Made by a program: the position numbers and the translations under genes
Assembly (NCBI RefSeq): GCF_009834785.1
Contig: NZ_WUYX01000071.1
Location: 62,001-126,000, forward strand
Direction: 5' to 3'
Length of the DNA: 64,000 bases
From: Natronorubrum halalkaliphilum
GTDB taxonomy: Archaea; Halobacteriota; Halobacteria; Halobacteriales; Natrialbaceae
The notes under the pieces: generated by a model
Told to the model about the DNA's origin: nothing
The model's database searches: none
What the model saw: the letters and a program-made list of their open reading frames with translations, nothing else
Shown here: in pieces, positions 1-64,000 of the stretch
Layout: each line of letters opens with the position of its first letter
Numbering within the stretch: the first letter of the stretch is position 1

Positions 1-1
1 G

Positions 2-142
2 CTGTCGGGGTTCGTCTTTCTCGCGGTGACGCCCGCGTTCGACGGTGCCGGCGGCAAACTCGGGACCGTCGCCTTCGTCTCCTGCATCGGTCTCATCGGC
101 GCGCTGGAACTCCGCGAGTTCGCGGTCGAACGGATGCAATGA
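2..142 (+). CDS. C-terminal end of a membrane protein (5' truncated)
   Basis: An open frame enters from the left window edge and stops at a TGA at 140-142, giving the last 46 residues. They are hydrophobic with two short apolar stretches (LSGFVFLAV and GTVAFVSCIGLIGAL) and end in a charged tail, ELREFAVERMQ, so this is probably the end of an integral membrane protein. The family cannot be named from this fragment. It points toward ubaA, which lies on the opposite strand, so the two genes converge. A GAGTTCGGC-type hexamer tract (141-185) follows the stop. Confidence 0.55.
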   Translation: MSGFVFLAVTPAFDGAGGKLGTVAFVSCIGLIGALELREFAVERMQ

Positions 143-239
143 GTTCGGCGAGTTCGACGAATTTGGCGAGTTCGGCGAGTTCGTGGCCCGTAATTCGAGA
201 ACAGATCAGCCACCGACCGCCGACTGCCGCCTACCACCC

Positions 240-1091
240 CTAGTCCGCCGAAATCTCGCAGCTTCCTTCGTACGACACGTCGTCGACCGACTCGATCTCG
301 GGCTCGTCGCCACAGACCGGACAGGCCGGATTCGACAGGACATCGACCGTCTCGAAGCTCATGTCCATCGCGTCGTACATCAGGAGCCGGCCCTCCAGGG
401 ACTCGCCCTTGCCGAGAACGTACTTGACGACCTCGGTGGCCTGAATGCAGCCGACGGTGCCGGGGAGGACGCCGAGGACGCCGGTGGTCGCACAGTCGGG
501 AACGGTACCGGGCTCGGGTGCCTCGGGAAAGATACAGCGGTAACACGGCGGCGAGTCCGCAGATCCGTCGGATTCCCCGCCGCGTTCGTTCGTGAACGTT
601 GTCACCTGCCCTTCGAAGCGGTAGATCGCGCCGTGAGAGAGCGGCGTTCCGGTGAGCACGCAGTGATCGTTCAGCAGGTATCGCGTGGCGAAGTTGTCGC
701 TGGCGTCGAGGACGACGTCGTACTCAGCGACCAGGTCCGCGACGTTGTCGGCGTCGATCCGGATCTCGTGGGCGTCGACGTCGATATCCGGGTTGAGCGC
801 CGCGACGTAGTCGGCCGCGCTCTCGACCTTGGGGCGGCCCACGTCGTCGTCGCCGTGGACGATCTGTCGCTGCAGGTTCGACCGTTCGACGACGTCGTCG
901 TCGACGATCCCCAGCCGCCCGACTCCGGCCGCCGCGAGGTACTGGATTGCCGGCGATCCCAGCCCGCCCGCACCGACGACCAGCACCGACGCCTCGAGCA
1001 GGCGTTGCTGGCCTTCGGGGCCGATTTCGTCCATGATCACGTGTCTCGAGTAGCGATCGAGTTGGGTCGCATCGAGGCGCAGGTCGCTCAT
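240..1091 (-). CDS. ubaA: E1-like ubiquitin-activating enzyme UbaA (ThiF/MoeB/HesA family)
   Basis: This 283-aa protein is a ThiF/MoeB-type adenylating enzyme. In haloarchaea UbaA adenylates the C-terminus of ubiquitin-like SAMPs, for protein sampylation, tRNA 2-thiolation and molybdopterin synthesis. Visible features are the N-terminal RYSRHVIMDEIG signature, the nucleotide-binding loop VVGAGGLGSP, the DDDVVERSNLQRQ segment, DASDNFATRYLLND, a CATTGVLGVLPG segment carrying the likely catalytic cysteine, and two CxxC zinc knuckles (CYRC and CPVC). I chose the start at MSDLRLD: the 34 in-frame upstream codons do not look like coding sequence and MoeB-family homology begins just after this Met. 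It is monocistronic here and convergent with the fragment at the left edge. Confidence 0.93.
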   Translation of the reverse strand: MSDLRLDATQLDRYSRHVIMDEIGPEGQQRLLEASVLVVGAGGLGSPAIQYLAAAGVGRLGIVDDDVVERSNLQRQIVHGDDDVGRPKVESAADYVAALNPDIDVDAHEIRIDADNVADLVAEYDVVLDASDNFATRYLLNDHCVLTGTPLSHGAIYRFEGQVTTFTNERGGESDGSADSPPCYRCIFPEAPEPGTVPDCATTGVLGVLPGTVGCIQATEVVKYVLGKGESLEGRLLMYDAMDMSFETVDVLSNPACPVCGDEPEIESVDDVSYEGSCEISAD

Positions 1092-1235
1092 AGCCGGTAC
1101 TTGGTGTGAGAGCGAGAAAAATCCGCGGGTCGGTTCGGGGTTGGTAGAAGGGGTGACAACGGATCGAGCGACCGCATTCGATAGCCGCCACAATCCGACA
1201 ACTGGTCGAGGCAGGTCTGTGGGTGAACCAGACGA

Positions 1236-1242
1236 TTTAATA
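1236..1242 (+). promoter_or_regulatory. TATA box of the small zinc-finger gene
   Basis: TTTAATA centred 27 nt before the ATG at 1266. This is the spacing of a haloarchaeal leaderless promoter and supports that start over the in-frame upstream ATG at 1245. Confidence 0.55.
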
Positions 1243-1265
1243 GTATGGTGCGCATTGGCATACCT

Positions 1266-1451
1266 ATGGCAACCTCACCCAATGATGCCGGTGACGATGT
1301 CGTCGACCAATTCCTCTCGGATCGCGGCCACACGGTAGAACGAGTGGGGTGGGAGCAAGAGTATAACAAGAAACAGTGTCCCGACTGTGGCGGCCTCCAC
1401 GATACGGCCGCGAGCTCCTGTACCGTCTGCGGGTGGGAACCGACCCCGTAA
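1266..1451 (+). CDS. HVO_0416-type small zinc-finger protein
   Basis: A 61-aa acidic protein. Residues about 33-58 form a zinc knuckle pair, CPDCGG and CTVCGW, about 15 residues apart. The N-terminal half is a short acidic helix-forming segment (DAGDDVVDQFLSDRGHTVE). The size and CPxCG arrangement match the haloarchaeal HVO_0416 family of single-domain zinc finger proteins, whose role is not known to me; regulation or protein interaction is commonly inferred for such proteins. The start at MATSPND is supported by a TATA box 27 nt upstream, which suggests a leaderless transcript. Confidence 0.85.
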   Translation: MATSPNDAGDDVVDQFLSDRGHTVERVGWEQEYNKKQCPDCGGLHDTAASSCTVCGWEPTP

Positions 1452-1620
1452 CGCCGTCAGCAATCGCCGGTCCATTTTTCGGACGATAGCGTCTCAGCAG
1501 TCAGAACCCGCCGTCTGTGCTGTCGACACGACGCTGTTCAGTCGCGACGACCGCTATTTTCCCCACTGTCATGCGACACAATTATAATGTATTGTTCACG
1601 TAGGTGTTTTACGAACAACA

Positions 1621-1779
1621 ATGCCGGAATGCCAGAACTGCGGTGCGTTCGTGACGGATGCGTACGCTCGCGTGTTTACCCCGCGTGGCGTCGACGATCC
1701 GCGGGTCTGTCCCGACTGTCAGGACAAGATTCGAGACGGTGCTGACATCCGAACCGCACGCTCCCCGCGAAACCCCTGA
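1621..1779 (+). CDS. Small CPxC zinc protein (DUF7563-like)
   Basis: A 52-aa ORF beginning MPECQNCGAFVTDAY, with two CxxC pairs (CQNC at the N-terminus and CPDC near residue 39) that would bind one zinc. The layout, with an FVT..Y.RVF.P.GVD.PRVCP.C core and an Arg-rich end, matches what I recall of the haloarchaeal DUF7563 zinc proteins. Function is unknown. An A/T-rich segment at about 1578-1590 (ATTATAATG) is the likely promoter. Codon use is typical of the surrounding genes. Confidence 0.75.
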   Translation: MPECQNCGAFVTDAYARVFTPRGVDDPRVCPDCQDKIRDGADIRTARSPRNP

Positions 1780-1884
1780 CGGCGTCGCCGACCCGCCGCC
1801 GTCGGGCGGGTTCAAACTGGCAGACGGGTTTCTATCGACGGAAACCCACGTGACTTATGGGTATTGCGCTCTTGAACAGCTACA

Positions 1885-3756
1885 ATGGCTACCACGGAGA
1901 CGAAGGTGACCCGGTTGTTCGGTGGTCCGGGCAGCGGGAAGACGACTGCCCTGCTCGACCACGTCGAAGAAATTCTCGAGGAAGACGGCGTTACATTCCG
2001 GGATATCCTTGTCGTCTCGTACACACGAGCGGCTGCACAGGAGGTTCGCGAACGACTGGCCGAACGGCTCGACGAGAGCCCACGTGCACTGCAGGGCAAC
2101 GTCTGTACGATGCACGCGAAAGCCTACGAACTTCTGGATCTCTCTCGAAGCGACGTAATCGGCGAATCCGACAAGGAGGAGTTTTGCGAAGATTTCGGCA
2201 TCGAGTACGAAGACGAATACAGCGGTGCCGGCCGCCGGACCGCCCGATCGACGACGATCGGCAACAAGATCATCGCGACGAGTCAGTGGCTCCAGCGGAC
2301 CAGCCGCGAGGTTTCGGACTGGTACGACGTGCCGTTCCAGTGGGACGAAGAGGAGGTCCGTCTGCCACCCGAAATCGACCCCAACGCACAGGAAGGGAAC
2401 AAATACACGCCGACCTGGCCCTCCGACGACGATCGGATCGACGTCCCCGAAGCGATCCGTGCCTGGCGCAACTACAAGGGCGAGGAAGGCAAGATCGGGT
2501 TCGCGGACATGTTAGAGCGCGTGAAACAGCGCTCGCTGCTGCCGAGCGTCGATTATCTGGTGATCGACGAGTTTCAGGACATCACCACCCTTCAGTACGA
2601 CGTCTACGAGGAGTGGAAACCCCACATGAAACAGGTCCTGATCGCCGGCGACGACGACCAGGTCGTCTACTCCTGGCAAGGTGCTGACCCCGCACTCCTG
2701 CTCGACGAAGAAGTCGACGAGGACATTATTCTGCCGAACTCCTACCGACTGCCGTCGAACGTCCTCAACGCCGTCAACAAGGAGATTCGTCACATCGAGA
2801 CGCGCCAGGACAAGGACCTCAAACCGCGCAAGGAGGGCGGTGCCGTCGAGGCTCGAGCGAACGCGTCCATGCTCGACGTCGTCCGAAACGTCCGCCGAAC
2901 GCTCATCGAGAGCGACGGCACCGTCATGGTGTTGTTCCGAGCGCGGTATCAGATGTTCCAGTTCATCGACGAGTTCATCACCGAGGGCATTCCGTTCACG
3001 TCGCTGACCGACCAGCGGATGTGGACCGATCGACTCACCCAGTACGTCCGTGCCGTCGAGGCGATCGACGAGGGCGAGGACGTGACCGGCCTGCAAGCCC
3101 GGCGACTCGCCGATATGCTCCAGGAGTCGGCGTTCGGCACCAACGAGCGCGACGAACTGTTCGACGAGATCGACGAGCGCCAGGAGGAAGCTGGCATCGA
3201 GGACTTGGAGGACCTCATGATCCCGTCCGAAGTCGTCCAGGACCACGCGCCGTTCATGCCCGGTCCCGCGTCGGCGGGCGACATGGTCCGGAAAGTGACC
3301 AACTTCCAGAAGAAGAGCGTGCGGTCGTACTTCGCGATCGGCGAGTACCTCGAGATGGAGACCGACCGCGTCCGGGTCGGCACCATCCACTCCGCGAAGG
3401 GCCGCGAGGCCGACCACGTCATCGTCGGCACCGACCTCACCGAGAAGGTCGTCGAGCAGATGGTCGCGACCGTCGACGACCCCACGGACATCCCCGACTG
3501 CGAGGAGTTCACCAAGAGCTCCTCGCCCGTGCCCGTCCTGACCGACAACGAACGCCGCGTCTTCTACGTCGGCATGTCTCGGGCCCGCGAACGGTTGGTT
3601 CTGCTCGAGAACCTCGTCGACGGCGCGCCGACGCTCCCCATCGACGTCTTGCTCAACAACGAGCTTACCGACGCGAGCATGGAGGAACTGATCGAGGAGG
3701 CCCAGCAGCCACAGGACGCTGCCGACGGCGAAGAGGTCGAAGCCGAAGCGCCGTGA
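1885..3756 (+). CDS. UvrD/Rep-family superfamily 1 DNA helicase
   Basis: A 623-aa SF1A helicase with the standard ATP-driven translocase motifs: Walker A GGPGSGKTT (about residues 13-21), motif Ia SYTRAAAQEV, Walker B VIDEFQD (about 226-232), motif III GDDDQVVYSWQGADP, motif V HSAKGREADHVIV (about 501) and motif VI YVGMSRARERLVLLE. It is expected to unwind DNA in repair or replication restart. It lacks the long C-terminal nuclease domain of AddA/RecB and ends in an acidic tail. The stop codon overlaps the GTG start of the next gene by 4 nt, so the two are probably translationally coupled. The ATG at 1885 is the only Met just before the conserved N-terminal motif. Confidence 0.92.
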   Translation: MATTETKVTRLFGGPGSGKTTALLDHVEEILEEDGVTFRDILVVSYTRAAAQEVRERLAERLDESPRALQGNVCTMHAKAYELLDLSRSDVIGESDKEEFCEDFGIEYEDEYSGAGRRTARSTTIGNKIIATSQWLQRTSREVSDWYDVPFQWDEEEVRLPPEIDPNAQEGNKYTPTWPSDDDRIDVPEAIRAWRNYKGEEGKIGFADMLERVKQRSLLPSVDYLVIDEFQDITTLQYDVYEEWKPHMKQVLIAGDDDQVVYSWQGADPALLLDEEVDEDIILPNSYRLPSNVLNAVNKEIRHIETRQDKDLKPRKEGGAVEARANASMLDVVRNVRRTLIESDGTVMVLFRARYQMFQFIDEFITEGIPFTSLTDQRMWTDRLTQYVRAVEAIDEGEDVTGLQARRLADMLQESAFGTNERDELFDEIDERQEEAGIEDLEDLMIPSEVVQDHAPFMPGPASAGDMVRKVTNFQKKSVRSYFAIGEYLEMETDRVRVGTIHSAKGREADHVIVGTDLTEKVVEQMVATVDDPTDIPDCEEFTKSSSPVPVLTDNERRVFYVGMSRARERLVLLENLVDGAPTLPIDVLLNNELTDASMEELIEEAQQPQDAADGEEVEAEAP

Positions 3757-5021
3757 CCGGTGGCGATCCGACGGGCGGTGGCGGGGCTGATAGGGGTAGC
3801 GACGGTGGCGCCGATATCGATACCGACGACAGTGTCAGATCACACCTCAGGTCCACCATCAGCGAGGCGCTCGAGGCCCGCGACGCGGTGGCGTTCGTCC
3901 ACGCCGGATCCGAAGCCGATCCCGCAATCCGGTACTGTTGGTCCCGACGGGGCGCCGTCGCAATCGCGTTCGACGGTCAGGAGTGGCTCATCGATGCGGC
4001 TGCGAACGCATCGACCCACCCCGCAGAACGGCTCGCATCCCGATTGGCCGAACGTGTTGAATCGACGCTGGTACTGACGCCGGCACGGATTCCCCACGAC
4101 GCCGCACTGTATCTCGAGACCGCCGGCTTCGAACTCGCCTCGACGGACGTCATCGACGCCGCTCGAGCGACGAAAACGGCGACCGAATGCGAGCGAATCG
4201 CGGCCGTACAGGCCGCCGCCAGCGCCGGGATCCGCAGCGGGGCGTCGCTGCTCGCCGATGCGGTCGGCGACGACGGCCGACTCGTGGCCGACGGGCGGCC
4301 GGTGACTCCCGAGCGCCTTCGCACGGCGATCGACGAGGCCATCGTTTCAGCGGGTGCGTTTCCCGCGGGCAACACCGTCGTCAACCCCGATCCCGGACAT
4401 ACGCCATCGAGTCGCGATGCTGGCGACGACACTGGCACTGAGATCGGTAAGGAAAACGAGAGCGAGCGCGAGAACGAAAACGAAAACGAAACCCGGACCG
4501 GGACCGGAACCGGAACCGAACCTACCGACCACAACGACAGCGCGCTTCGACCCGGCGAGCCGATCGTTCTCGAGGCGACACCCCGCGGCCCGGACGGCTA
4601 CTATGGCAGCCTCGTTCGGACGCTCGTCGTCGACGGCGACGGCGGCCGGGAGCGTCGGGCCCACGTCGGCGTCACGCAGTCGTTCCAGTCCGCACGGGCG
4701 ATGCTGACGGCGGATACGGAGTCCGTCACGAGGGTCGAAGCCGATCTCGAGGCCGAGGTCCGCGCCTTCGGATTCGGGGAGGGCGAGGACGTCCGGACGC
4801 GAGTCGCCGGCGTCGGTCTCGAACCCCGCGAACGGCCGCTCGAGGGCGGCGACCAAATCGAACCCGGAAGCGTCGTTCGGCTCGAGTCCGCGGTCCACGT
4901 CGCCGACGGGCAGTGGCTCCGGATCGCGGATCTCCTCGTCAAAGGCGAGACGGGGGAGCGACCCGAGCTATTCGAGGGGCCGTCGCGCTCGCTCGAGCCG
5001 ACGGCGTTGCTCGAGGACTGA
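3753..5021 (+). CDS. M24 (creatinase/aminopeptidase P) family protein, possibly inactive
   Basis: A 422-aa protein started from a GTG that overlaps the helicase stop (GTGA). The N-terminal third resembles the creatinase N-domain (AIRYCWSRRGAVAIAFDGQEWLID), followed by a pita-bread-like part (ATKTATECERIAAVQAAA, then GAFPAGNTVVNPD). Residues about 215-260 are a low-complexity insert rich in Glu/Asn and then Thr/Gly, encoded by hexanucleotide repeats at 4450-4530. The usual Asp/Asp/His/Glu/Glu metal ligands are only partly recognisable: GVGLEPRERP stands where a GHGxG-type His is expected. It may therefore bind rather than cleave peptides. The TGA shares its last base with an 81-bp palindromic repeat. 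Confidence 0.8.
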   Translation: MTGGDPTGGGGADRGSDGGADIDTDDSVRSHLRSTISEALEARDAVAFVHAGSEADPAIRYCWSRRGAVAIAFDGQEWLIDAAANASTHPAERLASRLAERVESTLVLTPARIPHDAALYLETAGFELASTDVIDAARATKTATECERIAAVQAAASAGIRSGASLLADAVGDDGRLVADGRPVTPERLRTAIDEAIVSAGAFPAGNTVVNPDPGHTPSSRDAGDDTGTEIGKENESERENENENETRTGTGTGTEPTDHNDSALRPGEPIVLEATPRGPDGYYGSLVRTLVVDGDGGRERRAHVGVTQSFQSARAMLTADTESVTRVEADLEAEVRAFGFGEGEDVRTRVAGVGLEPRERPLEGGDQIEPGSVVRLESAVHVADGQWLRIADLLVKGETGERPELFEGPSRSLEPTALLED

Positions 5022-5101
5022 TACGGTTTACTGTAGTCAATGACCGCCGATCACCAGAACGGGGTCGGCGATCGACGGTAACTAGTTACAGCAATCCGTA
5101 T
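5021..5101. repeat. 81-bp dispersed palindromic element, copy A
   Basis: Begins ATACGGTTTACTGTAGTCAA and ends GTTACAGCAATCCGTAT, so the termini are imperfect inverted repeats. An inner arm ACCGCCGATCACC pairs with GGCGATCGACGGT across an 11-nt G-rich loop. The first A is also the last base of the upstream TGA stop. It has the same subtype (AACTAGTTAC right arm, flanks ctg/ga) as the copy at 35349. Confidence 0.9.
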
Positions 5102-5127
5102 GAAAAACCGAGCTGTTACAGACTGTA

Positions 5128-5268
5128 TCAGCTACCCTCGCCGGTTTCGTTCGCAGTCTGCTCTTCCTCGTCGTCTCGATCCGAACCGGTCATCCGACCG
5201 GAGAGACTGACGATCGCATCGATTAGGACTTCGCCGAGTTTGAGGATTCCGAGGAGGGAGTCGGCCAT
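5128..5268 (-). CDS. Small acidic-tailed hypothetical protein
   Basis: A 46-aa ORF read as MADSLLGILKLGEVLIDAIV followed by SLSGRMTGSDRD and an acidic tail. The N-terminal half is an amphipathic or hydrophobic helix and the C-terminal half is Asp/Glu-rich. A strong Shine-Dalgarno sequence, GGAGAG, lies 6 nt before the ATG, which supports translation. Codon third positions are GC-rich like neighbouring genes. I recognise no family; a small peripheral membrane protein is one possibility. Confidence 0.55.
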   Translation of the reverse strand: MADSLLGILKLGEVLIDAIVSLSGRMTGSDRDDEEEQTANETGEGS

Positions 5269-5342
5269 GGTGATCTCTCCTTGCTCGTTCGTACACTCGA
5301 AGGAACATAACTCTCAGCCGCTGGGTCGCGACGAACGACGCA

Positions 5343-5633
5343 CTACGAACGATCGTCATCGCGAGACACGTCTACCACGTCGCGGCTCTCGTCCGGTTCG
5401 GTATCCGAATCGCTCGTGACCGCGCCCACGACGCGTTTGGCGGCGAGTCCCGGAACATCCGTCGGCGTCGTCACCCGTCGCTGGACGACGACGAGCAACA
5501 CCGCAAGGACGAGCAGGATGCCGCCGGCCATGGTCTGACCGCGAACCAGTAACAACTCGAGTCCGGCGAGCGCGGCGGGCAGCGCGAGCACGAGGACCCC
5601 CGCGAGTTTGATCGTATCGATGATACCGGCCAT
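5343..5633 (-). CDS. Small membrane protein, DUF7533-like
   Basis: A 96-aa protein starting MAGIIDTIKLAGVLVLALPAA. It has two predicted membrane helices (about residues 8-30 and 36-50) joined by LLLVRGQTMAGG, then a conserved-looking RRVTTPTDVPGLAAKRVVGAV segment and an acidic C-terminus. This organisation fits what I recall of the haloarchaeal DUF7533 membrane proteins; the assignment is from memory of the family. Its role is unknown. It is divergent from the riboflavin synthase gene. Confidence 0.7.
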   Translation of the reverse strand: MAGIIDTIKLAGVLVLALPAALAGLELLLVRGQTMAGGILLVLAVLLVVVQRRVTTPTDVPGLAAKRVVGAVTSDSDTEPDESRDVVDVSRDDDRS

Positions 5634-5737
5634 TGCACGCTGGTAACGCGGGTGTCGTCAAAAGGACGGCGACTGTGTTCGCCGACCGCCGTTCGAGCAC
5701 CATCGCAGAACTGGAACGCATGACAGGTTCAGAACAC

Positions 5738-5745
5738 CTTTATCC
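5738..5745 (+). promoter_or_regulatory. TATA box of riboflavin synthase gene
   Basis: CTTTATCC centred about 24 nt upstream of the ATG at 5766, which implies a leaderless or nearly leaderless mRNA. Confidence 0.5.
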
Positions 5746-5765
5746 GTCGGCTGGCACGTCCGAGT

Positions 5766-6371
5766 ATGTTCACGGGAATCGTCGAGGAAACCGGCGAGAT
5801 CGTCGCTCGAGAGCGAACCGAGGACGGTCTTCGTCTCCGTATCGGTGCCGATGAGGTCGCGACGGGGCTCGAACACGGCCAAAGCATCAGCGTCAGCGGC
5901 GTCTGTCTCACGGTCGAACGCTTCGAAGACGGGGCGTGGTTCGAGGTCTTCCTCGCGACCGAGACGGTCGAACGGACCTATCTGGGCACCCTCGCCGAGG
6001 GCAATGCGGTCAATTTAGAGCGCGCGATGCCGGCCGACGGTCGGTTCGACGGGCACGTCGTCCAGGGTCACGTCGACGCGGTCGCGACGGTTTCGGCTAT
6101 CGAATCGGTCGAAGAGGATTGGTTCTTCGAGTTCGAACTTCCCGAGGGTTACGAGCGGTACGTCGTCGAGAAGGGGTCGATCACGCTCGACGGGATCAGT
6201 CTGACTGTCGCCGACCTCGACGAGGAACCCGGGCGGGTAACCGTCGCGATCATCCCGACCACCTACGATCTCACGACCCTCGCGGAAAAGGAGCCCGGCG
6301 ACCCGGTCCACCTCGAGGTCGACGTTCTCGCGAAGTACGTCGAACGACTGCTCGAGGCCCGCTTCGAGTAG
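5766..6371 (+). CDS. ribE: Riboflavin synthase, bacterial-type (two lumazine-binding domains)
   Basis: This 201-aa protein catalyses dismutation of two 6,7-dimethyl-8-ribityllumazine molecules to riboflavin. It begins with the family signature MFTGIVEE. The two tandem lumazine-binding domains are seen as GQSISVSGVCLTVERF in the first half and KGSITLDGISLTVADL in the second, each followed by the A/P..Y.RT or T..LTTL type segment, with GHVVQGHVDAVATV between them. Length is normal for the family. It stands alone; other rib genes are not in the window. Haloarchaea use this bacterial-type enzyme rather than the RibC type of methanogens. Confidence 0.95.
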   Translation: MFTGIVEETGEIVARERTEDGLRLRIGADEVATGLEHGQSISVSGVCLTVERFEDGAWFEVFLATETVERTYLGTLAEGNAVNLERAMPADGRFDGHVVQGHVDAVATVSAIESVEEDWFFEFELPEGYERYVVEKGSITLDGISLTVADLDEEPGRVTVAIIPTTYDLTTLAEKEPGDPVHLEVDVLAKYVERLLEARFE

Positions 6372-6453
6372 CGAGGGGGTCGCTTCGCTTCTCGATTCCG
6401 CGACTACCGGCCGCAGTCGGGCGGAACACCGTCTACTGGACCGTCCGAACGCT

Positions 6454-8595
6454 CTACTTCGTTCGATCGCTCGCGTCCAGTCGCCGCCGACACGCCTCGA
6501 GCAACTCGACCTGGCGCTCGAGCAGCGCCGCGGCCTGTTCGCTTCCTCGTTCGGTCTGCCGGTCGAGTTGGTCCTGAATCGCCTGAATCTGCTCGAGATG
6601 GTCCGCGACCTGTTCGGAGAGTTCGTCGTTCGCCTCGCGGACGTGTACCGCCTCGAGTTCGGCGACCGCTTCGTCCATCGACTGTGGCTGCTCGCCTGAC
6701 TTATCGGCGTCCGTACCCAGCAACGAAGCGACGGCGTCGAAGTAGCTCCGGGTAACGGCCTGGCTCGCCTCGAGACCCTGGCGCTGGGCGACCAGCGGCG
6801 CTTCGACTGCCCCCCGCGCGGCGCGCTGTTGGACGGCCAGTCCCCGTTTGATCAGTTGCTGTCCGTTCGTCATCGCGTCCTGCTGTGCGGCGAGCATGGC
6901 CGCGAGCGACGATGGTGAGCGACGGGGCTGCTGACTGGCGGCGTCGCTCTCGGATTCGGCGGTCGACGATCGGGTCGGCGGGGCGTCGTCCGGAGTCGCT
7001 GTCTCTCGCTCCGTCGCCGCGGCCCCTTCCGAAATCAGTTCACGAGCAGCCGCGTCGGGATCCGACTCCGTTTCGGCATCGGCATCAGTATCGCCGTCGA
7101 TATCGGTGCCTGTGTCAGCGTCCATCCCCCGACCCGCAATCGCGTCGGGATCGACCGCAGGGTCCGAGCGCTCATCGGGGTCCGCCGCCGCTTCGATATC
7201 GACGCCGGGATCGATTTCGTCAGAGACGTCCTGAGCGTCCGTCGCCGCTGCCTCGGTGTCGGCGGAATCCGGATCCAGTTCGGTCTCCGGACGGCTGTCC
7301 GTCGGAGACGGCGAGCGCCCCTCCACATCGGGGTCGAGTTCCGTCTCCGGTCGCGGATCCGCCTTCGATTCCGAGCGAGCATCCGCTTCGGTCGCCGATT
7401 CGATATCGACGCCGGTGTCCAGTTCGTCCGTCAGATCCATCTCGTCGGTCCCGCTCGGTCCGTCGCCAGTCTCGAGATCACCGGTGTCCTTGGATTCCGC
7501 GGCCGACTCGAGATCGACGCCGGTGTCTAGCTCGTCGGCGACGTTATCCTCCACCTCGTGTTGCCCGTCGATGCTGCCCAGTTCGTCGGACTCGGTGTCG
7601 TCTGCGGCCGATTCGATATCGACACCGGAGGTCACGTCGGCGGACAGGTCCGATCGGTCGGTCGCCGATTGGTCGCTACCGTCGGGACCGTCGTCACTCG
7701 GTTCGATCCCCCCGCTCTTCTCCGTCGGGTCGGTACCACGGGCCGTTTCGCCGCCCCGTACTTCCGTTTCGGCCGCCTCGTTCATCGGGTTGGACGGCAC
7801 GTCCGTTTCGGTTTCGTCGGGCACAGCAGTTTCGTCCTGGAGTTCGACGTCACCCGTCTCTCTGGCCCGTTCTTGCTCTCCAGTCACCTCCTGAAACTCG
7901 CTCTCGCCTCCCTCGTCGCCCGCGTCCTGCCCGCCGGCCGCACCCATCGCTTCGGTTTCGCGTCGCTCCTCGAATCGGTCCATCATCGCATCGTCCGTCT
8001 CAGGATCATCGGTTTCATCGTCCGGTTCGGATCGGGTAATCGCGTCGTCCGGCTCCGAATCGGAGATCACATCCGTCTTCGCTCGTGTCTCGGACGCGTC
8101 CGGTTCGTCCGCCCGCTCGGCTGCGTTCCCGGTCGCCGGCCCGCCCATTTCGTCGGCGCTGTTCCGGTCCGGTATCTCGCTCGAGTCCTCGACGAATCCG
8201 GTTCCGGGGTCCCGTTCCGCGGCGTTATCGGGCTCGAGTTCCGCCCCTGTTTCCGTTTCCGTTTCCATTCCCGTTCCGGTTTCGGAAACGGACCGAGCCG
8301 GTTCAGCGGACTCCGCTCCGTCGTCCACGGTCGACTCCGTCGACTCGAGCGCGTCGACGGACTCCGCCTCGAGTCGGATCGACTCGCTCGAAATCTCGTC
8401 GACGCCGTCTTCGTGAATCTCGACCGTATCCTCGGTGCCGCGCCAGCCGAGAGTGGCCTTGATGGAGTCCATGACGCCCGAACGCGGCTCGACGCGGGCG
8501 GTGTCGCCTTCGATGGTCGTGACGGTTCCGATCACCTCGCCGTTGGCGTTCTCGACGGTTTTGTCGATGTCGTCGTCGGTAAACGTCCCACTCAT
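6454..8595 (-). CDS. Large acidic protein with N-terminal PRC-barrel-like domain, repeat region and C-terminal coiled coil
   Basis: A 713-aa protein in three parts. Residues 1-75 (DKTVENANGEVIGTVTTIEG then DTARVEPRSGV) look like a small PRC-barrel-type beta domain. Residues about 80-540 are extremely acidic and low complexity, and contain four spaced copies of a DELDTGVDIESA-like motif and two of PETELDPD. Residues about 560-713 are a predicted helical coiled coil (SSLAAMLAAQQDAMTNGQQL then LVAQRQGLEASQAVTRSYFD) that recalls phasin-like or granule-associated helical domains. No enzyme motif is visible. The C-terminus faces ribE. A surface, scaffold or storage-granule role is only a guess. A 354-aa opposite-strand ORF here is a compositional shadow. 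Confidence 0.8.
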   Translation of the reverse strand: MSGTFTDDDIDKTVENANGEVIGTVTTIEGDTARVEPRSGVMDSIKATLGWRGTEDTVEIHEDGVDEISSESIRLEAESVDALESTESTVDDGAESAEPARSVSETGTGMETETETGAELEPDNAAERDPGTGFVEDSSEIPDRNSADEMGGPATGNAAERADEPDASETRAKTDVISDSEPDDAITRSEPDDETDDPETDDAMMDRFEERRETEAMGAAGGQDAGDEGGESEFQEVTGEQERARETGDVELQDETAVPDETETDVPSNPMNEAAETEVRGGETARGTDPTEKSGGIEPSDDGPDGSDQSATDRSDLSADVTSGVDIESAADDTESDELGSIDGQHEVEDNVADELDTGVDLESAAESKDTGDLETGDGPSGTDEMDLTDELDTGVDIESATEADARSESKADPRPETELDPDVEGRSPSPTDSRPETELDPDSADTEAAATDAQDVSDEIDPGVDIEAAADPDERSDPAVDPDAIAGRGMDADTGTDIDGDTDADAETESDPDAAARELISEGAAATERETATPDDAPPTRSSTAESESDAASQQPRRSPSSLAAMLAAQQDAMTNGQQLIKRGLAVQQRAARGAVEAPLVAQRQGLEASQAVTRSYFDAVASLLGTDADKSGEQPQSMDEAVAELEAVHVREANDELSEQVADHLEQIQAIQDQLDRQTERGSEQAAALLERQVELLEACRRRLDASDRTK

Positions 8596-8722
8596 GGCTC
8601 AGGACTGCGCTGCCCGACGTGAGTCTGTGTTGCCTGCACCAGCCAGTACGTCCGTCGTCCGTTCCCGTTGTATCCGGAACCGAAACTCGGTCGCCGTGAG
8701 AACCCGCGATCGCGCGTTAGCC

Positions 8723-9730
8723 TCACCGCTGGGGCGGTTCGAACTCGGTTCGCTCCGGGTGAGGCGGGGTCCCGGTGTCGTCTCTGACTTCGCGGTAGGT
8801 GCGACGGTAGCGGGCGATCTTCCGATAGAGGTAGTAGCCGACGGCGAGGTCGAAGACGATTACGTAGCCCACGAACGCCAACCCGAAGCTAACGGGGTAG
8901 GTGGTGGCGACGAAGTCGGGGATGATCCCGACGGTCACGTTGTACGTTCCGTGAACGAATGCGGCGATGAGCAGCCCCTTCACGACGATCGGACCGGCCT
9001 GTTCGGGGTTGAACTTGGCGAGACCGAGGTAGTAGCCTGCGATCGCGGAGAAGATGACGTGGCCGGGGCCGACAAGCGCCCGGACGGTCGCGATGCCGGT
9101 CGCGGCGGTGAACAGGCCGGTCTCTGCCGTTGCAACCGTGCCGGAGATGTAGATCGCGTTCTCGATCGCGGCGAATCCCAGGCCGGCGACCGCGCCGTAG
9201 ACCGTCCCGTCGATGACCGCATCGAATGTATCGCTCCGATACGCGAAGACGCGGACCGCGAGCAGTTTGACCCCTTCCTCGACGGGGCCGACGATCAGAT
9301 AGAAAAAGAGGACCGTTCCGACGACGGGAATCGCCTGCAGGATCGGGCCGAACGCCGAATTCACGACGGCGGCGAACGTTGCGAACAGTACGGCCAGAAC
9401 GAACGTGACGACCAGAAGCCCGAGCGGTTCGCTGGTCGTGATATCCGTGTACCAGATAAACGCCGCCAGCAACCCCGCGGGGACGACCGAAAGCGCGAAG
9501 AAGGCCGCAAGGAGCGGTTCGTCGATGACGAGCACCGCAGGCTGAACCAGCAGCGTGAGCGTGATCACGAACGCGACGGCGAGAACGATCGCTCGCAACC
9601 CGTAACTGATGCCGTTGTAAATCGAGTACGCGAGCAGATCGACCGCGGATCGAGGTTCCCACGTCGAAACGTCATAGAGGTCCCGCGACTCCTCGTCTGC
9701 CCGTTCGACCGAGTCGTTTCTTCGCTGCAT
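8723..9730 (-). CDS. PrsW-family intramembrane metalloprotease
   Basis: A 335-aa polytopic protein with about eight membrane helices. It carries the PrsW/M82 hallmarks: VGPVEEGVKLLAVR (the EExxK catalytic motif), a second Glu in GFAAIENAIY, a His in GPGHVIFSAIAGYY and another in AAFVHGTYN. PrsW proteases cut anti-sigma factors in Bacillus; archaeal members belong to the Abi/CPBP-like membrane protease superfamily and have unknown substrates. I use the ATG at MQRRNDS because the long upstream extension is Arg/Gly-rich and non-coding in appearance. An A/T-rich promoter stretch lies at about 9785-9825, shared with the divergent small ORF at 9854. Confidence 0.88.
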   Translation of the reverse strand: MQRRNDSVERADEESRDLYDVSTWEPRSAVDLLAYSIYNGISYGLRAIVLAVAFVITLTLLVQPAVLVIDEPLLAAFFALSVVPAGLLAAFIWYTDITTSEPLGLLVVTFVLAVLFATFAAVVNSAFGPILQAIPVVGTVLFFYLIVGPVEEGVKLLAVRVFAYRSDTFDAVIDGTVYGAVAGLGFAAIENAIYISGTVATAETGLFTAATGIATVRALVGPGHVIFSAIAGYYLGLAKFNPEQAGPIVVKGLLIAAFVHGTYNVTVGIIPDFVATTYPVSFGLAFVGYVIVFDLAVGYYLYRKIARYRRTYREVRDDTGTPPHPERTEFEPPQR

Positions 9731-9853
9731 GGCCGTCGCTACACCGTCCCTTCCGGTAAGCGTTCGGCGACGTTCTCTCCTAGTATGATATTGACTGTCA
9801 AGATCTGTATAAGGATTGTACTTATGCGTGTTCACGGGCGATGACCGACAATC

Positions 9854-10036
9854 ATGTACAGCAGCAGTCGCGGGATCCTCTACACGGCACCACCGAAAGC
9901 GGACGAAGCCGACGAGAATCGGGGCGAAGACGCCGCTACCGAAACCGTCGCCACGGAAGACGCGATCGTGGAAACAGACGACGCAACCGTGACAGCCGGC
10001 TCCGAGGCCACAACACGTCTCGCCGCCGACGACTAA
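9854..10036 (+). CDS. Small acidic hypothetical protein
   Basis: A 60-aa ORF, MYSSSRGILYTAPPKADEAD followed by an Asp/Glu/Thr-rich tail (ETVATEDAIVETDDATVTAG). Haloarchaeal acidity and codon bias favour this frame over the overlapping Arg-rich frame beginning at 9841. An A/T-rich segment (TACTTATGC, about 9819-9827) lies 27-35 nt upstream and may be its promoter. I recognise no family. A palindromic repeat begins 5 nt after the stop codon. Confidence 0.5.
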   Translation: MYSSSRGILYTAPPKADEADENRGEDAATETVATEDAIVETDDATVTAGSEATTRLAADD

Positions 10037-10040
10037 CCTC

Positions 10041-10122
10041 ATACGGTTTACTGTAGTCAATGACCGCCGATCACCGACCCCGTCCCTGGTGATCGGCGGT
10101 ACATAGTTACAGCAATCCGTAT
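10041..10122. repeat. 82-bp dispersed palindromic element, copy B (loop inverted)
   Basis: Starts ATACGGTTTACTGTAGTCAA and ends CAATCCGTAT. It has a perfect 13-bp inner arm, ACCGCCGATCACC with GGTGATCGGCGGT. Its 12-nt loop, GACCCCGTCCCT, is the reverse complement of the loop of copy D (AGGGACGGGGTC), although the arms have the same orientation. Flanks are ctc and cag. It lies 5 nt after the TAA of the preceding ORF. Confidence 0.92.
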
Positions 10123-10239
10123 CAGACGCGAAGCGACCTCGGTTCGACGCGGTGTCCGCGAGGACGATTGCGAGCACGTCGGCGTCGCCGCCAGCGCCGA
10201 CTCGGAATCCACAAAGGCCCCCCCATCCAACCGGCGGGT

Positions 10240-10410
10240 ATGCACTTCGTCCAGCGAACCCAGCAGGCGCTTCGGGACGTCGGCCTCGAGACCGACGATC
10301 TCCGGGGCGCCTCGGCGACCGCCGCCGAAACCAACGGGGCGACACTCGAGGAATTGTTCGCGACCAACGACCGCGTGCGGTTCGCGCCCGAACGCAGGAT
10401 TCTGCAGTGA
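10240..10410 (+). CDS. Small hypothetical protein
   Basis: A 56-aa ORF reading MHFVQRTQQALRDVGLETDD and ending APERRILQ. Third codon positions are GC-rich and the composition is mildly acidic, as for a real haloarchaeal protein. It contains no Cys or obvious motif and no membrane segment. It lies 64 nt upstream of the FAU-1 gene in the same orientation and could be co-transcribed with it. An in-frame upstream extension to 10168 is Arg-rich and was not used. Confidence 0.5.
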   Translation: MHFVQRTQQALRDVGLETDDLRGASATAAETNGATLEELFATNDRVRFAPERRILQ

Positions 10411-10474
10411 TTCGGATGAATCAGCGTGTCAATCGTGCCGTAACGGCCGTTCACAGTAGTCCGGAGGGGACACG

Positions 10475-11917
10475 ATGACGACGGCTCGAGTCCGCGGCAT
10501 CTACACCACGGCGATCACGCAACTCCTCGCCGCGAACGGGCTCGAGGTCGTTCAGGCCTCCGACCCCATTCGGGATCGCTTCGACGAGCGGACGTTCGCC
10601 ACGGCACCGGCGGACGTGACGATCGAGACGACGCGGGACAGGCAGGGCGTCGAACTCTCGGGGGCCCCCGAGGCAGTCGAAACGGTTGCCGACGAACTCG
10701 CGACCCTCGCGATCGATGCCTTCCGCTGGGAATCCGACGTTCCGCGCGGTGCGGTCTTCGACGCCGAGGTACTCGAGGCCGGCGGCGGGGGCGGCGCGAC
10801 CGTCGATCTCGGCGACGGCCACCGCGGTTATCTCCACTACGACGACGTCGACGGCTACGTCGACGAGGGCAACCGCTACCGCGTGCAGGTCACCGAACCG
10901 GTGCCGCCGTGGACCGACGACGACCCGCGCGTCGCACCGACGCTCGAGGTTCAGGGCGGGCTCTGTACCCTCTCACGGGATCGAACCGGCGTCTCAGCGG
11001 CACTCCGGAGCGAGAAGGCCGACGAGCTCGTCGGCATGACCGACCTATTGTCGGTCGACGTTCCCGAAGACTGGGGCGTCCGCTGGCAGCACGCGGCCGC
11101 CGACGCCGACCTCGAGGCGATGGGGACGGCTCTCGAGGACGCGGCGGATCGAGCGCTGACGCTCGAGGACGCGCTCGCGGATGCGCCCGACGAACCCGAA
11201 GCGCCGGCCCGGCTCGCCGTACCACGGGCGACGACGTGGTCCTGGTTCGGCCGCGAGACCCGGTTCGCGCTGGACGAGGTGCGCCGCAAGGTCGAGACGA
11301 CGATGGCGGGCCACCACCGAACCAAGGCCGCCGATCGGGCCGCCAGCGCGGCCGTCGACTTCGCGGAAGCCGTCTGCGAGTCGCCCGGTAGCGACGACGG
11401 ATCCGACGGCGACGGCTTCCCCTTCGCCGCCGTTAGCCGACAGTTCGGCCCGACCGCCGGCGACCGGATCGAGATCGGCCACGGAAAACCCGACGGGCGG
11501 CTGATCACGCTGGGTCGCGGCGAGGTGACCAGTTGGAACGGCGACGGAAAAGTCACGCTCGAGCGCTCGATGCGCGGCGGCGGCAGCTACGACGCGCTCG
11601 GCGTGTCCAAGGAATCGGGCGACGTCGCCGTCACGAAGTTCCGCGAGGGGCGCTGGTGGTATCCGACGACGTACAAAGACGAGCGCGGAACCGCGAAGGG
11701 GACCTACGTCAACGTCTGTACGCCCGTCGAACTGTTCCCTGACGCGGCGCGGTACGTCGACCTCTACGTCGACGTGATCCGCACACCCGACGGCGCGGTC
11801 GAAATCGTCGACGCAGACGAACTCGAGGCCGCGGTCGACGACGGTCGCGTCTCCGAGGAGTTGGCCGAGAAAGCGATGACCGTCGCGGAGGCCGTCGAGC
11901 GGGCGCTGTCGAAGTAG
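10475..11917 (+). CDS. fau-1: Probable ribonuclease FAU-1 (RNase E/G-like, DUF402 domain)
   Basis: This 480-aa protein resembles archaeal FAU-1, an AU-rich RNA-binding ribonuclease related to RNase E/G and implicated in 5S rRNA processing. The N-terminus (ARVRGIYTTAITQLLAANGL) and the DLGDGHRGYLHYDDVDGYVD segment are an S1-like RNA-binding region. The C-terminal half holds the DUF402 nuclease-like domain (EIGHGKPDGRLITLGRGEV ... WYPTTYKDERGTAKGTYVNV ... YVDLYVDVIRTPDG). A Shine-Dalgarno GGAGGGG lies just before the ATG. Length agrees with the family. Cytoplasmic; single gene or co-transcribed with the 56-aa ORF upstream. Confidence 0.9.
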   Translation: MTTARVRGIYTTAITQLLAANGLEVVQASDPIRDRFDERTFATAPADVTIETTRDRQGVELSGAPEAVETVADELATLAIDAFRWESDVPRGAVFDAEVLEAGGGGGATVDLGDGHRGYLHYDDVDGYVDEGNRYRVQVTEPVPPWTDDDPRVAPTLEVQGGLCTLSRDRTGVSAALRSEKADELVGMTDLLSVDVPEDWGVRWQHAAADADLEAMGTALEDAADRALTLEDALADAPDEPEAPARLAVPRATTWSWFGRETRFALDEVRRKVETTMAGHHRTKAADRAASAAVDFAEAVCESPGSDDGSDGDGFPFAAVSRQFGPTAGDRIEIGHGKPDGRLITLGRGEVTSWNGDGKVTLERSMRGGGSYDALGVSKESGDVAVTKFREGRWWYPTTYKDERGTAKGTYVNVCTPVELFPDAARYVDLYVDVIRTPDGAVEIVDADELEAAVDDGRVSEELAEKAMTVAEAVERALSK

Positions 11918-12080
11918 GTCGGCCGCGAGGCCCGGTTCCGTCTCAAATCCGTTACAGTCGGTTGTGATTTCGGCCACCGTCTCGGTTCCGGCTCCGGCTT
12001 CGGTTCCGATTCCGGTTCCGGCTCCGGCTTCGGTTCCGGCAACCGGCGTTTTATCGGTATCACAGCCCAACCACTGCTGA

Positions 12081-12842
12081 ATGGTACCCGACGTATCCGA
12101 CTCACGGCCTCACTCGAGTCTCGACATCCACGACGTTGCAGACGTCACTCACGCCGGCGGCATGCGGGCTACTCGCGCGTTCCCCACGGGAACGCACGCA
12201 CACTTCGACCCGTTCGTGCTCTTCGAGCGGTTCCACGTCGCGGCCGACCAGGGGTTCCCGTCTCACGCACACGCCGGCTTCGAGATTCTCACTTACATGC
12301 TCGAAGGCGGCATGGCCCACGACGACTCGCTCGGTCACGACGTGACGACTCGAGCGGGCGAGGCGATGCGAATCACGGCCGGCGATGGAATCCGCCACTC
12401 GGAGTTTCCCGCCGATGGCCCCTGTAGCGGCCTCCAGTTGTGGGTCAACCTCCCGCGGGATCGCAAGGGGATCGAGCCGTCGTACGCCGACGCCTCGAGC
12501 GACGAGTTGCCGACCGAAACGGGAGACGGAGTCTCGATCACGACCGTCGTCGGCGAGGGGGCGCCGCTCGACCTCGAGACGCCGATGCAGTATCGGGACG
12601 TGACGCTTTCGGCCGGCGCATCGTGGACCTGGAACCGGCCGGAGGACTGGGTCGGGTTCTGTTACGTCGTCTCGGGATCGGGGACCGTCGACGGAACGGC
12701 GCTCGAGGTCGGACAGTTCTGTACGGTCGATGCAGACGGAGCGTCCGTCACGCTATCGACGGAGGACCGCTGCCGCGTCGTCGTCGTTGATGGCGTTCCA
12801 CACGACGAGGCGATTCATCAGCGCGGGCCGATCGTCGCGTAA
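12081..12842 (+). CDS. Pirin family protein (bicupin)
   Basis: A 253-aa bicupin. The N-terminal cupin has the pirin metal site FPSHAHAGFEILTYMLEGGM (His, His, then Glu) and RITAGDGIRHSEFP supplying another His. The middle LQLWVNLPRDRKGIEPSYAD is a typical pirin segment. The C-terminal cupin is degenerate. Pirins bind Fe and some oxidise quercetin; the substrate of haloarchaeal members is unknown. A TTTTAT box at 12049-12054, about 29 nt before the ATG, gives a leaderless promoter embedded in the end of a GGTTCC-type hexamer tract (11975-12045). Confidence 0.9.
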   Translation: MVPDVSDSRPHSSLDIHDVADVTHAGGMRATRAFPTGTHAHFDPFVLFERFHVAADQGFPSHAHAGFEILTYMLEGGMAHDDSLGHDVTTRAGEAMRITAGDGIRHSEFPADGPCSGLQLWVNLPRDRKGIEPSYADASSDELPTETGDGVSITTVVGEGAPLDLETPMQYRDVTLSAGASWTWNRPEDWVGFCYVVSGSGTVDGTALEVGQFCTVDADGASVTLSTEDRCRVVVVDGVPHDEAIHQRGPIVA

Positions 12843-12873
12843 TCGCGAACAGACAGACCCTGCAACCGAAAAC

Positions 12874-13332
12874 TCAGTCCGAAAGCGCTGCGACGTCCCC
12901 TGCAGGAGTAGTATTCGGCAGCAGATGGACGTAATCGTCGAGATCAAGTGCAAAGTCCTGTGCGGTCGCCGGTTCGACCCAGTGAAGGTCGAATTCCGCG
13001 CCGTGTTCGTCTCCGCCGTCGGTCACAGTGTGCGTCCACCGATCGCGGGGTTCGTGGACCGTCGCGTGGAAGAAGTGTCGGACGTACCGTTTCGGCGGTG
13101 ACTCGCGACGCGTCCAGACGTCGGTCGTCAGACGGGTCGTCGAACTCAGCGATCCGAGTCCGGTCTCTTCGATGACTTCCCTGAACAGTGCTTCTCGCGG
13201 CGATTCGCCGGTCTCGAGCGTTCCCTTCGGAATCTGCAGTTCGTCGTGTCCCGGGCCGTCGAAAACCAATAGCTCGCCCGTCTGGCGCGTGATGTACGCA
13301 CACGCCTTCTGGACGTACGTTACGTTTTCCAT
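12874..13332 (-). CDS. NUDIX hydrolase
   Basis: A 152-aa protein with a complete NUDIX box, GTLETGESPREALFREVIEE followed by TG, matching the GX5EX7REUXEEXGU consensus. It would hydrolyse a nucleoside diphosphate linked to another group; the substrate cannot be inferred. The start at MENVTYVQKACAYI was chosen because five upstream in-frame codons add nothing conserved. The end has an acidic ALDLDDYVHLLPN segment. It converges on the pirin gene with a 31-bp gap. Confidence 0.9.
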   Translation of the reverse strand: MENVTYVQKACAYITRQTGELLVFDGPGHDELQIPKGTLETGESPREALFREVIEETGLGSLSSTTRLTTDVWTRRESPPKRYVRHFFHATVHEPRDRWTHTVTDGGDEHGAEFDLHWVEPATAQDFALDLDDYVHLLPNTTPAGDVAALSD

Positions 13333-13441
13333 GGTGCAACTACGCACACTGTTCTTACATAAAAACGTACCTCCCCAGGATGTTAAAAGAGACTAAGGGG
13401 CTTGTACGGCCGTCCTTTCGCTTTCCGAACGCAGAGACGGG

Positions 13442-13920
13442 TTAATGGGAGGAAACAACCGGTTCGGCGTCCCTAACGAGTTTCTCGCCGGCCAGATGCG
13501 TAGACAGCGTCGCGAGTGCCACGGTCAGGCCGCTGTTCTGGAGACCGACTTCGAACGCACAGGCACGGGCGCGGTCTTCGGTCATCCCCGTCGCCCTCCC
13601 GACACCGTAGCTGGCACCTACTCCGAGGCCGTTTTGCAAGACGACGGTGAGGAAGACCAGCGCGCTCGCGGTCAGGATCTCCTCGACGTTGATCCCGACG
13701 ACGGCCGCGACGATGGGGTGATCGTGATCGTGCTGATTGCGGGGGAAATCGACAGTCCCGCCGCCACCACCGCCGGGGCGTATTCGTCGAGTACGTATCG
13801 GAGGAACAGGCCGGCGACGACGGCGATCAGTCCGACGCCGATCTCCCACGGTAATCCGAGCGTAACGGCGAGCACGTAGGCGAACGTGGTCGCACCAGTG
13901 TAACGTGACCGTTCAGTTGG
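13442..13920 (-). pseudogene. Remnant of a bile acid:sodium symporter (BASS)-like transporter
   Basis: Two minus-strand frames together read like one membrane protein. The first (from about 13920) gives TGATTFAYVLAVTLGLPWEI and GVGLIAVVAGLFLRYVLDEY. After a frameshift near 13740 the second gives IVAAVVGINVEEILTASALV, FLTVVLQNGLGVGASYGVGR and the BASS-typical CAFEVGLQNSGLTVALATLS. The N-terminal half of the gene is missing: an in-frame stop lies at about 13922 and no start is seen. The remnant ends at a TAA at 13442. Together these indicate a 5'-truncated, frameshifted pseudogene. A degraded palindromic repeat lies 36 nt beyond its broken 5' end. The family assignment rests on the Glu-x-Gly-x-Gln-Asn-Ser-Gly segment. 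Confidence 0.7.
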
Positions 13921-13955
13921 CAGTTACCATCATCCGACAACCACAGTTGCGCCTC

Positions 13956-14037
13956 ATACTGTCTGTTCTCGGGCGTTTTCGATGGGGGCACAGGACGGCT
14001 TGCGGTCCCACCGGTACATCGGTACAGCAAACCGTAT
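13956..14037. repeat. 82-bp dispersed palindromic element, copy F (degraded)
   Basis: The length of 82 bp is identical to the good copies. The right end, GGTACAGCAAACCGTAT, matches the family; the left end (ATACTGTCTG) and the interior have diverged. It sits between the symporter remnant and the small zinc-ribbon gene. Confidence 0.6.
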
Positions 14038-14107
14038 CGGTGAATGGGATAGAAGAATCTACGGGTTTGGGTCCGGAGAATACGGCTTCCCGGTCCGGAA
14101 GGATCCA

Positions 14108-14257
14108 TTACGCTTCGGACAGTTCGGCGGCGAAATCGACTCCGGCGACCGGGCCTCCACAGACGGGACACCCGTTCGTAAGCGTTGCCTCGCGCATGGG
14201 GTCGGTAACGGTGAACGATCGGCGACAGTCGGGGCAGGTGAACTCGTAGGTTTTCAT
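14108..14257 (-). CDS. Small zinc-ribbon protein (DUF7560-like)
   Basis: A 49-aa protein, MKTYEFTCPDCRRSFTVTDP then MREATLTNGCPVCGGPV. It has two CPxC knuckles 22 residues apart that would bind one zinc, with the beta-ribbon FxCPxCxxxFxV pattern. This matches what I recall of haloarchaeal DUF7560 zinc-ribbon proteins. An upstream extension of 16 codons is possible but the Met at MKTYEF starts the conserved part. Function unknown. Confidence 0.75.
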   Translation of the reverse strand: MKTYEFTCPDCRRSFTVTDPMREATLTNGCPVCGGPVAGVDFAAELSEA

Positions 14258-14532
14258 GATTGGTGGGACGTCGGCTCCATCTAGAACAACGCTGTTAGCG
14301 GGCATAGCAGTACAACCCAGATATAGAGGGTCGCCTCGAGAACGGTGTGACCGGCGGTACCAACGGATTCCGCTTCGACTCCACGGCGATGGTCTCGAGT
14401 CAAAACTCCACGGTAATCGTCTCGAGTCAAAAAAACGTGTGTGCGCGTGTGACTGCTCAGACAGCTGACCCGGAGTCAGCGGTTTTCGTCCGAGTAGCTG
14501 CTATCGGTGCTCGAGTCAGCGGATCGGGACGT

Positions 14533-15239
14533 TTAGTTGGACGATTTTTCTTTGTCGTCGTCACCGTCGTCTTCTTCCTTCGCCTCCTTCTTCCGCTGCT
14601 CTTTCTTGTCTAGGTCATCGTCTTCGTCCGGATCGTCGGGGTCGTCTGGGTCGTCGGGGTCGTCCGGATCGTCGGGGTCGTCGGGGTCGTCGGGGTCGTC
14701 TGGGTCGTCGGGGTCGTCCGGATCGTCGGGGTCGTCGGGGTCGTCAGGGTCGTCCGGATCGTCGGGGTCGTCGGGGTCGTCAGGATCACCGTTCACTTCG
14801 CCGCAGAACCGGATATTGGAGATACCGGCCTGTTGGTCGCCTTCTCCGGCGGCCAGATCGGTCTCGATAGTATCTCCGGAATCCGGGTCCGAATAGTCTT
14901 CACAATCGCTTCCACCGTAGACACGGATATGGGCAACGGTGCAATCCTCATCGTTCACCTCCCAGTTGAATGAAAAGGCGTCACAGTCGTCACCCTCCCC
15001 ATCGGATTCGGTTACAGTTACGGTAATACACAGTCGCCTTCCACCTGCTCGACTGAACAGCCGTCGAACTCGTGTACCGCAATCAACTCGCCCTCGTCCG
15101 GACACTCATACTGGCCCGGTGGAACGCAGTCTCCGAACTCGTTGCCGTCATCTTGTACGCTGCTCAGACAGCCGCTTAGTCCTACGACTGCTACGCCGCT
15201 GGCAGCCAGCAACCGCCGTCTGTTGGTTGACTTCACCAT
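14533..15239 (-). pseudogene. Frameshifted Tat lipoprotein with Asp-Asp-Pro tandem tail
   Basis: Frame one (15239 to 15018) encodes MVKSTNRRRLLAASGVAVVG, then LSGC, a twin-Arg signal with lipobox, followed by a Cys-rich domain (FGDCVPPGQYECPDEGELIA, VEQVEGDC). It stops at 15018. A second frame continues the same kind of sequence (CITVTVTESDGEGDDCDAFS, FNWEVNDEDCTVAHIRVYGG) into about 18 repeats of Asp-Asp-Pro and a charged tail. Inserting one base near 15030 would join GDCV to ITVTVTESDG, so this looks like one exported lipoprotein gene broken by a one-base deletion; sequencing error or programmed shifting cannot be excluded. No known domain is recognised. Confidence 0.7.
14628..14787 (-). 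repeat. 9-bp coding tandem repeat (Asp-Asp-Pro)n
   Basis: About 18 copies of a GACGACCCC-like unit (seen as GGGGTCGTC on the plus strand). Variant bases (ccggat, tgggtc, aggatc) recur at longer intervals, giving a higher-order period consistent with slippage or unequal exchange. Confidence 0.9.
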
Positions 15240-15577
15240 ACGTGAGCGACCGTCTCGAAGACTATTGTTATCAACATCCTGAATATAATAACTATGCTAT
15301 ATTCTCTCCCCATTTAACGCTATAAGAATTTTCTTAGTGGCGATTATTATTAGATGTCTTCGGTAGAAATATGATGAGCGTGTAGCTCGATACGATGCGC
15401 TTATCGGCAACTAAGAGCGCTTACAGGAGTTACAAATCACAGCCAAAGTACGAGATGGTTGTGAGTTTGGCCAATAGACCACCCACTGCTAAGGAAATTC
15501 TAAATGTGATTACCTAACCTCATGTTAGAGATAGTGTGAAATATTTGAGTCCACCGGAGACTCGTTCGGACGCTCGT
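15240..15577. other. AT-rich intergenic gap
   Basis: 338 bp without a convincing gene and much richer in A/T than the surroundings, especially 15265-15345 and 15480-15545. TATA-like stretches (AATATAATAACTATGCTATA, 15280-15300) could drive the lipoprotein gene on the minus strand. I see no tRNA or other RNA gene in it. Confidence 0.5.
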
Positions 15578-15745
15578 TCAGTCGACGATGAGCGTCTCGA
15601 AACCGTTCGCTTCGCCGGCCTCGCTGTCGACCGCGGAACGCGGGACGTCCATTCCGTCGTCTCGAGCGACCGATCCCGGCTGCCCGCTCGAGTCCTTCCG
15701 GACGTGGTAGAGCGAGTCGAACGACTCATTATCGGCCGTTGACAA
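15578..15745 (-). CDS. Small hypothetical protein (TTG start)
   Basis: A 55-aa frame starting from a TTG at 15745 and reading LSTADNESFDSLYHVRKDSS to GEANGFETLIVD. The choice rests on GC-rich third positions and acidic composition, both typical here, while the longer upstream extension is Arg-rich and overlaps the divergent gene. No domain is recognised. The start is uncertain. Confidence 0.4.
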   Translation of the reverse strand: MSTADNESFDSLYHVRKDSSGQPGSVARDDGMDVPRSAVDSEAGEANGFETLIVD

Positions 15746-15753
15746 GGGGTGGT

Positions 15754-16023
15754 ATGACCGACGAGCGGTCCCGCTACTCCGAGCGCGTCTCGCAAGTGCT
15801 CGTCTTCGCCCTCGTGTTGGGGCTAGCCATCGGCGGGATCGCACTCTTCGTCGTAGGGCAGTCCACGTCCGCCATCCCGCTCGCGGCGATTCCAGATCGC
15901 GTCACCCCCGGGCTGATCGTCGCCGGAACGCTCCTTTTTATCGGTGCCATCGCGCTTCCTGCACTCATGCTCTCCGGGTGGCAGTCCGCACAGGAGGACG
16001 CGACTCGAGACCGCCGTCAGTAG
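15754..16023 (+). CDS. Two-helix hypothetical membrane protein
   Basis: An 89-aa protein. After a charged N-terminus (MTDERSRYSERVSQ) there are two membrane segments, VLVFALVLGLAIGGIALFVV (about 15-34) and GLIVAGTLLFIGAIALPALM (about 53-72), and a charged tail. It was started at MTDERS rather than five codons upstream. Family unknown to me. Confidence 0.7.
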   Translation: MTDERSRYSERVSQVLVFALVLGLAIGGIALFVVGQSTSAIPLAAIPDRVTPGLIVAGTLLFIGAIALPALMLSGWQSAQEDATRDRRQ

Positions 16024-16300
16024 CCGCCGATTCCGGTGCTCGAAACACGAGGACGCGCTTGGCGGATCGGTCGACATCGCCTCGCCCCACGTCGCTTCGA
16101 CTGACCGATTGCGGACGTCGATACGCTCGAGCGGGTCGAACAGTCGTTCGTTGGTCTCGAGTGATCGCGGCCAGATGTGGCCGTCCGCGGGCGCATAGAC
16201 GCGCTCACAGCAGACGAGGAGCCCGCCCGGCGGAGAACGCGCCGTCGGGGAGCGGCAGGGATTCGGCGCGGCCGTGGATGCATTCGATCGAGACGTTTCC
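16017..16300 (-). pseudogene. Probable remnant of a SAM-dependent methyltransferase
   Basis: One minus frame contains IECIHGRAESLPLPDGAF, the segment that follows the acidic loop of class I methyltransferases, and stops soon after. A second frame continues with good codon bias (LLVCCERVYAPADGHIWPRS, LFDPLERIDVRNRSVEATWG) and runs out past the stop of the opposite gene. Upstream the frame dissolves into a Gly/Asn/Thr hexamer tract and a palindromic repeat. I read this as an eroded gene fragment; the family assignment rests on one motif. Confidence 0.35.
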
Positions 16301-16408
16301 GTTTGCGCTTGCGCTTGTGTTCGTGTCCGTGTTCAGGTTCACGTCCGCGTTCCCGTTTCCGTTCCCGTCCCGGTTCCCGCTCGCAGCCGAATCCGCGCCC
16401 GCATACTG

Positions 16409-16490
16409 ATACGGATTGCTGTAACTATGTACCGCCGTTAACCGACCCCGCCCCTGGTGATCGGCGGTCATTGACTACAGTAAACCGTAT
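16409..16490. repeat. 82-bp dispersed palindromic element, copy C (reverse orientation)
   Basis: Plus strand begins ATACGGATTGCTGTAACTAT and ends ACTACAGTAAACCGTAT, so its arms are inverted relative to copies A, B and D. Reverse-complemented, it has the loop AGGGGCGGGGTC, flanks ctc/cag and the ACATAGTTAC right arm shared with copy B. It lies about 60 bp downstream of the gene at 16553-17338. Confidence 0.92.
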
Positions 16491-16552
16491 GAGGCCGCGT
16501 TTGAGTAGCCCCAGTAAGCTCACCATCGAACGATGACCCCGGTCTACGTCCG

Positions 16553-17338
16553 TTACTGGTCCCCGTCTTCGTCTTCGTCTTCGTCGCCTTCCGACGCGTC
16601 GTCCTCGGTTTCGGTGCTATCCGCGTCCTCTCCCGGTTCGACTTTCATGTCCGAGGCGTCCTCCTCGGGCGTTTCCTCGGGTTCGATCCCATCGGTCTGG
16701 GACGGCTGGGCCTGTTCGGGATCCGGACCGGTCGCCTCCGCAACCTCCTCAGCCATGGCCGTATCGGAAACGTCGACCTCGACTTCGTCATCGTCGTCGG
16801 CCTCCCGGCGTGGATCCTTGTCCTCTCCCACCTGTGCCGGCTTCGTTCGCGGCTCCGATTGCTCCGGGTTCTCGGTGAACTCGACGCGTGATCCCGTCTC
16901 TCCTTCCTCTCCGAGCTGGGCCGACTCGCTGACATCGCCGCTGGCGTCGATCTGTGATTCGTGGCCAGCATCCTCTCGATTGGCCGCCGCGTGGGCCTGA
17001 TCAGAGCTGTCCTTGCCGTCGGTCCCGCCCTCGATTCCACCCGTATCGGGCCCGAACGTCTCTGGTTCGCTCGAGCGCCGCTTCCGAAGACCGTAGCTGA
17101 GCAGGGCAGCGGCGGCGGCTCCCTTCGGCAGGGCTCGAAGTTGTCCGTTTCCGAGCGATCGGAGAGCCGACAGGAGCAAGAGGCCACCCCCAGCAAACGG
17201 TAACAGCTCGCGTATGTTCCGATCGGTAGCAACCGCCTGTGCCATCTCCATTGGGCTCTCTGCCTCGAGTTCGTCGATGCGTTCGATCGTTTCCGTCGAG
17301 ACGTCCGGCGTCAGGTCGTGATCGTGTTCCTCAGACAT
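16553..17338 (-). CDS. Acidic protein with N-terminal membrane hairpin
   Basis: A 261-aa protein. The N-terminus (MSEEHDHDLTPDVSTETIER) is followed by one or two membrane segments (LLPFAGGGLLLLSALRSLGN and ALPKGAAAAALLSYGLRKRR), then about 170 residues of highly acidic low-complexity sequence rich in Glu, Asp, Ser and Pro. No catalytic motif is seen. The start is fixed by a strong Shine-Dalgarno, GGAGGAG, 6 nt before the ATG. Tail-anchored exposure of the acidic region is likely. Similar composition to the 713-aa protein but no clear homology. Confidence 0.75.
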   Translation of the reverse strand: MSEEHDHDLTPDVSTETIERIDELEAESPMEMAQAVATDRNIRELLPFAGGGLLLLSALRSLGNGQLRALPKGAAAAALLSYGLRKRRSSEPETFGPDTGGIEGGTDGKDSSDQAHAAANREDAGHESQIDASGDVSESAQLGEEGETGSRVEFTENPEQSEPRTKPAQVGEDKDPRREADDDDEVEVDVSDTAMAEEVAEATGPDPEQAQPSQTDGIEPEETPEEDASDMKVEPGEDADSTETEDDASEGDEDEDEDGDQ

Positions 17339-17450
17339 TGGATACTCCTCCGCGCACGCTGCGCTCACGGTGACTACAGGTCCCGCACGGTTGAAGCTTG
17401 GACCGGCAACTGAATACCCGGATACCCGACGGCGTGGTCGGCCCGGACAA

Positions 17451-20012
17451 CTACCACTCGAAACGATCCGGATTCCGCGCTGCGAGCGCGGTTCGGACGG
17501 CGGCGACGTTCTCGGGAACGTCATGAATTCGGACGATATCGGCACCGCGGTCGGCCGCGATCGCACTCGCCGCGACGGTCGCCTCGAGCCGGTCGCCGGC
17601 GTCGCGGCCGACGTGGTCGAACATCGATTTGTGGGAGTGGCCGAACAGGACTGGACAGCCGAGCGCGTGGAACTCGTCGATACGGCCGAGGATTTCGAAG
17701 CTCTCGCGGGCAGACTTCCCGAAGCCGATTCCGGGATCGACGACGATCCGGTCACGGTCGACGCCGGCCTTTTCGGCGAGCAGGATGCGTTCGGAGAGCT
17801 GGTCGATCACGTCCTCCACGACATCGTCGTACTCGATCTCGCGGTCCGGGACGACGGGCGTGTCGATGCTGTGCATCACGACGAGGCCCGCGTCGTACTC
17901 GGCGACGACGAAGCGCATTTCGGGATCCTCGAGTCCCGAGACGTCGTTGATGATGTCGGCACCGGCTTCCAGGGCGGCCTCGGCGACGGCAGCTTTGCGG
18001 GTGTCGATCGAGACGTGGACGTCCGAATCGAGATCGGTGATTCGTTCGACGACGGGGACGACGCGGTCGACCTCCTCGTCGATCGGGACGGGGTCGGCAC
18101 CGGGCCGGGTCGACTCGCCGCCGATGTCGATCACGTCGACGCCGGCCTCGGTCATCGCCTCCGCCTGGTCGACGGCGTCCTCGAGGGCGTCGTACTCGCC
18201 GCCGTCGTGGAAGCTGTCGGGCGTAACGTTCAGGATGCCCATGACGGCGGTGTGATCGTGCCACGGGTACTGCACGGTCGCGTCTTCGTTCGACTCGGTG
18301 GTAGCCGGGTCGGTCGAATCGACCGAATCGTCAGAACGGCCAGACCCAGTCGACTCCCTCCCGTCGAGCTCGAGCGTCTCGCGAAGCTCTCGAGCGATAT
18401 CGGAGCGTCCGTCCGACCGAGAGCGAGATTCCGGTCCAGACGAGGATTCCGAGTCGAAACCGGACTCGAGCGTCTCGACGAGACGCTCGAACTGGGCGAC
18501 GGTGCCCATCAGAACGGCCTCGACCGCCTCGTCGTCCCGCTGCGAGCCCGAGAGCGCACACTCGCCGCCGAGACGCAGCAGTTCCTGTTTGACGGTGGTC
18601 GCCTGACCGTACTCGAGACTCGTCTTGACCACGCGGTGGACGGCGTCCCCCTGCAGTCGGCGGACGCCAGGCTCGGGGACGTCCGCTCCCGAAAGCGCCT
18701 CGCGTGCGTCCTCGAGGTTTCGAATCCGCTTCGGAACGCCGGCGCTGGTCCACCGCGAGCGGGCCTCGGCGACGGCGAACAGCGAGCCGGTGACGAGCAC
18801 GCAATCGCCGTCGTCGGCGTCTCCGAGCGCGCTCGAGAGTGCGTCCTGGACGGTCGCGTTCGTGCGAACGTCTTCGACGCCGGCGTCCGCGAAGACCTCG
18901 GCCAGAACGTCGCGGCTCTCGGCGCGGTCGAGCGTCGGCTCCGTCGTGATCACCGAGTCGGGCGTCGGCAGCGTCGCGGCCATCTCGCGGTGGTCCTTGT
19001 CGTGCATCGCCCCGAAAACGAGCGTTAGTCGGTCGTAATCGTACGTCGAGAGCGTTTCCGCGAGTTGCTCGCAGGCACCGGGGTTATGCGCGCCGTCAAC
19101 GATCACCAGCGGGTCGGTGTCGAGCACCTCGAACCGGCCCGGCCAGTGGGCGTTTCGCAGCCCGCGCGCCAGATCGGCGTCCGAGACGTCGGTCACCTGC
19201 CGGGCCAACGTGGCGGCGATCCCCGCGTTCTCGGCCTGGTGGGTTCCCAGAAGCGGAATCCGGGTCTCGAGGTGCCGGTCGTCGTGGTCGATACACACGG
19301 CGGCTTCGGTGTGGTTCGCTCGGCCGCCGTACGCGACCGTAACGTCGGAGTCGGCACCGTCGCTGCCGACCGTAATCACGTCGCCTGCAACGTCGCGGAT
19401 CGCCTCGAGCGCGTCGCCGGAGACGCCGGTCACCAGCGGCGCGTCGGCAGGTGCGACGTGGGCCTTGTCGCGGGCGATCTCCGCTTCCGTCTCGCCGAGA
19501 ATGCCGGTGTGCTCTAAGGTGACGCTCGTGACCGCGCTCGCGATCGGATCGACGACGCTCGTGGCGTCGTACTTGCCGCCGATACCGACCTCGAGGATAG
19601 CGACGTCGACGTCCTCGCGGCCGAAGTGCCAGATCGCCATTCCGGTCATCGTCTCGAAGAACGTGGGCGATTCGCCGTCGGCGCCGCGGGCCGTCAGATA
19701 GTCGCGGGCGGCCTCGACGTAGTCACAGACCGCCGACCGAGAAATCTTGCGCCCGTCGACCTGGATCCGCTCGCGGAGGTCCTCGAGATGTGGCGAGGTG
19801 TAGAGGCCGACCGAGAGCCCGGCTTCCCGGAGGCTTCGTTCGACCATCCGCGCCGTGCTTCCCTTCCCGTTGGAGCCGGCGATCTGGACGAACGCCACCC
19901 CGTCGTGGGGGGTCTCGAGATGGGCGAGCAGCCGCGCTGTCGATTCCGTCCCCGGTTTCGGGCGGAATCGCCGCAGATCGAATAAGAAATCCGCCGCCTC
20001 GTGATACTCCAT
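17451..20012 (-). CDS. folCP: FolC-FolP fusion: dihydrofolate synthase / dihydropteroate synthase
   Basis: An 853-aa bifunctional folate enzyme. Residues about 1-440 are FolC-like (Mur ligase fold): P-loop IAGSNGKGSTARMVE, GLYTSPHLEDLRERI, EVGIGGKYDATSVV, TLEHTGILGE, WPGRFEVLD and VIVDGAHNPGA. After a further alpha-helical region and an acidic linker (about 515-580), residues about 585-853 are FolP: VMGILNVTPDSFHDGGEYDA, DIGGESTRPGADPV, SIDTRKAAVA, IINDVSGLED, VDPGIGFGKS and the terminal IVRIHDVPE. FolP condenses pterin and p-aminobenzoate and FolC adds Glu. Such fusions are known in haloarchaea. The long plus-strand ORF across it is a shadow. Confidence 0.95.
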   Translation of the reverse strand: MEYHEAADFLFDLRRFRPKPGTESTARLLAHLETPHDGVAFVQIAGSNGKGSTARMVERSLREAGLSVGLYTSPHLEDLRERIQVDGRKISRSAVCDYVEAARDYLTARGADGESPTFFETMTGMAIWHFGREDVDVAILEVGIGGKYDATSVVDPIASAVTSVTLEHTGILGETEAEIARDKAHVAPADAPLVTGVSGDALEAIRDVAGDVITVGSDGADSDVTVAYGGRANHTEAAVCIDHDDRHLETRIPLLGTHQAENAGIAATLARQVTDVSDADLARGLRNAHWPGRFEVLDTDPLVIVDGAHNPGACEQLAETLSTYDYDRLTLVFGAMHDKDHREMAATLPTPDSVITTEPTLDRAESRDVLAEVFADAGVEDVRTNATVQDALSSALGDADDGDCVLVTGSLFAVAEARSRWTSAGVPKRIRNLEDAREALSGADVPEPGVRRLQGDAVHRVVKTSLEYGQATTVKQELLRLGGECALSGSQRDDEAVEAVLMGTVAQFERLVETLESGFDSESSSGPESRSRSDGRSDIARELRETLELDGRESTGSGRSDDSVDSTDPATTESNEDATVQYPWHDHTAVMGILNVTPDSFHDGGEYDALEDAVDQAEAMTEAGVDVIDIGGESTRPGADPVPIDEEVDRVVPVVERITDLDSDVHVSIDTRKAAVAEAALEAGADIINDVSGLEDPEMRFVVAEYDAGLVVMHSIDTPVVPDREIEYDDVVEDVIDQLSERILLAEKAGVDRDRIVVDPGIGFGKSARESFEILGRIDEFHALGCPVLFGHSHKSMFDHVGRDAGDRLEATVAASAIAADRGADIVRIHDVPENVAAVRTALAARNPDRFEW

Positions 20013-20127
20013 ATCTGAACCACAAAGTCCGCGCGCTTAGGAATGTCGGACTCGCCGCTCCGTATCGGGACGTGCGATCCGCTTTCCGCCCGCTTATCAA
20101 CGGCCAGTTTCGTTTCCCCGACCCTCG

Positions 20128-20916
20128 TCACTCCGCCGACGCTTCGGCCGACCGGCCCGTCTCCCCCTCGCCGTGTTCCTGCGTCACCTCGAGGAAGGCT
20201 TCCTCCAAGCTACGGGCTTCGCCGGTTTCGGCGCGGGATTTCAGCGCTTCGGGTTCGCCCTGAGCGACCAGTTCGCCGTCGTGGAGGACGCCGATTTCGT
20301 CGGCCAACTCGTCGACCACGGGGAGGATGTGCGTCGAGAGGAAGATGGTCATCTCCCGATCCGCGAGGTCGGCGATCGTCTCACGCATCGTGCGAGCGGC
20401 GCGGGGGTCCAGTCCGCTCGTGGGTTCGTCGAGGAAGGCGACGGACGGCTCGTGCAACACCGCCTGGATGACGCCGACCTTCTGGCGCATCCCCTTGGAG
20501 TAGCCTTCGATCCGCCGGTTGGCGTCCTCGAGCAGGTCGAACCGCTCGAGGAGCGATTCGATGCGCTCCGTGGCGTCGGCATCGGGCAGATCACGCAGCC
20601 CGGCGGCGTACTCGAGTTGCTCTCGCCCCGTCAACTCGTCGTAGATCGGCGGCTCTTCCGGCAGGTAGCCGATGTGGGGGGTGACGGCCTCGCGGTCGTC
20701 GATCGAGTGGCCGGCGACCCGGGCCGTTCCCGACGTCGGCCTGGTGAGCGTCGTCAGTATCCGCATCGTCGTCGTTTTTCCCGCGCCGTTGGGACCGAGG
20801 AAGCCGTAGACCGTTCCGGACTCGACGTCCATCGTCAGTCCGGAAACGGCGGTCGTCTCCCCGTACCGTTTCGTGAGGGCCTCCGTTTCGATCGCGGGTG
20901 TCTCGCCAGGGCTCAT
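20128..20916 (-). CDS. ABC transporter ATP-binding protein
   Basis: A 262-aa ABC-2 type ATPase: Walker A GFLGPNGAGKTTTMRIL, Q-loop region IGYLPEEPPIYDELTGREQ, signature YSKGMRQKVGVIQAVL, Walker B VAFLDEPTSGLDPRA and H-switch FLSTHILPVVDEL. The C-terminal extension is short and acidic. The start at MSPGETP is supported by a promoter: TATA-like ATTTATAC about 29 nt upstream (20941-20950). It is divergent from the permease at 21111, its likely partner. Substrate unknown (export of a drug, lipid or peptide is typical for this family). Confidence 0.92.
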   Translation of the reverse strand: MSPGETPAIETEALTKRYGETTAVSGLTMDVESGTVYGFLGPNGAGKTTTMRILTTLTRPTSGTARVAGHSIDDREAVTPHIGYLPEEPPIYDELTGREQLEYAAGLRDLPDADATERIESLLERFDLLEDANRRIEGYSKGMRQKVGVIQAVLHEPSVAFLDEPTSGLDPRAARTMRETIADLADREMTIFLSTHILPVVDELADEIGVLHDGELVAQGEPEALKSRAETGEARSLEEAFLEVTQEHGEGETGRSAEASAE

Positions 20917-20940
20917 ACACGTCTCGTTTCGCCGGCATCT

Positions 20941-20950
20941 GTATAAATGT
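20941..20950 (-). promoter_or_regulatory. TATA box of the ABC ATPase gene
   Basis: Plus-strand GTATAAATGT reads ACATTTATAC on the minus strand, centred about 29 nt before the ATG at 20916. Confidence 0.5.
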
Positions 20951-21110
20951 ATAACACGTTGACGAGACGAATTCGGCGACACCCGCGTCCGATCCGCGAA
21001 TCGACGGCGACGCATGACAATATCCAAACTATTTACTGGATGGGGGACCCGCTACCGAGTATGGTCCCGAAGCCGACGCGCAGTCGCCGGGTTACGGGCG
21101 GTGATCGGTG

Positions 21111-22772
21111 ATGCCACGCGTCCCCGTCGTCGTCGCCAAAACGGAGTTTCGACGAACGATTCGAGCGGTGTCGAACGAGCGGACGAAGCTGCTCATGATG
21201 GCCGCGCTCGCGGTGTTCATGCTCGGTTCGGTCGTGGTCGCCGGCGGCTATCTCCTCCCCGAACTCGGCGCACAGGTAGCAGAGAGCGTTAGCCCGTCGG
21301 AAGCCGACCTGGCGACGGACCTCGTCACGGGCGGCGTCGCCGTCGGCTGGCTGTTTCTGGTCTTCATGGTGGGCATACGGACGTTTACGGCGGCCGCTAC
21401 CGTCGACAAACCGGCGTTCCTGCTCACCTCGACGTCGCTCCGGAACACCGTCATCGGCGTCATCGGTGCCGAAATATTGTTGTTTGCCACCTGGCTCGTA
21501 CCGCCGGCGATACTGCTCTCGAGCGCCTTCGCCTCCGGTGCCGGGACGATCCTCCCCGTCCCGCTGACGCTGGTCGTCGTCGCACTCGCGCTCATCACCG
21601 CCGTTCCCGTCGGGTTCGTGATCGGCGTCTGGGTTCGCCATCTGGTGACCGTCTACGAGCCGATCGCGCGCTATCGGATGGTCATCTTCGTCGGGTTCTG
21701 GGTGCTCTACTTCGGTGCGATCGCTACGGGTCGGTTCAACGTCGTCATGGGCGAACTGTTTACCGCCCTGCAGGGGAGTCCGCTCGGCTGGCCCGGCCAC
21801 CTCCTGCTGGCCGGCGTCCCGAACGTTCCCGCCTCGAGCGCGACCATCGTCGGAGCGATCGTCGGTGGGGCAGTCCTGGGGACCGTCGCGACCGCCATCG
21901 GGATCGCCTCCGCTCGAGTCCACTGGTTCGCCGACCCGGCGCGGTTCGACGACGCGGAGGAGTCCACCGAACAGGAGTCGTCGGACCGACTCTCCGGAGT
22001 CCTCTCGCGAGGACTCTCGCGGCCGATTCGCACGGTGACGGTCACGGCGATCCGTCGGACCAAGCGGGCCCCGATCCGACTCGTGTACGTCGGCTATCCA
22101 CTGCTTGGTGCGATCGGCTTCGTGCAGGGGATCGTCCAGAGCGGTACGGTGCCGTCGTACGTGGCCGTGCTCCTTTCGCTGTACGTCGTCTGGGCTGCCG
22201 GAGCCCTGTTTACCCTCAACCCGCTGGGTGACCTCGGGCGAGCGCTCCCCGCCGTGGTGACCTCGACGCTTACCGGGCGACAGGCCATCAACGGGCTGGT
22301 GATCGCCGGCGCGCTCGTCGCCGTCCCGATCGCCCTCCTCGTTTCGCTCGTACTGGGCGTCATCAGCCCGCTCTCGCTCGAGCAGACGGCCGCGCTGGTC
22401 GCGGGCACGGTCGTCGGAGCCGTCGTCACGCCGGCGCTCGCGACCGGTATCGGCTCGGTGTTTCCCCGGTTCGGGAGCGTCAACGTCACGAACAACCGGG
22501 AGGCCGTGATGCCGAGCAAGACCGCATTCATCGTCTACTCGCTGGCGATCATGCTCCCGACGGCCGCAGCGGTCGTGCTCTACACCGATTCGCCGGAGCT
22601 ACTCGCCGAACTGATCGCGACGATTTCGGCGTGGACCCCCGGACCCGAGCTATCGGTTTCGGCCCGTGGGATCACCGTCGCGGCGTGGACCGTGCTCGTC
22701 GTCGGACTCGCTGCGCCGCCGGCGTCCTACCAGTACGCCGCAGAGCAATTCGACTGGTACACGCTCGAGTGA
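21111..22772 (+). CDS. ABC-2 type transporter permease (multi-spanning)
   Basis: A 553-aa membrane protein with a cytoplasmic N-terminus (MPRVPVVVAKTEFRRTIRAV) and about a dozen predicted membrane segments in two halves, separated by an acidic loop (FDDAEESTEQESSDRLSG, about residue 280). It has the layout of large ABC-2 permeases whose gene is paired with an ATPase, here divergent across 195 bp. ATG at 21111 overlaps the TGA of a 16-codon ORF starting at 21061 (TGATG), and an A/T-rich box (about 21027-21036) lies 27 nt upstream of that short ORF. Substrate unknown. Confidence 0.85.
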   Translation: MPRVPVVVAKTEFRRTIRAVSNERTKLLMMAALAVFMLGSVVVAGGYLLPELGAQVAESVSPSEADLATDLVTGGVAVGWLFLVFMVGIRTFTAAATVDKPAFLLTSTSLRNTVIGVIGAEILLFATWLVPPAILLSSAFASGAGTILPVPLTLVVVALALITAVPVGFVIGVWVRHLVTVYEPIARYRMVIFVGFWVLYFGAIATGRFNVVMGELFTALQGSPLGWPGHLLLAGVPNVPASSATIVGAIVGGAVLGTVATAIGIASARVHWFADPARFDDAEESTEQESSDRLSGVLSRGLSRPIRTVTVTAIRRTKRAPIRLVYVGYPLLGAIGFVQGIVQSGTVPSYVAVLLSLYVVWAAGALFTLNPLGDLGRALPAVVTSTLTGRQAINGLVIAGALVAVPIALLVSLVLGVISPLSLEQTAALVAGTVVGAVVTPALATGIGSVFPRFGSVNVTNNREAVMPSKTAFIVYSLAIMLPTAAAVVLYTDSPELLAELIATISAWTPGPELSVSARGITVAAWTVLVVGLAAPPASYQYAAEQFDWYTLE

Positions 22773-22817
22773 GTCGGGACGCGACCACCGTCCGGTCGCG
22801 TCGACCGGTCGGACCGA

Positions 22818-23840
22818 TCAGTCGAACGCGTCGATCACGTCGCCGGTCCCTTCTCCGGACGTGTAGTAGTAGCCGTCGTCCTCGGTAAGCGCCCCCCAGT
22901 CGTGCCAGCTTCCCTCGTAGTTGCGGACCGTCTCCCAACCGAGCTGTTCCATAACGAACCAGCCGACCGAGCCCCGAACGGCGGTCGAACAGTACGATAT
23001 CGTCTCCTCGTCGGGATCGAGGGCGGCTTCCTCGAGCCACAGCCGCTCGAGTTCGTCCGGTGATCGCAGCCGGCTCCCCTCGTCGTCCTCAAGAAGGTTC
23101 TGGGTGAACGCCACGTTGATCGCGCCGGTGATGTGGCCGTGACGATCGACCGGACCGTCCGCCTCGATCCCCCAGTACTCCTCGGGCGACCGGTTGTCGA
23201 CGAGCGGAACGTCCGCCCCGTCCTCGTGGACTCGGTCGGCGACGTACTCCCGCGTCGCGAGGACGTCCGTCTCGAGTTCGGGCGCGTACTCGGCTGTGTC
23301 GGGCTCCGGTTCCGGCGTGCCGGTCTCGACGTCGCCGCCCGCCGCTTCCCAGACCGGAAAGCCGCCGTCGAGCAACGCGACCGTCCCGTCGTGTCCGATC
23401 GCGCGGAGCGTGTAGATCGCGTACGTCTCCCACAGGTTGGATCCGGAGCCGTAGACAACGACGTCGTCTTCGGGGACGATTCCGGCGGCGGCGATCTCAG
23501 CGATAACCTCGGGCGAGGCCTCGTACCCGTCGTCGGTCTCCTCGTAGTGGTCCCGCATCAGGTCGGTGTCGGGCAGACGGGAGGCGCCGGCGACGCGGCC
23601 GTCGGTGAACTCGTCCGCGTCCCTGACGTCGAGTAACTCGACGGCCTCGAGGTGCTCCTCGAGCCACGCGGTATCGACGACGGCCTCGAACTCCGCCGCC
23701 GCTGGCGTGGTGTACAGCTCCGGTTCGGCCGCCCGCAGGGAGCCGAGACAGCCCGCGAGCGAGAGCCCTCCGGCGACCGCTCCCGACCGGAGCACCGATC
23801 GGCGAGTGAACCGCGCCCCCGCACTCGAGTCGTGGCTCAT
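22818..23840 (-). CDS. Exported double-rhodanese sulfurtransferase (Tat lipoprotein)
   Basis: A 340-aa protein with a twin-Arg signal (FTRRSVLRSGAVAGGLSL) ending in lipobox LAGC, so it is probably a lipid-anchored extracytoplasmic protein. Two rhodanese domains follow. The first (LLDVRDADEFTDGRVAGASR) has VVYGSGSNLWETYAIYTLRA where the active-site loop should be and lacks Cys. The second (PLVDNRSPEEYWGIEADG) has the loop ISYCSTAVRGSVGW with the catalytic Cys. This is the thiosulfate/3-mercaptopyruvate sulfurtransferase arrangement. It starts 7 bp after the gene at 23848, so the two form an operon of exported proteins. Confidence 0.9.
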   Translation of the reverse strand: MSHDSSAGARFTRRSVLRSGAVAGGLSLAGCLGSLRAAEPELYTTPAAAEFEAVVDTAWLEEHLEAVELLDVRDADEFTDGRVAGASRLPDTDLMRDHYEETDDGYEASPEVIAEIAAAGIVPEDDVVVYGSGSNLWETYAIYTLRAIGHDGTVALLDGGFPVWEAAGGDVETGTPEPEPDTAEYAPELETDVLATREYVADRVHEDGADVPLVDNRSPEEYWGIEADGPVDRHGHITGAINVAFTQNLLEDDEGSRLRSPDELERLWLEEAALDPDEETISYCSTAVRGSVGWFVMEQLGWETVRNYEGSWHDWGALTEDDGYYYTSGEGTGDVIDAFD

Positions 23841-23847
23841 CGCCCGA

Positions 23848-24690
23848 TTATTCCTCGCGCTCGTTTATCACGAGCTGTGGTACCCAGTACGGGCCGGGCT
23901 GTGGGCCCCAGGTTCGGTTGTCGTAGTGGTAAGCGACGACGAAGAAGAACTCGTCGGGGATCTCGTGGAGCGGCGACTGCGTCACCGGGAACTCCTCGCC
24001 GTCGACGGCCGGCGGCAGGGTCAGTTCGTCGGGTTCGTCGACGGTTTCGAGGACGGCGCTCCCGTCTTCATCCGCGGTGAAGACGTTGTTCTCCCCGTCG
24101 TTGCCGCCGAGGGGGCGGTGGTACCCCGGCTCGTGGACGACCCAGACCGTGTAGACGCCGTCGGGATAGAGCTCCTCGAACTCGATGTGGACTGCCGACC
24201 GGTTGCGGCCGCGTGCTTCCCCTTCGCCGGTCTCGGCCGGTTCGACCCGCGCCGTCGCGCTCCCGCCGCTGAACTCGCCCCACGTCGCGGCGCCGTCCTC
24301 GTCCGCGTTCGGCCACACGACCAACCGCCTCGAGTGCAGCAGGTTTGGATCGCCGTGCGGGATCAGATACCGTTCGACGGCGCCCCGATCGTGCTCCGCC
24401 GCCATCTCCTCGACGTTCGCGAACGGCGGAAACTCCGGCTCCGCGTCGAACAGTTCCGTCTCGGGGTCGGGATCCTCGGGGAGGCTCTGTCCGGCCGCGT
24501 CGACGAGCGGGTCGGGGTTCGGACCGCTGTCGACCATGGTGAAGGCGTCGCCGGTGTCGTGGTCGTGGTCATCGTCATCGTGTTCACTCGCGCCTGCGAT
24601 TCCGGCCGCACCGAGACCAAGTGCGCCGCCGCCGAGTGTCCCCAGGGTGCTACGCCGCGTCGTCCGTGGTGTATCGAAGTTGTCCGTCAT
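23848..24690 (-). CDS. Tat-exported hypothetical protein
   Basis: A 280-aa protein with a twin-Arg signal (TTRRSTLGTLGGGALGLGAA) and cleavage near AGASEHD, with no lipobox. The mature part opens with a His/Asp-rich DDDDHDHD stretch that could bind metal. It continues as a beta-rich domain (RRLVVWPNADEDGAATWGEF, ALYPDGVYTVWVVHEPGYH-like region, EFFFVVAYHYDNRTWGPQPG). No family is recognised. It is the first gene of a two-gene operon with the exported rhodanese, which suggests a shared role at the cell surface, possibly sulfur or redox chemistry; that is inference. Confidence 0.8.
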   Translation of the reverse strand: MTDNFDTPRTTRRSTLGTLGGGALGLGAAGIAGASEHDDDDHDHDTGDAFTMVDSGPNPDPLVDAAGQSLPEDPDPETELFDAEPEFPPFANVEEMAAEHDRGAVERYLIPHGDPNLLHSRRLVVWPNADEDGAATWGEFSGGSATARVEPAETGEGEARGRNRSAVHIEFEELYPDGVYTVWVVHEPGYHRPLGGNDGENNVFTADEDGSAVLETVDEPDELTLPPAVDGEEFPVTQSPLHEIPDEFFFVVAYHYDNRTWGPQPGPYWVPQLVINEREE

Positions 24691-24848
24691 GAACTACCAC
24701 ACCACCATGTATGGAAGACGGGATGATCGGACTTTGTCGGTCGTGCATTACGAATAAACAGCCACGCACCTGGAATTACTCGAACTGATACGAAAATCGC
24801 AGTCGGAGACGCGGTACCGTCGCAGCCGTCGACTCGAGCGACCGGGTG

Positions 24849-27800
24849 TTACTCGTTGCCGCCCCACGTCGCGACGCGCTTCGGACGGTCGCTGATCGAG
24901 TCGACCTCGAGGTCGCCGTCGAACGCGTCGAGCGCCTCGACGTAGGCCTCGGCGCTGGCTTCCGTCGAGAGGTACGGAATCTCCTCTTCGACGGCCATCT
25001 CGAGGGAGTCGCGGTCGCGGCTGACGACGAAGTCGACCTTGCTCTCGCGAATGGCCTGCGGGACGTCCTCGAACTCGACGACGTCGAAGTGGTTCTCGAA
25101 GCCGTCGACGTCGAGGTCGACGACCGCAGTGCCCTCGCTGACCGCGTTGGAGGCCGCTTGCTGGGCCTTCCAGTAGGCCGTGCCGAAGTCGCTCGCCGTG
25201 CCCATCACTTCGCCGGTGGACTTCATCTCCGGCCCGAGACGCGGGTCCGAGCCCGGCAGGCGGTCGAACGGCAGGACGACCTCCTTGATCGAGGTGTGGT
25301 CGGGGATCTGCTCGTCGGCCTCGAGACTGCTCAGGGTTTCGCCGGCCATGACCTGCGCGGCGAGTTTCGCGATCGGAACGCCGGTCGCCTTCGAGACGAA
25401 CGGGACGGTACGCGAGGAACGCGGGTTGGCCTCCAGGACGTACACTTCGCTCGCGGTTTCACCGCTCGTGGTATCCGAGTCGCGTTGCGCCTCGCTCTCC
25501 CCGTCACGAACCGCGAGCTGGACGTTCATCAGCCCCTTCGTCTTCAGGGCCTCGGCGATGTCCTCGGTGACCTCGCGGACGCGCTCTAATGTCTCCTCGT
25601 CGAGCGAGCGCGGCGGGATCATACAGGCGGAGTCGCCCGAGTGGACGCCCGCCGTTTCGACGTGTTCCATGATGCCGCCGATCAGCACCGAGCGGCCGTC
25701 GGAGACGGCGTCGACGTCGAGTTCGATCGCGTCCTCAAGGAAGTCGTCCACGAGGATCGGCTTGTCCGGAGAGACGCGGACGGCTTCCTCGATGTACGTC
25801 TCGAGTTCCTGGTCGTCGTAGACGACGTCCATCGCGCGGCCGCCGAGCACGTACGAGGGGCGCACGAGCACGGGGTAACCGATCTCGTGGGCGAGGTCGA
25901 GGGCCTCCTCCTTGGAGAAGGCCGTGCCGCCGTCGGGCTGGGCGATGCCCAGTTCGTCCATCAGCGCGTTGAAGTGGTCGCGGTCCTCCGCGAGGTCCAT
26001 CGCTTCGACGGAGGTGCCCATGACCTCGCAGGCGAGGCCGCGGCGCTCGATCTCGTCCTGTAAGGGTTCGGCGATGTTGACCGACGTCTGACCGCCGAAC
26101 TGGACCATCACGCCGTCGGCGTCGATGGCTTCGGCGACGTCGGCGACCTCTTCGGCCGTGATCGGCTCGAAGAAGAGGCCGTCGGAGGTGTCGTAGTCGG
26201 TCGAGACGGTTTCGGGGTTGTTGTTGACGACGTGGGCGTCGATGCCGAGTTCGCGGAGCGCGCGGACCGCGTGAACCGAACAGTAGTCGAACTCGACGCC
26301 CTGCCCGATACGGATCGGGCCGCCGCCGACCACGATGACGCTCTCGATGTCGCGGTCGACCTCGAGTTCGCTCGCGGCGGCGTCGCCCACGAGCGGCCCC
26401 GACTCGAACTCCGACTTGCGCGCGGAGTAGTAGTACGGCGTCTCGGCCTCGAACTCGCCGGCGCAGGTATCGACCTGTTTGTAGGTCCGTCCGGGAACGT
26501 CCTGTTCGACGGTATCGACGTCCGTGCCAGCCGCGGCAGCGATCGTCGCGTTGGTGTGGCCAGCGATTGCGGCCTCGGTGAAGTCGCCTTCCTGTGCGGC
26601 GAGCGTCGACTCTGCGATGCGCTTGTAGCGTTCGACGTACCACTCGAAGATGCCCGTTAGCTCCTGGACTTGTGCGGCGGTGTAGCCGCGCTCGAACGCC
26701 TCGAACATCGCGTACGGACGGTCGGGAGAGGGACGCTCGAGGTACCGTTCCTCGAGTTCGTCGTCGCTCACGTCGGCCCAGTCGACGTCGGGTTCGTACT
26801 CGCTCGAGCGAAGCGCCTTCAGCAGGGACTCCTCGAAGGTGCGGCCGATGGCCATCGCCTCGCCGGTCGACTTCATCGCGGTCGTCAGCTCGAAGTCGAC
26901 GTCGTCGAACTTGTCTTTGGGCCACCGGGGAACCTTCGTCACCACGTAGTCGATCGCGGGCTCGAAGGCGGCGGTGGTCTCGCCTGTGATTTCGTTGTCG
27001 ATCTCGTGGAGGCGTTTGCCGAGTGCGACCTTTGCGGTCACGCGGGCGATCGGGTAGCCCGTCGCCTTCGAGGCGAGCGCGGAGGAACGGGAGACGCGGG
27101 GGTTGACCTCGACGACCCGATACTCGCCGCCGGGAGTGCCGTCGTCGCGCCAGGCGAACTGGATGTTACAGCCGCCCTGAATGCCGAGTTCCCGAATCAC
27201 GTCGAGCGCTGCGGTGCGCATCTCCTGGTGCCCTTCGTCGGGGACCAGCTGGGAGGGCGTGACGACCGTCGACTCGCCGGTGTGGATGCCCATTGGGTCG
27301 ATGTTCTCCATGTTGCAGATGATGATACAGGAGTCGTCGGCGTCGCGCATGACCTCGTACTCGTACTCGACCCAGCCCGCGATGGACTCGGTGATGAGTA
27401 CCTCGCTGTTACGGGAGAGGCGAAGCCCCTTGCGCACGCGGGCGAGGAGTTCGTCGAACTCGTGGACGACGCCCGATCCCGAACCGCCGAGCGTGTAGGT
27501 CGTCCGGGCGATGACCGGGAGGCCGCCGACCGCCTCGACGGCGGCCTCGACGCGTTCTTTCAGGTCGGCCTCGGTCAGTTCCGTGACCGACTCGCCCTCC
27601 TCGAGCGAGATGGTGGTCGACGCCGGTACCGGCTGGCCGATCTTCTCCATGCGCTGGCGGAAGAGGTCGCGGTCTTCGGTCGCGTAGATGGTGTCGAGGG
27701 GGGTGCCCATGATCTCGACGTCGTACTCCTCTAGGACGCCCTCCTCGGCCAGTTCGGCGGTGACGTTCAGTCCGGTCTGACCGCCGAGACCGGCGATAAC

Positions 27801-28076
27801 GCCGTCCGGTTGCTCTTCGCGAATGATCTCGGCGATGGCGTCGGTCGTGATCGGCTCGATGTAGACCTCGTCGGCCATCTCCGGATCGGTCATGATCGTC
27901 GCCGGGTTCGAGTTGACGAGCACGACACGAGCACCCTCTTCCTGCAGTGCCCGACAGGCCTGTGCGCCCGAGTAGTCGAACTCGGCGGCCTGTCCGATCT
28001 GGATCGGGCCGCTCCCGATCAACAGGATCGTGCGTCCGTCCCCTGTGTCGCCCTCGCCCTGATGGTCCGTGCTCAT
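24849..28076 (-). CDS. carB: Carbamoyl-phosphate synthase large subunit
   Basis: A 1075-aa protein with the duplicated ATP-grasp architecture of CarB: N-terminal ILLIGSGPIQIGQAAEFDYS, the first carboxyphosphate domain (ARTTYTLGGSGSGVV, EVNPRVSRSSALASKATGYP), the second synthetase half beginning VVGGGPIRIGQGVEFDYCS, and LRPSYVLGGRAMDVV-like and EANPRSSRTVPFVSKATGVP segments, ending in an MGS-like allosteric domain. It makes carbamoyl phosphate for arginine and pyrimidine synthesis with CarA, which is not adjacent here. I start at MSTDHQGEG: a CTTATTA box lies about 33 nt upstream and the 14 preceding codons are not conserved-looking. Confidence 0.96.
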   Translation of the reverse strand: MSTDHQGEGDTGDGRTILLIGSGPIQIGQAAEFDYSGAQACRALQEEGARVVLVNSNPATIMTDPEMADEVYIEPITTDAIAEIIREEQPDGVIAGLGGQTGLNVTAELAEEGVLEEYDVEIMGTPLDTIYATEDRDLFRQRMEKIGQPVPASTTISLEEGESVTELTEADLKERVEAAVEAVGGLPVIARTTYTLGGSGSGVVHEFDELLARVRKGLRLSRNSEVLITESIAGWVEYEYEVMRDADDSCIIICNMENIDPMGIHTGESTVVTPSQLVPDEGHQEMRTAALDVIRELGIQGGCNIQFAWRDDGTPGGEYRVVEVNPRVSRSSALASKATGYPIARVTAKVALGKRLHEIDNEITGETTAAFEPAIDYVVTKVPRWPKDKFDDVDFELTTAMKSTGEAMAIGRTFEESLLKALRSSEYEPDVDWADVSDDELEERYLERPSPDRPYAMFEAFERGYTAAQVQELTGIFEWYVERYKRIAESTLAAQEGDFTEAAIAGHTNATIAAAAGTDVDTVEQDVPGRTYKQVDTCAGEFEAETPYYYSARKSEFESGPLVGDAAASELEVDRDIESVIVVGGGPIRIGQGVEFDYCSVHAVRALRELGIDAHVVNNNPETVSTDYDTSDGLFFEPITAEEVADVAEAIDADGVMVQFGGQTSVNIAEPLQDEIERRGLACEVMGTSVEAMDLAEDRDHFNALMDELGIAQPDGGTAFSKEEALDLAHEIGYPVLVRPSYVLGGRAMDVVYDDQELETYIEEAVRVSPDKPILVDDFLEDAIELDVDAVSDGRSVLIGGIMEHVETAGVHSGDSACMIPPRSLDEETLERVREVTEDIAEALKTKGLMNVQLAVRDGESEAQRDSDTTSGETASEVYVLEANPRSSRTVPFVSKATGVPIAKLAAQVMAGETLSSLEADEQIPDHTSIKEVVLPFDRLPGSDPRLGPEMKSTGEVMGTASDFGTAYWKAQQAASNAVSEGTAVVDLDVDGFENHFDVVEFEDVPQAIRESKVDFVVSRDRDSLEMAVEEEIPYLSTEASAEAYVEALDAFDGDLEVDSISDRPKRVATWGGNE

Positions 28077-28159
28077 TTGCTTGTTCGTCCGGAGTTCGCA
28101 CATCGTAATAAGCCCCACGATACAGTACGAATCTCGAAATGGGTTTTCGAAATTCGAAT

Positions 28160-28402
28160 TGTCGTCCCTGCCGATCGGCCGTCAGGACCGAGCGATCCGC
28201 CGCGGAAGTCGAACGACGCACGGCCGACGGTCTCCGGGACTTTCTCTTCCGCGGCTTCGCGATCGAAATTGACGACGAGATACTCGAGTACGGCATTTAC
28301 ACGGATATTACGCGGCAGAAACGCCGCGAACGTGATCTCGAGGCCGTCGACGAGAGCGAGGCGGGCGGGCTTCGGTTGGCGATCTCAGTCGGACCGTCGT
28401 GA
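28160..28402 (+). pseudogene. Remnant of a PAS-domain signalling protein
   Basis: One open frame contains a PAS C-terminal strand and linker, RDFLFRGFAIEIDDEILEYG then IYTDITRQKRRERDLEAV, which is typical of PAS/PAC repeats in haloarchaeal histidine kinases and bacterio-opsin activator-like regulators. The start of the domain is missing and the frame ends in a stop about 20 codons later with no kinase or HTH part. It is a fragment left from a larger gene. Confidence 0.55.
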
Positions 28403-28453
28403 GACGCGTCGCTTTCGCGTTCGAGCGGTAATCGGACGAGAACGGCGCAAGAG

Positions 28454-28544
28454 CATCGGTCGGGGGAGCAGAGCACGTCAGTCGGGGAACCAGAGTACGT
28501 CAGACGGGGGAGCAAAATGAGGGCGTCGGTCGGGTGAACGTGAC
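28454..28544 (+). repeat. Short imperfect tandem repeat, 22-26 bp period
   Basis: Four related units with a common CGGTCGGGGGAGC / CAGTCGGGGAACC / CAGACGGGGGAGC / CGGTCGGGTGAAC core, beginning near 28454, 28479, 28501 and 28527. It lies in the non-coding gap after the PAS remnant. Confidence 0.6.
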
Positions 28545-28606
28545 GAGAAGCGGCGATCCGTAGTGTTCGAAACCGGCGCTAGCGTGGGAGTCCCACTGAC
28601 GACCGA

Positions 28607-29146
28607 TCAAAGCGCGTGATCGTGTTCGCTCTCGAAGTCGCGCTGGCGGCGGTACTGATCGACGAATTCGCCGACGTCGAACTCGAGCATCTGTGATTCG
28701 AAGTCGGTGACGGCGTCGTCGTCTTCGGCGTGACTGATCGCGTGCTCCATGAGCTCGACGACGAGTTCGACGATGATCTCGTGGAGTCGGCGGGAGTCGA
28801 AGTCGGTTACCCACAACATCGCGTAGCCGACGGCACCGTCGTCGCTGCCGTCGTAGGTCACGACCGCTTCGGAGAACTCTTCCAGAACGATGCCCAGCAG
28901 GTGTGGCGTGCCGAATTCGTCGAACTCGTCGTCGGTGTCGATCGTCTCCTGGAGGACGGTCACGAGCGATTCCGGGAAAAATCGAGAGGGGGGATGGACG
29001 TCGGTGACGACGGCGTGGCTGTTACCACAGCTGCAACTATACTCGCGCATGCCGAGATCGACCTCGTGGGGATCGAGCGTGTTCCCACAGGGGAGTTCGA
29101 GAATCCGATCACCGCTATCGGATCCCGGGACGCGTGGCTCTGCCAT
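28607..29146 (-). CDS. DUF5815 family protein
   Basis: A 179-aa acidic soluble protein. The N-terminus has LPCGNTLDPHEVDLGMREYS followed by CSCGNSHAVVTDVHPPSRFF, with three cysteines that may form a zinc site. The rest is helical and acidic (ETIDTDDEFDEFGTPHLLGI, HEIIVELVVELMEHAISHAE). It matches the haloarchaeal DUF5815 family as I recall it; function unknown. I start at MAEPRVPG: the preceding in-frame 25 codons overlap a region likely to be promoter and have an unusual hydrophobic-basic composition. Confidence 0.85.
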   Translation of the reverse strand: MAEPRVPGSDSGDRILELPCGNTLDPHEVDLGMREYSCSCGNSHAVVTDVHPPSRFFPESLVTVLQETIDTDDEFDEFGTPHLLGIVLEEFSEAVVTYDGSDDGAVGYAMLWVTDFDSRRLHEIIVELVVELMEHAISHAEDDDAVTDFESQMLEFDVGEFVDQYRRQRDFESEHDHAL

Positions 29147-29219
29147 TGCTGACGGTTGGGCCGGGCCGGCCATAAGGGCGACGACTCGGGTGAGAATCCG
29201 GACAGCAACTCGCATCCAC

Positions 29220-29300
29220 ATACGGTCTGCTGTAACGGTTTCCCGGCGTGACCCCCGCCGTCTCGCGGTTGTACCGGCAGTACCGGACAGCAGTCCGTAT
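29220..29300. repeat. 81-bp dispersed palindromic element, copy E (divergent)
   Basis: Ends are ATACGGTCTGCTGTAAC and CCGGACAGCAGTCCGTAT, an inverted terminal repeat matching the family. The interior is diverged (GGTTTCCCGGCG and related). Its last base (29300) is also the last base of the TAA stop of the minus-strand permease gene at 29300-30172. Confidence 0.8.
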
Positions 29301-30172
29301 TAGAGGTCGGACGCGTCGAATCGGTAGTAGCCGACGGCGAGCGGGACGACGAGCCACAGGGCCAGAATCGCGATACCGACCTCGGGGCTCGCGAAGAACG
29401 GCTCGGCTCCCGCGGCGTCGGCCTCGGCGCCGACACCCGTCTGTGCCGGCTCGGCACCGACCGTGTCCGCGAGGTCGGGCAACAGCGCGACGATCGTCGA
29501 GAAGTACGCCGAGGAGGGAGCGAGTTGCATCACGGGGAAGATCCAGTCGGGTATCGTCGTCGGGAACGAGAATCCCTCGACGACGTAGAGGATCCCCATC
29601 GGAACCACGTCCCAGAGAAGTTCGAAGACGACGAAGAAACCCAGCGAGAGCGTCGTCGCCCGCGAAGTCGAGCCCGTCGTCGCGGAGATGCTGACGATGA
29701 TAGCGGCGTAGATCGCGGCGAACGCCAGCGTGACCGCGACGAACGTCAGCGCGGCGACGGCGTCGAACGTGCCGAGCAGCAGCGAGCCGAAACCGAGTCC
29801 GACGACGAGGCCGACGCCGAGCCCGAACGTAAGCACGGCCGCCCGTCCCGCGACTTTCCCGGCCAGGACCTGGCTCCGGCTGGTCGGCAGGGAAAGCAGC
29901 AGTTTGATGCTCCCCAGTTCGCGCTCGCCCGCGAGTGACTTGTAGCAGACGACGATCGCTGCCAGCGGGACGAACAGGCCGGTGAGCCCGACGGTGAAAA
30001 AGAGCAACCCGCCGAAGGTCGCCCCTGCCGGTGAGCCGAACATCTCGGGGACCTCGACGTAGGCGTACGTCGACAGCAGCGAAACCAGGACGAAGACGCC
30101 GACGAGGGCCCACAGCGCCCGCGACTGGACCGCGTCCCGGAAGTCCTTCTTCGCGACGGTAAACCAGGTCAC
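29300..30172 (-). CDS. ABC-2 family transporter permease
   Basis: A 290-aa protein begun from a GTG that overlaps the stop of the ATPase gene (GTGA). It has six predicted membrane helices (for example ALWALVGVFVLVSLLSTYAY near the N-terminus and VGIAILALWLVVPLAVGYYR near the C-terminus) and the conserved cytosolic segment VVCYKSLAGERELGSIKLLL with SLPTSRSQVLAGKV, characteristic of NosY/ABC-2 permeases. Partner of the ATPase next door. The stop codon shares a base with a palindromic repeat. Confidence 0.9.
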   Translation of the reverse strand: MTWFTVAKKDFRDAVQSRALWALVGVFVLVSLLSTYAYVEVPEMFGSPAGATFGGLLFFTVGLTGLFVPLAAIVVCYKSLAGERELGSIKLLLSLPTSRSQVLAGKVAGRAAVLTFGLGVGLVVGLGFGSLLLGTFDAVAALTFVAVTLAFAAIYAAIIVSISATTGSTSRATTLSLGFFVVFELLWDVVPMGILYVVEGFSFPTTIPDWIFPVMQLAPSSAYFSTIVALLPDLADTVGAEPAQTGVGAEADAAGAEPFFASPEVGIAILALWLVVPLAVGYYRFDASDL

Positions 30173-31086
30173 GCCTCGACCTCCGAAACCTCGTTCGTGT
30201 AGCGGACGAACAGGTCCTCCAGAGAGGACTCGACCACCGAGAAGTCCTGCACGCCGGCGATCTCGTCGATGGCGTGCAGGACGGCGAACTTCGAGACGCC
30301 GTCGACTGTCACGCGGAGACGATCGTCGTCGATCGCCGCGCTCCCGACACCCTCGAGTCCGCCCACGCGCTCGAGGATGCCGTCGTCGAGTTCCGTGACG
30401 TAGACGTACAGTGTCTCGCCGGTCTCTGTCGAATCGCGAAGCCCGTCGATCGTGTCGACGGCGACCAGTCGACCGCGGTCGATGATCGCGACGCGATCGC
30501 AAACCGCTTCGACCTGCTCCATGATGTGACTCGAGAAGAAAACGGTCGTCCCGCGGTCGTTCTCCTCCCGAATGATTTCGCGCATCTCGCGGGCGCCGTT
30601 CGGATCGAGGCCGGTCGAGGGCTCGTCCAGGACGAGCAGGTCGGGATCGCCGACCAGTGCCATCGCGAGGACCAGTCGCTGTCGCATCCCCTTCGAGTAG
30701 CCGCCGGCCTTTCGGTCTGCCGCGTCGGCGATACGGACGCGCTCGAGCAGCGCCTGCGCGCCATCGTCTGCGCCTTTCATCTCGATGGCGAACTCGACGT
30801 GCTGGCGACCGGTGAGCCGATCGTAAACGTGGTAGGCGTCGGGGAGGACCCCGATACGGCTCCGGACGGCCAACCCCTCCGACTGGGCGTCGTGGCCCAG
30901 CACGGTCACGGTTCCGCTGGTCGGCCGCAAGAAGTCCAGCAGGATGTCGATCGTCGTCGACTTGCCCGCGCCGTTGGGACCCAGAAAGCCGAAGATCTCG
31001 CCCTCTTCGACGCTCAGATCGAGGTCGTCGACCGCGACGACGTCACCGAACCGTTTCGTCAACCCCTCGAGTTCAATCGCGGCCAT
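30169..31086 (-). CDS. ABC transporter ATP-binding protein
   Basis: A 305-aa ATPase: Walker A GFLGPNGAGKSTTIDILL, RIGVLPDAYHVYDRLTGRQH, signature YSKGMRQRLVLAMALV, Walker B LLVLDEPSTGLDPNG and H-switch FFSSHIMEQVEAV. The C-terminal extension (SVVESSLEDLFVRYT) is typical of ABC-2 (CcmA/NatA-like) ATPases. The start at MAAIELEGLTKRF has a strong Shine-Dalgarno, GGAGGGG, 5 nt upstream. It overlaps the permease start by 4 nt, so the two are translationally coupled. Substrate unknown. Confidence 0.93.
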   Translation of the reverse strand: MAAIELEGLTKRFGDVVAVDDLDLSVEEGEIFGFLGPNGAGKSTTIDILLDFLRPTSGTVTVLGHDAQSEGLAVRSRIGVLPDAYHVYDRLTGRQHVEFAIEMKGADDGAQALLERVRIADAADRKAGGYSKGMRQRLVLAMALVGDPDLLVLDEPSTGLDPNGAREMREIIREENDRGTTVFFSSHIMEQVEAVCDRVAIIDRGRLVAVDTIDGLRDSTETGETLYVYVTELDDGILERVGGLEGVGSAAIDDDRLRVTVDGVSKFAVLHAIDEIAGVQDFSVVESSLEDLFVRYTNEVSEVEA

Positions 31087-31252
31087 ACGTTCCCCTCCGA
31101 AACGCCGTTCTCTCACGTACGGATACACCGAATTTCATACGCATGCAACTGCGCCGGCTACGATAAGTATTGTCGTTCGAGATACATATTGACAGCCGAA
31201 CTACTCAAAGATGTTTGAGCGAGGTGTCAAACGACCGGTCCGATCGGGACGA

Positions 31253-32182
31253 TCAATTCTCCTCGGCGGGTTCGGGGGTAACCGTGAAGGTATCGTCCAT
31301 TTCGAGTCGAAGCGTTTCGTCGCCGAACGTGACCGTAACGGTCGCCTCGAGCGGATCGGTGCTGGCGACGTCGGTCCTGATCGTTTCCGTCGCGATGTAC
31401 TCGAAAAACTCCCAGATCGGGACGTCCGGCAGCGAAATTCCGTGCTCCCAGAAGAAGGCAGCGGTGACGGGATGAAACGCCGCCGTCACTTCGATCGGCA
31501 TGTGGACCGCGAGCCAACACTCCTGGCACGTGTGACTGAGTGCGTAGAACGTTCGGTCCTCGTCCTCGTCCGTTTCCGGGTCGTGAGTATCGACGACGGT
31601 GTCGACCGGGCCGTAGCATTCCGGACAGACGCCGCCCCGAACCAGCGTGTACGAACTCCAGATTCGGGCCCCGACGCTGTCGACGATCGCCGTCGGGGAC
31701 CGATTTCGCGTCTGGCTTCGGGGAAGCATATCGGTCAGGAGGGTGGTCTCGCACGACCGACACCGGACGACGAATCGTTCCGTGTCCATCGTCGCGACGA
31801 GCGAGGTGTCCTCGCAGAAGACGCAGGTTCCGGCGACCGCGACGTCGTCGAAGGACTGCGTGGTTTCGTAGACGCCGGAGAGAATCGTTCGAACGAGTTT
31901 GTCACCGCCGTAGGTGAGCCGGTAGCCATCCGGCGTTTCGGCGACGAACCAGCCGACGAGTCGATCGAGATGGTACGAGAACTGGGACGTGCTTTCGATA
32001 CCGACCGCGTCGTACAGCTCGGTAAACGACATCGTCAGCCACTGTTCTTGAGTCTCTCGTTCGGCTTCGGTGAGCGCGAGCAGGATCTCGAGGCGCTTGC
32101 GGTTTCCGAGCGAGCCGAGCGCATCGACGACGGTCTGGTCGATGTGGGCCTTCTCGGTACCGCTCTCGTCTGTCGGTGTCAT
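31253..32182 (-). CDS. ArsR-like winged-helix regulator with zinc-ribbon C-terminus (DUF7351-like)
   Basis: A 309-aa protein. Residues about 15-105 are a winged HTH (DALGSLGNRKRLEILLALTE, LYDAVGIESTSQFSYHLDRL, LTYGGDKLVRTIL). They are followed by Cys-rich elements: GTCVFCEDTSLVATMDTERF and CRSCETT, then GGVCPECYGPVD and SHTCQECWLAVHMP, i.e. two split zinc ribbons. The C-terminal part is a beta-rich domain ending in an acidic tail. The layout matches haloarchaeal ArsR-like proteins with a DUF7351-type domain. DNA target unknown; it may regulate the ABC operon to its right-hand side, but the 166-bp spacer shows no clear operator. Confidence 0.82.
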   Translation of the reverse strand: MTPTDESGTEKAHIDQTVVDALGSLGNRKRLEILLALTEAERETQEQWLTMSFTELYDAVGIESTSQFSYHLDRLVGWFVAETPDGYRLTYGGDKLVRTILSGVYETTQSFDDVAVAGTCVFCEDTSLVATMDTERFVVRCRSCETTLLTDMLPRSQTRNRSPTAIVDSVGARIWSSYTLVRGGVCPECYGPVDTVVDTHDPETDEDEDRTFYALSHTCQECWLAVHMPIEVTAAFHPVTAAFFWEHGISLPDVPIWEFFEYIATETIRTDVASTDPLEATVTVTFGDETLRLEMDDTFTVTPEPAEEN

Positions 32183-32337
32183 CGGTCAGTTTGACCTCGA
32201 TTTCGGGATCGTATCCTACGGAGACATTCCTGCAGAGGAAATAGGCTCGTCGCCGCGCTCGACCGGTAGTGTGTCGTCATCGCCGTCGGTGGCGTCGGAT
32301 TCGACCGGCGGTCAGATGCCGGGACCGGATTCTGATC

Positions 32338-32748
32338 TCAGGGCCAGTCGTCTCGAACCGGCTCGGGGTCGTCGTCCTCGGTGTCAACGTTCGAGGCCAT
32401 GATCCAGTCGGCCGCGTCGGCGGCGTCCTCGACCGCGAGGTACTCCCAGCCGACGTCGTCGGCCAGCGCTTCGTCGTCGTCGTTCGAACCGATGAAGACG
32501 TATCGGTCGGTGTCGAACTGGCTCTTGACACCCTCGAGACTCTCGGCTTTCCCGCGTGGGCCGGAGAAGAAGTCCTGTCGGATGCGGTTCTTTCGCGTGA
32601 AGTTCGTCACGACGTAGGTCGGTTTCTCCGAGACGACGCCGATGTACTCGGACCAGCCTCTGGCGTCTTCGAAGACAGTCTCGGGCGAGGCGAGCTCTTT
32701 CAGTGCCTCGAGTTCGAACGCGAGGGTCATGTCGCTACCGCCGTTCAT
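32338..32748 (-). CDS. Conserved haloarchaeal protein, DUF7124-like
   Basis: A 136-aa soluble protein: MTLAFELEALKELASPETVF then EDARGWSEYIGVVSEKPTYV, followed by VTNFTRKNRIRQDFFSGPRG and YVFIGSNDDDEALADDVGWE, ending in an acidic tail. It looks like one alpha/beta domain. I recall this sequence type as the haloarchaeal DUF7124 family; function unknown. The start may be at 32748 (MNGGSD) or six codons downstream at MTLAFE; both are in frame. Confidence 0.75.
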   Translation of the reverse strand: MNGGSDMTLAFELEALKELASPETVFEDARGWSEYIGVVSEKPTYVVTNFTRKNRIRQDFFSGPRGKAESLEGVKSQFDTDRYVFIGSNDDDEALADDVGWEYLAVEDAADAADWIMASNVDTEDDDPEPVRDDWP

Positions 32749-32834
32749 ACCGTATCGAAGATGCGCACTGGGGAAAACGGCTTCGATACTTCCGACCAGC
32801 TAAGAGCGAGAACCGACGCGTCGATGCGATCCGC

Positions 32835-33056
32835 TTACGCCCGATTGACTCGGTAGTAGTCCGTGAAAACGATGATTTCTCCCTCCTCGAGACCGAACTC
32901 GGTAGCCGGAATCGGTCGGTCGTTTTCGACGGCCTCGTAAACCGTCTCCAGCGTGTCCGAATCGAGTTGATCGACGTGACGAACGGTTTCGTCCGCCGTG
33001 ACCGACTCGACGCGCTCGAGATGCCGGGATCGACGGTGGTATTCACTGGCAGCCAT
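32835..33056 (-). CDS. Small conserved hypothetical protein
   Basis: A 73-aa protein, MAASEYHRRSRHLERVESVT with VRHVDQLDSDTLETVYEAVE and FGLEEGEIIVFTDYYRVNRA. It is helical at the N-terminus and ends in a beta segment; no Cys. I do not recognise the family. The start at MAASEY is preceded by an A/T-rich stretch (TTGGTACCAATAAAC-like, about 33057-33072). Confidence 0.65.
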   Translation of the reverse strand: MAASEYHRRSRHLERVESVTADETVRHVDQLDSDTLETVYEAVENDRPIPATEFGLEEGEIIVFTDYYRVNRA

Positions 33057-33248
33057 GTTTATTGGTACCAAATGTCGTGGGCGTGCTTAACCGTTCCGGA
33101 GATGAAACGCGACGCCAAACGACCCGTTATACGACGGGCAATTACTTCGCGAATTTAAGAAGAAACAACCACGGCAGCAAATCGGATCCAATGCGACGGA
33201 GACGGAGACGGAGACGAGTTCAGCGACCGAGACGGGTACCGAAGACGA

Positions 33249-34490
33249 CTACTCCTGTCCCTGCGTCGGAGCGAGTTCGTCGAGATCGACCTGCTGCTCG
33301 AGCAGGACGTCGGCCTGATCGGAGACGACGCGCTGTTCGCGCATCAGCTGTTTGAACTTGCTCTGTGGCGAGAGGTCCCCGATGAGGACGCCGCCAACGA
33401 TCTTCCCGTCCTTGAACGCGATGCGTCGCCACTCAGTGTCGCTGTAGCGGCGTTCGGCGTGCTCGTCGCCGAGCGTCGGGTGGCCAAAGGAGAGGAACGG
33501 GAAGTCGAAGTGGGTAATCGAGTACGAGGAGACCCACTGGAACTCCTCTTCCGTGTCGTCTGCGGCCATGTTCACCGCGGCGACTCGACCCTGCTCCTTG
33601 GCCGATCCCCACGAGCCGTTCTGGGCCTGTTCGCCGAGCAGGACGTCGTAGAAGCGCGTGATGTCGCCCGCGGCGTAGATGTCGTCGACGTTCGTCTGCA
33701 TGTACTCGTCGACGACGATGCCGTTGTTCTCCTCGAGGCCGGCTCCGCGAAGGAATTCGGTGTTAAACGTGAGCCCGATTGCGACGCCGGCAAAGTCACA
33801 CTCGTAGCGCTCGCCGTTCGGATCGACCGCGGCGTTGATGTGGCCGTCGTCGTCGGTTTCGAATCGATCGACGCCGCTGTCGAAGACGGGGTCGACGCCG
33901 ACCTCGCGCATCCCGTCGTGCATGATTTCCGCACCGTCCGCGGAGAGCGCGTAGCGCCACCAGCGGTCGCCGCGCATCAGGAAGTCAGCCTCGATTCCCT
34001 GTGCGCCACAGACGGCCGCGAAGTCGATGCCGAGCAGGCCGGCACCGACGATAACGCCTTTGTCGGCTCGTTCCGCGTGTTCGCGGATCCCACGGGCGTC
34101 TTCGAACGTCCAGAAGTGGTGGACGCCGTCGGCGTCGCTGTTATCGACCGGCAGCTGGGTCGGGGTCCCGCCGGTCGCGACCAACAGCTTGTCGTACTCG
34201 ATGTCCGCACCCTCGTGGGTGTGGACGAGTTTCGCGTCCGGATCGACACCGGTTACGTGCGTGTTGAGCGAGAGTTCGATGTCGCGGTCCTCGTACCATT
34301 CTTCCTCGTGGATCGAGATGGGGGCTTCAGGGAGTTTGCCTTTCGCGTGTTCCTTGATGAGAATTCGATTATACAGTGGCTCCCCCTCATCGGTGATGAC
34401 GGTAATCTTCGCGTCCGGGTCTTCTTCCCGGAGGGTCTCGGCAGCCGAACTGCCCGAGATCCCGTCACCGATGATCACGTAATGGGTCAT
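33249..34490 (-). CDS. NAD(P)/FAD-dependent oxidoreductase
   Basis: A 413-aa class I pyridine-nucleotide-disulfide-like flavoprotein. The FAD loop is YVIIGDGISGSSAAETL at the N-terminus, YDKLLVATGGTPTQLPV follows, the NAD(P) loop is VIVGAGLLGIDFAAVCGAQG (about 150) and the second FAD motif is TNVDDIYAAGDITRFYDVLL. A C-terminal domain (FDFPFLSFGHPTLGDEHAER) resembles NirB or rubredoxin/ferredoxin reductase relatives. No CxxxxC redox disulfide is seen, so it is probably an NAD(P)H oxidoreductase for a ferredoxin, rubredoxin or quinone-like acceptor. The start MTHYVIIGDG is immediate to the FAD motif. Confidence 0.88.
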   Translation of the reverse strand: MTHYVIIGDGISGSSAAETLREEDPDAKITVITDEGEPLYNRILIKEHAKGKLPEAPISIHEEEWYEDRDIELSLNTHVTGVDPDAKLVHTHEGADIEYDKLLVATGGTPTQLPVDNSDADGVHHFWTFEDARGIREHAERADKGVIVGAGLLGIDFAAVCGAQGIEADFLMRGDRWWRYALSADGAEIMHDGMREVGVDPVFDSGVDRFETDDDGHINAAVDPNGERYECDFAGVAIGLTFNTEFLRGAGLEENNGIVVDEYMQTNVDDIYAAGDITRFYDVLLGEQAQNGSWGSAKEQGRVAAVNMAADDTEEEFQWVSSYSITHFDFPFLSFGHPTLGDEHAERRYSDTEWRRIAFKDGKIVGGVLIGDLSPQSKFKQLMREQRVVSDQADVLLEQQVDLDELAPTQGQE

Positions 34491-34752
34491 ATCCTGATCG
34501 TTCGTAATGCGGGTTAAAGTGGGTTGCTATCTCGTTTATTTCACCTTGCGGGATGATCCGTGCCAACAGTTGTAGACTCTCTCCCGGGTTCAGTTCTCGA
34601 CCGGTAACTCGTTCGGAGCGGTTCCGTTCCACCACTCGAGAGCGCAACGGTTGCCGGTATCGCCGACAAGCCACTCCCGCGACTGCGGCGATCGACAGCA
34701 GTCGCCACCGGTCTCCGAATCGTTCTTTAGGCCACTCTCCATAGACGTTCCT

Positions 34753-35349
34753 ATGAAACTCCGTCAAAACGCCCGTCACTTCGCCTCTCGAAAAGCCCTC
34801 GAGACGCCGGTCGTCCGCTCGGTCGCCACCTCCGGGCTGGTCCGACTCCACACCAAGGTCTTCCTCGGAAAAGCCGATCCGGCTCACGCAGACGAGCGAA
34901 AAGCCCACCTCGATGCGCTCTTCGACGCGACGATCGACGCCTATCTGCGAGCGCTTCAGGACGGATACTCCGAGGCCGAAGCCCGTGAAATCACCCATGT
35001 GCAGGCCAATTTCGACTTCTACAACCACGGCTGGACCGAGATGATGGAGTTCCCGACCGACGAAGTCGAGGCCCACTACGATCGCTACCGCGAGTTCTTC
35101 GAGACGTGGGACATCACGATCGATGCGCCACTCGGACAGTTCGCACCCCCGGAAGGGCTCCCCGAAGCGCCGTCGACACCGGAGCGACTCGAGGATCCCG
35201 AGCACCCCCACGCCGAGGGTGGGTTCGCCGACGACGTCTACGTCGAAACCGACGACGGAGAGCTGGTCGTCGGGGGGCAAGACGAACCCGCCGACGCCGA
35301 TGTCTCGAAGGCGGTCGGCGTCAGCGACGACGATCTCGAGGACCGCTGA
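34753..35349 (+). CDS. DUF6149 family protein
   Basis: A 198-aa soluble protein: MKLRQNARHFASRKALETPV, LVRLHTKVFLGKADPAHADE, then AREITHVQANFDFYNHGWTE MMEFP, with a helical N-terminal two-thirds and a long acidic Pro-containing C-terminus. It matches the haloarchaeal DUF6149 family; function unknown. The ATG is 34 codons into the longer frame and is where the conserved N-terminus begins. The TGA stop shares its last base with the palindromic repeat that follows. Confidence 0.85.
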   Translation: MKLRQNARHFASRKALETPVVRSVATSGLVRLHTKVFLGKADPAHADERKAHLDALFDATIDAYLRALQDGYSEAEAREITHVQANFDFYNHGWTEMMEFPTDEVEAHYDRYREFFETWDITIDAPLGQFAPPEGLPEAPSTPERLEDPEHPHAEGGFADDVYVETDDGELVVGGQDEPADADVSKAVGVSDDDLEDR

Positions 35350-35430
35350 TACGGTTTCCTGTAGTCAATTACCGCCGATCACCAGGGACGGGGTCGGTGA
35401 TCGGCGGTAACTAGTTACAGCAATCCGTAT
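35349..35430. repeat. 82-bp dispersed palindromic element, copy D
   Basis: Begins ATACGGTTTCCTGTAGTCAA and ends CAGCAATCCGTAT. The inner arm ACCGCCGATCACC pairs with GGTGATCGGCGGT around the loop AGGGACGGGGTC. Its first A belongs to the TGA stop of the DUF6149 gene. Same subtype as copy A. Confidence 0.93.
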
Positions 35431-35664
35431 GAGGTCGGCACGCCACCGCTGCTCTGGGAGCCACAATACTCGAATTCGTACCGCCAGTTTTCTCGACCGT
35501 CTGCCGTTCAGTCAAACGGTTTTCAGCGGCGATCGACGAAGATATGCCGTCCCTCGGGCCGGAGGACGCCCGGTAACCGAGACCGGTATATGATCCGATT
35601 ACTCTGGAATTTCGAACAGTAACGATTCAATAACAAAATCTATCCTTGATCTGTTTTTCCGTCA

Positions 35665-36933
35665 ATGAAACGACGAACGTACCTCACACTGGCGGCAGCG
35701 TCGTCGCTGAGCCTGGCCGGCTGTACCGACGCCCAGCAGACCAGTTCGGGGAAGCAAAACGGAGACGACGACTCTTCGACGTCGTCGAACGGCGAGACGC
35801 CGACGGAGACACCGTCGGACCTCCCGGATATCGCCGGCACTGACGACGACTTCGAGGACCTCGACGCGTGGGAGGTTGCCGGTGGATCGCTTTCGGCGGA
35901 TTCCACCCGTTCCGTCGTCGGGAGCCAAAGCGCCCGACTGGAGGTCGGGAAAAGCGACCAGAACGCGAGACTGACGAAGCGGTTCTCGGAGCCGCGCGAC
36001 CTGACCGACGTCGTACCCGGCGTCGCGCTAGCGGCGGACGACACCACCGTCCCCTGGCTTCGGCTGGTCGACGTCGACGGCGACTCGGTCGAATACCGTC
36101 GGGGGATCGCTCCGGATATGCCGCTCATGCGGTACAACTTCGGCGTCGATACGGTCGCCAAAGGGTTCGACGCCGCGGCCGTCAGCGAAGTACACCTGCA
36201 GCTCTGGACCGCCGAGGGCGACCGACGGACGGTCTGGTTCGACGACTTCCACTTCACCCCGCGGCCGGACACGGGGAAGGTCATGCTCCAGTTCGACGAC
36301 AACCACGTGACCGACTACACGAAGGCCCTCCCGATCCTCGAGGAGTACGGCTATCCCGCGGTCACGTTCGTCAACCCGGGACGAGTCGAGGCCGAGATGG
36401 ACGGCGTTACCGATCCCGGCGGGTATCCGCGCGTCACGCTCGATCAACTCCACGAACTCCGGGACGCCGGCTGGACGGTCAGCAATCACTGCTACAATCA
36501 TCCGCACCTGTCCCAACTCGATGCGAACGCCCAGGAAGCGGAGATCGTACGGGGGAAAGAGTGGCTCGAGTCGAACGGGTTCGAGGACGGTGCGCGGTAC
36601 TTCGCCTACCCCCACGGCGATTACGACGAGACGACACTCGAACTCGTCGAGAAGCACCACGATATCGGCTTCGGCGGCGGCCTCCCGGTTCAGGGGTATA
36701 CCACGAACACGCGACTCACCTCCCGTATCGGCGAACCATCCGCCGAACGCGTCGAGACGGAACTCGAGCGAACGGCCGAGATGCGCGGGATCACCAAGAT
36801 ATTCTACCACCGTCTCGAGGGCGCCGATCTCGAGGCCTTCGAAACCCTGGTCGAGACGCTCCACGAGTACGAATCGCGCGGTGAGATCGACGTGATCCTG
36901 CCACGGGACCTCGAGCGGGAGTTCCTGTTTTGA
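35665..36933 (+). CDS. Polysaccharide deacetylase family lipoprotein
   Basis: A 422-aa exported protein. The signal MKRRTYLTLAAASSLSLAGC ends in a lipobox. Residues about 55-205 look like a beta-sandwich carbohydrate-binding module (WEVAGGSLSADSTRSVVGSQ ... VWFDDFHFTP). Residues about 210-422 are a NodB-type deacetylase domain: VMLQFDDNHVTDYTKALPIL (motif 1 with Asp-Asp), WTVSNHCYNHPHLSQL (the zinc His-x-x-x-His) and ARYFAYPHGDYDETTLELVE. It would remove acetyl groups from a surface polysaccharide. It is followed in the same direction by the MFS gene. Confidence 0.9.
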   Translation: MKRRTYLTLAAASSLSLAGCTDAQQTSSGKQNGDDDSSTSSNGETPTETPSDLPDIAGTDDDFEDLDAWEVAGGSLSADSTRSVVGSQSARLEVGKSDQNARLTKRFSEPRDLTDVVPGVALAADDTTVPWLRLVDVDGDSVEYRRGIAPDMPLMRYNFGVDTVAKGFDAAAVSEVHLQLWTAEGDRRTVWFDDFHFTPRPDTGKVMLQFDDNHVTDYTKALPILEEYGYPAVTFVNPGRVEAEMDGVTDPGGYPRVTLDQLHELRDAGWTVSNHCYNHPHLSQLDANAQEAEIVRGKEWLESNGFEDGARYFAYPHGDYDETTLELVEKHHDIGFGGGLPVQGYTTNTRLTSRIGEPSAERVETELERTAEMRGITKIFYHRLEGADLEAFETLVETLHEYESRGEIDVILPRDLEREFLF

Positions 36934-37038
36934 CAGCCGAATCTGTTTTTCTTCGAACGCGTTTCCGGCGTGATCCATTGTCGTTTCCAAGCGGCTAAGT
37001 AGCCGGGGAGTCCCGGTTTCAGCAACGACTCGACGGAT

Positions 37039-38310
37039 ATGGCACTCAACAGTAACGATCGGTCGATCGCGGGATTCACGATGGCCGGTCACGCACTCGT
37101 CCACTGGTTCGAGACGTCGATTCCGATCTTGCTGGTGATCTGGCTCGCCGAATTCGACGTCAGTATGGCCTTGCTCGGTATCGTCGTTGCACTCGGCTAC
37201 GCACCGTTCGGGATCGGTGCGCTTCCGGGGGGGATCCTCGCGGATCGCTACGGAACGAAGCGCCTCATTCTGCTCTGTCTCGCCGGGATGAGCGCCGCGT
37301 TTCTCGTCCTCTCCCTGGCGACGTCGATCTACGCTATCGCCGTCGGCCTCATCCTCTGGGGGATCGCCGCCAGTATCTATCACCCCGCCGGCCTCGCGCT
37401 CATCAGCACGGGCGTCGAGGAACGCGGGACGGTCTTCGCCTGGCACGGCATCGCCGGCAACGCCGGCATCGCGCTCGGGCCGTTCGTCGCCGCGACGCTC
37501 CTGATCTTCCTCGACTGGCAACTCGTCACCGCAGTCCTCGCCGTACCCGGCATACTCGCCGTGCTGTACGGTCTGAGCGCGCAGTTCGAACCCACCGCGG
37601 CCGTCGAGGACGACGTCGATGCCGGTCCCGACGAGGCGCTGTCGCTGTCCGGCCTCATCACGAACTCACGGGCGCTGTTCGCGAGCGCCTTCGCCATCGT
37701 CTTCGTCATCGTCACGTTCGAGGGGCTGTACTACCGCGGGATGCTCACCTACCTGCCAGAGATCCTCCACGGCCTCGAGGCGATGGACGGACTCGCCGTC
37801 CCCGCCGGTCTCGAGGGGATCGAGCCGGCCGACTACATCTACGTCGGCCTGCTGGTCGTCGGGATGGCGGGACAGTACGTCGGCGGAAAGCTAACCGACC
37901 GCCTCGATCCTGCACGCGGCATGGCAGGGATTTTCGGCGTGCTCGTCGTGCTCGCGCTGGCGTTCGTTCCCGTCACCGGCATGGGACTGGTCGCGATCGC
38001 CACCCTCTGTGGCGTCTTCGGCTTTTTCCTCTTTGCAATCCAGCCGTTCTACCAGAACGCGGTCGCGGTCTACACGCCGGCGGACAGCCGCGGCCTCTCC
38101 TATGGATACACCTACCTCGGCGAGTTCGGGCTCGGATCGGCGAGTATCGCGATCGGCGGCTTCGTCCTCGGCGGCGCCTCGCTCGCGACGTTTTTCGTGG
38201 TTATTGCGAGCTTCGCCCTCGCCGGAATGGTGCTCTCGGCGGCGTTGGTTGCGGGTCTCGACCGATTCGTCGACGCCGACCGCCCGGCCGACGCGAAGGC
38301 GGACGACTGA
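37039..38310 (+). CDS. MFS transporter
   Basis: A 423-aa protein with about twelve membrane helices in two halves and a charged central loop (EDDVDAGPDEALSLSG). Between helices 2 and 3 is the MFS motif GGILADRYGTKRLILLCLAG, and its half-repeat in the second domain is VGGKLTDRLDPARGMAGIFG. It resembles bacterial single-copy MFS exporters, but the substrate cannot be told. ATG at 37039 is preceded by an A/T-poor region; no clear promoter is seen, so it could be co-transcribed with the deacetylase 105 bp upstream. Confidence 0.88.
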   Translation: MALNSNDRSIAGFTMAGHALVHWFETSIPILLVIWLAEFDVSMALLGIVVALGYAPFGIGALPGGILADRYGTKRLILLCLAGMSAAFLVLSLATSIYAIAVGLILWGIAASIYHPAGLALISTGVEERGTVFAWHGIAGNAGIALGPFVAATLLIFLDWQLVTAVLAVPGILAVLYGLSAQFEPTAAVEDDVDAGPDEALSLSGLITNSRALFASAFAIVFVIVTFEGLYYRGMLTYLPEILHGLEAMDGLAVPAGLEGIEPADYIYVGLLVVGMAGQYVGGKLTDRLDPARGMAGIFGVLVVLALAFVPVTGMGLVAIATLCGVFGFFLFAIQPFYQNAVAVYTPADSRGLSYGYTYLGEFGLGSASIAIGGFVLGGASLATFFVVIASFALAGMVLSAALVAGLDRFVDADRPADAKADD

Positions 38311-38436
38311 GTTGAGTGGGATTCGAGGATTAGAGCTACGGAACGCGGGGCTGAGAACGGTATCAGAAGTGTCAGAATGCAGTAACGGAGAGAACTACGA
38401 TTTGGGGACGAACGCGGACATGAACAACCGGCAGCC

Positions 38437-39807
38437 TCACTCGAGCCACGGCGGCGTAATATACTCACCCGTCGCGTGTACCTCGGGCCAGATGACTTCT
38501 CTGACGCCCTCGCCGTCGTCGTTTTGTTGCCACTGGAAGTAGACGCCGACGGTCGTCTCGTCGTCTTCGTCGTACACTCGATCGTGGGCGTGGACGTGAT
38601 CCGTGTCGTAGAACTCGACATTCCCGGTTGCACCGGTAAACGACTCGGCTTCGATCACCGGGACGAGGCTCTCGGAGTCGGTTGTCCCCGTGAGTTCGGC
38701 GACTTCGGCGAACAGCTTGACCGCGTCGTACGTGTAGTACCCCATGTCCTGTGGATAGGACCCGTTTGTTTCGTAGTAGCGCTGAACGAACTCCTGGGTC
38801 TTCGGCGTGATCTCACTCCGCTCCGTCGCCGCCGAGTAGCCGATTCCGTACCGACAGGCCCCCTCGGTCTCCTCATAGTAGTTCGGGAGCTGCATCGGGA
38901 CGTGAATCCCGCCGAACGCGAACGGTTGTGGGGTCGGTTGGGACGTCGGTCGATTGGGCACAGACCAGTCCAGCAGCGCGTCGGTCCCGGTGTGTGCAGC
39001 CGAGATGAAGACGGCATCGGCACCCGCTTCAGCGACATCGTCGTAGATGTCCGTGAAGTCGTCCGTCGCCGGCGAATACCGCTTGTCCATCGCGACGTCG
39101 ACCGGCGTCTCCTTGAGTTGCTCCTGGTAGATTTCCCATGGTTGGTCGGCCCAGCTGTAGTCTTCCGCGAGTACCGCGATCGACTCCCAGCCGATCTCGG
39201 GCGCCATCTCGGTCATGAAGTTGATCTGTGCCCGACCGAGATCGACGTCGTTCGTCGGGCCGACTCGGAAGTGGTACTTGTACCGATCATACGCATCGTG
39301 GACCCGTTGACTCGCGAACTGGGTCGCCGAGCCGGTCGTGAGATGCAGAAGTTCCTGTTCGGCGATCTCGTCCATGAGACTCGCGAGCGCCTCGCTGGCG
39401 AACGTTCCGACCGTTACGTCGGCTCCCTCCTCGAGGACGAGGCGCTGGTACTGACGGCGCGCCTCGAGCGGACTGCCGTTCGTGTCGGCGACGACCAGTT
39501 CGACATCCTGGCCGTTGATCCCGCCGGCCTCGTTGAGTTCGTCGACCGCAACTGCGGCGGATCGGGCCATCGAGTGACCGACGAAATCGCTTTCGGGTTC
39601 GGGAGCCAACAACCCGATCGTGACCGTCTCGGTATCCTCGTCAGCGCTGCCGGCGATCGTTTCGTAGGAATCGAGACAGCCGGCGAGAGAGACGCCGACA
39701 GCACCCCCACCCGCCGTTTTGAGGAGGGTACGCCGGTTCAAATCGTCCCGGCCTGTGCCGTTTTCAGGCACGTCCGTCTCCCCGCCACGAGGCTCGTACT
39801 GAGACAT
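38437..39807 (-). CDS. Type 1 periplasmic-binding-protein-like lipoprotein (Leu/Ile/Val-binding family)
   Basis: A 456-aa exported protein with a Tat-type signal (NRRTLLKTAGGGAVGVSLAG then C). The mature sequence is a Leu/Ile/Val- or amide-binding receptor: TVTIGLLAPEPESDFVGHSM, AAVAVDELNEAGGINGQDVE, LVVADTNGSPLEARRQYQRL, and a C-terminal lobe FVQRYYETNGSYPQDMGYYT with YDAVKLFAEVAEL. No permease or ATPase genes are adjacent. It is divergent from a methyl-accepting transducer 317 bp away, which suggests it feeds ligand to chemotaxis, as BasB and BasT do in Halobacterium salinarum. Promoter: AGATATAG about 39826-39835 on the minus strand. Confidence 0.9.
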   Translation of the reverse strand: MSQYEPRGGETDVPENGTGRDDLNRRTLLKTAGGGAVGVSLAGCLDSYETIAGSADEDTETVTIGLLAPEPESDFVGHSMARSAAVAVDELNEAGGINGQDVELVVADTNGSPLEARRQYQRLVLEEGADVTVGTFASEALASLMDEIAEQELLHLTTGSATQFASQRVHDAYDRYKYHFRVGPTNDVDLGRAQINFMTEMAPEIGWESIAVLAEDYSWADQPWEIYQEQLKETPVDVAMDKRYSPATDDFTDIYDDVAEAGADAVFISAAHTGTDALLDWSVPNRPTSQPTPQPFAFGGIHVPMQLPNYYEETEGACRYGIGYSAATERSEITPKTQEFVQRYYETNGSYPQDMGYYTYDAVKLFAEVAELTGTTDSESLVPVIEAESFTGATGNVEFYDTDHVHAHDRVYDEDDETTVGVYFQWQQNDDGEGVREVIWPEVHATGEYITPPWLE

Positions 39808-40124
39808 ATTACACTGTCGTTACTTCCTATATCTCTTAACAGTTGTGGGAAGATACCATGAAATCTATCGGCACAATGGAGACGGGCTGCCGTGACGGGT
39901 GACGATGCCGGACCGCTTCTCCTGTCCCGACGGAACGACGTGCGACCGGTCTTCCTCGAGTCCGGCGGCCCGCGCTGTGGCGCTCCGCTTGCGACCGAGT
40001 GTGCAACCCAGCGGCTACGAGACGCTCCCAGGACCGGCAATCGATAGCGGCCAGCGTTCGATTATCAGCACCGATAATAGCGGATTACCATTTATGTGGG
40101 AACGGTCTGAGCCCTACTGTATCT
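39808..40124. promoter_or_regulatory. Divergent intergenic region between binding protein and transducer
   Basis: 317 bp without a convincing gene. It contains a TATA-like element for the binding-protein gene near 39826-39835 (minus strand) and TTTATGT at 40091-40097 for the transducer, 31 nt before its ATG. Short ORFs here are basic or Ser/Arg-rich shadows. Confidence 0.55.
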
Positions 40125-43100
40125 ATGGACGTCCTTCGACGATTGGTGCCATCGGCGATCCGCCGCAGATATGCGGTCAAGTTCGGGATCGTCTTATTAA
40201 TACTCGGTCTGGGTGTCGGATTGGTCGGATTTATCGCAACCGCCGGGATCACCGGTGAGGTAGAAGAGCGGGTACAGACCGATCACACGTCGATCGCCAG
40301 CCAGGAAGCGCAGAATCTGCAGATGTGGAACGAGCAGAACGAACACACGATCGGGGTAATCGCCTGGTCCGAAGTCGTCGACAACGACGACCCGGCGGCG
40401 ATCCAGCAACGGTTTCTCGACTGGGAAGAACACCTCGACGCGGACACGTTCGCCATAAGCTACGTCGACACCGATGAGAACGCGGTGCTCGCAAGCACTG
40501 ACGGCGACCTGCGCGGGGAATCGGCCGATCAGATCGAGAACGTTCCCGCCGCTGCGTACGAAGAAGCCCACAGCGTCGAGGGCGTCCCGTGGGTCTCGAG
40601 TCCCTACACCGTCGAACGCGAACACGGCAGCGACGACGTCGCCGTCATGACCTACGTCCTGTCCGTCCCCGGAGAGGACGACAGAGCGATCGTCTACACG
40701 GCCGAACTCGAGGCGTACGCAACCGGCCTCGACGACGACGAGCACGTGGCGACGATGGTGCTCGACGGCGACAACGACGTGATGGTCGACAACAAAGGCT
40801 ACGGCGAGGACCACGAGACGCTCGGTCAACCCTACGGCGGCGACGCCGAGGCGATCGTCGAGCCGGCCCGTACCGAAGGTGCCGGAACGCACCAGGTCGC
40901 CGGCTCCTCGCTGAGTTTCGACACGGACGCTTACAGCTTCGACAACGAGGACTACGTCGTGAGTTCCGCCCGCGTGTACGGGACCGACTGGATCGTCGTG
41001 ACCCACGAACCCGAGAGTCAGGCCTACGGATTCGTCAACACCGTCAACGACTGGGGACACATCGCGACACTCGCCGGCGTGCTCATGATCGGGTTGATCG
41101 GCGCCGTGCTCGGTCGGAACACCGCCGTTTCGATCGACCGACTCACCCACAAGGCGAGCAAGATGGAAGAGGGCGACCTCAACGTCGACCTAGAGACAAA
41201 ACGCGTCGACAATATCGGTCGTCTCTACGACGGCTTCGACTCGATGCGCATCGCGCTGCGCGAACAGATCGAGGAGGTCGAAGCCGCCCGGAACGAAGCC
41301 GAGCAAGAACGCAAGCGCGTCGCGAAGATCAACGAGGAGTTAGAGGAGACAGCCGACGAGTACAGCGACGTGATGGAGGCGGCCGCCGACGGCGATCTGA
41401 CCGCCCGGATGGACGCCGACAGCGAGAACGAGGCGATGGAAGAGATCGCCACCGAGTTCAACCAGATGCTCGAGGAGATCGAGCGAACGGTGGCCGGGCT
41501 CAACCAGTTCGCGACCGACGTCGCGATCGCCTCCGAACAGGTGACCGCCTCGAGCGAGGAAGTCCGCTCGGCGTCTCAGCAGGTCACGGAATCGATTCAG
41601 GAGATTTCGGACGGTTCCGAACAGCAGAATCAGTCGCTGCAGTCGGTTAATCAGGAGATGAGCGGCCTCTCGACGACGACCGAAGAGATCGCCGCCTCCT
41701 CGAACGAGGTCGCGGATATCGCCGCACGGACAGTCGAAACGGGTCAAGACGGCCAGGAGGCCGCACAGGCAGCGATTACGGCGATGGACGAAATCGAGAC
41801 CGAAGCGAGCGACGCCGTCGACGAGATCCGGCGGCTCGAACAGGAGGTCCAACAGATCGACGAGCTGATCGCGACGATTTCCGAAATCGCTCGCCAGACC
41901 AACATGCTGGCGTTAAACGCCAACATCGAGGCCTCTCGCTCCGTGGACGGCCAGGACGACGAAGGGTTCTCAGTCGTCGCAAAGGAGGTCAAAACGCTCT
42001 CCGAAAACGTCGCAGAGGCGGCCGACGAGGCCGAGGACCGGCTGCAGGCGATCCGCGACCGGACCGAGCGGTCCGCCGACGAGGTCGAGGGAACCAGCAC
42101 TCAGATCGAAGACGCCGGCGAACAGGTCCAGGAAGCCGTCGAGGCCCTGGCGGAAATCGCCGACCTCGCCAAGGAGACCAACATCGGCGTCCAGGAAATC
42201 TCGGCTGCAACCGAAGAGCAGGCTGCATCGACCCAGGAAGTCGTCGCGATGGTCGACGACGCGACGACGATTTCCGAGGAGACGACCGCCGAGGCCGAAA
42301 ACGTCGCGGCTGCGGCCGAAGAGCAGACCACGGCACTGACCGAGGTGACGAAGTCCGCTTCGAACCTCTCCGGGCAGGCGACACAGCTATCCGAAGCGCT
42401 CGATCGGTTCGAGACCGACGACGACCAGTCGGATCTCGAGGTCGACTTCGAGCAGTCGAACGATGACGACGATGACGATGGCGACGGCGGACCGGAACCG
42501 ACCGAACCGGCGTTCGACGCTGTAGATGTCGAGGATGCGGAGTCCGAAAGTATACAGGGCGTTACCTTCGAAACCGACACCGGCCGGGCCGACGAGACCG
42601 TCCCGACGAGCGAGACGGACGAATCCGATTCGGAGCCGCCGACCGAGACGGTCCAGGCCGACACCGACGAAACGGACGGCGACGCGGTCGAACTCGGGGC
42701 CGAAGAAATCCTCGATATCGAGGATCGATCCGAAGTCGGCGCTGACGCTGACCCCATAACCGATGAGCCGGCAACTGCGGACGGCGAGTCGCCGCCCGCG
42801 AGCGGTCGTGCAACGGATCCGCTCGGCGATACTGCAACCGACCCGCTCGGCGATACTGCTGCAACCGACCCGCTCGGCGACGATGCTGCAGTCACCTCCG
42901 CAGACAGTGGCGACCCAGCCGAACACGATAGCGAGGGCACATCGGACGCAAGCGCCAACGGAGCCGACAGTTCCGCCTCCGGCGACAAACTCGAGGATAC
43001 CGACGGGGGCGCCGCTGCAGAATCCGAAGGCGAAGCCGAGACCGAACGCGAATCCGAATCCGAACGGACCGATTCCGCCGACGAAAGCGACGAAACTGAC

Positions 43101-43148
43101 TCCGAGAGAAACGACGACGTGTTCACGTTCGGCAACACCGACGAGTAG
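40125..43148 (+). CDS. Methyl-accepting chemotaxis transducer (Htr-type)
   Basis: A 1007-aa transducer. Membrane helix 1 (FGIVLLILGLGVGLVGFIAT, about 26-45) is followed by an extracellular dCACHE-like sensor to about 308, membrane helix 2 (IATLAGVLMIGLIGAVLGRN, about 310-330), a HAMP linker (SIDRLTHKASKMEEGDLNVD), and the MA signalling domain with the conserved tip QTNMLALNANIEASRS (about 592). The C-terminus (about 770-1007) is an unusually long acidic tail with triplicated TDPLGDT/TDPLGDD units, not typical of MCPs. The start MDVLRRL has TTTATGT 31 nt upstream. Probable partner: the divergent binding lipoprotein. Confidence 0.93.
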   Translation: MDVLRRLVPSAIRRRYAVKFGIVLLILGLGVGLVGFIATAGITGEVEERVQTDHTSIASQEAQNLQMWNEQNEHTIGVIAWSEVVDNDDPAAIQQRFLDWEEHLDADTFAISYVDTDENAVLASTDGDLRGESADQIENVPAAAYEEAHSVEGVPWVSSPYTVEREHGSDDVAVMTYVLSVPGEDDRAIVYTAELEAYATGLDDDEHVATMVLDGDNDVMVDNKGYGEDHETLGQPYGGDAEAIVEPARTEGAGTHQVAGSSLSFDTDAYSFDNEDYVVSSARVYGTDWIVVTHEPESQAYGFVNTVNDWGHIATLAGVLMIGLIGAVLGRNTAVSIDRLTHKASKMEEGDLNVDLETKRVDNIGRLYDGFDSMRIALREQIEEVEAARNEAEQERKRVAKINEELEETADEYSDVMEAAADGDLTARMDADSENEAMEEIATEFNQMLEEIERTVAGLNQFATDVAIASEQVTASSEEVRSASQQVTESIQEISDGSEQQNQSLQSVNQEMSGLSTTTEEIAASSNEVADIAARTVETGQDGQEAAQAAITAMDEIETEASDAVDEIRRLEQEVQQIDELIATISEIARQTNMLALNANIEASRSVDGQDDEGFSVVAKEVKTLSENVAEAADEAEDRLQAIRDRTERSADEVEGTSTQIEDAGEQVQEAVEALAEIADLAKETNIGVQEISAATEEQAASTQEVVAMVDDATTISEETTAEAENVAAAAEEQTTALTEVTKSASNLSGQATQLSEALDRFETDDDQSDLEVDFEQSNDDDDDDGDGGPEPTEPAFDAVDVEDAESESIQGVTFETDTGRADETVPTSETDESDSEPPTETVQADTDETDGDAVELGAEEILDIEDRSEVGADADPITDEPATADGESPPASGRATDPLGDTATDPLGDTAATDPLGDDAAVTSADSGDPAEHDSEGTSDASANGADSSASGDKLEDTDGGAAAESEGEAETERESESERTDSADESDETDSERNDDVFTFGNTDE

Positions 43149-43181
43149 CCGTTTGGCCTCGAGTCAACCAACCTCTCGCAG

Positions 43182-43433
43182 TCAATCTTCGATAGAGTGG
43201 AGAAATTCGTCCAGCGTATCCGTGAGTTCATCGACCTCCTCTCCGTTGATTTCGGCCGAATACCGGACGATAAACACGTCTTTCTCGTCGGTGTGACGAG
43301 CTTTGTCGACCTGTTCGACGCCCTTCCAGATCCCCGTGACTTCGACTCGGCCGTGTTGGGCGTGGGTGTACGTTTCACCACGATCTACGACCGTATCAGA
43401 ATCAGAGCCCGGCAGCTCGTCAGAATCGTCCAT
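43182..43433 (-). CDS. Small conserved acidic protein
   Basis: An 83-aa protein, GRVEVTGIWKGVEQVDKARH in the middle and a DVFIVRYSAEINGEEVDELT segment before DTLDEFLHSIED. It looks like one beta-rich domain. I do not recognise a family. It converges on the transducer gene with a 33-bp gap. Confidence 0.65.
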   Translation of the reverse strand: MDDSDELPGSDSDTVVDRGETYTHAQHGRVEVTGIWKGVEQVDKARHTDEKDVFIVRYSAEINGEEVDELTDTLDEFLHSIED

Positions 43434-43629
43434 ATAGCCCTCTGGTAGCCGCTCACCTTTGTCTCTATTGGTGGATGGAGCGGTTGTTCACCGCTACTGA
43501 CTGATCGCCGCCCGTCACGATCGAGTTCAGTTCGTAACTCGTTCACGCCCTGTATCCACCACGGTTCCAGAAACCAATCACCGAGTGTGGGTTTCAACGG
43601 AGCCGATTCGACCGCAACGGAACCGGTCG

Positions 43630-44247
43630 TCAGAAGAATTTGAACAGATCGTCCCGCTCTTGCTCGTGCAAGTGGCCGCGAACGGCTTCGTTGAGGGAAC
43701 TGATCTGGCCCCGTTTGGCGGTGATCGGCGCGATGGTCTCCTGCCACTGTTTCCACGGCGGCAACAGACCGAGCCGGTCACAGAGTTCGTTCAGGCGTTC
43801 GTCTCTGTCGTCGACCTTGTCCATCTTGTTGACGGCGACGACCGTCGGCACATCCAGCTCCCGCAGGAAGTGGAACATCTCGACGTCGTAGGGGATCTCG
43901 TCGGGTCCGGAGTGGCGGTCGATGATGTCGATGACGCTCTTCCCGTCGACGACGAGCACCGCGACGAGGATGTTGTCGGCGTACTCCTCGAGATACCGGA
44001 CGATCCCGGTCTTGATCTCCTCGCGGTGGTCCTCGTGGACGCCGCTCATGAACCCGAAGCCGGGAAGATCGGTGATGACGAAGTCCTCGGGGGCCCAGTC
44101 GTAGTGATTCGGTTCGCGCGTAACGCCGGGCTTGCCGCCGGTGTCGAAGCTGTGGCCGGTGATCTCGCGCATGAGCGTCGATTTCCCCACGTTGGAACGG
44201 CCGACGAGGGCCACTTCGGCCTCCCGGTCGGGGCGTGTGTCGAACAT
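43630..44247 (-). CDS. engB: EngB-type GTP-binding protein
   Basis: A 205-aa TRAFAC GTPase: G1 [19 protein letters not shown]2 region [12 protein letters not shown]3 [13 protein letters not shown]4 [12 protein letters not shown], and a [13 protein letters not shown]5-like end. These are EngB (YihA) family hallmarks; the bacterial protein helps ribosome large-subunit assembly. Start at [12 protein letters not shown], with TATAAA (minus, 44272-44277) about 27 nt upstream. Confidence 0.95.
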
Positions 44248-44271
44248 ACGCCGGCGTACGGGCGTCGCGGG

Positions 44272-44277
44272 TTTATA
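44272..44277 (-). promoter_or_regulatory. TATA box of engB
   Basis: TTTATA on the plus strand, TATAAA on the minus, centred about 27 nt before the ATG at 44247; a leaderless promoter. Confidence 0.55.
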
Positions 44278-44385
44278 GCCTCTGTGACCCGCACGACGAT
44301 CTCGGATCGAACGCCGTCGTGAAAACCGCCGACTACACGGCGAAAGCGCCCCAAGTTATGACCCCGGGGGTACTCACCGGAAGGT

Positions 44386-45678
44386 GTGCGGCTCGTTCAG
44401 TTGACGGTACCGACGGGCAAGCGGGAAACGATCCTCAAAACGCTCGACGACAGGGAGATCGACTACGTCGTCACTGACGAGAACGGCAATCGGGACTACA
44501 CGGCGGTGGTCTACTTTCCGTTGCCGTCACCGGCTGTCGAGCCAGTGCTCGACGAGTTAGACGAAGCGGGGATCGACGACGACGCGTACACTGTCGTCGT
44601 CGACGCTGAAACCGTCGTTTCCCGTCGGTTCGACGCATTACGCGAGGAGTACGAAAACGGCGACGTCGAAACCGATCGCATCTCGAGACAGGAACTCGAG
44701 GCCGAGGCCGATTCGCTGACGCCGACGTTCGCCGTCTACGCGATTATGACGATCATCAGCGCCGTCGTCGCGACGGCGGGACTCTTGCTCGACTCGCCCG
44801 CCGTCGTCGTCGGCTCGATGGTGATCGCGCCCCTGATCGGCCCGGCACTCGGCGCGAGCGTCGGCTCGGTAATCGACAACGAGGACCTGTTCAAAGAGAG
44901 CCTTCTCTACCAGATTCTCGGCGTCGTTCTCGCGATCGCAGCGGCGGCCGTTTTCGCCTGGCTGGTCAGAATGACGAATATCGTCCCGCCCGGACTCGAT
45001 ATCAGCGGGGTCGACGAGATCTCCGAACGGCTCGCGCCGGATCTGCTCTCGCTCGCGATCGCACTCGGCGCCGGCGTCGCGGGGATCATCAGTATCGCGA
45101 CCGGGACCTCCGTCGCCCTCGTCGGCGTCATGATCGCCGCGGCGTTGATTCCGCCCGCCGCCGCAGCCGGAATTGCGATCGCGTGGGGCCAGCCGTCGGC
45201 CGCGATCGGCTCGACGGCGCTCGTGTTGGTCAACGTCCTCTCGGTGAATCTCGCCGGCCTCCTGACGCTGTGGTGGGCCGGCTACCGTCCGGAGAACCTG
45301 TTTTCGATCGGCAAGACCCAACAGCGCGTTCGCAGACGAGTGCTCGGACTGGCCGGGATCGTACTCATCTTCGCGATCTTTCTCGGCGCCATCACCTACT
45401 CCTCCTACGCCGTTGCGACCTTCGAGGAGAACGCCCGCGGAGAGGCCGAAATGGTGCTTTCACAGGAGGAGTTCGAGGAGCACCAGTTGCTCGAGTTTCA
45501 GGTCATGATGGACGATAACTATCCGTTCATCAGTCCCGATCGGGTGGTTATCACCGTCGGTGGCCCGCCCGGAGCGGTACCGTCCGAACTGGCCGACACG
45601 TTACACGAGCGGATCAACCGCCACGCCGACGACCCGGTTCGGGTCGAAATCAGGTCGGTCGGGCTCGTCGAACGGTAA
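44386..45678 (+). CDS. DUF389 / TIGR00341 family membrane protein
   Basis: A 430-aa protein with a soluble N-terminal domain (MRLVQLTVPTGKRETILKTL; DYTAVVYFPLPSPAVEPVLD), six or seven membrane helices holding VVVGSMVIAPLIGPALGASV and VALVGVMIAAALIPPAAAAG, and a soluble C-terminal domain (DRVVITVGGPPGAVPSELAD). This is the DUF389 (TIGR00341) arrangement, function unknown. A GTG at 44386 is the start; a GGAAGG stretch lies just upstream. Alternative starts downstream would lose the conserved N-terminus. Confidence 0.88.
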   Translation: MRLVQLTVPTGKRETILKTLDDREIDYVVTDENGNRDYTAVVYFPLPSPAVEPVLDELDEAGIDDDAYTVVVDAETVVSRRFDALREEYENGDVETDRISRQELEAEADSLTPTFAVYAIMTIISAVVATAGLLLDSPAVVVGSMVIAPLIGPALGASVGSVIDNEDLFKESLLYQILGVVLAIAAAAVFAWLVRMTNIVPPGLDISGVDEISERLAPDLLSLAIALGAGVAGIISIATGTSVALVGVMIAAALIPPAAAAGIAIAWGQPSAAIGSTALVLVNVLSVNLAGLLTLWWAGYRPENLFSIGKTQQRVRRRVLGLAGIVLIFAIFLGAITYSSYAVATFEENARGEAEMVLSQEEFEEHQLLEFQVMMDDNYPFISPDRVVITVGGPPGAVPSELADTLHERINRHADDPVRVEIRSVGLVER

Positions 45679-45748
45679 CGATCGGTCGGGACGCTTGACA
45701 CGTAACTACACGTATTCGCTTGCTTGCGGAGACAGTGCACGGTGGACG

Positions 45749-46138
45749 CTACCGACGGAATCGCTCGAGAAACGTCGGTTGGCCACCGCTTCCCTCGCTA
45801 TCGGTGTTCGGATCCGCATCGCTTCCGCGGTCGGACGTCGTCTCGAGCGATGCGTTCTCGGCGGCAAGTTGCTCGTCGTCGGTCTGACCATTGTCGACTT
45901 CCTCGTCAGCATCCGACGTGTGACGACCGAGCCGTCGGCGAAGCCACGCTCTCGGCCCGCCGATCCGGTTGACGAGATAGGTCGGGAAGTAGAGCGCGAC
46001 CGCCCCGAGCGCGAGAAACCCGACCCCGCCGATGAGCCGCCCCGATCGGAGGTAGTTGAACCCGACGACGAACATCGGACCGGCCATCGACATTCCGACG
46101 GCCGTCTGGAGCATCCAGAGGATTCCTGGCCCTCTCAT
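45749..46138 (-). CDS. Conserved hypothetical membrane protein
   Basis: A 129-aa protein: MRGPGILWMLQTAVGMSMAG PMFVVGFNYL is a first helix and GGVGFLALGAVALYFPTYLV NRIGG a second, followed by an Arg-rich stretch (RAWLRRRLGR) and an acidic C-terminus. Conserved-looking, but I do not recognise a family number. It lies 58 bp downstream of the Nog1-family gene in the same direction and may be in its operon. Confidence 0.75.
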   Translation of the reverse strand: MRGPGILWMLQTAVGMSMAGPMFVVGFNYLRSGRLIGGVGFLALGAVALYFPTYLVNRIGGPRAWLRRRLGRHTSDADEEVDNGQTDDEQLAAENASLETTSDRGSDADPNTDSEGSGGQPTFLERFRR

Positions 46139-46196
46139 CGCGGGGTCGGCATTGAAACGGGTCGCCGGAAGCCGTCTCGAGATTTCGGTGGCACTG

Positions 46197-47192
46197 TCAC
46201 CCCTCGAACGGAAGTTCGGGCTCGTAGTCGACCGCTTCGACGGCCGCTTCGAGCACCGTTTCGACGTCCGTGCCCGTTTCGACGCTCATGGTGTAATCGG
46301 CGTTCAGTTCGTCGCTCAGGCCGTCGTCCCAGACCTCGCGCCGATCGACCTTGTTCGCGATCGTCAGCACGGGGACGTCTTCGAACTGGGCCGCGATCGA
46401 GTCGCGCAACTCGAGTTGCGAGGCGAGCGGGTAGCCACACTCGGCGCTCGGGTCGATCATTACGAGCATGCAGTCGGCGAGGTGTTCGATGGCGCTGACG
46501 GCCTGGGATTCGATCTCGTTGCGTTCGTCCGCTGGTCGGTCGAGCAGGCCGGGCGTATCGACGATCTGGTAGCGAATGTGGTCGTGCTCGAAGTGACCGA
46601 GACCGATCCCTCTGGTCGTAAACGGATACGACGCCGTCTCGCCGCGGGCGTTGGTGACGTCGTTGACGAAGGATGACTTGCCGACGTTGGGGTAGCCGGC
46701 GACGACGATCGTCGGCTCGTCGGGGTTGATCTCGGGCAGATCCCGCAGGTCGTTGCGGGACTTGTTAATATAGATCAGTTCGTCGTCGACCTGTTCGGCG
46801 ATGTCGGCGAGTCGGGCGAAGGCCTGCTTGCGGTGTTTGCGAGCCGTATCGACGTCCGTCTTCCGGAGCTTCGGCTGGTACTCCTCGTGGATCTCACGGG
46901 CCTTGCGGCTTGCCCACATCACTTCCGAGAGGCTCTGGCGGAGTCTGTCGACGTCGACGATCGCGTCCGCGAGTTCGTAGTAGAACGGATGAACGTCGTC
47001 CTCGTAGGCGAAGTCCGGCCACGCCGTGACCACGTTCTCTAAGTTGTCCGAAATGATGTTGGCCGCCACCTGGAGCATCGACTGCTGGGCCTCGAGGCCG
47101 CCTTTGGCATTGCCTGCCCGCGCCGCCCGCGAAAACGCCTTGTCGATCAGCTCTTCCGACGTGGGCGTCGTCGGAAGGTCTTCGAAAATCAT
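46197..47192 (-). CDS. Nog1-family GTP-binding protein
   Basis: A 331-aa OBG-like GTPase. A helical N-terminal domain (MIFEDLPTTPTSEELIDKAF, VRQSLSEVMWASRKAREI-like, RKTDVDTARKHRKQAFARLA) is followed by G1 IVVAGYPNVGKSSFVNDVTN, G2 SYPFTTRGIGLGHFEHD, G3 IVDTPGLLDRPADERNEIES and G4 TIANKVDRREVWD. This is the Nog1 signature; the eukaryotic protein assembles 60S ribosomes. The start has CTTATAAG (47215-47222) 26 nt upstream. The longer upstream frame is a shadow of the divergent DUF5518 gene. Confidence 0.93.
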   Translation of the reverse strand: MIFEDLPTTPTSEELIDKAFSRAARAGNAKGGLEAQQSMLQVAANIISDNLENVVTAWPDFAYEDDVHPFYYELADAIVDVDRLRQSLSEVMWASRKAREIHEEYQPKLRKTDVDTARKHRKQAFARLADIAEQVDDELIYINKSRNDLRDLPEINPDEPTIVVAGYPNVGKSSFVNDVTNARGETASYPFTTRGIGLGHFEHDHIRYQIVDTPGLLDRPADERNEIESQAVSAIEHLADCMLVMIDPSAECGYPLASQLELRDSIAAQFEDVPVLTIANKVDRREVWDDGLSDELNADYTMSVETGTDVETVLEAAVEAVDYEPELPFEG

Positions 47193-47214
47193 AGCGGAAA
47201 CTAGAACCCGCTGT

Positions 47215-47251
47215 CTTATAAGGTCGTTCGTTACGCGCTGTGATCTTATCC
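47215..47251. promoter_or_regulatory. Divergent promoters of the Nog1-family and DUF5518 genes
   Basis: CTTATAAG (47215-47222) is 26 nt before the minus-strand ATG at 47192. CTTATCC (47245-47251) is 26 nt before the plus-strand ATG at 47274. Both fit leaderless haloarchaeal promoters. Confidence 0.55.
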
Positions 47252-47273
47252 CTGCTCGCCCCCTCTCTGAGGT

Positions 47274-47693
47274 ATGACCAACTGGCGTGCAGTTATCGTC
47301 GGCTTTCTCGTGGCGACCGTGCTCGGACTGTTCGGACTCGCGCTTCCCGGCGTCGGCCAGCTCGCGGCGGGGCTCGTCGGCGGCTTCGTCGCCGGCTACA
47401 TGGCCGGCGGCGGCCTCGGCCGCGGCTTCTGGCACGGGTTACTGGCGGGTGCGCTCGGCGGCATCGTCGGCGGACTCCTCATCGCCGTCGTCGTCGGACT
47501 CACTGGCTGGACGCTCGGCCCCGTTGGCGGCCTCGTTTCCGGTGCCGCCGGGCTCGGCATCCTCGCCGTGGCCCTCTTCGTCTCGTTCGTGATGGCACTC
47601 GAGAGCGCGATTGCGGGTGCGGTCGGCGGCGTGCTCAACCCCGATCCCGACCGCGCCGGCCGTGGGGGACGTGGCGGGCGCGACGCGTACTGA
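47274..47693 (+). CDS. DUF5518 family membrane protein
   Basis: A 139-aa Gly/Ala-rich membrane protein with four predicted helices (VIVGFLVATVLGLFGLALPG; AAGLVGGFVAGYMAGGGLGR; LLAGALGGIVGGLLIAVVVG; VSGAAGLGILAVALFVSFVM) and a short polar tail. The repeated small-residue pattern and length are those of haloarchaeal DUF5518 proteins. Function unknown. Confidence 0.85.
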   Translation: MTNWRAVIVGFLVATVLGLFGLALPGVGQLAAGLVGGFVAGYMAGGGLGRGFWHGLLAGALGGIVGGLLIAVVVGLTGWTLGPVGGLVSGAAGLGILAVALFVSFVMALESAIAGAVGGVLNPDPDRAGRGGRGGRDAY

Positions 47694-47787
47694 ACGGGGT
47701 TTAACTGCTGGTCTCGAGGCGAACGACGGGAAACGAGCCGCGAGGTTCGAGAGACGTGACACGGGAATTATCCGTATCCACGACCGC

Positions 47788-48186
47788 TCACTGCGAGTCT
47801 CGGATCGCTTTGATCGCACGGCGTTCGGCGTCGATCTCTCGCTGGGTCCGAACGCCGAGTCGGCGAAGCACGGGGACCGGCGGACACCAGCCCTGTAGCG
47901 CGTGCTGGAACAGGAACGCGGCGATCACGACTGGGCCAACGAGAAACCGCCTGTCGACCGTCGCGCCGAGCCCCAGAAGCACGAGGATGAGCCCCGAGGC
48001 GTTCGCCTCGAGCGTGCGTTCGATATCCCATTCCCGCTCGAGTTCGGCGAGCCGGTCGTCGATCTCGTCGGGGTTGGTGGCGTAGTACTGCAGTCGTTCG
48101 CCGATCTCCTGTCGAAGCTGTTCGTTGATCGCTTCGTGGGTGCTCGTCGGAACCCGCTCGGCCGTCCCCGGCAGTGGTGTGGACAT
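47788..48186 (-). CDS. DUF2892-domain (YgaP-like) membrane protein
   Basis: A 132-aa protein. A charged coil (HEAINEQLRQEIGERLQYYA) precedes a DUF2892 module: ERTLEANASGLILVLLGLGA and FLVGPVVIAAFLFQHALQGW, then CPPVPVLRRLGVRTQREIDA. Such modules are helix pairs often attached to rhodaneses or in small membrane proteins. The start MSTPLPG was chosen because the upstream extension is a shadow of the copper-binding gene. Confidence 0.85.
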   Translation of the reverse strand: MSTPLPGTAERVPTSTHEAINEQLRQEIGERLQYYATNPDEIDDRLAELEREWDIERTLEANASGLILVLLGLGATVDRRFLVGPVVIAAFLFQHALQGWCPPVPVLRRLGVRTQREIDAERRAIKAIRDSQ

Positions 48187-48205
48187 CAGTATCGAATCAC
48201 CGAGT

Positions 48206-48553
48206 TCAGGCCGACGCCATTTCTCGACAGCTCTCGACGCACTCCGGCAGGATCTCCGCGCAGGCCTGACAGTGCTCGTGATCGTGCTGGGCACACTCCT
48301 CGGCACACTCCTCACAGAGGTCCGCACAGAGCTCGCCCAGTTCCTCGTGGGAGCCCGAGTTGCGGGCCATAAACCGCGCGTGCAGCGACGCGATGTCGGC
48401 CACGTCCCGGCAGAGCCGGATACAACGGGCCATTCCCTCGCCCTCGCCCGCGCAGGCGTCGGCACACCACTCACAAACTTGGGCGGCCTCGAGGCAGTTG
48501 TCGATACACTCCTGCATGTGGTCGTCCGCGTGGTCGATCTGTTGCATCGCCAT
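48206..48553 (-). CDS. Four-helix bundle copper-binding protein
   Basis: A 115-aa Cys-rich helical protein: QQIDHADDHMQECIDNCLEA, QVCEWCADACAGEGEGMARC, then ELCADLCEECAEECAQHDHE and HCQACAEILPECVESC. The repeated CxxxC spacing along helices is that of the DUF326/Csp four-helix-bundle copper storage family, which binds many Cu(I). It starts at MAMQQIDH; a GTG five codons earlier is possible. The DUF2892 gene begins 20 bp after its stop, so the two probably form an operon. Confidence 0.9.
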   Translation of the reverse strand: MAMQQIDHADDHMQECIDNCLEAAQVCEWCADACAGEGEGMARCIRLCRDVADIASLHARFMARNSGSHEELGELCADLCEECAEECAQHDHEHCQACAEILPECVESCREMASA

Positions 48554-48648
48554 CGCGTGAGACGACACTCGGTGGCGTCATCAAGGTGTGATGGGCGACT
48601 GCAAGGACGGAGTTCGACCGATCCGAAGTCGACGGCGCCGTCGGTTCC

Positions 48649-48933
48649 TCAGCGTCGTGCCTGCAGTTCCGCCTCTAACTCCTCGAGACTCATCCCTTTC
48701 ATCGAGAGCAAGACGAGCAGATGGTAGACGATATCGGCGGCCTCGTAGGCGACCTCGTCGTGGTCGTCGTCCTTGGCGGCCAACACGAGTTCGGTCGTCT
48801 CCTCGCCGAGCTTTTCGAGCACCGCGTTCTCGCCTTTTTCGTGGGTAAACAACGACGCGGTGTAGGAGTCTTCGGGAAGGGTTTCCTTGCGGTCCTCGAT
48901 CACGGCGAACAGCTCCTCGAGCGTCTCGTCCAT
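48649..48933 (-). CDS. hisE: Phosphoribosyl-ATP pyrophosphatase
   Basis: A 94-aa MazG-like protein catalysing the second step of histidine synthesis. Visible are EKLGEETTELVLAAKDDDHD (the metal-binding Glu motif) and EAADIVYHLLVLLSMKGMSL. Length is typical for stand-alone HisE. The ATG directly follows the stop codon of the upstream nuclease gene (TAGATG), so it is in that operon; no other his genes are in the window. Confidence 0.94.
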   Translation of the reverse strand: MDETLEELFAVIEDRKETLPEDSYTASLFTHEKGENAVLEKLGEETTELVLAAKDDDHDEVAYEAADIVYHLLVLLSMKGMSLEELEAELQARR

Positions 48934-49401
48934 CTACATCTCACCCGACATATTGCGGATGTCTTCTAACTGCTCGAACTTCTGGCTGTCGTCTCGACCG
49001 TCCTCGAAGACGTCGTCGGTGATTTCGATGGGAGCGTTCGTCCGAGCCGCCAGCGCCAGCGAGTCGCTCGGACGGGCATCGATAACGGTCTTGCCTCGGG
49101 GCGTCTCGAGGTGGATATCGGCGATGTAGGTGCCGCCTTGTCCGTCGTCGCGTTCCTTGATCTCGTTGACGACGATGCGGTCGATGCGGCTCCCCAGTTC
49201 CTCCATGACGTCCAGCAGGAGGTCGTGGGTCAGCGGCCGACCGATGTCCTCGGCTTCGAGGCCGCGAGCGATGCTCGTCGCCTCGTTGAAGCCGATGAAG
49301 ATCGGGACCACGTCGTCTTCGTCCTCGACGGCGAGGACGACCACGGGCACCGGCCCCTGCGGAGTCCCCGCGACGCGAACCGCGTCGATGGATGCCTGCA
49401 T
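48934..49401 (-). CDS. Bifunctional nuclease family protein (DUF151)
   Basis: A 155-aa protein of the BFN/DUF151 family: PVVVLAVEDEDDVVPIFIGF with NEATSIARGLEAEDIGRPLT, then DLLLDVMEELGSRIDRIVVN and IDARPSDSLALAARTNAPIE. Members are reported as DNase/RNase in plants and as regulators in some microbes. I start at MQASIDAV, where homology begins; the 18 upstream codons are not conserved-looking. hisE follows with no gap. Confidence 0.88.
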   Translation of the reverse strand: MQASIDAVRVAGTPQGPVPVVVLAVEDEDDVVPIFIGFNEATSIARGLEAEDIGRPLTHDLLLDVMEELGSRIDRIVVNEIKERDDGQGGTYIADIHLETPRGKTVIDARPSDSLALAARTNAPIEITDDVFEDGRDDSQKFEQLEDIRNMSGEM

Positions 49402-49513
49402 ATCGGTACCGTTGCGAGCGAGCGAGAAAACAGGTCCGGTCGCGAATGCATGCACGGCTCGGGAGCGACTCTTCGATACGGACTCGCCGATCGGTCGGTC
49501 CTCGATCTCGAGG

Positions 49514-50155
49514 CTACGCCGGATCCGCGATATCCGGCAGGCCAGCGTCGCTGTTCTCGAAAAACGCCAGCCCGTGAATCCGACTATCGGGCGTCAGCTC
49601 GGGGTGGAACGCGGTGCCGACGACGGGACCCTGTTTCACGGCGACCGGACGGCCGTCCCACGAGGCGAGTACCTCGACGGTCCCGTCTCCGGTCCCGCCG
49701 CCAACGTCCTCGATCGCGGGGGCCCGGATGAACACCGCCGGATACGGCTCGTCGTCGGCCAGACCGTCGACCGCGAGCGGCGCTTCGAAACTGTCCTTCT
49801 GGCGGCCGAACGCGTTGCGTTCGACCGTGACGTCGAGCAGGCCGAGTTCCTCGACCCGGTCGTCGTTCGGGTCGCTCGAGGCGACGATCAGTCCGGCACA
49901 CGTCGCGAGCAGCGGTTTGCCGGCGGCGACGTGATCGACGATTTCGGGGGCGATACCCTCGCTGTGGAGCAGTCGGGAGATGGTCGTCGACTCACCGCCG
50001 GGCATCGCGAGTAGGTCGCAGTCGGGCACGATCCCCGACTCGCGAATTTCGTGAACGGTGACGTCGTGACCGTGGGTCTTCGCTGCGCGTTCGATCGCGG
50101 CCGCGTGCTCTTCGACGTCGCCCTGAACGGCGACGACGCCGGCGGTCAGTGACAT
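49514..50155 (-). CDS. pdxT: Pyridoxal 5'-phosphate synthase glutaminase subunit
   Basis: A 213-aa class I glutaminase that supplies ammonia to PdxS. Seen are AGVVAVQGDVEEHAAAIERA, the oxyanion strand LLAMPGGESTTISRLLH, the nucleophile PLLATCAGLIVASS and the His-Glu pair VGTAFHPELTPD near the end. Usual length is about 190-200. PdxS is not adjacent in this window. The start is MSLTAGVVAV; the upstream in-frame sequence is Arg-rich shadow. Confidence 0.94.
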   Translation of the reverse strand: MSLTAGVVAVQGDVEEHAAAIERAAKTHGHDVTVHEIRESGIVPDCDLLAMPGGESTTISRLLHSEGIAPEIVDHVAAGKPLLATCAGLIVASSDPNDDRVEELGLLDVTVERNAFGRQKDSFEAPLAVDGLADDEPYPAVFIRAPAIEDVGGGTGDGTVEVLASWDGRPVAVKQGPVVGTAFHPELTPDSRIHGLAFFENSDAGLPDIADPA

Positions 50156-50199
50156 GCTCGCGGCTAGGGAAGGCGGGGTCAAAAAGGTCGCGTCCCCGG

Positions 50200-51063
50200 C
50201 TACCGTTCGGTGCGCAGTCGAATCCTGATCCCGTCCGGATCGGCTATCTCGAGACCGTCGTCGACCCGGGTGCTGGTGAGACCGCGCTCCTCGAGCGCTG
50301 CTCGGATCGCCTCGAGACCGGGGGTCGCCGGAACGACGAGTTCGAACCACGCCAATCCGCGACTCCCGTCCGCAAGGGGCTCTGATCGCCCGTTCCAGGT
50401 GTTGGTCCCGATGTGGTGGTGGTACTCCCCCGCTGCGAGAAACATCGCGGAAGGGGCCGTATCCACCACGTCGAACCCCAGCGTCTCCGCGTAGAACGCT
50501 CGAGCGTCGTCGATCGAGGAAACCTCGAGGTGGATGTGGCCGACGGTCGTTCCGTCCGGTGCTGTGTTCGCTATGTCACCGCTCGCAGCCGCCGCGAGAT
50601 CCTCGAGATCCAGCGACGACGAGCCGATCCGTATCCCGCCGTCCTCGTCGCGGGGCCACTCCGAACGGGGTCGATCCCGGTAGAGTTCGACGCCGTTGTC
50701 TTCGGGGTCGGTAAGGTACAACGCCTCGCTGACGCCGTGATCCGATGCGCCGTCGAGCTCCCACCAGTCGCGAACCCGCAGAAGTGCGTCCCCCAGCGCC
50801 TCGCGACTCGGCAGTTTGAACGCGCTGTGATAGAGTCCGGTTTCCTCTCGGGAACGTGGCTGTGCATCCGCGGTGTCCCGGACGACGAGCAGCGACGTTT
50901 CGTCGACGCCGAGCGTCGTCGTCCCCGTCGCCGACTCCCGTGTCAGTACCGACAGACCGACCACGTCGCGGTAGAATTCGATCACTGCCGTCCGGTCACT
51001 GACCGTCAGGGCCGTCCGGCCGATCCGGGTCGACTCCGGGAGCAGTGACGTAGCGCCGTTCAT
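50200..51063 (-). CDS. VOC-family dioxygenase-like protein (two glyoxalase domains)
   Basis: A 287-aa protein with two vicinal-oxygen-chelate modules. The first is IGRTALTVSDRTAVIEFYRD ... LYHSAFKLPSREALGDALLR ... EALYLTDPEDNGVELYRDRP. The second is VGHIHLEVSSIDDARAFYAE ... EYHHHIGTNTWNGRSEPLAD ... WFELVVPAT. This is the catechol-2,3-dioxygenase CatE-like layout, with His and Glu metal ligands placed as usual. Substrate unknown. A promoter GATATAAG (51085-51092 on the minus strand) lies about 25 nt before the ATG. Confidence 0.9.
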   Translation of the reverse strand: MNGATSLLPESTRIGRTALTVSDRTAVIEFYRDVVGLSVLTRESATGTTTLGVDETSLLVVRDTADAQPRSREETGLYHSAFKLPSREALGDALLRVRDWWELDGASDHGVSEALYLTDPEDNGVELYRDRPRSEWPRDEDGGIRIGSSSLDLEDLAAAASGDIANTAPDGTTVGHIHLEVSSIDDARAFYAETLGFDVVDTAPSAMFLAAGEYHHHIGTNTWNGRSEPLADGSRGLAWFELVVPATPGLEAIRAALEERGLTSTRVDDGLEIADPDGIRIRLRTER

Positions 51064-51084
51064 ACGGAAAAGACGTGGTGCTAG

Positions 51085-51092
51085 CTTATATC
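51085..51092 (-). promoter_or_regulatory. TATA box of the VOC-family gene
   Basis: Plus-strand CTTATATC, centred about 25 nt before the ATG at 51063; leaderless spacing. Confidence 0.5.
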
Positions 51093-51232
51093 AAAGATGG
51101 CCGAACGTGGCGAGATTGGTCAGCGCTCGCTATCGAACGTGTCCGATGCTGGAGTCTCTCGAACGCACACGCTACGGCGATCGCTTCTCGAAAGATGATC
51201 GCCTGAGAAGGTGGGCGCGGGCTCGGAATCGC

Positions 51233-51394
51233 CTACGCAACGAACGTCAGCAACTGTACGAGAACGCCGATCATGACGCCGGTCGCGATGACCGTCTTCG
51301 GATCGATCTTGATCGCGTTCGAGTCTTCCGAGTCGAAGTACCGGACGAGTCCGGCACTGGACATCAGCCCGCCGGTGTTTTGTCCTTTATCCAT
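51233..51394 (-). CDS. Preprotein translocase subunit Sec61-beta (SecG-like)
   Basis: A 53-aa ORF reading [53 protein letters not shown]. This is the archaeal Sec61-beta pattern: a cytosolic N-terminus with [13 protein letters not shown], the I.IDPK motif, and one C-terminal membrane helix. It accompanies SecY/SecE in the protein-conducting channel. Start ATG at 51394 has GGAG nearby and an A/T-rich AGATTTAG upstream. It is divergent from thioredoxin. Confidence 0.93.
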
Positions 51395-51523
51395 ACCCAC
51401 TCCTACGAGCGGGTGAAACTAAATCTTTCGTCCTGCATTGTAGCGCTCGCCTCCTCGATTGCGGCAATCGAACCCAGGTGGGAAACCCTTATGCGCGACG
51501 CGTTGGAACTATCGATGAACCGT

Positions 51524-51793
51524 ATGACTGTCACACTCAAGGACTTCTACGCAGACTGGTGTGGCCCCTGCAAGACCCAGGACCCGATTCTCGAGGAACT
51601 CGAGGATGACTGGGAGGGCCGATTCGAGGTCGAGAAAGTAAACGTCGACGAACAACAGGACATCGCAAACGAGTACCAGGTGCGCTCGCTGCCGACGCTC
51701 ATCATCGAAAACGACGACGGCATCGTCGAGCGGTTCGTCGGTGTTACCCAGCGCGACGATATCGAGGACGCCCTCGAGTCCGCCGGGGCGTAA
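51524..51793 (+). CDS. Thioredoxin-fold protein (short, CGPC)
   Basis: An 89-aa thioredoxin with the active site YADWCGPCKTQDPILEEL, then VEKVNVDEQQDIANEYQVRS and cis-Pro SLPTLIIENDDGIVERFVGV. The usual first beta strand and helix are missing, so the protein starts almost at the active-site strand. An in-frame ATG at 51515 is a possible start and has CCTTATGC (51487-51494) about 24 nt upstream; I keep 51524, where the sequence resembles relatives. Confidence 0.9.
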   Translation: MTVTLKDFYADWCGPCKTQDPILEELEDDWEGRFEVEKVNVDEQQDIANEYQVRSLPTLIIENDDGIVERFVGVTQRDDIEDALESAGA

Positions 51794-51885
51794 GCGCCAA
51801 CGGACGGATCGACGCAGCGGTTTTTGCGGTCGCCGACGCGTTCGATGAGTGCAGACTCCGTTCTGACGAACGGACGGCGACTGTC

Positions 51886-52452
51886 TTAGGACTCGTCCTC
51901 GCCGTCGCCGTCCGTGTCGTCGTCGATATCGACGTCGTTTGTTGAATGGTCGAACCCGATCGATTGGGTATCCGAGTCCGTATCGGGGTCGGGGTCCGCT
52001 TCGCCCGCCGACTCCGCTTCGATATCGAACTCGTCGGTCTCGAGTTCGGTGCCGTCGACGCCGATGCTTCCGTCCTGAATCTCGATCACGGTGCCCTCGT
52101 GGGCGTCGCTCCGGCCGATCAACTGATTCGTCGCCGACTCGACCTCCTGATTGACCGACCAGGCGAATCGCAGGACGGACTCGAGTTCGGTTCCCGCCTG
52201 TCGCATACCGCGTTCGGGCGAGAGTTCGCCCAGACTCTGTGCACCCTCCGGATGGAGATACTGGATCGGGTGATCGTTTGGCACCTCGTGCAGGTCGACG
52301 TCGAACGACCAGAGATAGGGCAGAAGCTGGATGGCGTACCCCTTCGGTTTCGGTGCTTTACGGCCGGCGGCCGTCATGGCGACGCCGATCGCCGTCGTTC
52401 CCGAGTCGGTGTCGTAGTAGACGCCGGGAACGCCTGGAATGGAAAAACGCAT
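51886..52452 (-). CDS. Conserved haloarchaeal hypothetical protein
   Basis: A 188-aa protein. The N-terminus (MRFSIPGVPGVYYDTDSGTT, AIGVAMTAAGRKAPKPKGYA) and middle (DHPIQYLHPEGAQSLGELSP) look structured; the last 60 residues are acidic low complexity with (DP)n and DTDSDT-like runs. I recognise no family. A TATA-like TTTATACG (about 52508-52516 region) lies upstream. Confidence 0.65.
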   Translation of the reverse strand: MRFSIPGVPGVYYDTDSGTTAIGVAMTAAGRKAPKPKGYAIQLLPYLWSFDVDLHEVPNDHPIQYLHPEGAQSLGELSPERGMRQAGTELESVLRFAWSVNQEVESATNQLIGRSDAHEGTVIEIQDGSIGVDGTELETDEFDIEAESAGEADPDPDTDSDTQSIGFDHSTNDVDIDDDTDGDGEDES

Positions 52453-52535
52453 ACGCGAGACATGGCACCCGTTACGGGTGAGTATACACCCGGCACTTCC
52501 ACCCTCGTTTTATACGAGAGACAGCGACGACGCGG

Positions 52536-52646
52536 GTGGCGGACGGCGGTGTCAGTGACCGGCGGTAGTGTCACGGATGGCGGGCGGTGGTATCAGCGGC
52601 CGTCGGTAGTGTCGCGGTCGGCGGGCGGCGGCATCAGAAGCCGTCG
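52536..52646 (-). repeat. 41-bp imperfect tandem repeat, about 2.7 copies
   Basis: Units at 52536-52576, 52577-52617 and 52618-52646. The last unit covers the stop codon of the SDR gene, and each unit holds a TGA-equivalent (plus strand TCA) at the same place, so the gene's 3' end appears to have been duplicated outward. Confidence 0.7.
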
Positions 52647-53377
52647 GCGAACTTGTCCCGCCGATTGATATCGATCTCGCTGATGCTCGAGTGATCCTGC
52701 CCGGCGGCGAAGCGGATCGCTTCGGCGACTTCCGCGGGTTCGCTGGCCTCGTCCTCGTCGAACGCTTCGGCGAACGTTCGTCCGTCGGTCGTCTCGAACT
52801 CCGAGCGGACCTCGGCGGGGTTGACGACGGTGACGCCGACGCCGTCGTCGCCGACCTGCGCCGCGACGCTCTTGGCGAAGCCGCGGGTCCACCACTTCGT
52901 GGCCGCGTAGACGGGGTTGAACGACCGCGGGTACTGACCCGCGAAGCTCCCGACGAAGATGATGTGGCCGTCGCGCTCGCGAACGTGAGGGATCGCGGCC
53001 CGCGTCGCGTAAAAGAGGCCGTCGACGTTCGTCTCCTGCATCGTCTCGTACTCCTCGGTCGACATCGATTCGACGTCGCTGCCCCGCGACAGCCCCGCGT
53101 TGTTCACCAGCACGTCGATCCCGCCGAAGGTGTCGACGGTCTCGTCGATCAGCGCGTCGACCTCGTCCTCCTCGCGGACGTTCGTCGGGACGACCAGCGT
53201 CTCGACGTCGTGTTCGGCCTCGAGTTCGTCGGCGAGGTCCGCCAATTTGTCCTCGCTGCGGGCCGCGAGGACGACGGTCGCTCCGTTGGCTGCGAACTCG
53301 CGACAGGTCGCCGCACCGATGCCGGCGCTCGCGCCGGTGACGATCGCCGTCTTCGACTCGAGTGAGTGCTCCGTCAT
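52634..53377 (-). CDS. Short-chain dehydrogenase/reductase (SDR)
   Basis: A 247-aa NAD(P)-dependent oxidoreductase with the SDR signatures: TGASAGIGAATCREFAANGA, DVLVNNAGLSRG, the catalytic Ser in IIFVGSFAGQYPRSFNPV and Tyr-Lys in YAATKWWTRGFAKSVAA. The C-terminus (DINRRDKFADGF) matches bacterial/archaeal YdfG-like SDRs. Arg in LAARSEDKLADLADEL suggests NADP preference. Substrate unknown. Start MTEHSLESKTA. Confidence 0.93.
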   Translation of the reverse strand: MTEHSLESKTAIVTGASAGIGAATCREFAANGATVVLAARSEDKLADLADELEAEHDVETLVVPTNVREEDEVDALIDETVDTFGGIDVLVNNAGLSRGSDVESMSTEEYETMQETNVDGLFYATRAAIPHVRERDGHIIFVGSFAGQYPRSFNPVYAATKWWTRGFAKSVAAQVGDDGVGVTVVNPAEVRSEFETTDGRTFAEAFDEDEASEPAEVAEAIRFAAGQDHSSISEIDINRRDKFADGF

Positions 53378-53451
53378 ATCCGGAGGCGACGACGGCTTCG
53401 CCCTAAAATTCGCGGGTTGGGGAAGTCGGGATAAGATTCCGTCTCGACCGC

Positions 53452-55026
53452 TCAGTACTCCTCGAGATCGTACAACTCGCCGTACTTCTCCTCGACGTAC
53501 TCGAGGAAGTAGTCGGCGGTGAACGCCTCGCCGGAGGCCGCCTCGATCAGGTTGGGCGTGGTGTACTTGCAACCGTGCTGGTGGACGTTTTCGCGGAGCC
53601 AACCGTTCAGGTCGTCGAACTCGCCCGCTCGAATGTCGTCATCGAGGTCACCCAACTCGTCCTCGGCGGCGTCGTAGAGTTGCGCGGCGAGAACCGAACC
53701 CAGCGAGTACGTCGGGAAGTAGCCGAAGGAGCCGTGGGACCAGTGGATATCCTGCAGACAGCCCTCCGCGTCGGTTTCGGGCCGCACGCCGAGGTATTCC
53801 TCGTACTTGTCGTTCCAGACCTCCGGGACGTCCTCGACCTCGAGGTCGCCCGAGATCAGGTCGCGCTCGATCTCGAATCGGATCACGATGTGAAGATGGT
53901 AGGTGAGTTCGTCCGCCTCGACGCGGATGAGGTTGTCGTCGTACACCTGGTTGGCGGCCTCGTAGGCCTCCGCTGCGGTGACATCCTCGAGGCTCGAGAA
54001 CCGTTCGCGGGCGATCGGGAGGAAGTGCTCCCAGAACGGCCGCGAGCGACCGACGTGGTTCTCCCAGAGTCGCGACTGGGACTCGTGGACCGAGAGGTCC
54101 CGCGACTCGCCGAGCGGCGTCCCGTAGCCCTCGTCCGGCAGGCCGAGCGTGTAGTTGGCGTGGCCGAACTCGTGAATCGTCGAGGTGATCGAACCGAGCA
54201 GATCGTCTTCCTCGAATCGAGTCGTCACGCGGGCGTCGAACTGAGTCCCCGAGGAGAACGGGTGGGGTGCCGTGTCCAGTCGGCCGCGGGACCAGTCGTA
54301 GCCCAGCGAGTCGAGGACGTCGCGCGCGAGCGCTTCCTGATCGTCGTCCTCGAACGTGCCGGCGAAGGCGTCGGTTTCGATTTCGGCCTCGCTGTCGTCG
54401 ATCGCGTCGATCAGCGGCACCAGTTGGTCGCGCAGGCGCTCGAGCACCCGCTCTGCGTCCTCGAGATCGAGATAGGGTTCGTACTCCGCGAAGAGAACCG
54501 CGTAGGGGTCCGCGTCGGGGTCGATGTGTTCGGCGTACTCCCGTTTCAGTTCGATCAGTTTCTCGAGGGTGGGGGCGAACTGCTCGAAGTCGTTTTCCTC
54601 TTTCGCCTGTTTCCACGTGGGGTGGGCGTTAGCGGTCGTTTCGGAGATTTCCTCGACGAGGTCCTGTGGAACGCTGGTCGCGCGATCGTAGCGCCGGCGG
54701 ACCTCGCGGACGACGGCGGCCTGCTCGTCGTTCAGGTCGCTACTCGCGGTTTCGCCGTCTTCTCGAGCCGACTCAGTCGTCTCGCCCTCGAGTTCGGCGA
54801 GTAGGTCGCCGGTCTCGTCGGCCGTCAGCAGTTCGTGGCCGATCGAGGACAGCGTCGAGAGCTGTTTCGCTCGGGCAGGGGTCCCCTCGTCGGGCATTAC
54901 GACTTCCTGGTCCCACCGCAGGATGCCGGCCGCGTTCGAGACGTTCGCGATTCGCTGGACGCGCTGTTCGAACTCGTCGTAGGTGTCGGTTTCAGCCGCC
55001 TCGCTCTGGGCTTGATCGGTCGCCAT
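53452..55026 (-). CDS. Carboxypeptidase M32
   Basis: A 524-aa zinc carboxypeptidase of family M32 (Taq-type). The signature is STIHEFGHANYTLGLPDEGY, with HEFGH at about residues 283-287; upstream are ILRWDQEVVMPDEGTPARAK and LVEEISETTANAHPTWKQAK, downstream FEIERDLISGDLEVEDVPEV and DIHWSHGSFGYFPTYSLGSV. Length is normal. It removes C-terminal residues from peptides in the cytoplasm. Start MATDQAQSEA. Confidence 0.95.
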   Translation of the reverse strand: MATDQAQSEAAETDTYDEFEQRVQRIANVSNAAGILRWDQEVVMPDEGTPARAKQLSTLSSIGHELLTADETGDLLAELEGETTESAREDGETASSDLNDEQAAVVREVRRRYDRATSVPQDLVEEISETTANAHPTWKQAKEENDFEQFAPTLEKLIELKREYAEHIDPDADPYAVLFAEYEPYLDLEDAERVLERLRDQLVPLIDAIDDSEAEIETDAFAGTFEDDDQEALARDVLDSLGYDWSRGRLDTAPHPFSSGTQFDARVTTRFEEDDLLGSITSTIHEFGHANYTLGLPDEGYGTPLGESRDLSVHESQSRLWENHVGRSRPFWEHFLPIARERFSSLEDVTAAEAYEAANQVYDDNLIRVEADELTYHLHIVIRFEIERDLISGDLEVEDVPEVWNDKYEEYLGVRPETDAEGCLQDIHWSHGSFGYFPTYSLGSVLAAQLYDAAEDELGDLDDDIRAGEFDDLNGWLRENVHQHGCKYTTPNLIEAASGEAFTADYFLEYVEEKYGELYDLEEY

Positions 55027-55276
55027 GAGCGCATGGTAAGCGAGGCCGTGCTATCAACGTCGTGGTTTCGGAACCCGATTCGAAACTGGTGGCCTCGAGA
55101 GCACCCTCCGGACTCACGACCTCGAGTAGACGGTCGTATCGTATCGATTGACTGTGCAATTCCCCGGAAAATACCCCACTGAGGGACAAGCGACGGCGGT
55201 ATACCGGACCTGTGATAGCGGTGTAGAACTTGCAAGCAGCGGACTGTTCGGGCTATCTGACCTTTGTGAAGGTAGC

Positions 55277-55633
55277 ATGGTCCTAGCTTCAGCCGTCGTG
55301 TTCCTCGCGAGCCTGTTGATCGGTGCACTGGGTATCTACGTCGGCGCGAGCGTCATCGTCGGCGCCGGCGATTACGACCACGCGATCGTCACCGCGTTAA
55401 TCGGGGCGGTCGTCTGGGCCGTCGTCGGGTTCTTCGTCGGTTGGATCCCGCTTCTGGGGCCGCTACTGGCCCTGATCGCGTACATCGCGGTGGTCAACTT
55501 CCGATATCCGGGCGACTGGACCGCCGCCGCGATGATCGGCATCGTGGCGTGGGTGACCGTCCTGATCGTCCTCTACGCGCTCGCCGCGGTCGGCGTTACC
55601 GGCTTCGACGCGGTCGGCGTCCCGGGCGTCTAA
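55277..55633 (+). CDS. Small hydrophobic membrane protein
   Basis: A 118-aa protein with four hydrophobic segments: VVFLASLLIGALGIYVGASV, IVTALIGAVVWAVVGFFVGW, LLGPLLALIAYIAVVNF and MIGIVAWVTVLIVLYALAAV. The upstream 43 codons are non-coding in composition, and ATG at 55277 has GAAGGTAGC just before it. Conserved-looking in haloarchaea; family not recalled. Confidence 0.7.
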   Translation: MVLASAVVFLASLLIGALGIYVGASVIVGAGDYDHAIVTALIGAVVWAVVGFFVGWIPLLGPLLALIAYIAVVNFRYPGDWTAAAMIGIVAWVTVLIVLYALAAVGVTGFDAVGVPGV

Positions 55634-55723
55634 CGGACTCCCCTCGAACTACGGCGCTCGAGATCGGCTGCCTCCGTCCGCATCGGTCGGTGGCCGATCA
55701 GTTATTGTCCCGGTCTCTAGCTA

Positions 55724-56890
55724 TCAGCGCTCGAGCCACGACGCCACCGCTCGCCGATAGATCTCGAGACACCGCTCGAGCACCGCGATCGAGACGCTCT
55801 CGTCTTCCGTATGCGCTTCGCCGGGCTCTGACGGGCCACAGATCACGCACTCGGTGCCGGCCGCTGCGAGCCAGCCGGCGTCGGTCGCGTGGGGTTTCGT
55901 CACCAGCTTCGGCGACCCCGACTGCGCGGCGTCGGCGGCCTCGAGGACCGTCTCGGCGAACCGCTCGTCGTCACAGCGCATCGGCGGCAGGTCCTGATCG
56001 ACGGTCCATTCGACGCCCTCGAGGTCCGCGACGCGCTCGAGCGGGGCCCGCTCGCCCGGAACCGTTCGCTCGTCGACGGTCACCTCACAGCGGTCGGGAA
56101 CGACGTTGATCCCCGACCCACCCTCGATTTCGGTGACGACGAGGCTTCCCGCGAGCGTTTCACCGGCGACGTCGACCGACGGGACCTCGAGGTCGCGCAC
56201 GCGGTCGACGGCGGCGGTCGCGCGATAGATCGCGTTCTCGCCGGCCGCCGCTTCGCTGGCGTGGGCCGCCGTTCCGCGGGCGGTGATCGTGCTCCCGCGT
56301 CGACCCTTGTGGGCGACGACGACGTCCGTAACGTCGGGCCCCGAGTAGTCAGTCGATCCCTCGCCGACGATGGCGTACTCGGGGGCGAACCCGTCGTCGA
56401 TGGCGTGGCGAGCGCCGACGCCGCCGACTTCTTCACCGACGAAACTCGCGAAGACGAGTTCCCCGGACGGCTCCGCGTCGTCCGACTGCGCCGCGCTACT
56501 CGAGGGGCGTGTCACGTCGCCGTCGCGGAACGCGAGCATGGCGGCCGCGACCGCACCTTTCATGTCCGCCGTGCCGCGGCCGTAGAGTCGCCCGTTTCGC
56601 TCGTCGACGGCGTACTCGAGAGCGGTCGCCGTCTCGGTGTTCGTTCCGTTCGATCCGGCCTCGGTTTCGACGACCTGCGACGGCGCGGGCTCGACGACGT
56701 CGTGGTGGCCGACGAGGGCGAGCGTCTCCTCGCCGGTTCCCTTGCGGGCGATGACGTTGCCGACTGCGTCTCGAGTCACGTCGGCATCGGTTTCGCGTCG
56801 CAACCACTCCTCGATGTAGTCTCCCGCGGCGGTCTCGTCTTCGTAGCTGGGAATCGAGACGAGGTCGCGGGTCAACTCGCGTACGGTCAT
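55724..56890 (-). CDS. M20 family metallopeptidase (ArgE/DapE/CPG2-like)
   Basis: A 388-aa dizinc hydrolase. Visible metal motifs are LALVGHHDVVEPAPS (His and Asp), GRGTADMKGAVAAAML (bridging Asp), FASFVGEEVGGVGARH (Glu pair) and EPGEAHTEDESVSI near the end. A dimerisation domain (KGRRGSTITARGTAAHASEA) sits in the middle. It could be a DapE, ArgE or LysK-like deacylase; context gives no clue. A hypervariable low-complexity insert (SNGTNTETATALEYAV) is seen. Confidence 0.9.
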   Translation of the reverse strand: MTVRELTRDLVSIPSYEDETAAGDYIEEWLRRETDADVTRDAVGNVIARKGTGEETLALVGHHDVVEPAPSQVVETEAGSNGTNTETATALEYAVDERNGRLYGRGTADMKGAVAAAMLAFRDGDVTRPSSSAAQSDDAEPSGELVFASFVGEEVGGVGARHAIDDGFAPEYAIVGEGSTDYSGPDVTDVVVAHKGRRGSTITARGTAAHASEAAAGENAIYRATAAVDRVRDLEVPSVDVAGETLAGSLVVTEIEGGSGINVVPDRCEVTVDERTVPGERAPLERVADLEGVEWTVDQDLPPMRCDDERFAETVLEAADAAQSGSPKLVTKPHATDAGWLAAAGTECVICGPSEPGEAHTEDESVSIAVLERCLEIYRRAVASWLER

Positions 56891-57061
56891 CGGTGCCGTC
56901 TACGGTGTCGAACGTGTTGTGTCCATCGCGACGATCGTCTCGCTGTGCCGTATCGCGTCCGTGGCGATAGCGTTCCCTCGCGGGGCCCTCCCGGCATCGA
57001 CGGTATCGATGATAGATAACTTCACCCAACCCTTAATTGATATAGGAACGATGAACAGTCA

Positions 57062-60000
57062 ATGACTGCGTGTGACCTCGGGGACCTCGTGCTCCTAGCC
57101 CTCCACGAGTGCCACCCCGGAGACGAGTCGGAGTCCGCTCTCGGCACGCCGAGTCGGACGATCGCCTCCGCCGTCGGCCTCGAGGATACGCTGGCGTCGC
57201 GGCTTCGTCTCGCTTCGACGCTGTCGACGCTCGAGTGCGAGGGACTCGTCGTCGCCGACGACGGGGCCGACGGCGAGACCGAACGCTATCGGCTCACGGA
57301 CGCGGGCCGACAGCGGGCTGCCGACCGCCGCGATCAGTTCGCGCCCGAACGGGTTACCGTGGTCACCGCAGACGAGCGCCGCGAACTCCCGCTTCGTGCG
57401 GTTTCCGAGCAGTACGACGTATCGCTCGTGACAGCACTGTCCATGCGCTCGCCCGACGGAACCGTTTACCTCGAGTCGGATCTCGAGCCCGCGTTCGTCG
57501 GACGCGAGGGCGAACGCGAGCGGCTTCACGGAGTTCTCGAGCACGCCGACGCGGGCGCGCTGTCGGTCGCACTGGTCGCGGGGGAACCCGGGATCGGCAA
57601 GACGACCCTCGTCGAACGACTGTGTGCGGACGCCGACGACCGGGGATTCGAGACGGCGATCGGCCGCAGTCGGCGCGGCGGCGGCGGCCCTTATCACGCG
57701 TTCAGAGACGCGCTCGACACGGGTCAGGACGACAGCGCCGGTCAGACGCCGTTGCCGTTTCCAGCCGCCGAGCCGACGCCGGCGGCTGCGCACGACGAGG
57801 AGACGTACGAGACGCAACTCGCAACCTTCTACGACGGCGTCACCGACTGGCTCGAGGACCGGGCACGCGAGCGGCCACTCGTGGTCGTCCTCGAGGACCT
57901 TCAGTGGGCCGACGCGGCGACGGTCGACCTGCTCGAGCACGTCCTCGAGACCGTCGATGACGTTCCGCTCGCCGTGATCTGTACCTGCCGTGCGAGCGCG
58001 CTCGGATCGGACGCGTTGGCGGCGATTCGCGAGCGCGCCGAGTCCGCCGAAACGGGCGTTCGACTGGAACTGGGGCCGCTCGGTTCCGACGCGATCACCG
58101 ACCTCGTCGAACGCCACGTCGGCCGGCGCGGCGTCCCCGAGACGTTCGTCGATTCGATCGCCGAGGAGACGGGCGGCAATCCGTTGTTCGTCAGCGAGAC
58201 CGTCGAAAACATGCTCGAGGACGGGACGATCGATCCGACACACGACTACTATCCCGAACACCCCGACGACGTCGTCGTCGCCGACGTCGTCCAGACGACG
58301 ATCGGAACTCGTATCGAGAGTCTTGAGGCGGAGACTCGCACCGTGCTCGAGGCCGGCGCGGTCATCGGCGAGGTCGTGCCGATCGAACGGCTCCGCGTCG
58401 CGACCGGCGACGCAGAGTCGACGCTGCAAGCGCACGTCCGCCGACTTCTCGAGGCGCGACTCTGGCAGCGAGCGGACGATTCGACATATCGATTCGCGAG
58501 CGACGTCGTCCGTTCGGTCGTCATCGACACGATCGACGACGAGCGCTCGGCGCGACTTCATCGAACGCTCGCCGACGCGATGGCCGACGAGGACTCTCGG
58601 GCGTCCCACGCGACGATCGCCTACCACTACGCCCAGGGCGACGAGCCGGGATGTGCACTCGATCACTGGATAACCGCCGGGGATCGGGCGCAACGTCTCT
58701 ACGCCCATGCGGACGCCGTCAAGTGGTACGAACGAGCCCTCCCGATCGCTCGCGACCTCGAGCGAGACGAAGCCGTGCTCGAACTTCTCGAGTCCCTGGG
58801 CGACGTTTACTACACGCGCGGCGAGTACGACGCGGCGGACAGGCACTTCCGATACATCCGAGACCGGACGGATAATCCGGAACGAACCCGTCGGACGTAC
58901 CGCTATCAGGCGCGAGTTCGCTTCGAACGCGGCGAGTACGAAGCGACCGAACGGTACGCGTCGGCGGGTCTCGACGTCGGCAGCGACGACGTGACGACGG
59001 AGGTCTGCTGGCTGCACGACTACCACGCGAGCGCTCACATGAAACGCGGAGACGTCGAACAGGCGCTCGAGGGGTTTCGCACCCAACGGACGCTGGCCGC
59101 ACGGATCGAGGACGACCTCCTGCTCGGGCGGGCCTCCCAGAACCTGGGGACCTGTTACATGTTACAGGGAGAGATGGACCGCGCCATCGAGCACTACGAC
59201 CGGGCGGTGTCCCTGCTCGAGACGGCCGGCGACGACCGCGAACTCGCCCGCTGTCTGAACGATCTGGGAATCACGTACTACCGACAGGATCGACTCCGAC
59301 TCGCCCGGGAGACGTTCCAGCGGAGTCGCGATCTGGCGGCGAAGACCGGTAGTTCGCGGGTCATGCTCCTCGCGTTGAACAATCTGGGGCTCGTCGCTGG
59401 ATTGCAGGCGCGATGGGACGAAGCGGAGACCGCACTCGAAGCGGTCTCCGAAATCGCCACGCGAGTGAACAACGACGAGGTCAACGGGATCGCCATCGCG
59501 AAACTGGCACTCGTCGACAGAGAGCGCGGCCACCTCGAGGAGGCGCTCGACAGGCTCGAGCGTAGCCTCGAGATCATTCGGGAGGCTCGCGATTCCTATC
59601 ACCGTTCCAAGTACCGGCTCGCTCTCGGGAGCACCTACCTGCAGATCGGCGATTTCGACCGTGCGGCCGAACAGATCGAGCGCGGTATCGATCTGGCGGT
59701 CGAACACGAGTTCTCGGCGTGGCACGCCAACGGCCTGAAGGCGCGGGGGATTCTCGAGCGCGAACGCGGTGATTTCGAGGCGGCGCTCGAAGACCAGCGG
59801 GCGGGGCTCGAACGCGTGACCGCGCTCGATAGCGAACGCGATATCGCGATTCACCGAACCGAACTCGCCGAAACGCTGTGTCGGGCCAGGAACACTGACG
59901 GGCACGGTACCGACGGCGACGGTACCGACAGGGCACAGCAGGCCCTCGAGCAGAGTCAGGCCGCTCTCGAGACGCTTCCCGACGGGTTCAGACTCGCCGC

Positions 60001-60352
60001 GGTGACGGCTCGAATCGTCCGCGCCGGTGCCCTCCGGCGGACCGGCGACGTCGTCGAGGCTCGCACGGAACTCGAGTCGATCTACGGGGAATCCGCCGAC
60101 GTCTCGAACGAAGCCGCGCTTCGATGTCTGCGAGAACTGGGCGCGTGCCGGTTGGAACTGGGCGATGACGAGGCGGGTCGCAACCGGCTGCAGGAGGGAC
60201 GCGAACTCGCGATCGAAACCGGTGCGACGCTGTTCGTCGATCAGTTCGACGAGCGTCTCGAACGCGCTCGGGGACCGGACCGCGATTTCGCCGCTCCAGA
60301 ACGTCTCGAATCGACGGGCGAGACCGGCAAATCTAGGGACCCCTCACTCTGA
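57062..60352 (+). CDS. STAND-type ATPase with N-terminal winged helix and TPR repeats
   Basis: A 1096-aa multidomain protein. Residues 1-90 look like a winged-helix domain (LVLLALHECHPGDESESALG ... YRLTDAGRQRAADRRDQF). Residues about 140-400 are an AAA/NACHT-like ATPase with Walker A VAGEPGIGKTTLVERLC (about 174-190), Walker B LVVVLEDLQWADAATVDLLE (about 272-290), VICTCRAS (sensor) and DLVERHVGRRGVPETFVDSI. Residues about 530-1060 hold many TPR-type repeats (EYDAADRHFRYIRDRT; MDRAIEHYDRAVSLLETAGD; FDRAAEQIERGIDLAVEHEF). It resembles MalT/adenylate-cyclase-like STAND regulators. The stop overlaps the histidine kinase gene by 9 nt tail to tail. TATA: 57033-57045. Confidence 0.88.
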   Translation: MTACDLGDLVLLALHECHPGDESESALGTPSRTIASAVGLEDTLASRLRLASTLSTLECEGLVVADDGADGETERYRLTDAGRQRAADRRDQFAPERVTVVTADERRELPLRAVSEQYDVSLVTALSMRSPDGTVYLESDLEPAFVGREGERERLHGVLEHADAGALSVALVAGEPGIGKTTLVERLCADADDRGFETAIGRSRRGGGGPYHAFRDALDTGQDDSAGQTPLPFPAAEPTPAAAHDEETYETQLATFYDGVTDWLEDRARERPLVVVLEDLQWADAATVDLLEHVLETVDDVPLAVICTCRASALGSDALAAIRERAESAETGVRLELGPLGSDAITDLVERHVGRRGVPETFVDSIAEETGGNPLFVSETVENMLEDGTIDPTHDYYPEHPDDVVVADVVQTTIGTRIESLEAETRTVLEAGAVIGEVVPIERLRVATGDAESTLQAHVRRLLEARLWQRADDSTYRFASDVVRSVVIDTIDDERSARLHRTLADAMADEDSRASHATIAYHYAQGDEPGCALDHWITAGDRAQRLYAHADAVKWYERALPIARDLERDEAVLELLESLGDVYYTRGEYDAADRHFRYIRDRTDNPERTRRTYRYQARVRFERGEYEATERYASAGLDVGSDDVTTEVCWLHDYHASAHMKRGDVEQALEGFRTQRTLAARIEDDLLLGRASQNLGTCYMLQGEMDRAIEHYDRAVSLLETAGDDRELARCLNDLGITYYRQDRLRLARETFQRSRDLAAKTGSSRVMLLALNNLGLVAGLQARWDEAETALEAVSEIATRVNNDEVNGIAIAKLALVDRERGHLEEALDRLERSLEIIREARDSYHRSKYRLALGSTYLQIGDFDRAAEQIERGIDLAVEHEFSAWHANGLKARGILERERGDFEAALEDQRAGLERVTALDSERDIAIHRTELAETLCRARNTDGHGTDGDGTDRAQQALEQSQAALETLPDGFRLAAVTARIVRAGALRRTGDVVEARTELESIYGESADVSNEAALRCLRELGACRLELGDDEAGRNRLQEGRELAIETGATLFVDQFDERLERARGPDRDFAAPERLESTGETGKSRDPSL

Positions 60353-61456
60353 TGGCGTTCTGAGCGTCACGACGAACCGAGTGCCACCGAGCGGTGAGTC
60401 CTCGACGGTGAGATCGCCGCCGTACCCGTCGGCGATTCGTTTGGCGAGGTGCGTCCCGAGCCCCGATCCTCCCGTCTCGCCGGCGGTTTCGCCGCGCTCG
60501 AGGATCGAGTCCTGCCGGTCCGAAGGGATGCCCTGACCGTCGTCGTCGACGGCGACGCGAACTGTCGGCTCACACGCCGTCGCGGTGATCCGAACCACGG
60601 AGCCCTCCGAGTGGACGAGTGCGTTCTCGATCAGATTCGAAAACAGCTCCGTGAGCAGCGTTCCGGCCGAGACAGTTACGTTCGCGTCGACCTCGACGCA
60701 AACCTCGAGTCCGTTCCGTTCGGCCAGGTCGTCGTGTCGAGCGGCGCTCTCCTCGAGAACGGGAACGAGGTCGACCGGGCGGACTGCTTCGTCCGTTTCC
60801 AGGCGGTTGAGCGTCTCGACGTTCTCGACGAGATCCATCGCGTCTTCGATCCCTCCGACGGCATAGTCGAGGTACTGCCGTTCCTGCTCGGTGAGCGCCG
60901 GCGATTCCGAGAGCAACTCCAGATAGCCGTAGGTGACGGTGAGCTTGTTGTTGAGGTCGTGGCGCAACAACGAGTGGAGAAACGCTGCGCGCTCTTCGGC
61001 CGCCACGCGCTCGCTGATATCAGTCGCGACGCAGACGATCCCCTCGATTGCGCCGTCGTCGTCTCGCAGGACTGACGCCGACAGACTCGTCGGAATCGTT
61101 TCGTCGTCCGCGGTCACCAGCGCGGTTTCGAACTCGGTGACGTGGTCCTCTCGAATCAGCGTCTCGACGAACTCTTCGGCGCTGACCGCCGCCGACCCCT
61201 GGGGGTTCCGGTGGTCGTCGACCAGAATGTGATCGATCGGTCGCCCCTCGAGCGACTCCCTGTCGTAGCCGAGCACGTCGGTTACGGCCGCGTTCGTCAT
61301 CCGAATGCGCCCGTCGGGGTCGAGTTTCACCAGCACGTCGACCATCGTGTCCATCACGTTCTCGAGATCCGCCGTCCGCTGGCGGACGCGCCGCTCGAGT
61401 TCATCGCGTGAGAGCAGCGTCAGTTCGTCGCGGCTGTCCGAACTGGGCTCGTCCAT
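60344..61456 (-). CDS. PAS-domain sensor histidine kinase
   Basis: A 370-aa soluble kinase. A short coiled segment (LTLLSRDELERRVRQRTADL) leads into a PAS domain (DVLVKLDPDGRIRMTNAAVT ... GIVCVATDISERV, about 40-155). The DHp helix is AAFLHSLLRHDLNNKLTVTYG with the phospho-acceptor His. The ATPase domain has N-box LLTELFSNLIENALVHSEGS, G1 VAVDDDGQGIPSDRQDSILE and G2 GGSGLGTHLAKRIADG. No receiver domain or partner regulator is adjacent. ATG at 61456 has ATATTTAACT (61481-61490) about 29 nt upstream; the longer frame is Pro/Arg-rich shadow. Confidence 0.92.
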   Translation of the reverse strand: MDEPSSDSRDELTLLSRDELERRVRQRTADLENVMDTMVDVLVKLDPDGRIRMTNAAVTDVLGYDRESLEGRPIDHILVDDHRNPQGSAAVSAEEFVETLIREDHVTEFETALVTADDETIPTSLSASVLRDDDGAIEGIVCVATDISERVAAEERAAFLHSLLRHDLNNKLTVTYGYLELLSESPALTEQERQYLDYAVGGIEDAMDLVENVETLNRLETDEAVRPVDLVPVLEESAARHDDLAERNGLEVCVEVDANVTVSAGTLLTELFSNLIENALVHSEGSVVRITATACEPTVRVAVDDDGQGIPSDRQDSILERGETAGETGGSGLGTHLAKRIADGYGGDLTVEDSPLGGTRFVVTLRTPSE

Positions 61457-61480
61457 CACTGCTGCAATCGAGATGACGAT

Positions 61481-61490
61481 AGTTAAATAT
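61481..61490 (-). promoter_or_regulatory. TATA box of the histidine kinase gene
   Basis: Plus-strand AGTTAAATAT (minus ATATTTAACT), about 29 nt upstream of the ATG at 61456. Confidence 0.5.
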
Positions 61491-61727
61491 CGTGGCACGT
61501 CCGGCTGCGTGATGCGATCGGGCCCGGCTCGTTCTACAGGCGGGGAAGGCCAAGGGGGTCCACGGACCGGGGTGGTTCCCGACGGTCCTCGAGCCGCGCG
61601 GCTTCGCGGCACGATCGGTGGGACTGGCTACGAGCCTGTCGATCGGCGCCACGAGATCGCGTTGCGGTCCGAGAGCGATTGAGGGGGCGCGTACGTGGGC
61701 GGCGATATCGCCGATTCCGTCCCCGTG

Positions 61728-62231
61728 TCACTCGAGGTCCAGCGTCGCCGCACACGCTGGACACTCGAACTCGGCGTCGTCCGCGCTCGAGATCCGCATG
61801 TGGTCGCACTCGCAGTCGGGGCACGCGACGTTGCGGTCGTCCAGCACGGGAATTCGCGCGATGCGGATGTCTTCGGTTTTGCGGGGCGCGCCGAGGGCGA
61901 GCGCGACGACTCGGTCATCGCCGGCGTTTCGTCCGGACTGGAACTCGCCGGGAGGGAAGCGGACGACCTCGTTTTCGCCGACCGTCACCTCGATGTTCGT
62001 GTCGCCCTCGCCGGTCCACGTCTCGAACGTCGCTTCGCCCTCGAGGACGACGAACACCTCTTCCTGATCCATGTGGGCGTGAACCGAGCCGCTGAACCGC
62101 TCGCCGGGCTCGAGGACGTAGCGCGTGATCGCGACGCCGTCGGCGCCGAGCGGGTCGGTCAGGGAACGGCGGTCGGCGTGGAGGTCGTCGTACGGTTCGG
62201 AGTCGATGTCGTCGATCGCGACGTGCTCCAT
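61728..62231 (-). CDS. Cupin-domain protein with C-terminal zinc ribbon
   Basis: A 167-aa protein. Residues about 40-115 are a single cupin: ERFSGSVHAHMDQEEVFVVL, then EGEATFETWTGEGDTNIEVT and FPPGEFQSGRNAGDDRVVAL, with the His-x-His and Glu metal ligands. The end has a zinc ribbon, VACPDCECDHMRISSADDAE then FECPACAATLDLE. Such cupin-plus-ribbon proteins are common in haloarchaea; the ligand is unknown. Start MEHVAIDDI; the 15 upstream codons are not conserved-looking. Confidence 0.85.
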   Translation of the reverse strand: MEHVAIDDIDSEPYDDLHADRRSLTDPLGADGVAITRYVLEPGERFSGSVHAHMDQEEVFVVLEGEATFETWTGEGDTNIEVTVGENEVVRFPPGEFQSGRNAGDDRVVALALGAPRKTEDIRIARIPVLDDRNVACPDCECDHMRISSADDAEFECPACAATLDLE

Positions 62232-62290
62232 ACCGTCGGATCGATCCGCCGGCACAAAGAATCCAGCTCCGGACACCGCTCACCGCGAAG

Positions 62291-62300
62291 TTTTATTGGG
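62291..62300 (+). promoter_or_regulatory. TATA box of the HpaI-family aldolase gene
   Basis: TTTTATTGGG centred about 27 nt before the ATG at 62321; leaderless spacing. Confidence 0.5.
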
Positions 62301-62320
62301 GCTCTGCTGGTCCGTCGTCC

Positions 62321-63133
62321 ATGGTCACGTCACCGCGAACCAACCTTCTCCGACGGACGCTCGAGGACGACGCCGTCGCGTTGGGCATCCTCGAGAACGC
62401 GTACGACCCGACGCTGGTCGAGTTCTACGGCGAACTCGGGCTGGATTTCGTCTGGATCGACCTTGAGCACGCCGGCCCGAGCCCGTTCGACGGCGATCGA
62501 CTGGAAGACCTGCTGCGGGCGGCGAACGTGACCGGGACGGAACTGCTCGTGCGACTGCCCGAGCCCGATCCGGGGATGATTCGGAAGACGCTGGACGCCG
62601 GCGTTCGGTCCCTGTTCGTCTCGCGGATCGAAACCGCCGACGAGGTGCGACGGGCGGTGGAAGCGTCCCGGTTCGAGTACGACGGTGGGCCAGGCAAACG
62701 CGGGTTCGCGAGCCCCCGCGCGAGTCGGTGGGGGACGACGGACGACTACGCGACAACCGAAGACGAGCAGATCGTCGTCGGCGTCACGATCGAGAACCCG
62801 ACGGCGGTGGGGAACCTCGAGGAGATTCTGGCGGTTCCGGGACTGGGCTTCGTCTTCGCCGGCCCGCTCGATCTGGCCGTCTCGACGGGTCATCCCGGGG
62901 AGCCGACTCACGAGGAGGTCGAGGAGCACGTCGAGCGGATTCGGGCGGCTGCCCTCGAGGCCGACGTTCCCCTCGGCGGGCTCGGTTTCGGGATGGACGA
63001 CGTCAACGAGAAGGCAAGTTCGGGGTATCAACTGCTGAATTTGGGGAGTACCACCGGTGCGCTGCAGGGCGTCGTGCGATCGTGGTTCAACGAGTACGAG
63101 GGGCAGGGAGCGACGGGAGGGGGATCGCCGTAG
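62321..63133 (+). CDS. HpcH/HpaI-family aldolase
   Basis: A 270-aa TIM-barrel class II aldolase: GILENAYDPTLVEFYGELGL, FVWIDLEHAGPSPFD, ELLVRLPEPDPGMIRKTLDA, GVRSLFVSRIETADEVRRAV, and PGLGFVFAGPLDLAVSTGHP, which holds the conserved metal/GP motif. Family members cleave 2-keto-3-deoxy sugar acids or 4-hydroxy-2-oxo acids to pyruvate and an aldehyde. The exact substrate cannot be told. A probable leaderless gene; the cupin gene diverges to the left. Confidence 0.9.
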   Translation: MVTSPRTNLLRRTLEDDAVALGILENAYDPTLVEFYGELGLDFVWIDLEHAGPSPFDGDRLEDLLRAANVTGTELLVRLPEPDPGMIRKTLDAGVRSLFVSRIETADEVRRAVEASRFEYDGGPGKRGFASPRASRWGTTDDYATTEDEQIVVGVTIENPTAVGNLEEILAVPGLGFVFAGPLDLAVSTGHPGEPTHEEVEEHVERIRAAALEADVPLGGLGFGMDDVNEKASSGYQLLNLGSTTGALQGVVRSWFNEYEGQGATGGGSP

Positions 63134-63223
63134 GCCGGAGGCCGTAGGTGCGCGGGGACACAGCGTCGAACCGCCGCGCTGAAATCCGACGGTTTTAGCG
63201 GCCGGAGCCTATCAGGATCGCAC

Positions 63224-64000
63224 ATGTTCCACGGCGAGGAGTTCTGGCTCGTGCGCTTTCTTTTCCAGCGGGGACTCGCGGCGCTGTTCCTGCTCGCCTT
63301 TCTCGTCGCGGCGTTTCAGTTCCGGCCGCTGGCCGGCGAAGACGGTCTGTTGCCCCTCGAGTGGTACGCCGACGGCGCCTCGTTTCGCGAGCGGCCGAGC
63401 CTCTTTTATTTCGTGCCGAGCGATCGGGCGATCGGTATCGCGGCCTGGACCGGCGTCGCGCTGTCCGCGCTGGCGCTCGTCGGCGTCCCCTACTGGCTGC
63501 CGGAGCCGTATCCGACGCCCGTTTCGATGGTCCTCTGGGCGACGATGTGGCTGCTCTATCTGTCGTTCGTCAACGCCGGCCAGACCTTCTACGGCTACGG
63601 CTGGGAGTCGATGCTGCTCGAGACGGGCTTTCTCGCGATCTTTCTGGGAGCCGGCGCGGTCTCGCCGCCGGTGATCATCTTCCTGCTGTTGCAGTGGGTG
63701 CTCTTCCGCAACATGTTCGGAGCGGGGCTGATCAAGATCCGCGGGGACGACTGCTGGCGCGATCTGACGTGTATGGACTACCACTACGAGACCCAGCCGA
63801 TTCCGAACCCCGTGAGCTGGTACGCCCACCACCGATCGGATCGCTTCCATCGCCTCGAGACCTTCGGAAACCACGTCCTCGAGCTCGCGATTCCGTTTCT
63901 CTACTTCGCGCCGCAGCCCGCGTCGGCGCTTGCCGGTCTGGCGACGATCGGCTTCCAGGGCTGGCTCGTGGTCACCGGGAACTTCGCCTGGCTAAACGCG
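63224..64000 (+). CDS. Lipase maturation factor family protein (3' end outside window)
   Basis: The first 259 codons of a membrane protein, with about six helices seen so far (for example FQRGLAALFLLAFLVAAFQF and VSMVLWATMWLLYLSFVNAG). The segment GQTFYGYGWESMLLETGFLA, LLQWVLFRNMFGAGLIKIRG and DDCWRDLTCMDYHYETQPIP with NPVSWYAHH is the lipase maturation factor (LMF) signature. Human LMF1 helps lipases fold in the ER; the prokaryotic role is unknown. The frame remains open to the window edge. Confidence 0.92.
   Translation, partial: MFHGEEFWLVRFLFQRGLAALFLLAFLVAAFQFRPLAGEDGLLPLEWYADGASFRERPSLFYFVPSDRAIGIAAWTGVALSALALVGVPYWLPEPYPTPVSMVLWATMWLLYLSFVNAGQTFYGYGWESMLLETGFLAIFLGAGAVSPPVIIFLLLQWVLFRNMFGAGLIKIRGDDCWRDLTCMDYHYETQPIPNPVSWYAHHRSDRFHRLETFGNHVLELAIPFLYFAPQPASALAGLATIGFQGWLVVTGNFAWLNA

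Follow-up and report, generated by a model that had tools for sequence, protein, structure and literature searches.

The window, a 64-kb stretch from a 4.56-Mb draft genome (72 contigs) of the genus Natronorubrum, contains four near-palindromes of about 80 bp each, here termed copies A, B, C and D. Copy B, an 80-bp element running from TACGG to CCGTA, lies at 10042-10121 on the plus strand, and its 12-nt loop, GACCCCGTCCCT (10076-10087, plus strand), is inverted with respect to those of A, C and D. The loop is enclosed by a left inner arm, ACCGCCGATCACC (10063-10075, plus strand), and a right inner arm, GGTGATCGGCGGT (10088-10100, plus strand), and a target duplication (TSD), TCA, stands to the left (10039-10041) and to the right (10122-10124). 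Copy D (35350-35429, plus strand) carries the loop AGGGACGGGGTC at 35384-35395, and its left TSD, TGA at 35347-35349, is the stop codon of an open frame upstream. In copy A (5022-5100, plus strand) the loop is of 11 nt, AGAACGGGGTC (5056-5066), and takes the orientation that is in the minority in this genome; the TSD of this copy, TGA at 5019-5021, supplies the stop codon to an M24-peptidase-like ORF (3021-5021). Copy C lies on the minus strand (16410-16489) with TGA on both sides, and its loop, at 16444-16455 in plus-strand coordinates, is opposite to that of B. Read on the arm strand of B, it is a D-type loop with one substitution, AGGGGCGGGGTC, and C and B are identical at 42 of 42 outer-arm bases with their loops opposed.

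The general layout is TACGG, outer arm, ACCGCCGATCACC, loop, GGTGATCGGCGGT, outer arm, CCGTA. The two outer arms are unlike, type 1 (...GTAGTCAAT) and type 2 (...GTAACTATGT), so that the element has a direction, and the loop represents a second, independent one. A sequence-only reading of this DNA had stated that the loop of B is the exact reverse complement of that of D, with the arms the same way round, and that the inner arms of B form a perfect 13-bp inverted repeat; both statements hold to the letter, and the 13-bp inner arms are likewise perfect in D and in most copies. That two aligned copies should differ by the exact reversal of a 12-mer is beyond chance, and such reversals recur. Folded as single-stranded DNA, the hairpins of B and D reach about -24 kcal/mol (z about -7.5), and A and C, whose stems contain mismatches, give weaker ones.

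Two further palindromes of the window (29218-29305 and 13971-14040) have the same termini, TACGG(A/T)(C/T)TGCTGT, and different cores. Elements with such termini form a wider superfamily that is also found on plasmids of Haloarcula, Natrinema and Halostella. The window also contains, at 14608-14790, an array of about 20 nine-base repeats of the GTCGGGGTC type, probably an acidic coding repeat.

Loop orientation and arm sequence

Copies in the same genome were found by sequence search, pattern search and profile search, and were then compared. A copy was assigned to class F when its loop runs as in B and to class R when it runs as in A, C and D; strongly deleted or arm-ambiguous copies were kept out of both classes. 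The 92 copies classified from the profile search divide into 63 F and 29 R, which departs from 1:1 (p=0.0005), and the core pattern alone gives 82 copies at 61:21. B had been presented as the odd copy of the window; on these counts it is the B-like loop that is the common form, and the D-like loop the rarer one. Both orientations are found in four related species as well, with F/R counts of 35/5 in N. thiooxidans (G008), 21/4 in N. bangense (G006), 24/3 in G007 and 12/5 in G002.

The loop takes either orientation with respect to the outer arms, and which one it takes is uncoupled from arm sequence. By arm-2 subtype, the F/R counts are 37/12 for ACTATGT, 12/2 for ACTAGTT and 4/4 for ACTATTT (p=0.17), and the arm-1 variants stand at 32/8 and 23/5 (p=1.0). 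The division of the outer arms into one subtype in A and D and another in B and C, as first described, is accurate for these four copies and incomplete for the family, in which a third subtype, AAATAGTTAC, exists. A tie between loop orientation and arm subtype, which had been named as the result that would speak against inversion, is ruled out by these per-subtype counts, all the common combinations of subtype and loop being found. Loop variants such as AGGGACGTGGTC and AGGGATGGGGTC are seen in either direction, and both orientations occur within four sets of copies identical over 42 outer-arm bases, one of which holds B and C. A third marker lies further out, at base 6 of each end, which in the window's genome is A at the end with arm 2 and T at the end with arm 1, and in most copies of G006 and G008 the reverse; each phase of this marker is found with each direction of the loop (71/31/34/10, p=0.42).

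In a tree inferred from arm sequence alone, the 20 R copies call for at least 16 changes of orientation, no fewer than shuffled labels do (mean 14.7), and the AU test, with only 42 columns to go by, is compatible with a single R clade (p=0.26). The scatter of R copies on the arm tree may thus be taken as supporting rather than decisive evidence.

Orthologous insertion sites

Comparison of flanks between species yielded seven orthologous sites with readable elements. The insertions differ in orientation between species at three of the seven, where the loop, the loop together with the arms, or the whole element is inverted; at the other four (L142/L151, L153/L147, L246/L279 and L282/L225) the orientation is kept, which indicates that flips are infrequent.

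At the first of the three, L186 (G006) and L219 (G008) occupy the same target between flanks about 91% identical. Their outer 17-mers agree at 31 of 34 positions in direct alignment, and their 52-bp interiors at 45 of 52 positions when one is inverted, against 29 of 52 when compared directly. Since rare interior variants, GGTGAGCGG and the loop AGAGACGGGATC, are common to both orientations, the same interior appears to have been turned rather than replaced. Outside the TSDs, no more than two outer positions favor a flip of the interior here over a flip of the whole element.

At a second site, L188 (G006) and L148:78-155 (G007) agree in their arms and have reversed loops, and L002 (G000), at the same site, has its arms swapped relative to the flanks. 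The loop-only case between G006 and G007 is a weak one, because the G007 loop has also been shortened by a deletion. At the third, the whole element is reversed between L146 (G002) and L252 (G006), for which independent insertion in opposite senses into the same target may serve as an alternative to inversion.

Mobility and placement at stop codons

The elements end in TACGG and CCGTA as parts of imperfect terminal inverted repeats (TIRs) of about 21 bp, and both ends are recognisable in 197 copies from all species. Just outside the ends stands a direct repeat of 3 bp that reads T(C/G)A. Its left and right units agree in their middle base in 183 of 196 copies (p about 1e-39) and in the full triplet in 164 of 197, where shuffles give 78. 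Given this direct duplication of the target, we regard the elements, about 80 bp long, without coding capacity and dispersed in some 90 copies (92 classified) through the window's genome, as transposed, MITE-like units. None of the nine PF01609 (DDE_Tnp_1) matches in that genome has the ends of the element. A TIR search of plasmids found similar termini beside ordinary genes in Natrinema, Natrononativus and other haloarchaea, and no parent transposase.

One copy in Natrialba swarupiae (L166:7215-7300), the only one there, is nearly identical to the subfamily of the window's genome, which suggests horizontal transfer. Composite elements of about 190 bp occur at L092 (G000) and L182 (G006), where a palindrome of about 105 bp, TAGGGATCAG...CTGATCCCTA, is lodged in the outer arm, at a position that the two species share; the left flanks of the two composites are unrelated, and the target duplication is TCA.

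Of 87 copies examined, about half (44 stop positions) have an ORF that stops exactly at the TSD, with the duplicated TGA as its stop codon. A TSD that can be read as a stop has 100 or more open codons before it in 63% of cases, compared with 26% at ordinary CTGAG sites (p about 1.6e-13). In the window, TGA duplications at sites of this type are found at 5019-5021, 16407-16409 and 35347-35349, and on plasmids of Natribaculum, Halomontanus and Haloarcula annotated coding sequences likewise end at the TGA of CTGATACGG.

Neither the direction of the loop (61:55, p=0.64) nor that of the arms (59:57) is biased with respect to the adjacent gene, and the even split of the loop speaks against a directional function relative to that gene. 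As loop direction is random with respect to genes and a flip leaves the hairpin stem unchanged, flips are probably near-neutral. One might still imagine that loops and interiors flip often in living cells, giving each genome some 90 shifting two-state switches, many of them right after stops, where orientation could affect the 3' ends of RNAs or the binding of proteins; we consider this a long shot.

Origin of the inversion

The inversion polymorphism is real and recurrent within a MITE-like family, and the process is of a known kind. The reading that we favor, and hold to be probable, is that in this Natronorubrum palindrome family the loop has been inverted in place, recurrently, by a template swap between the perfect 13-bp inner arms. 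A nascent strand would, in the course of replication or of fork repair, switch from one arm to its complement on the opposite strand, copy the spacer backwards and switch back, leaving the spacer reversed and the arms intact; recombination of a cruciform or hairpin would give the same product. The outer near-palindromic segments (CTGTA/TACAG and TACGG/CCGTA) might sometimes permit flips of larger interiors. Inversion across the inner arms, or resolution of a hairpin in the opposite sense, had been proposed for B from the start, and scoring loop against arm subtype over the whole genome and in the relatives bears the proposal out, since the two are uncoupled and copies with identical arms, as well as orthologous sites, differ in orientation; that the turn took place in situ and repeatedly, and by which molecular step, we infer.

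The inner arms also changed together: their positions include 10 complementary double changes where about 3.5 double changes of any kind would be expected, an excess somewhat inflated by the relatedness of the copies. Such co-change is the homogenisation expected of template switching. The same process should have erased the outer mismatches as well, yet these persist, which counts against it.

The main rival is gene conversion, in which another copy pairs with the resident one in the inverted sense by way of the palindromic arms and replaces its interior, so that the flip arises between elements. It owes this rank to sites that hold copies of different species-typical subfamilies, as if a consensus particular to each species had been written over the residents (L246 of G006 and L279 of G002; L188 of G006 and L002 of G000), and the free shuffling of loop alleles and arm subtypes suits it too. 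A homology of 13-38 bp, however, is short for ordinary recombination, and the rare interior variants common to both orientations at L186/L219 argue for an in-place turn there. We think gene conversion a possible but unlikely source of the flips.

Considerably less credible is a single ancient inversion followed by amplification of both forms as two old transposing lineages, with parallel mutation mixing their markers. It would account for the unequal proportions in every species, for example 63:29 and 35:5, and the AU test leaves one R clade unrejected. Against it stand the identical outer arms with both loops, the fact that two arm markers and the outer-marker phase each occur in all four combinations with the loop, the random scatter on the tree and the differing orthologous sites.

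Because the elements are mobile, as their TSDs attest, and palindromic, the inversion might instead be a by-product of transposition, a hairpin intermediate being resolved either way, or be the work of a recombinase. This we judge very improbable: orthologous insertions that have not moved differ in orientation, the two forms depart from a 1:1 ratio (p=0.0005), the searches described above turned up no transposase whose ends match, and the orientation of the loop is random with respect to genes. An artefact of assembly or sequencing at palindromes, suggested by the 72-contig draft state of the window's assembly, can practically be dismissed, for the complete N. bangense assembly (G006, chromosome of 3,079,186 bp) holds both orientations and the element is shorter than the usual read length.

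Comparison with known systems

REP, REPIN and BIME sequences are high-copy extragenic palindromes with RAYT (Y1 HuH) transposases, some of them just after stop codons. The present family resembles them as a palindrome in high copy that in part follows stops directly, and is set apart by its clear 3-bp target duplication and different ends. Within the literature that we searched, we found no description of this Natronorubrum palindrome family.

In S. cerevisiae, template switching between the arms of inverted repeats gives spacer inversion, only with arms longer than 9 bp; it is reversible, and the arms are homogenised (PMC8604942). In our elements too a short spacer is exactly reversed between perfect, unchanged arms longer than 9 bp, recurrently, and three orthologous sites differ in orientation from one related genome to another. 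The yeast cases are ten events in single coding genes, with substitutions of 2-5 bp (PMC8604942), whereas here a 12-nt spacer is concerned over an archaeal mobile family of about 90 copies, with larger nested flips in addition. Stem-loop flip-flop is also common in plastomes, where, as in the present family, the orientation of the loop varies between species with the stem unchanged and changes several times on the tree, and where it is considered near-neutral, as it probably is here; the chloroplast inversions, however, are single plastid loci and not a dispersed mobile element (PMC6824564).

Among haloarchaeal elements, the MITEs of Haloquadratum and others are likewise short, non-coding and of many copies, with TIRs and target duplication (PMC3119063); unlike them, the Natronorubrum element is a nearly complete 80-bp palindrome with variable loop and arm orientation and no parent transposon identified. 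The small mobile repeats (SMR) of Haloquadratum, about 110 bp long, share prominent inverted repeats and the want of a known transposase, and are without target duplication (PMC3119063), so that the TSD rules out identity with SMR. PATEs, defined as IS605-related elements with neither terminal inverted repeats nor target duplication (PMC3119063), are ruled out by the TIRs and the TSD together.

Significance

The inversion is thus of a known type, found here to recur across one archaeal repeat family, while the papers that we found on inversion mediated by inverted repeats describe yeast and plastids. A caution to be drawn is that what looks like a cluster of substitutions in such a loop may be an inversion. 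With dozens of equivalent sites per genome, the rate of inversion would be measurable against arm length and spacer. Through asymmetric markers at three depths of the palindrome, the family provides a natural record of inversions mediated by inverted repeats in archaea; the finding also brings to light a mobile palindrome that inserts at stop codons.
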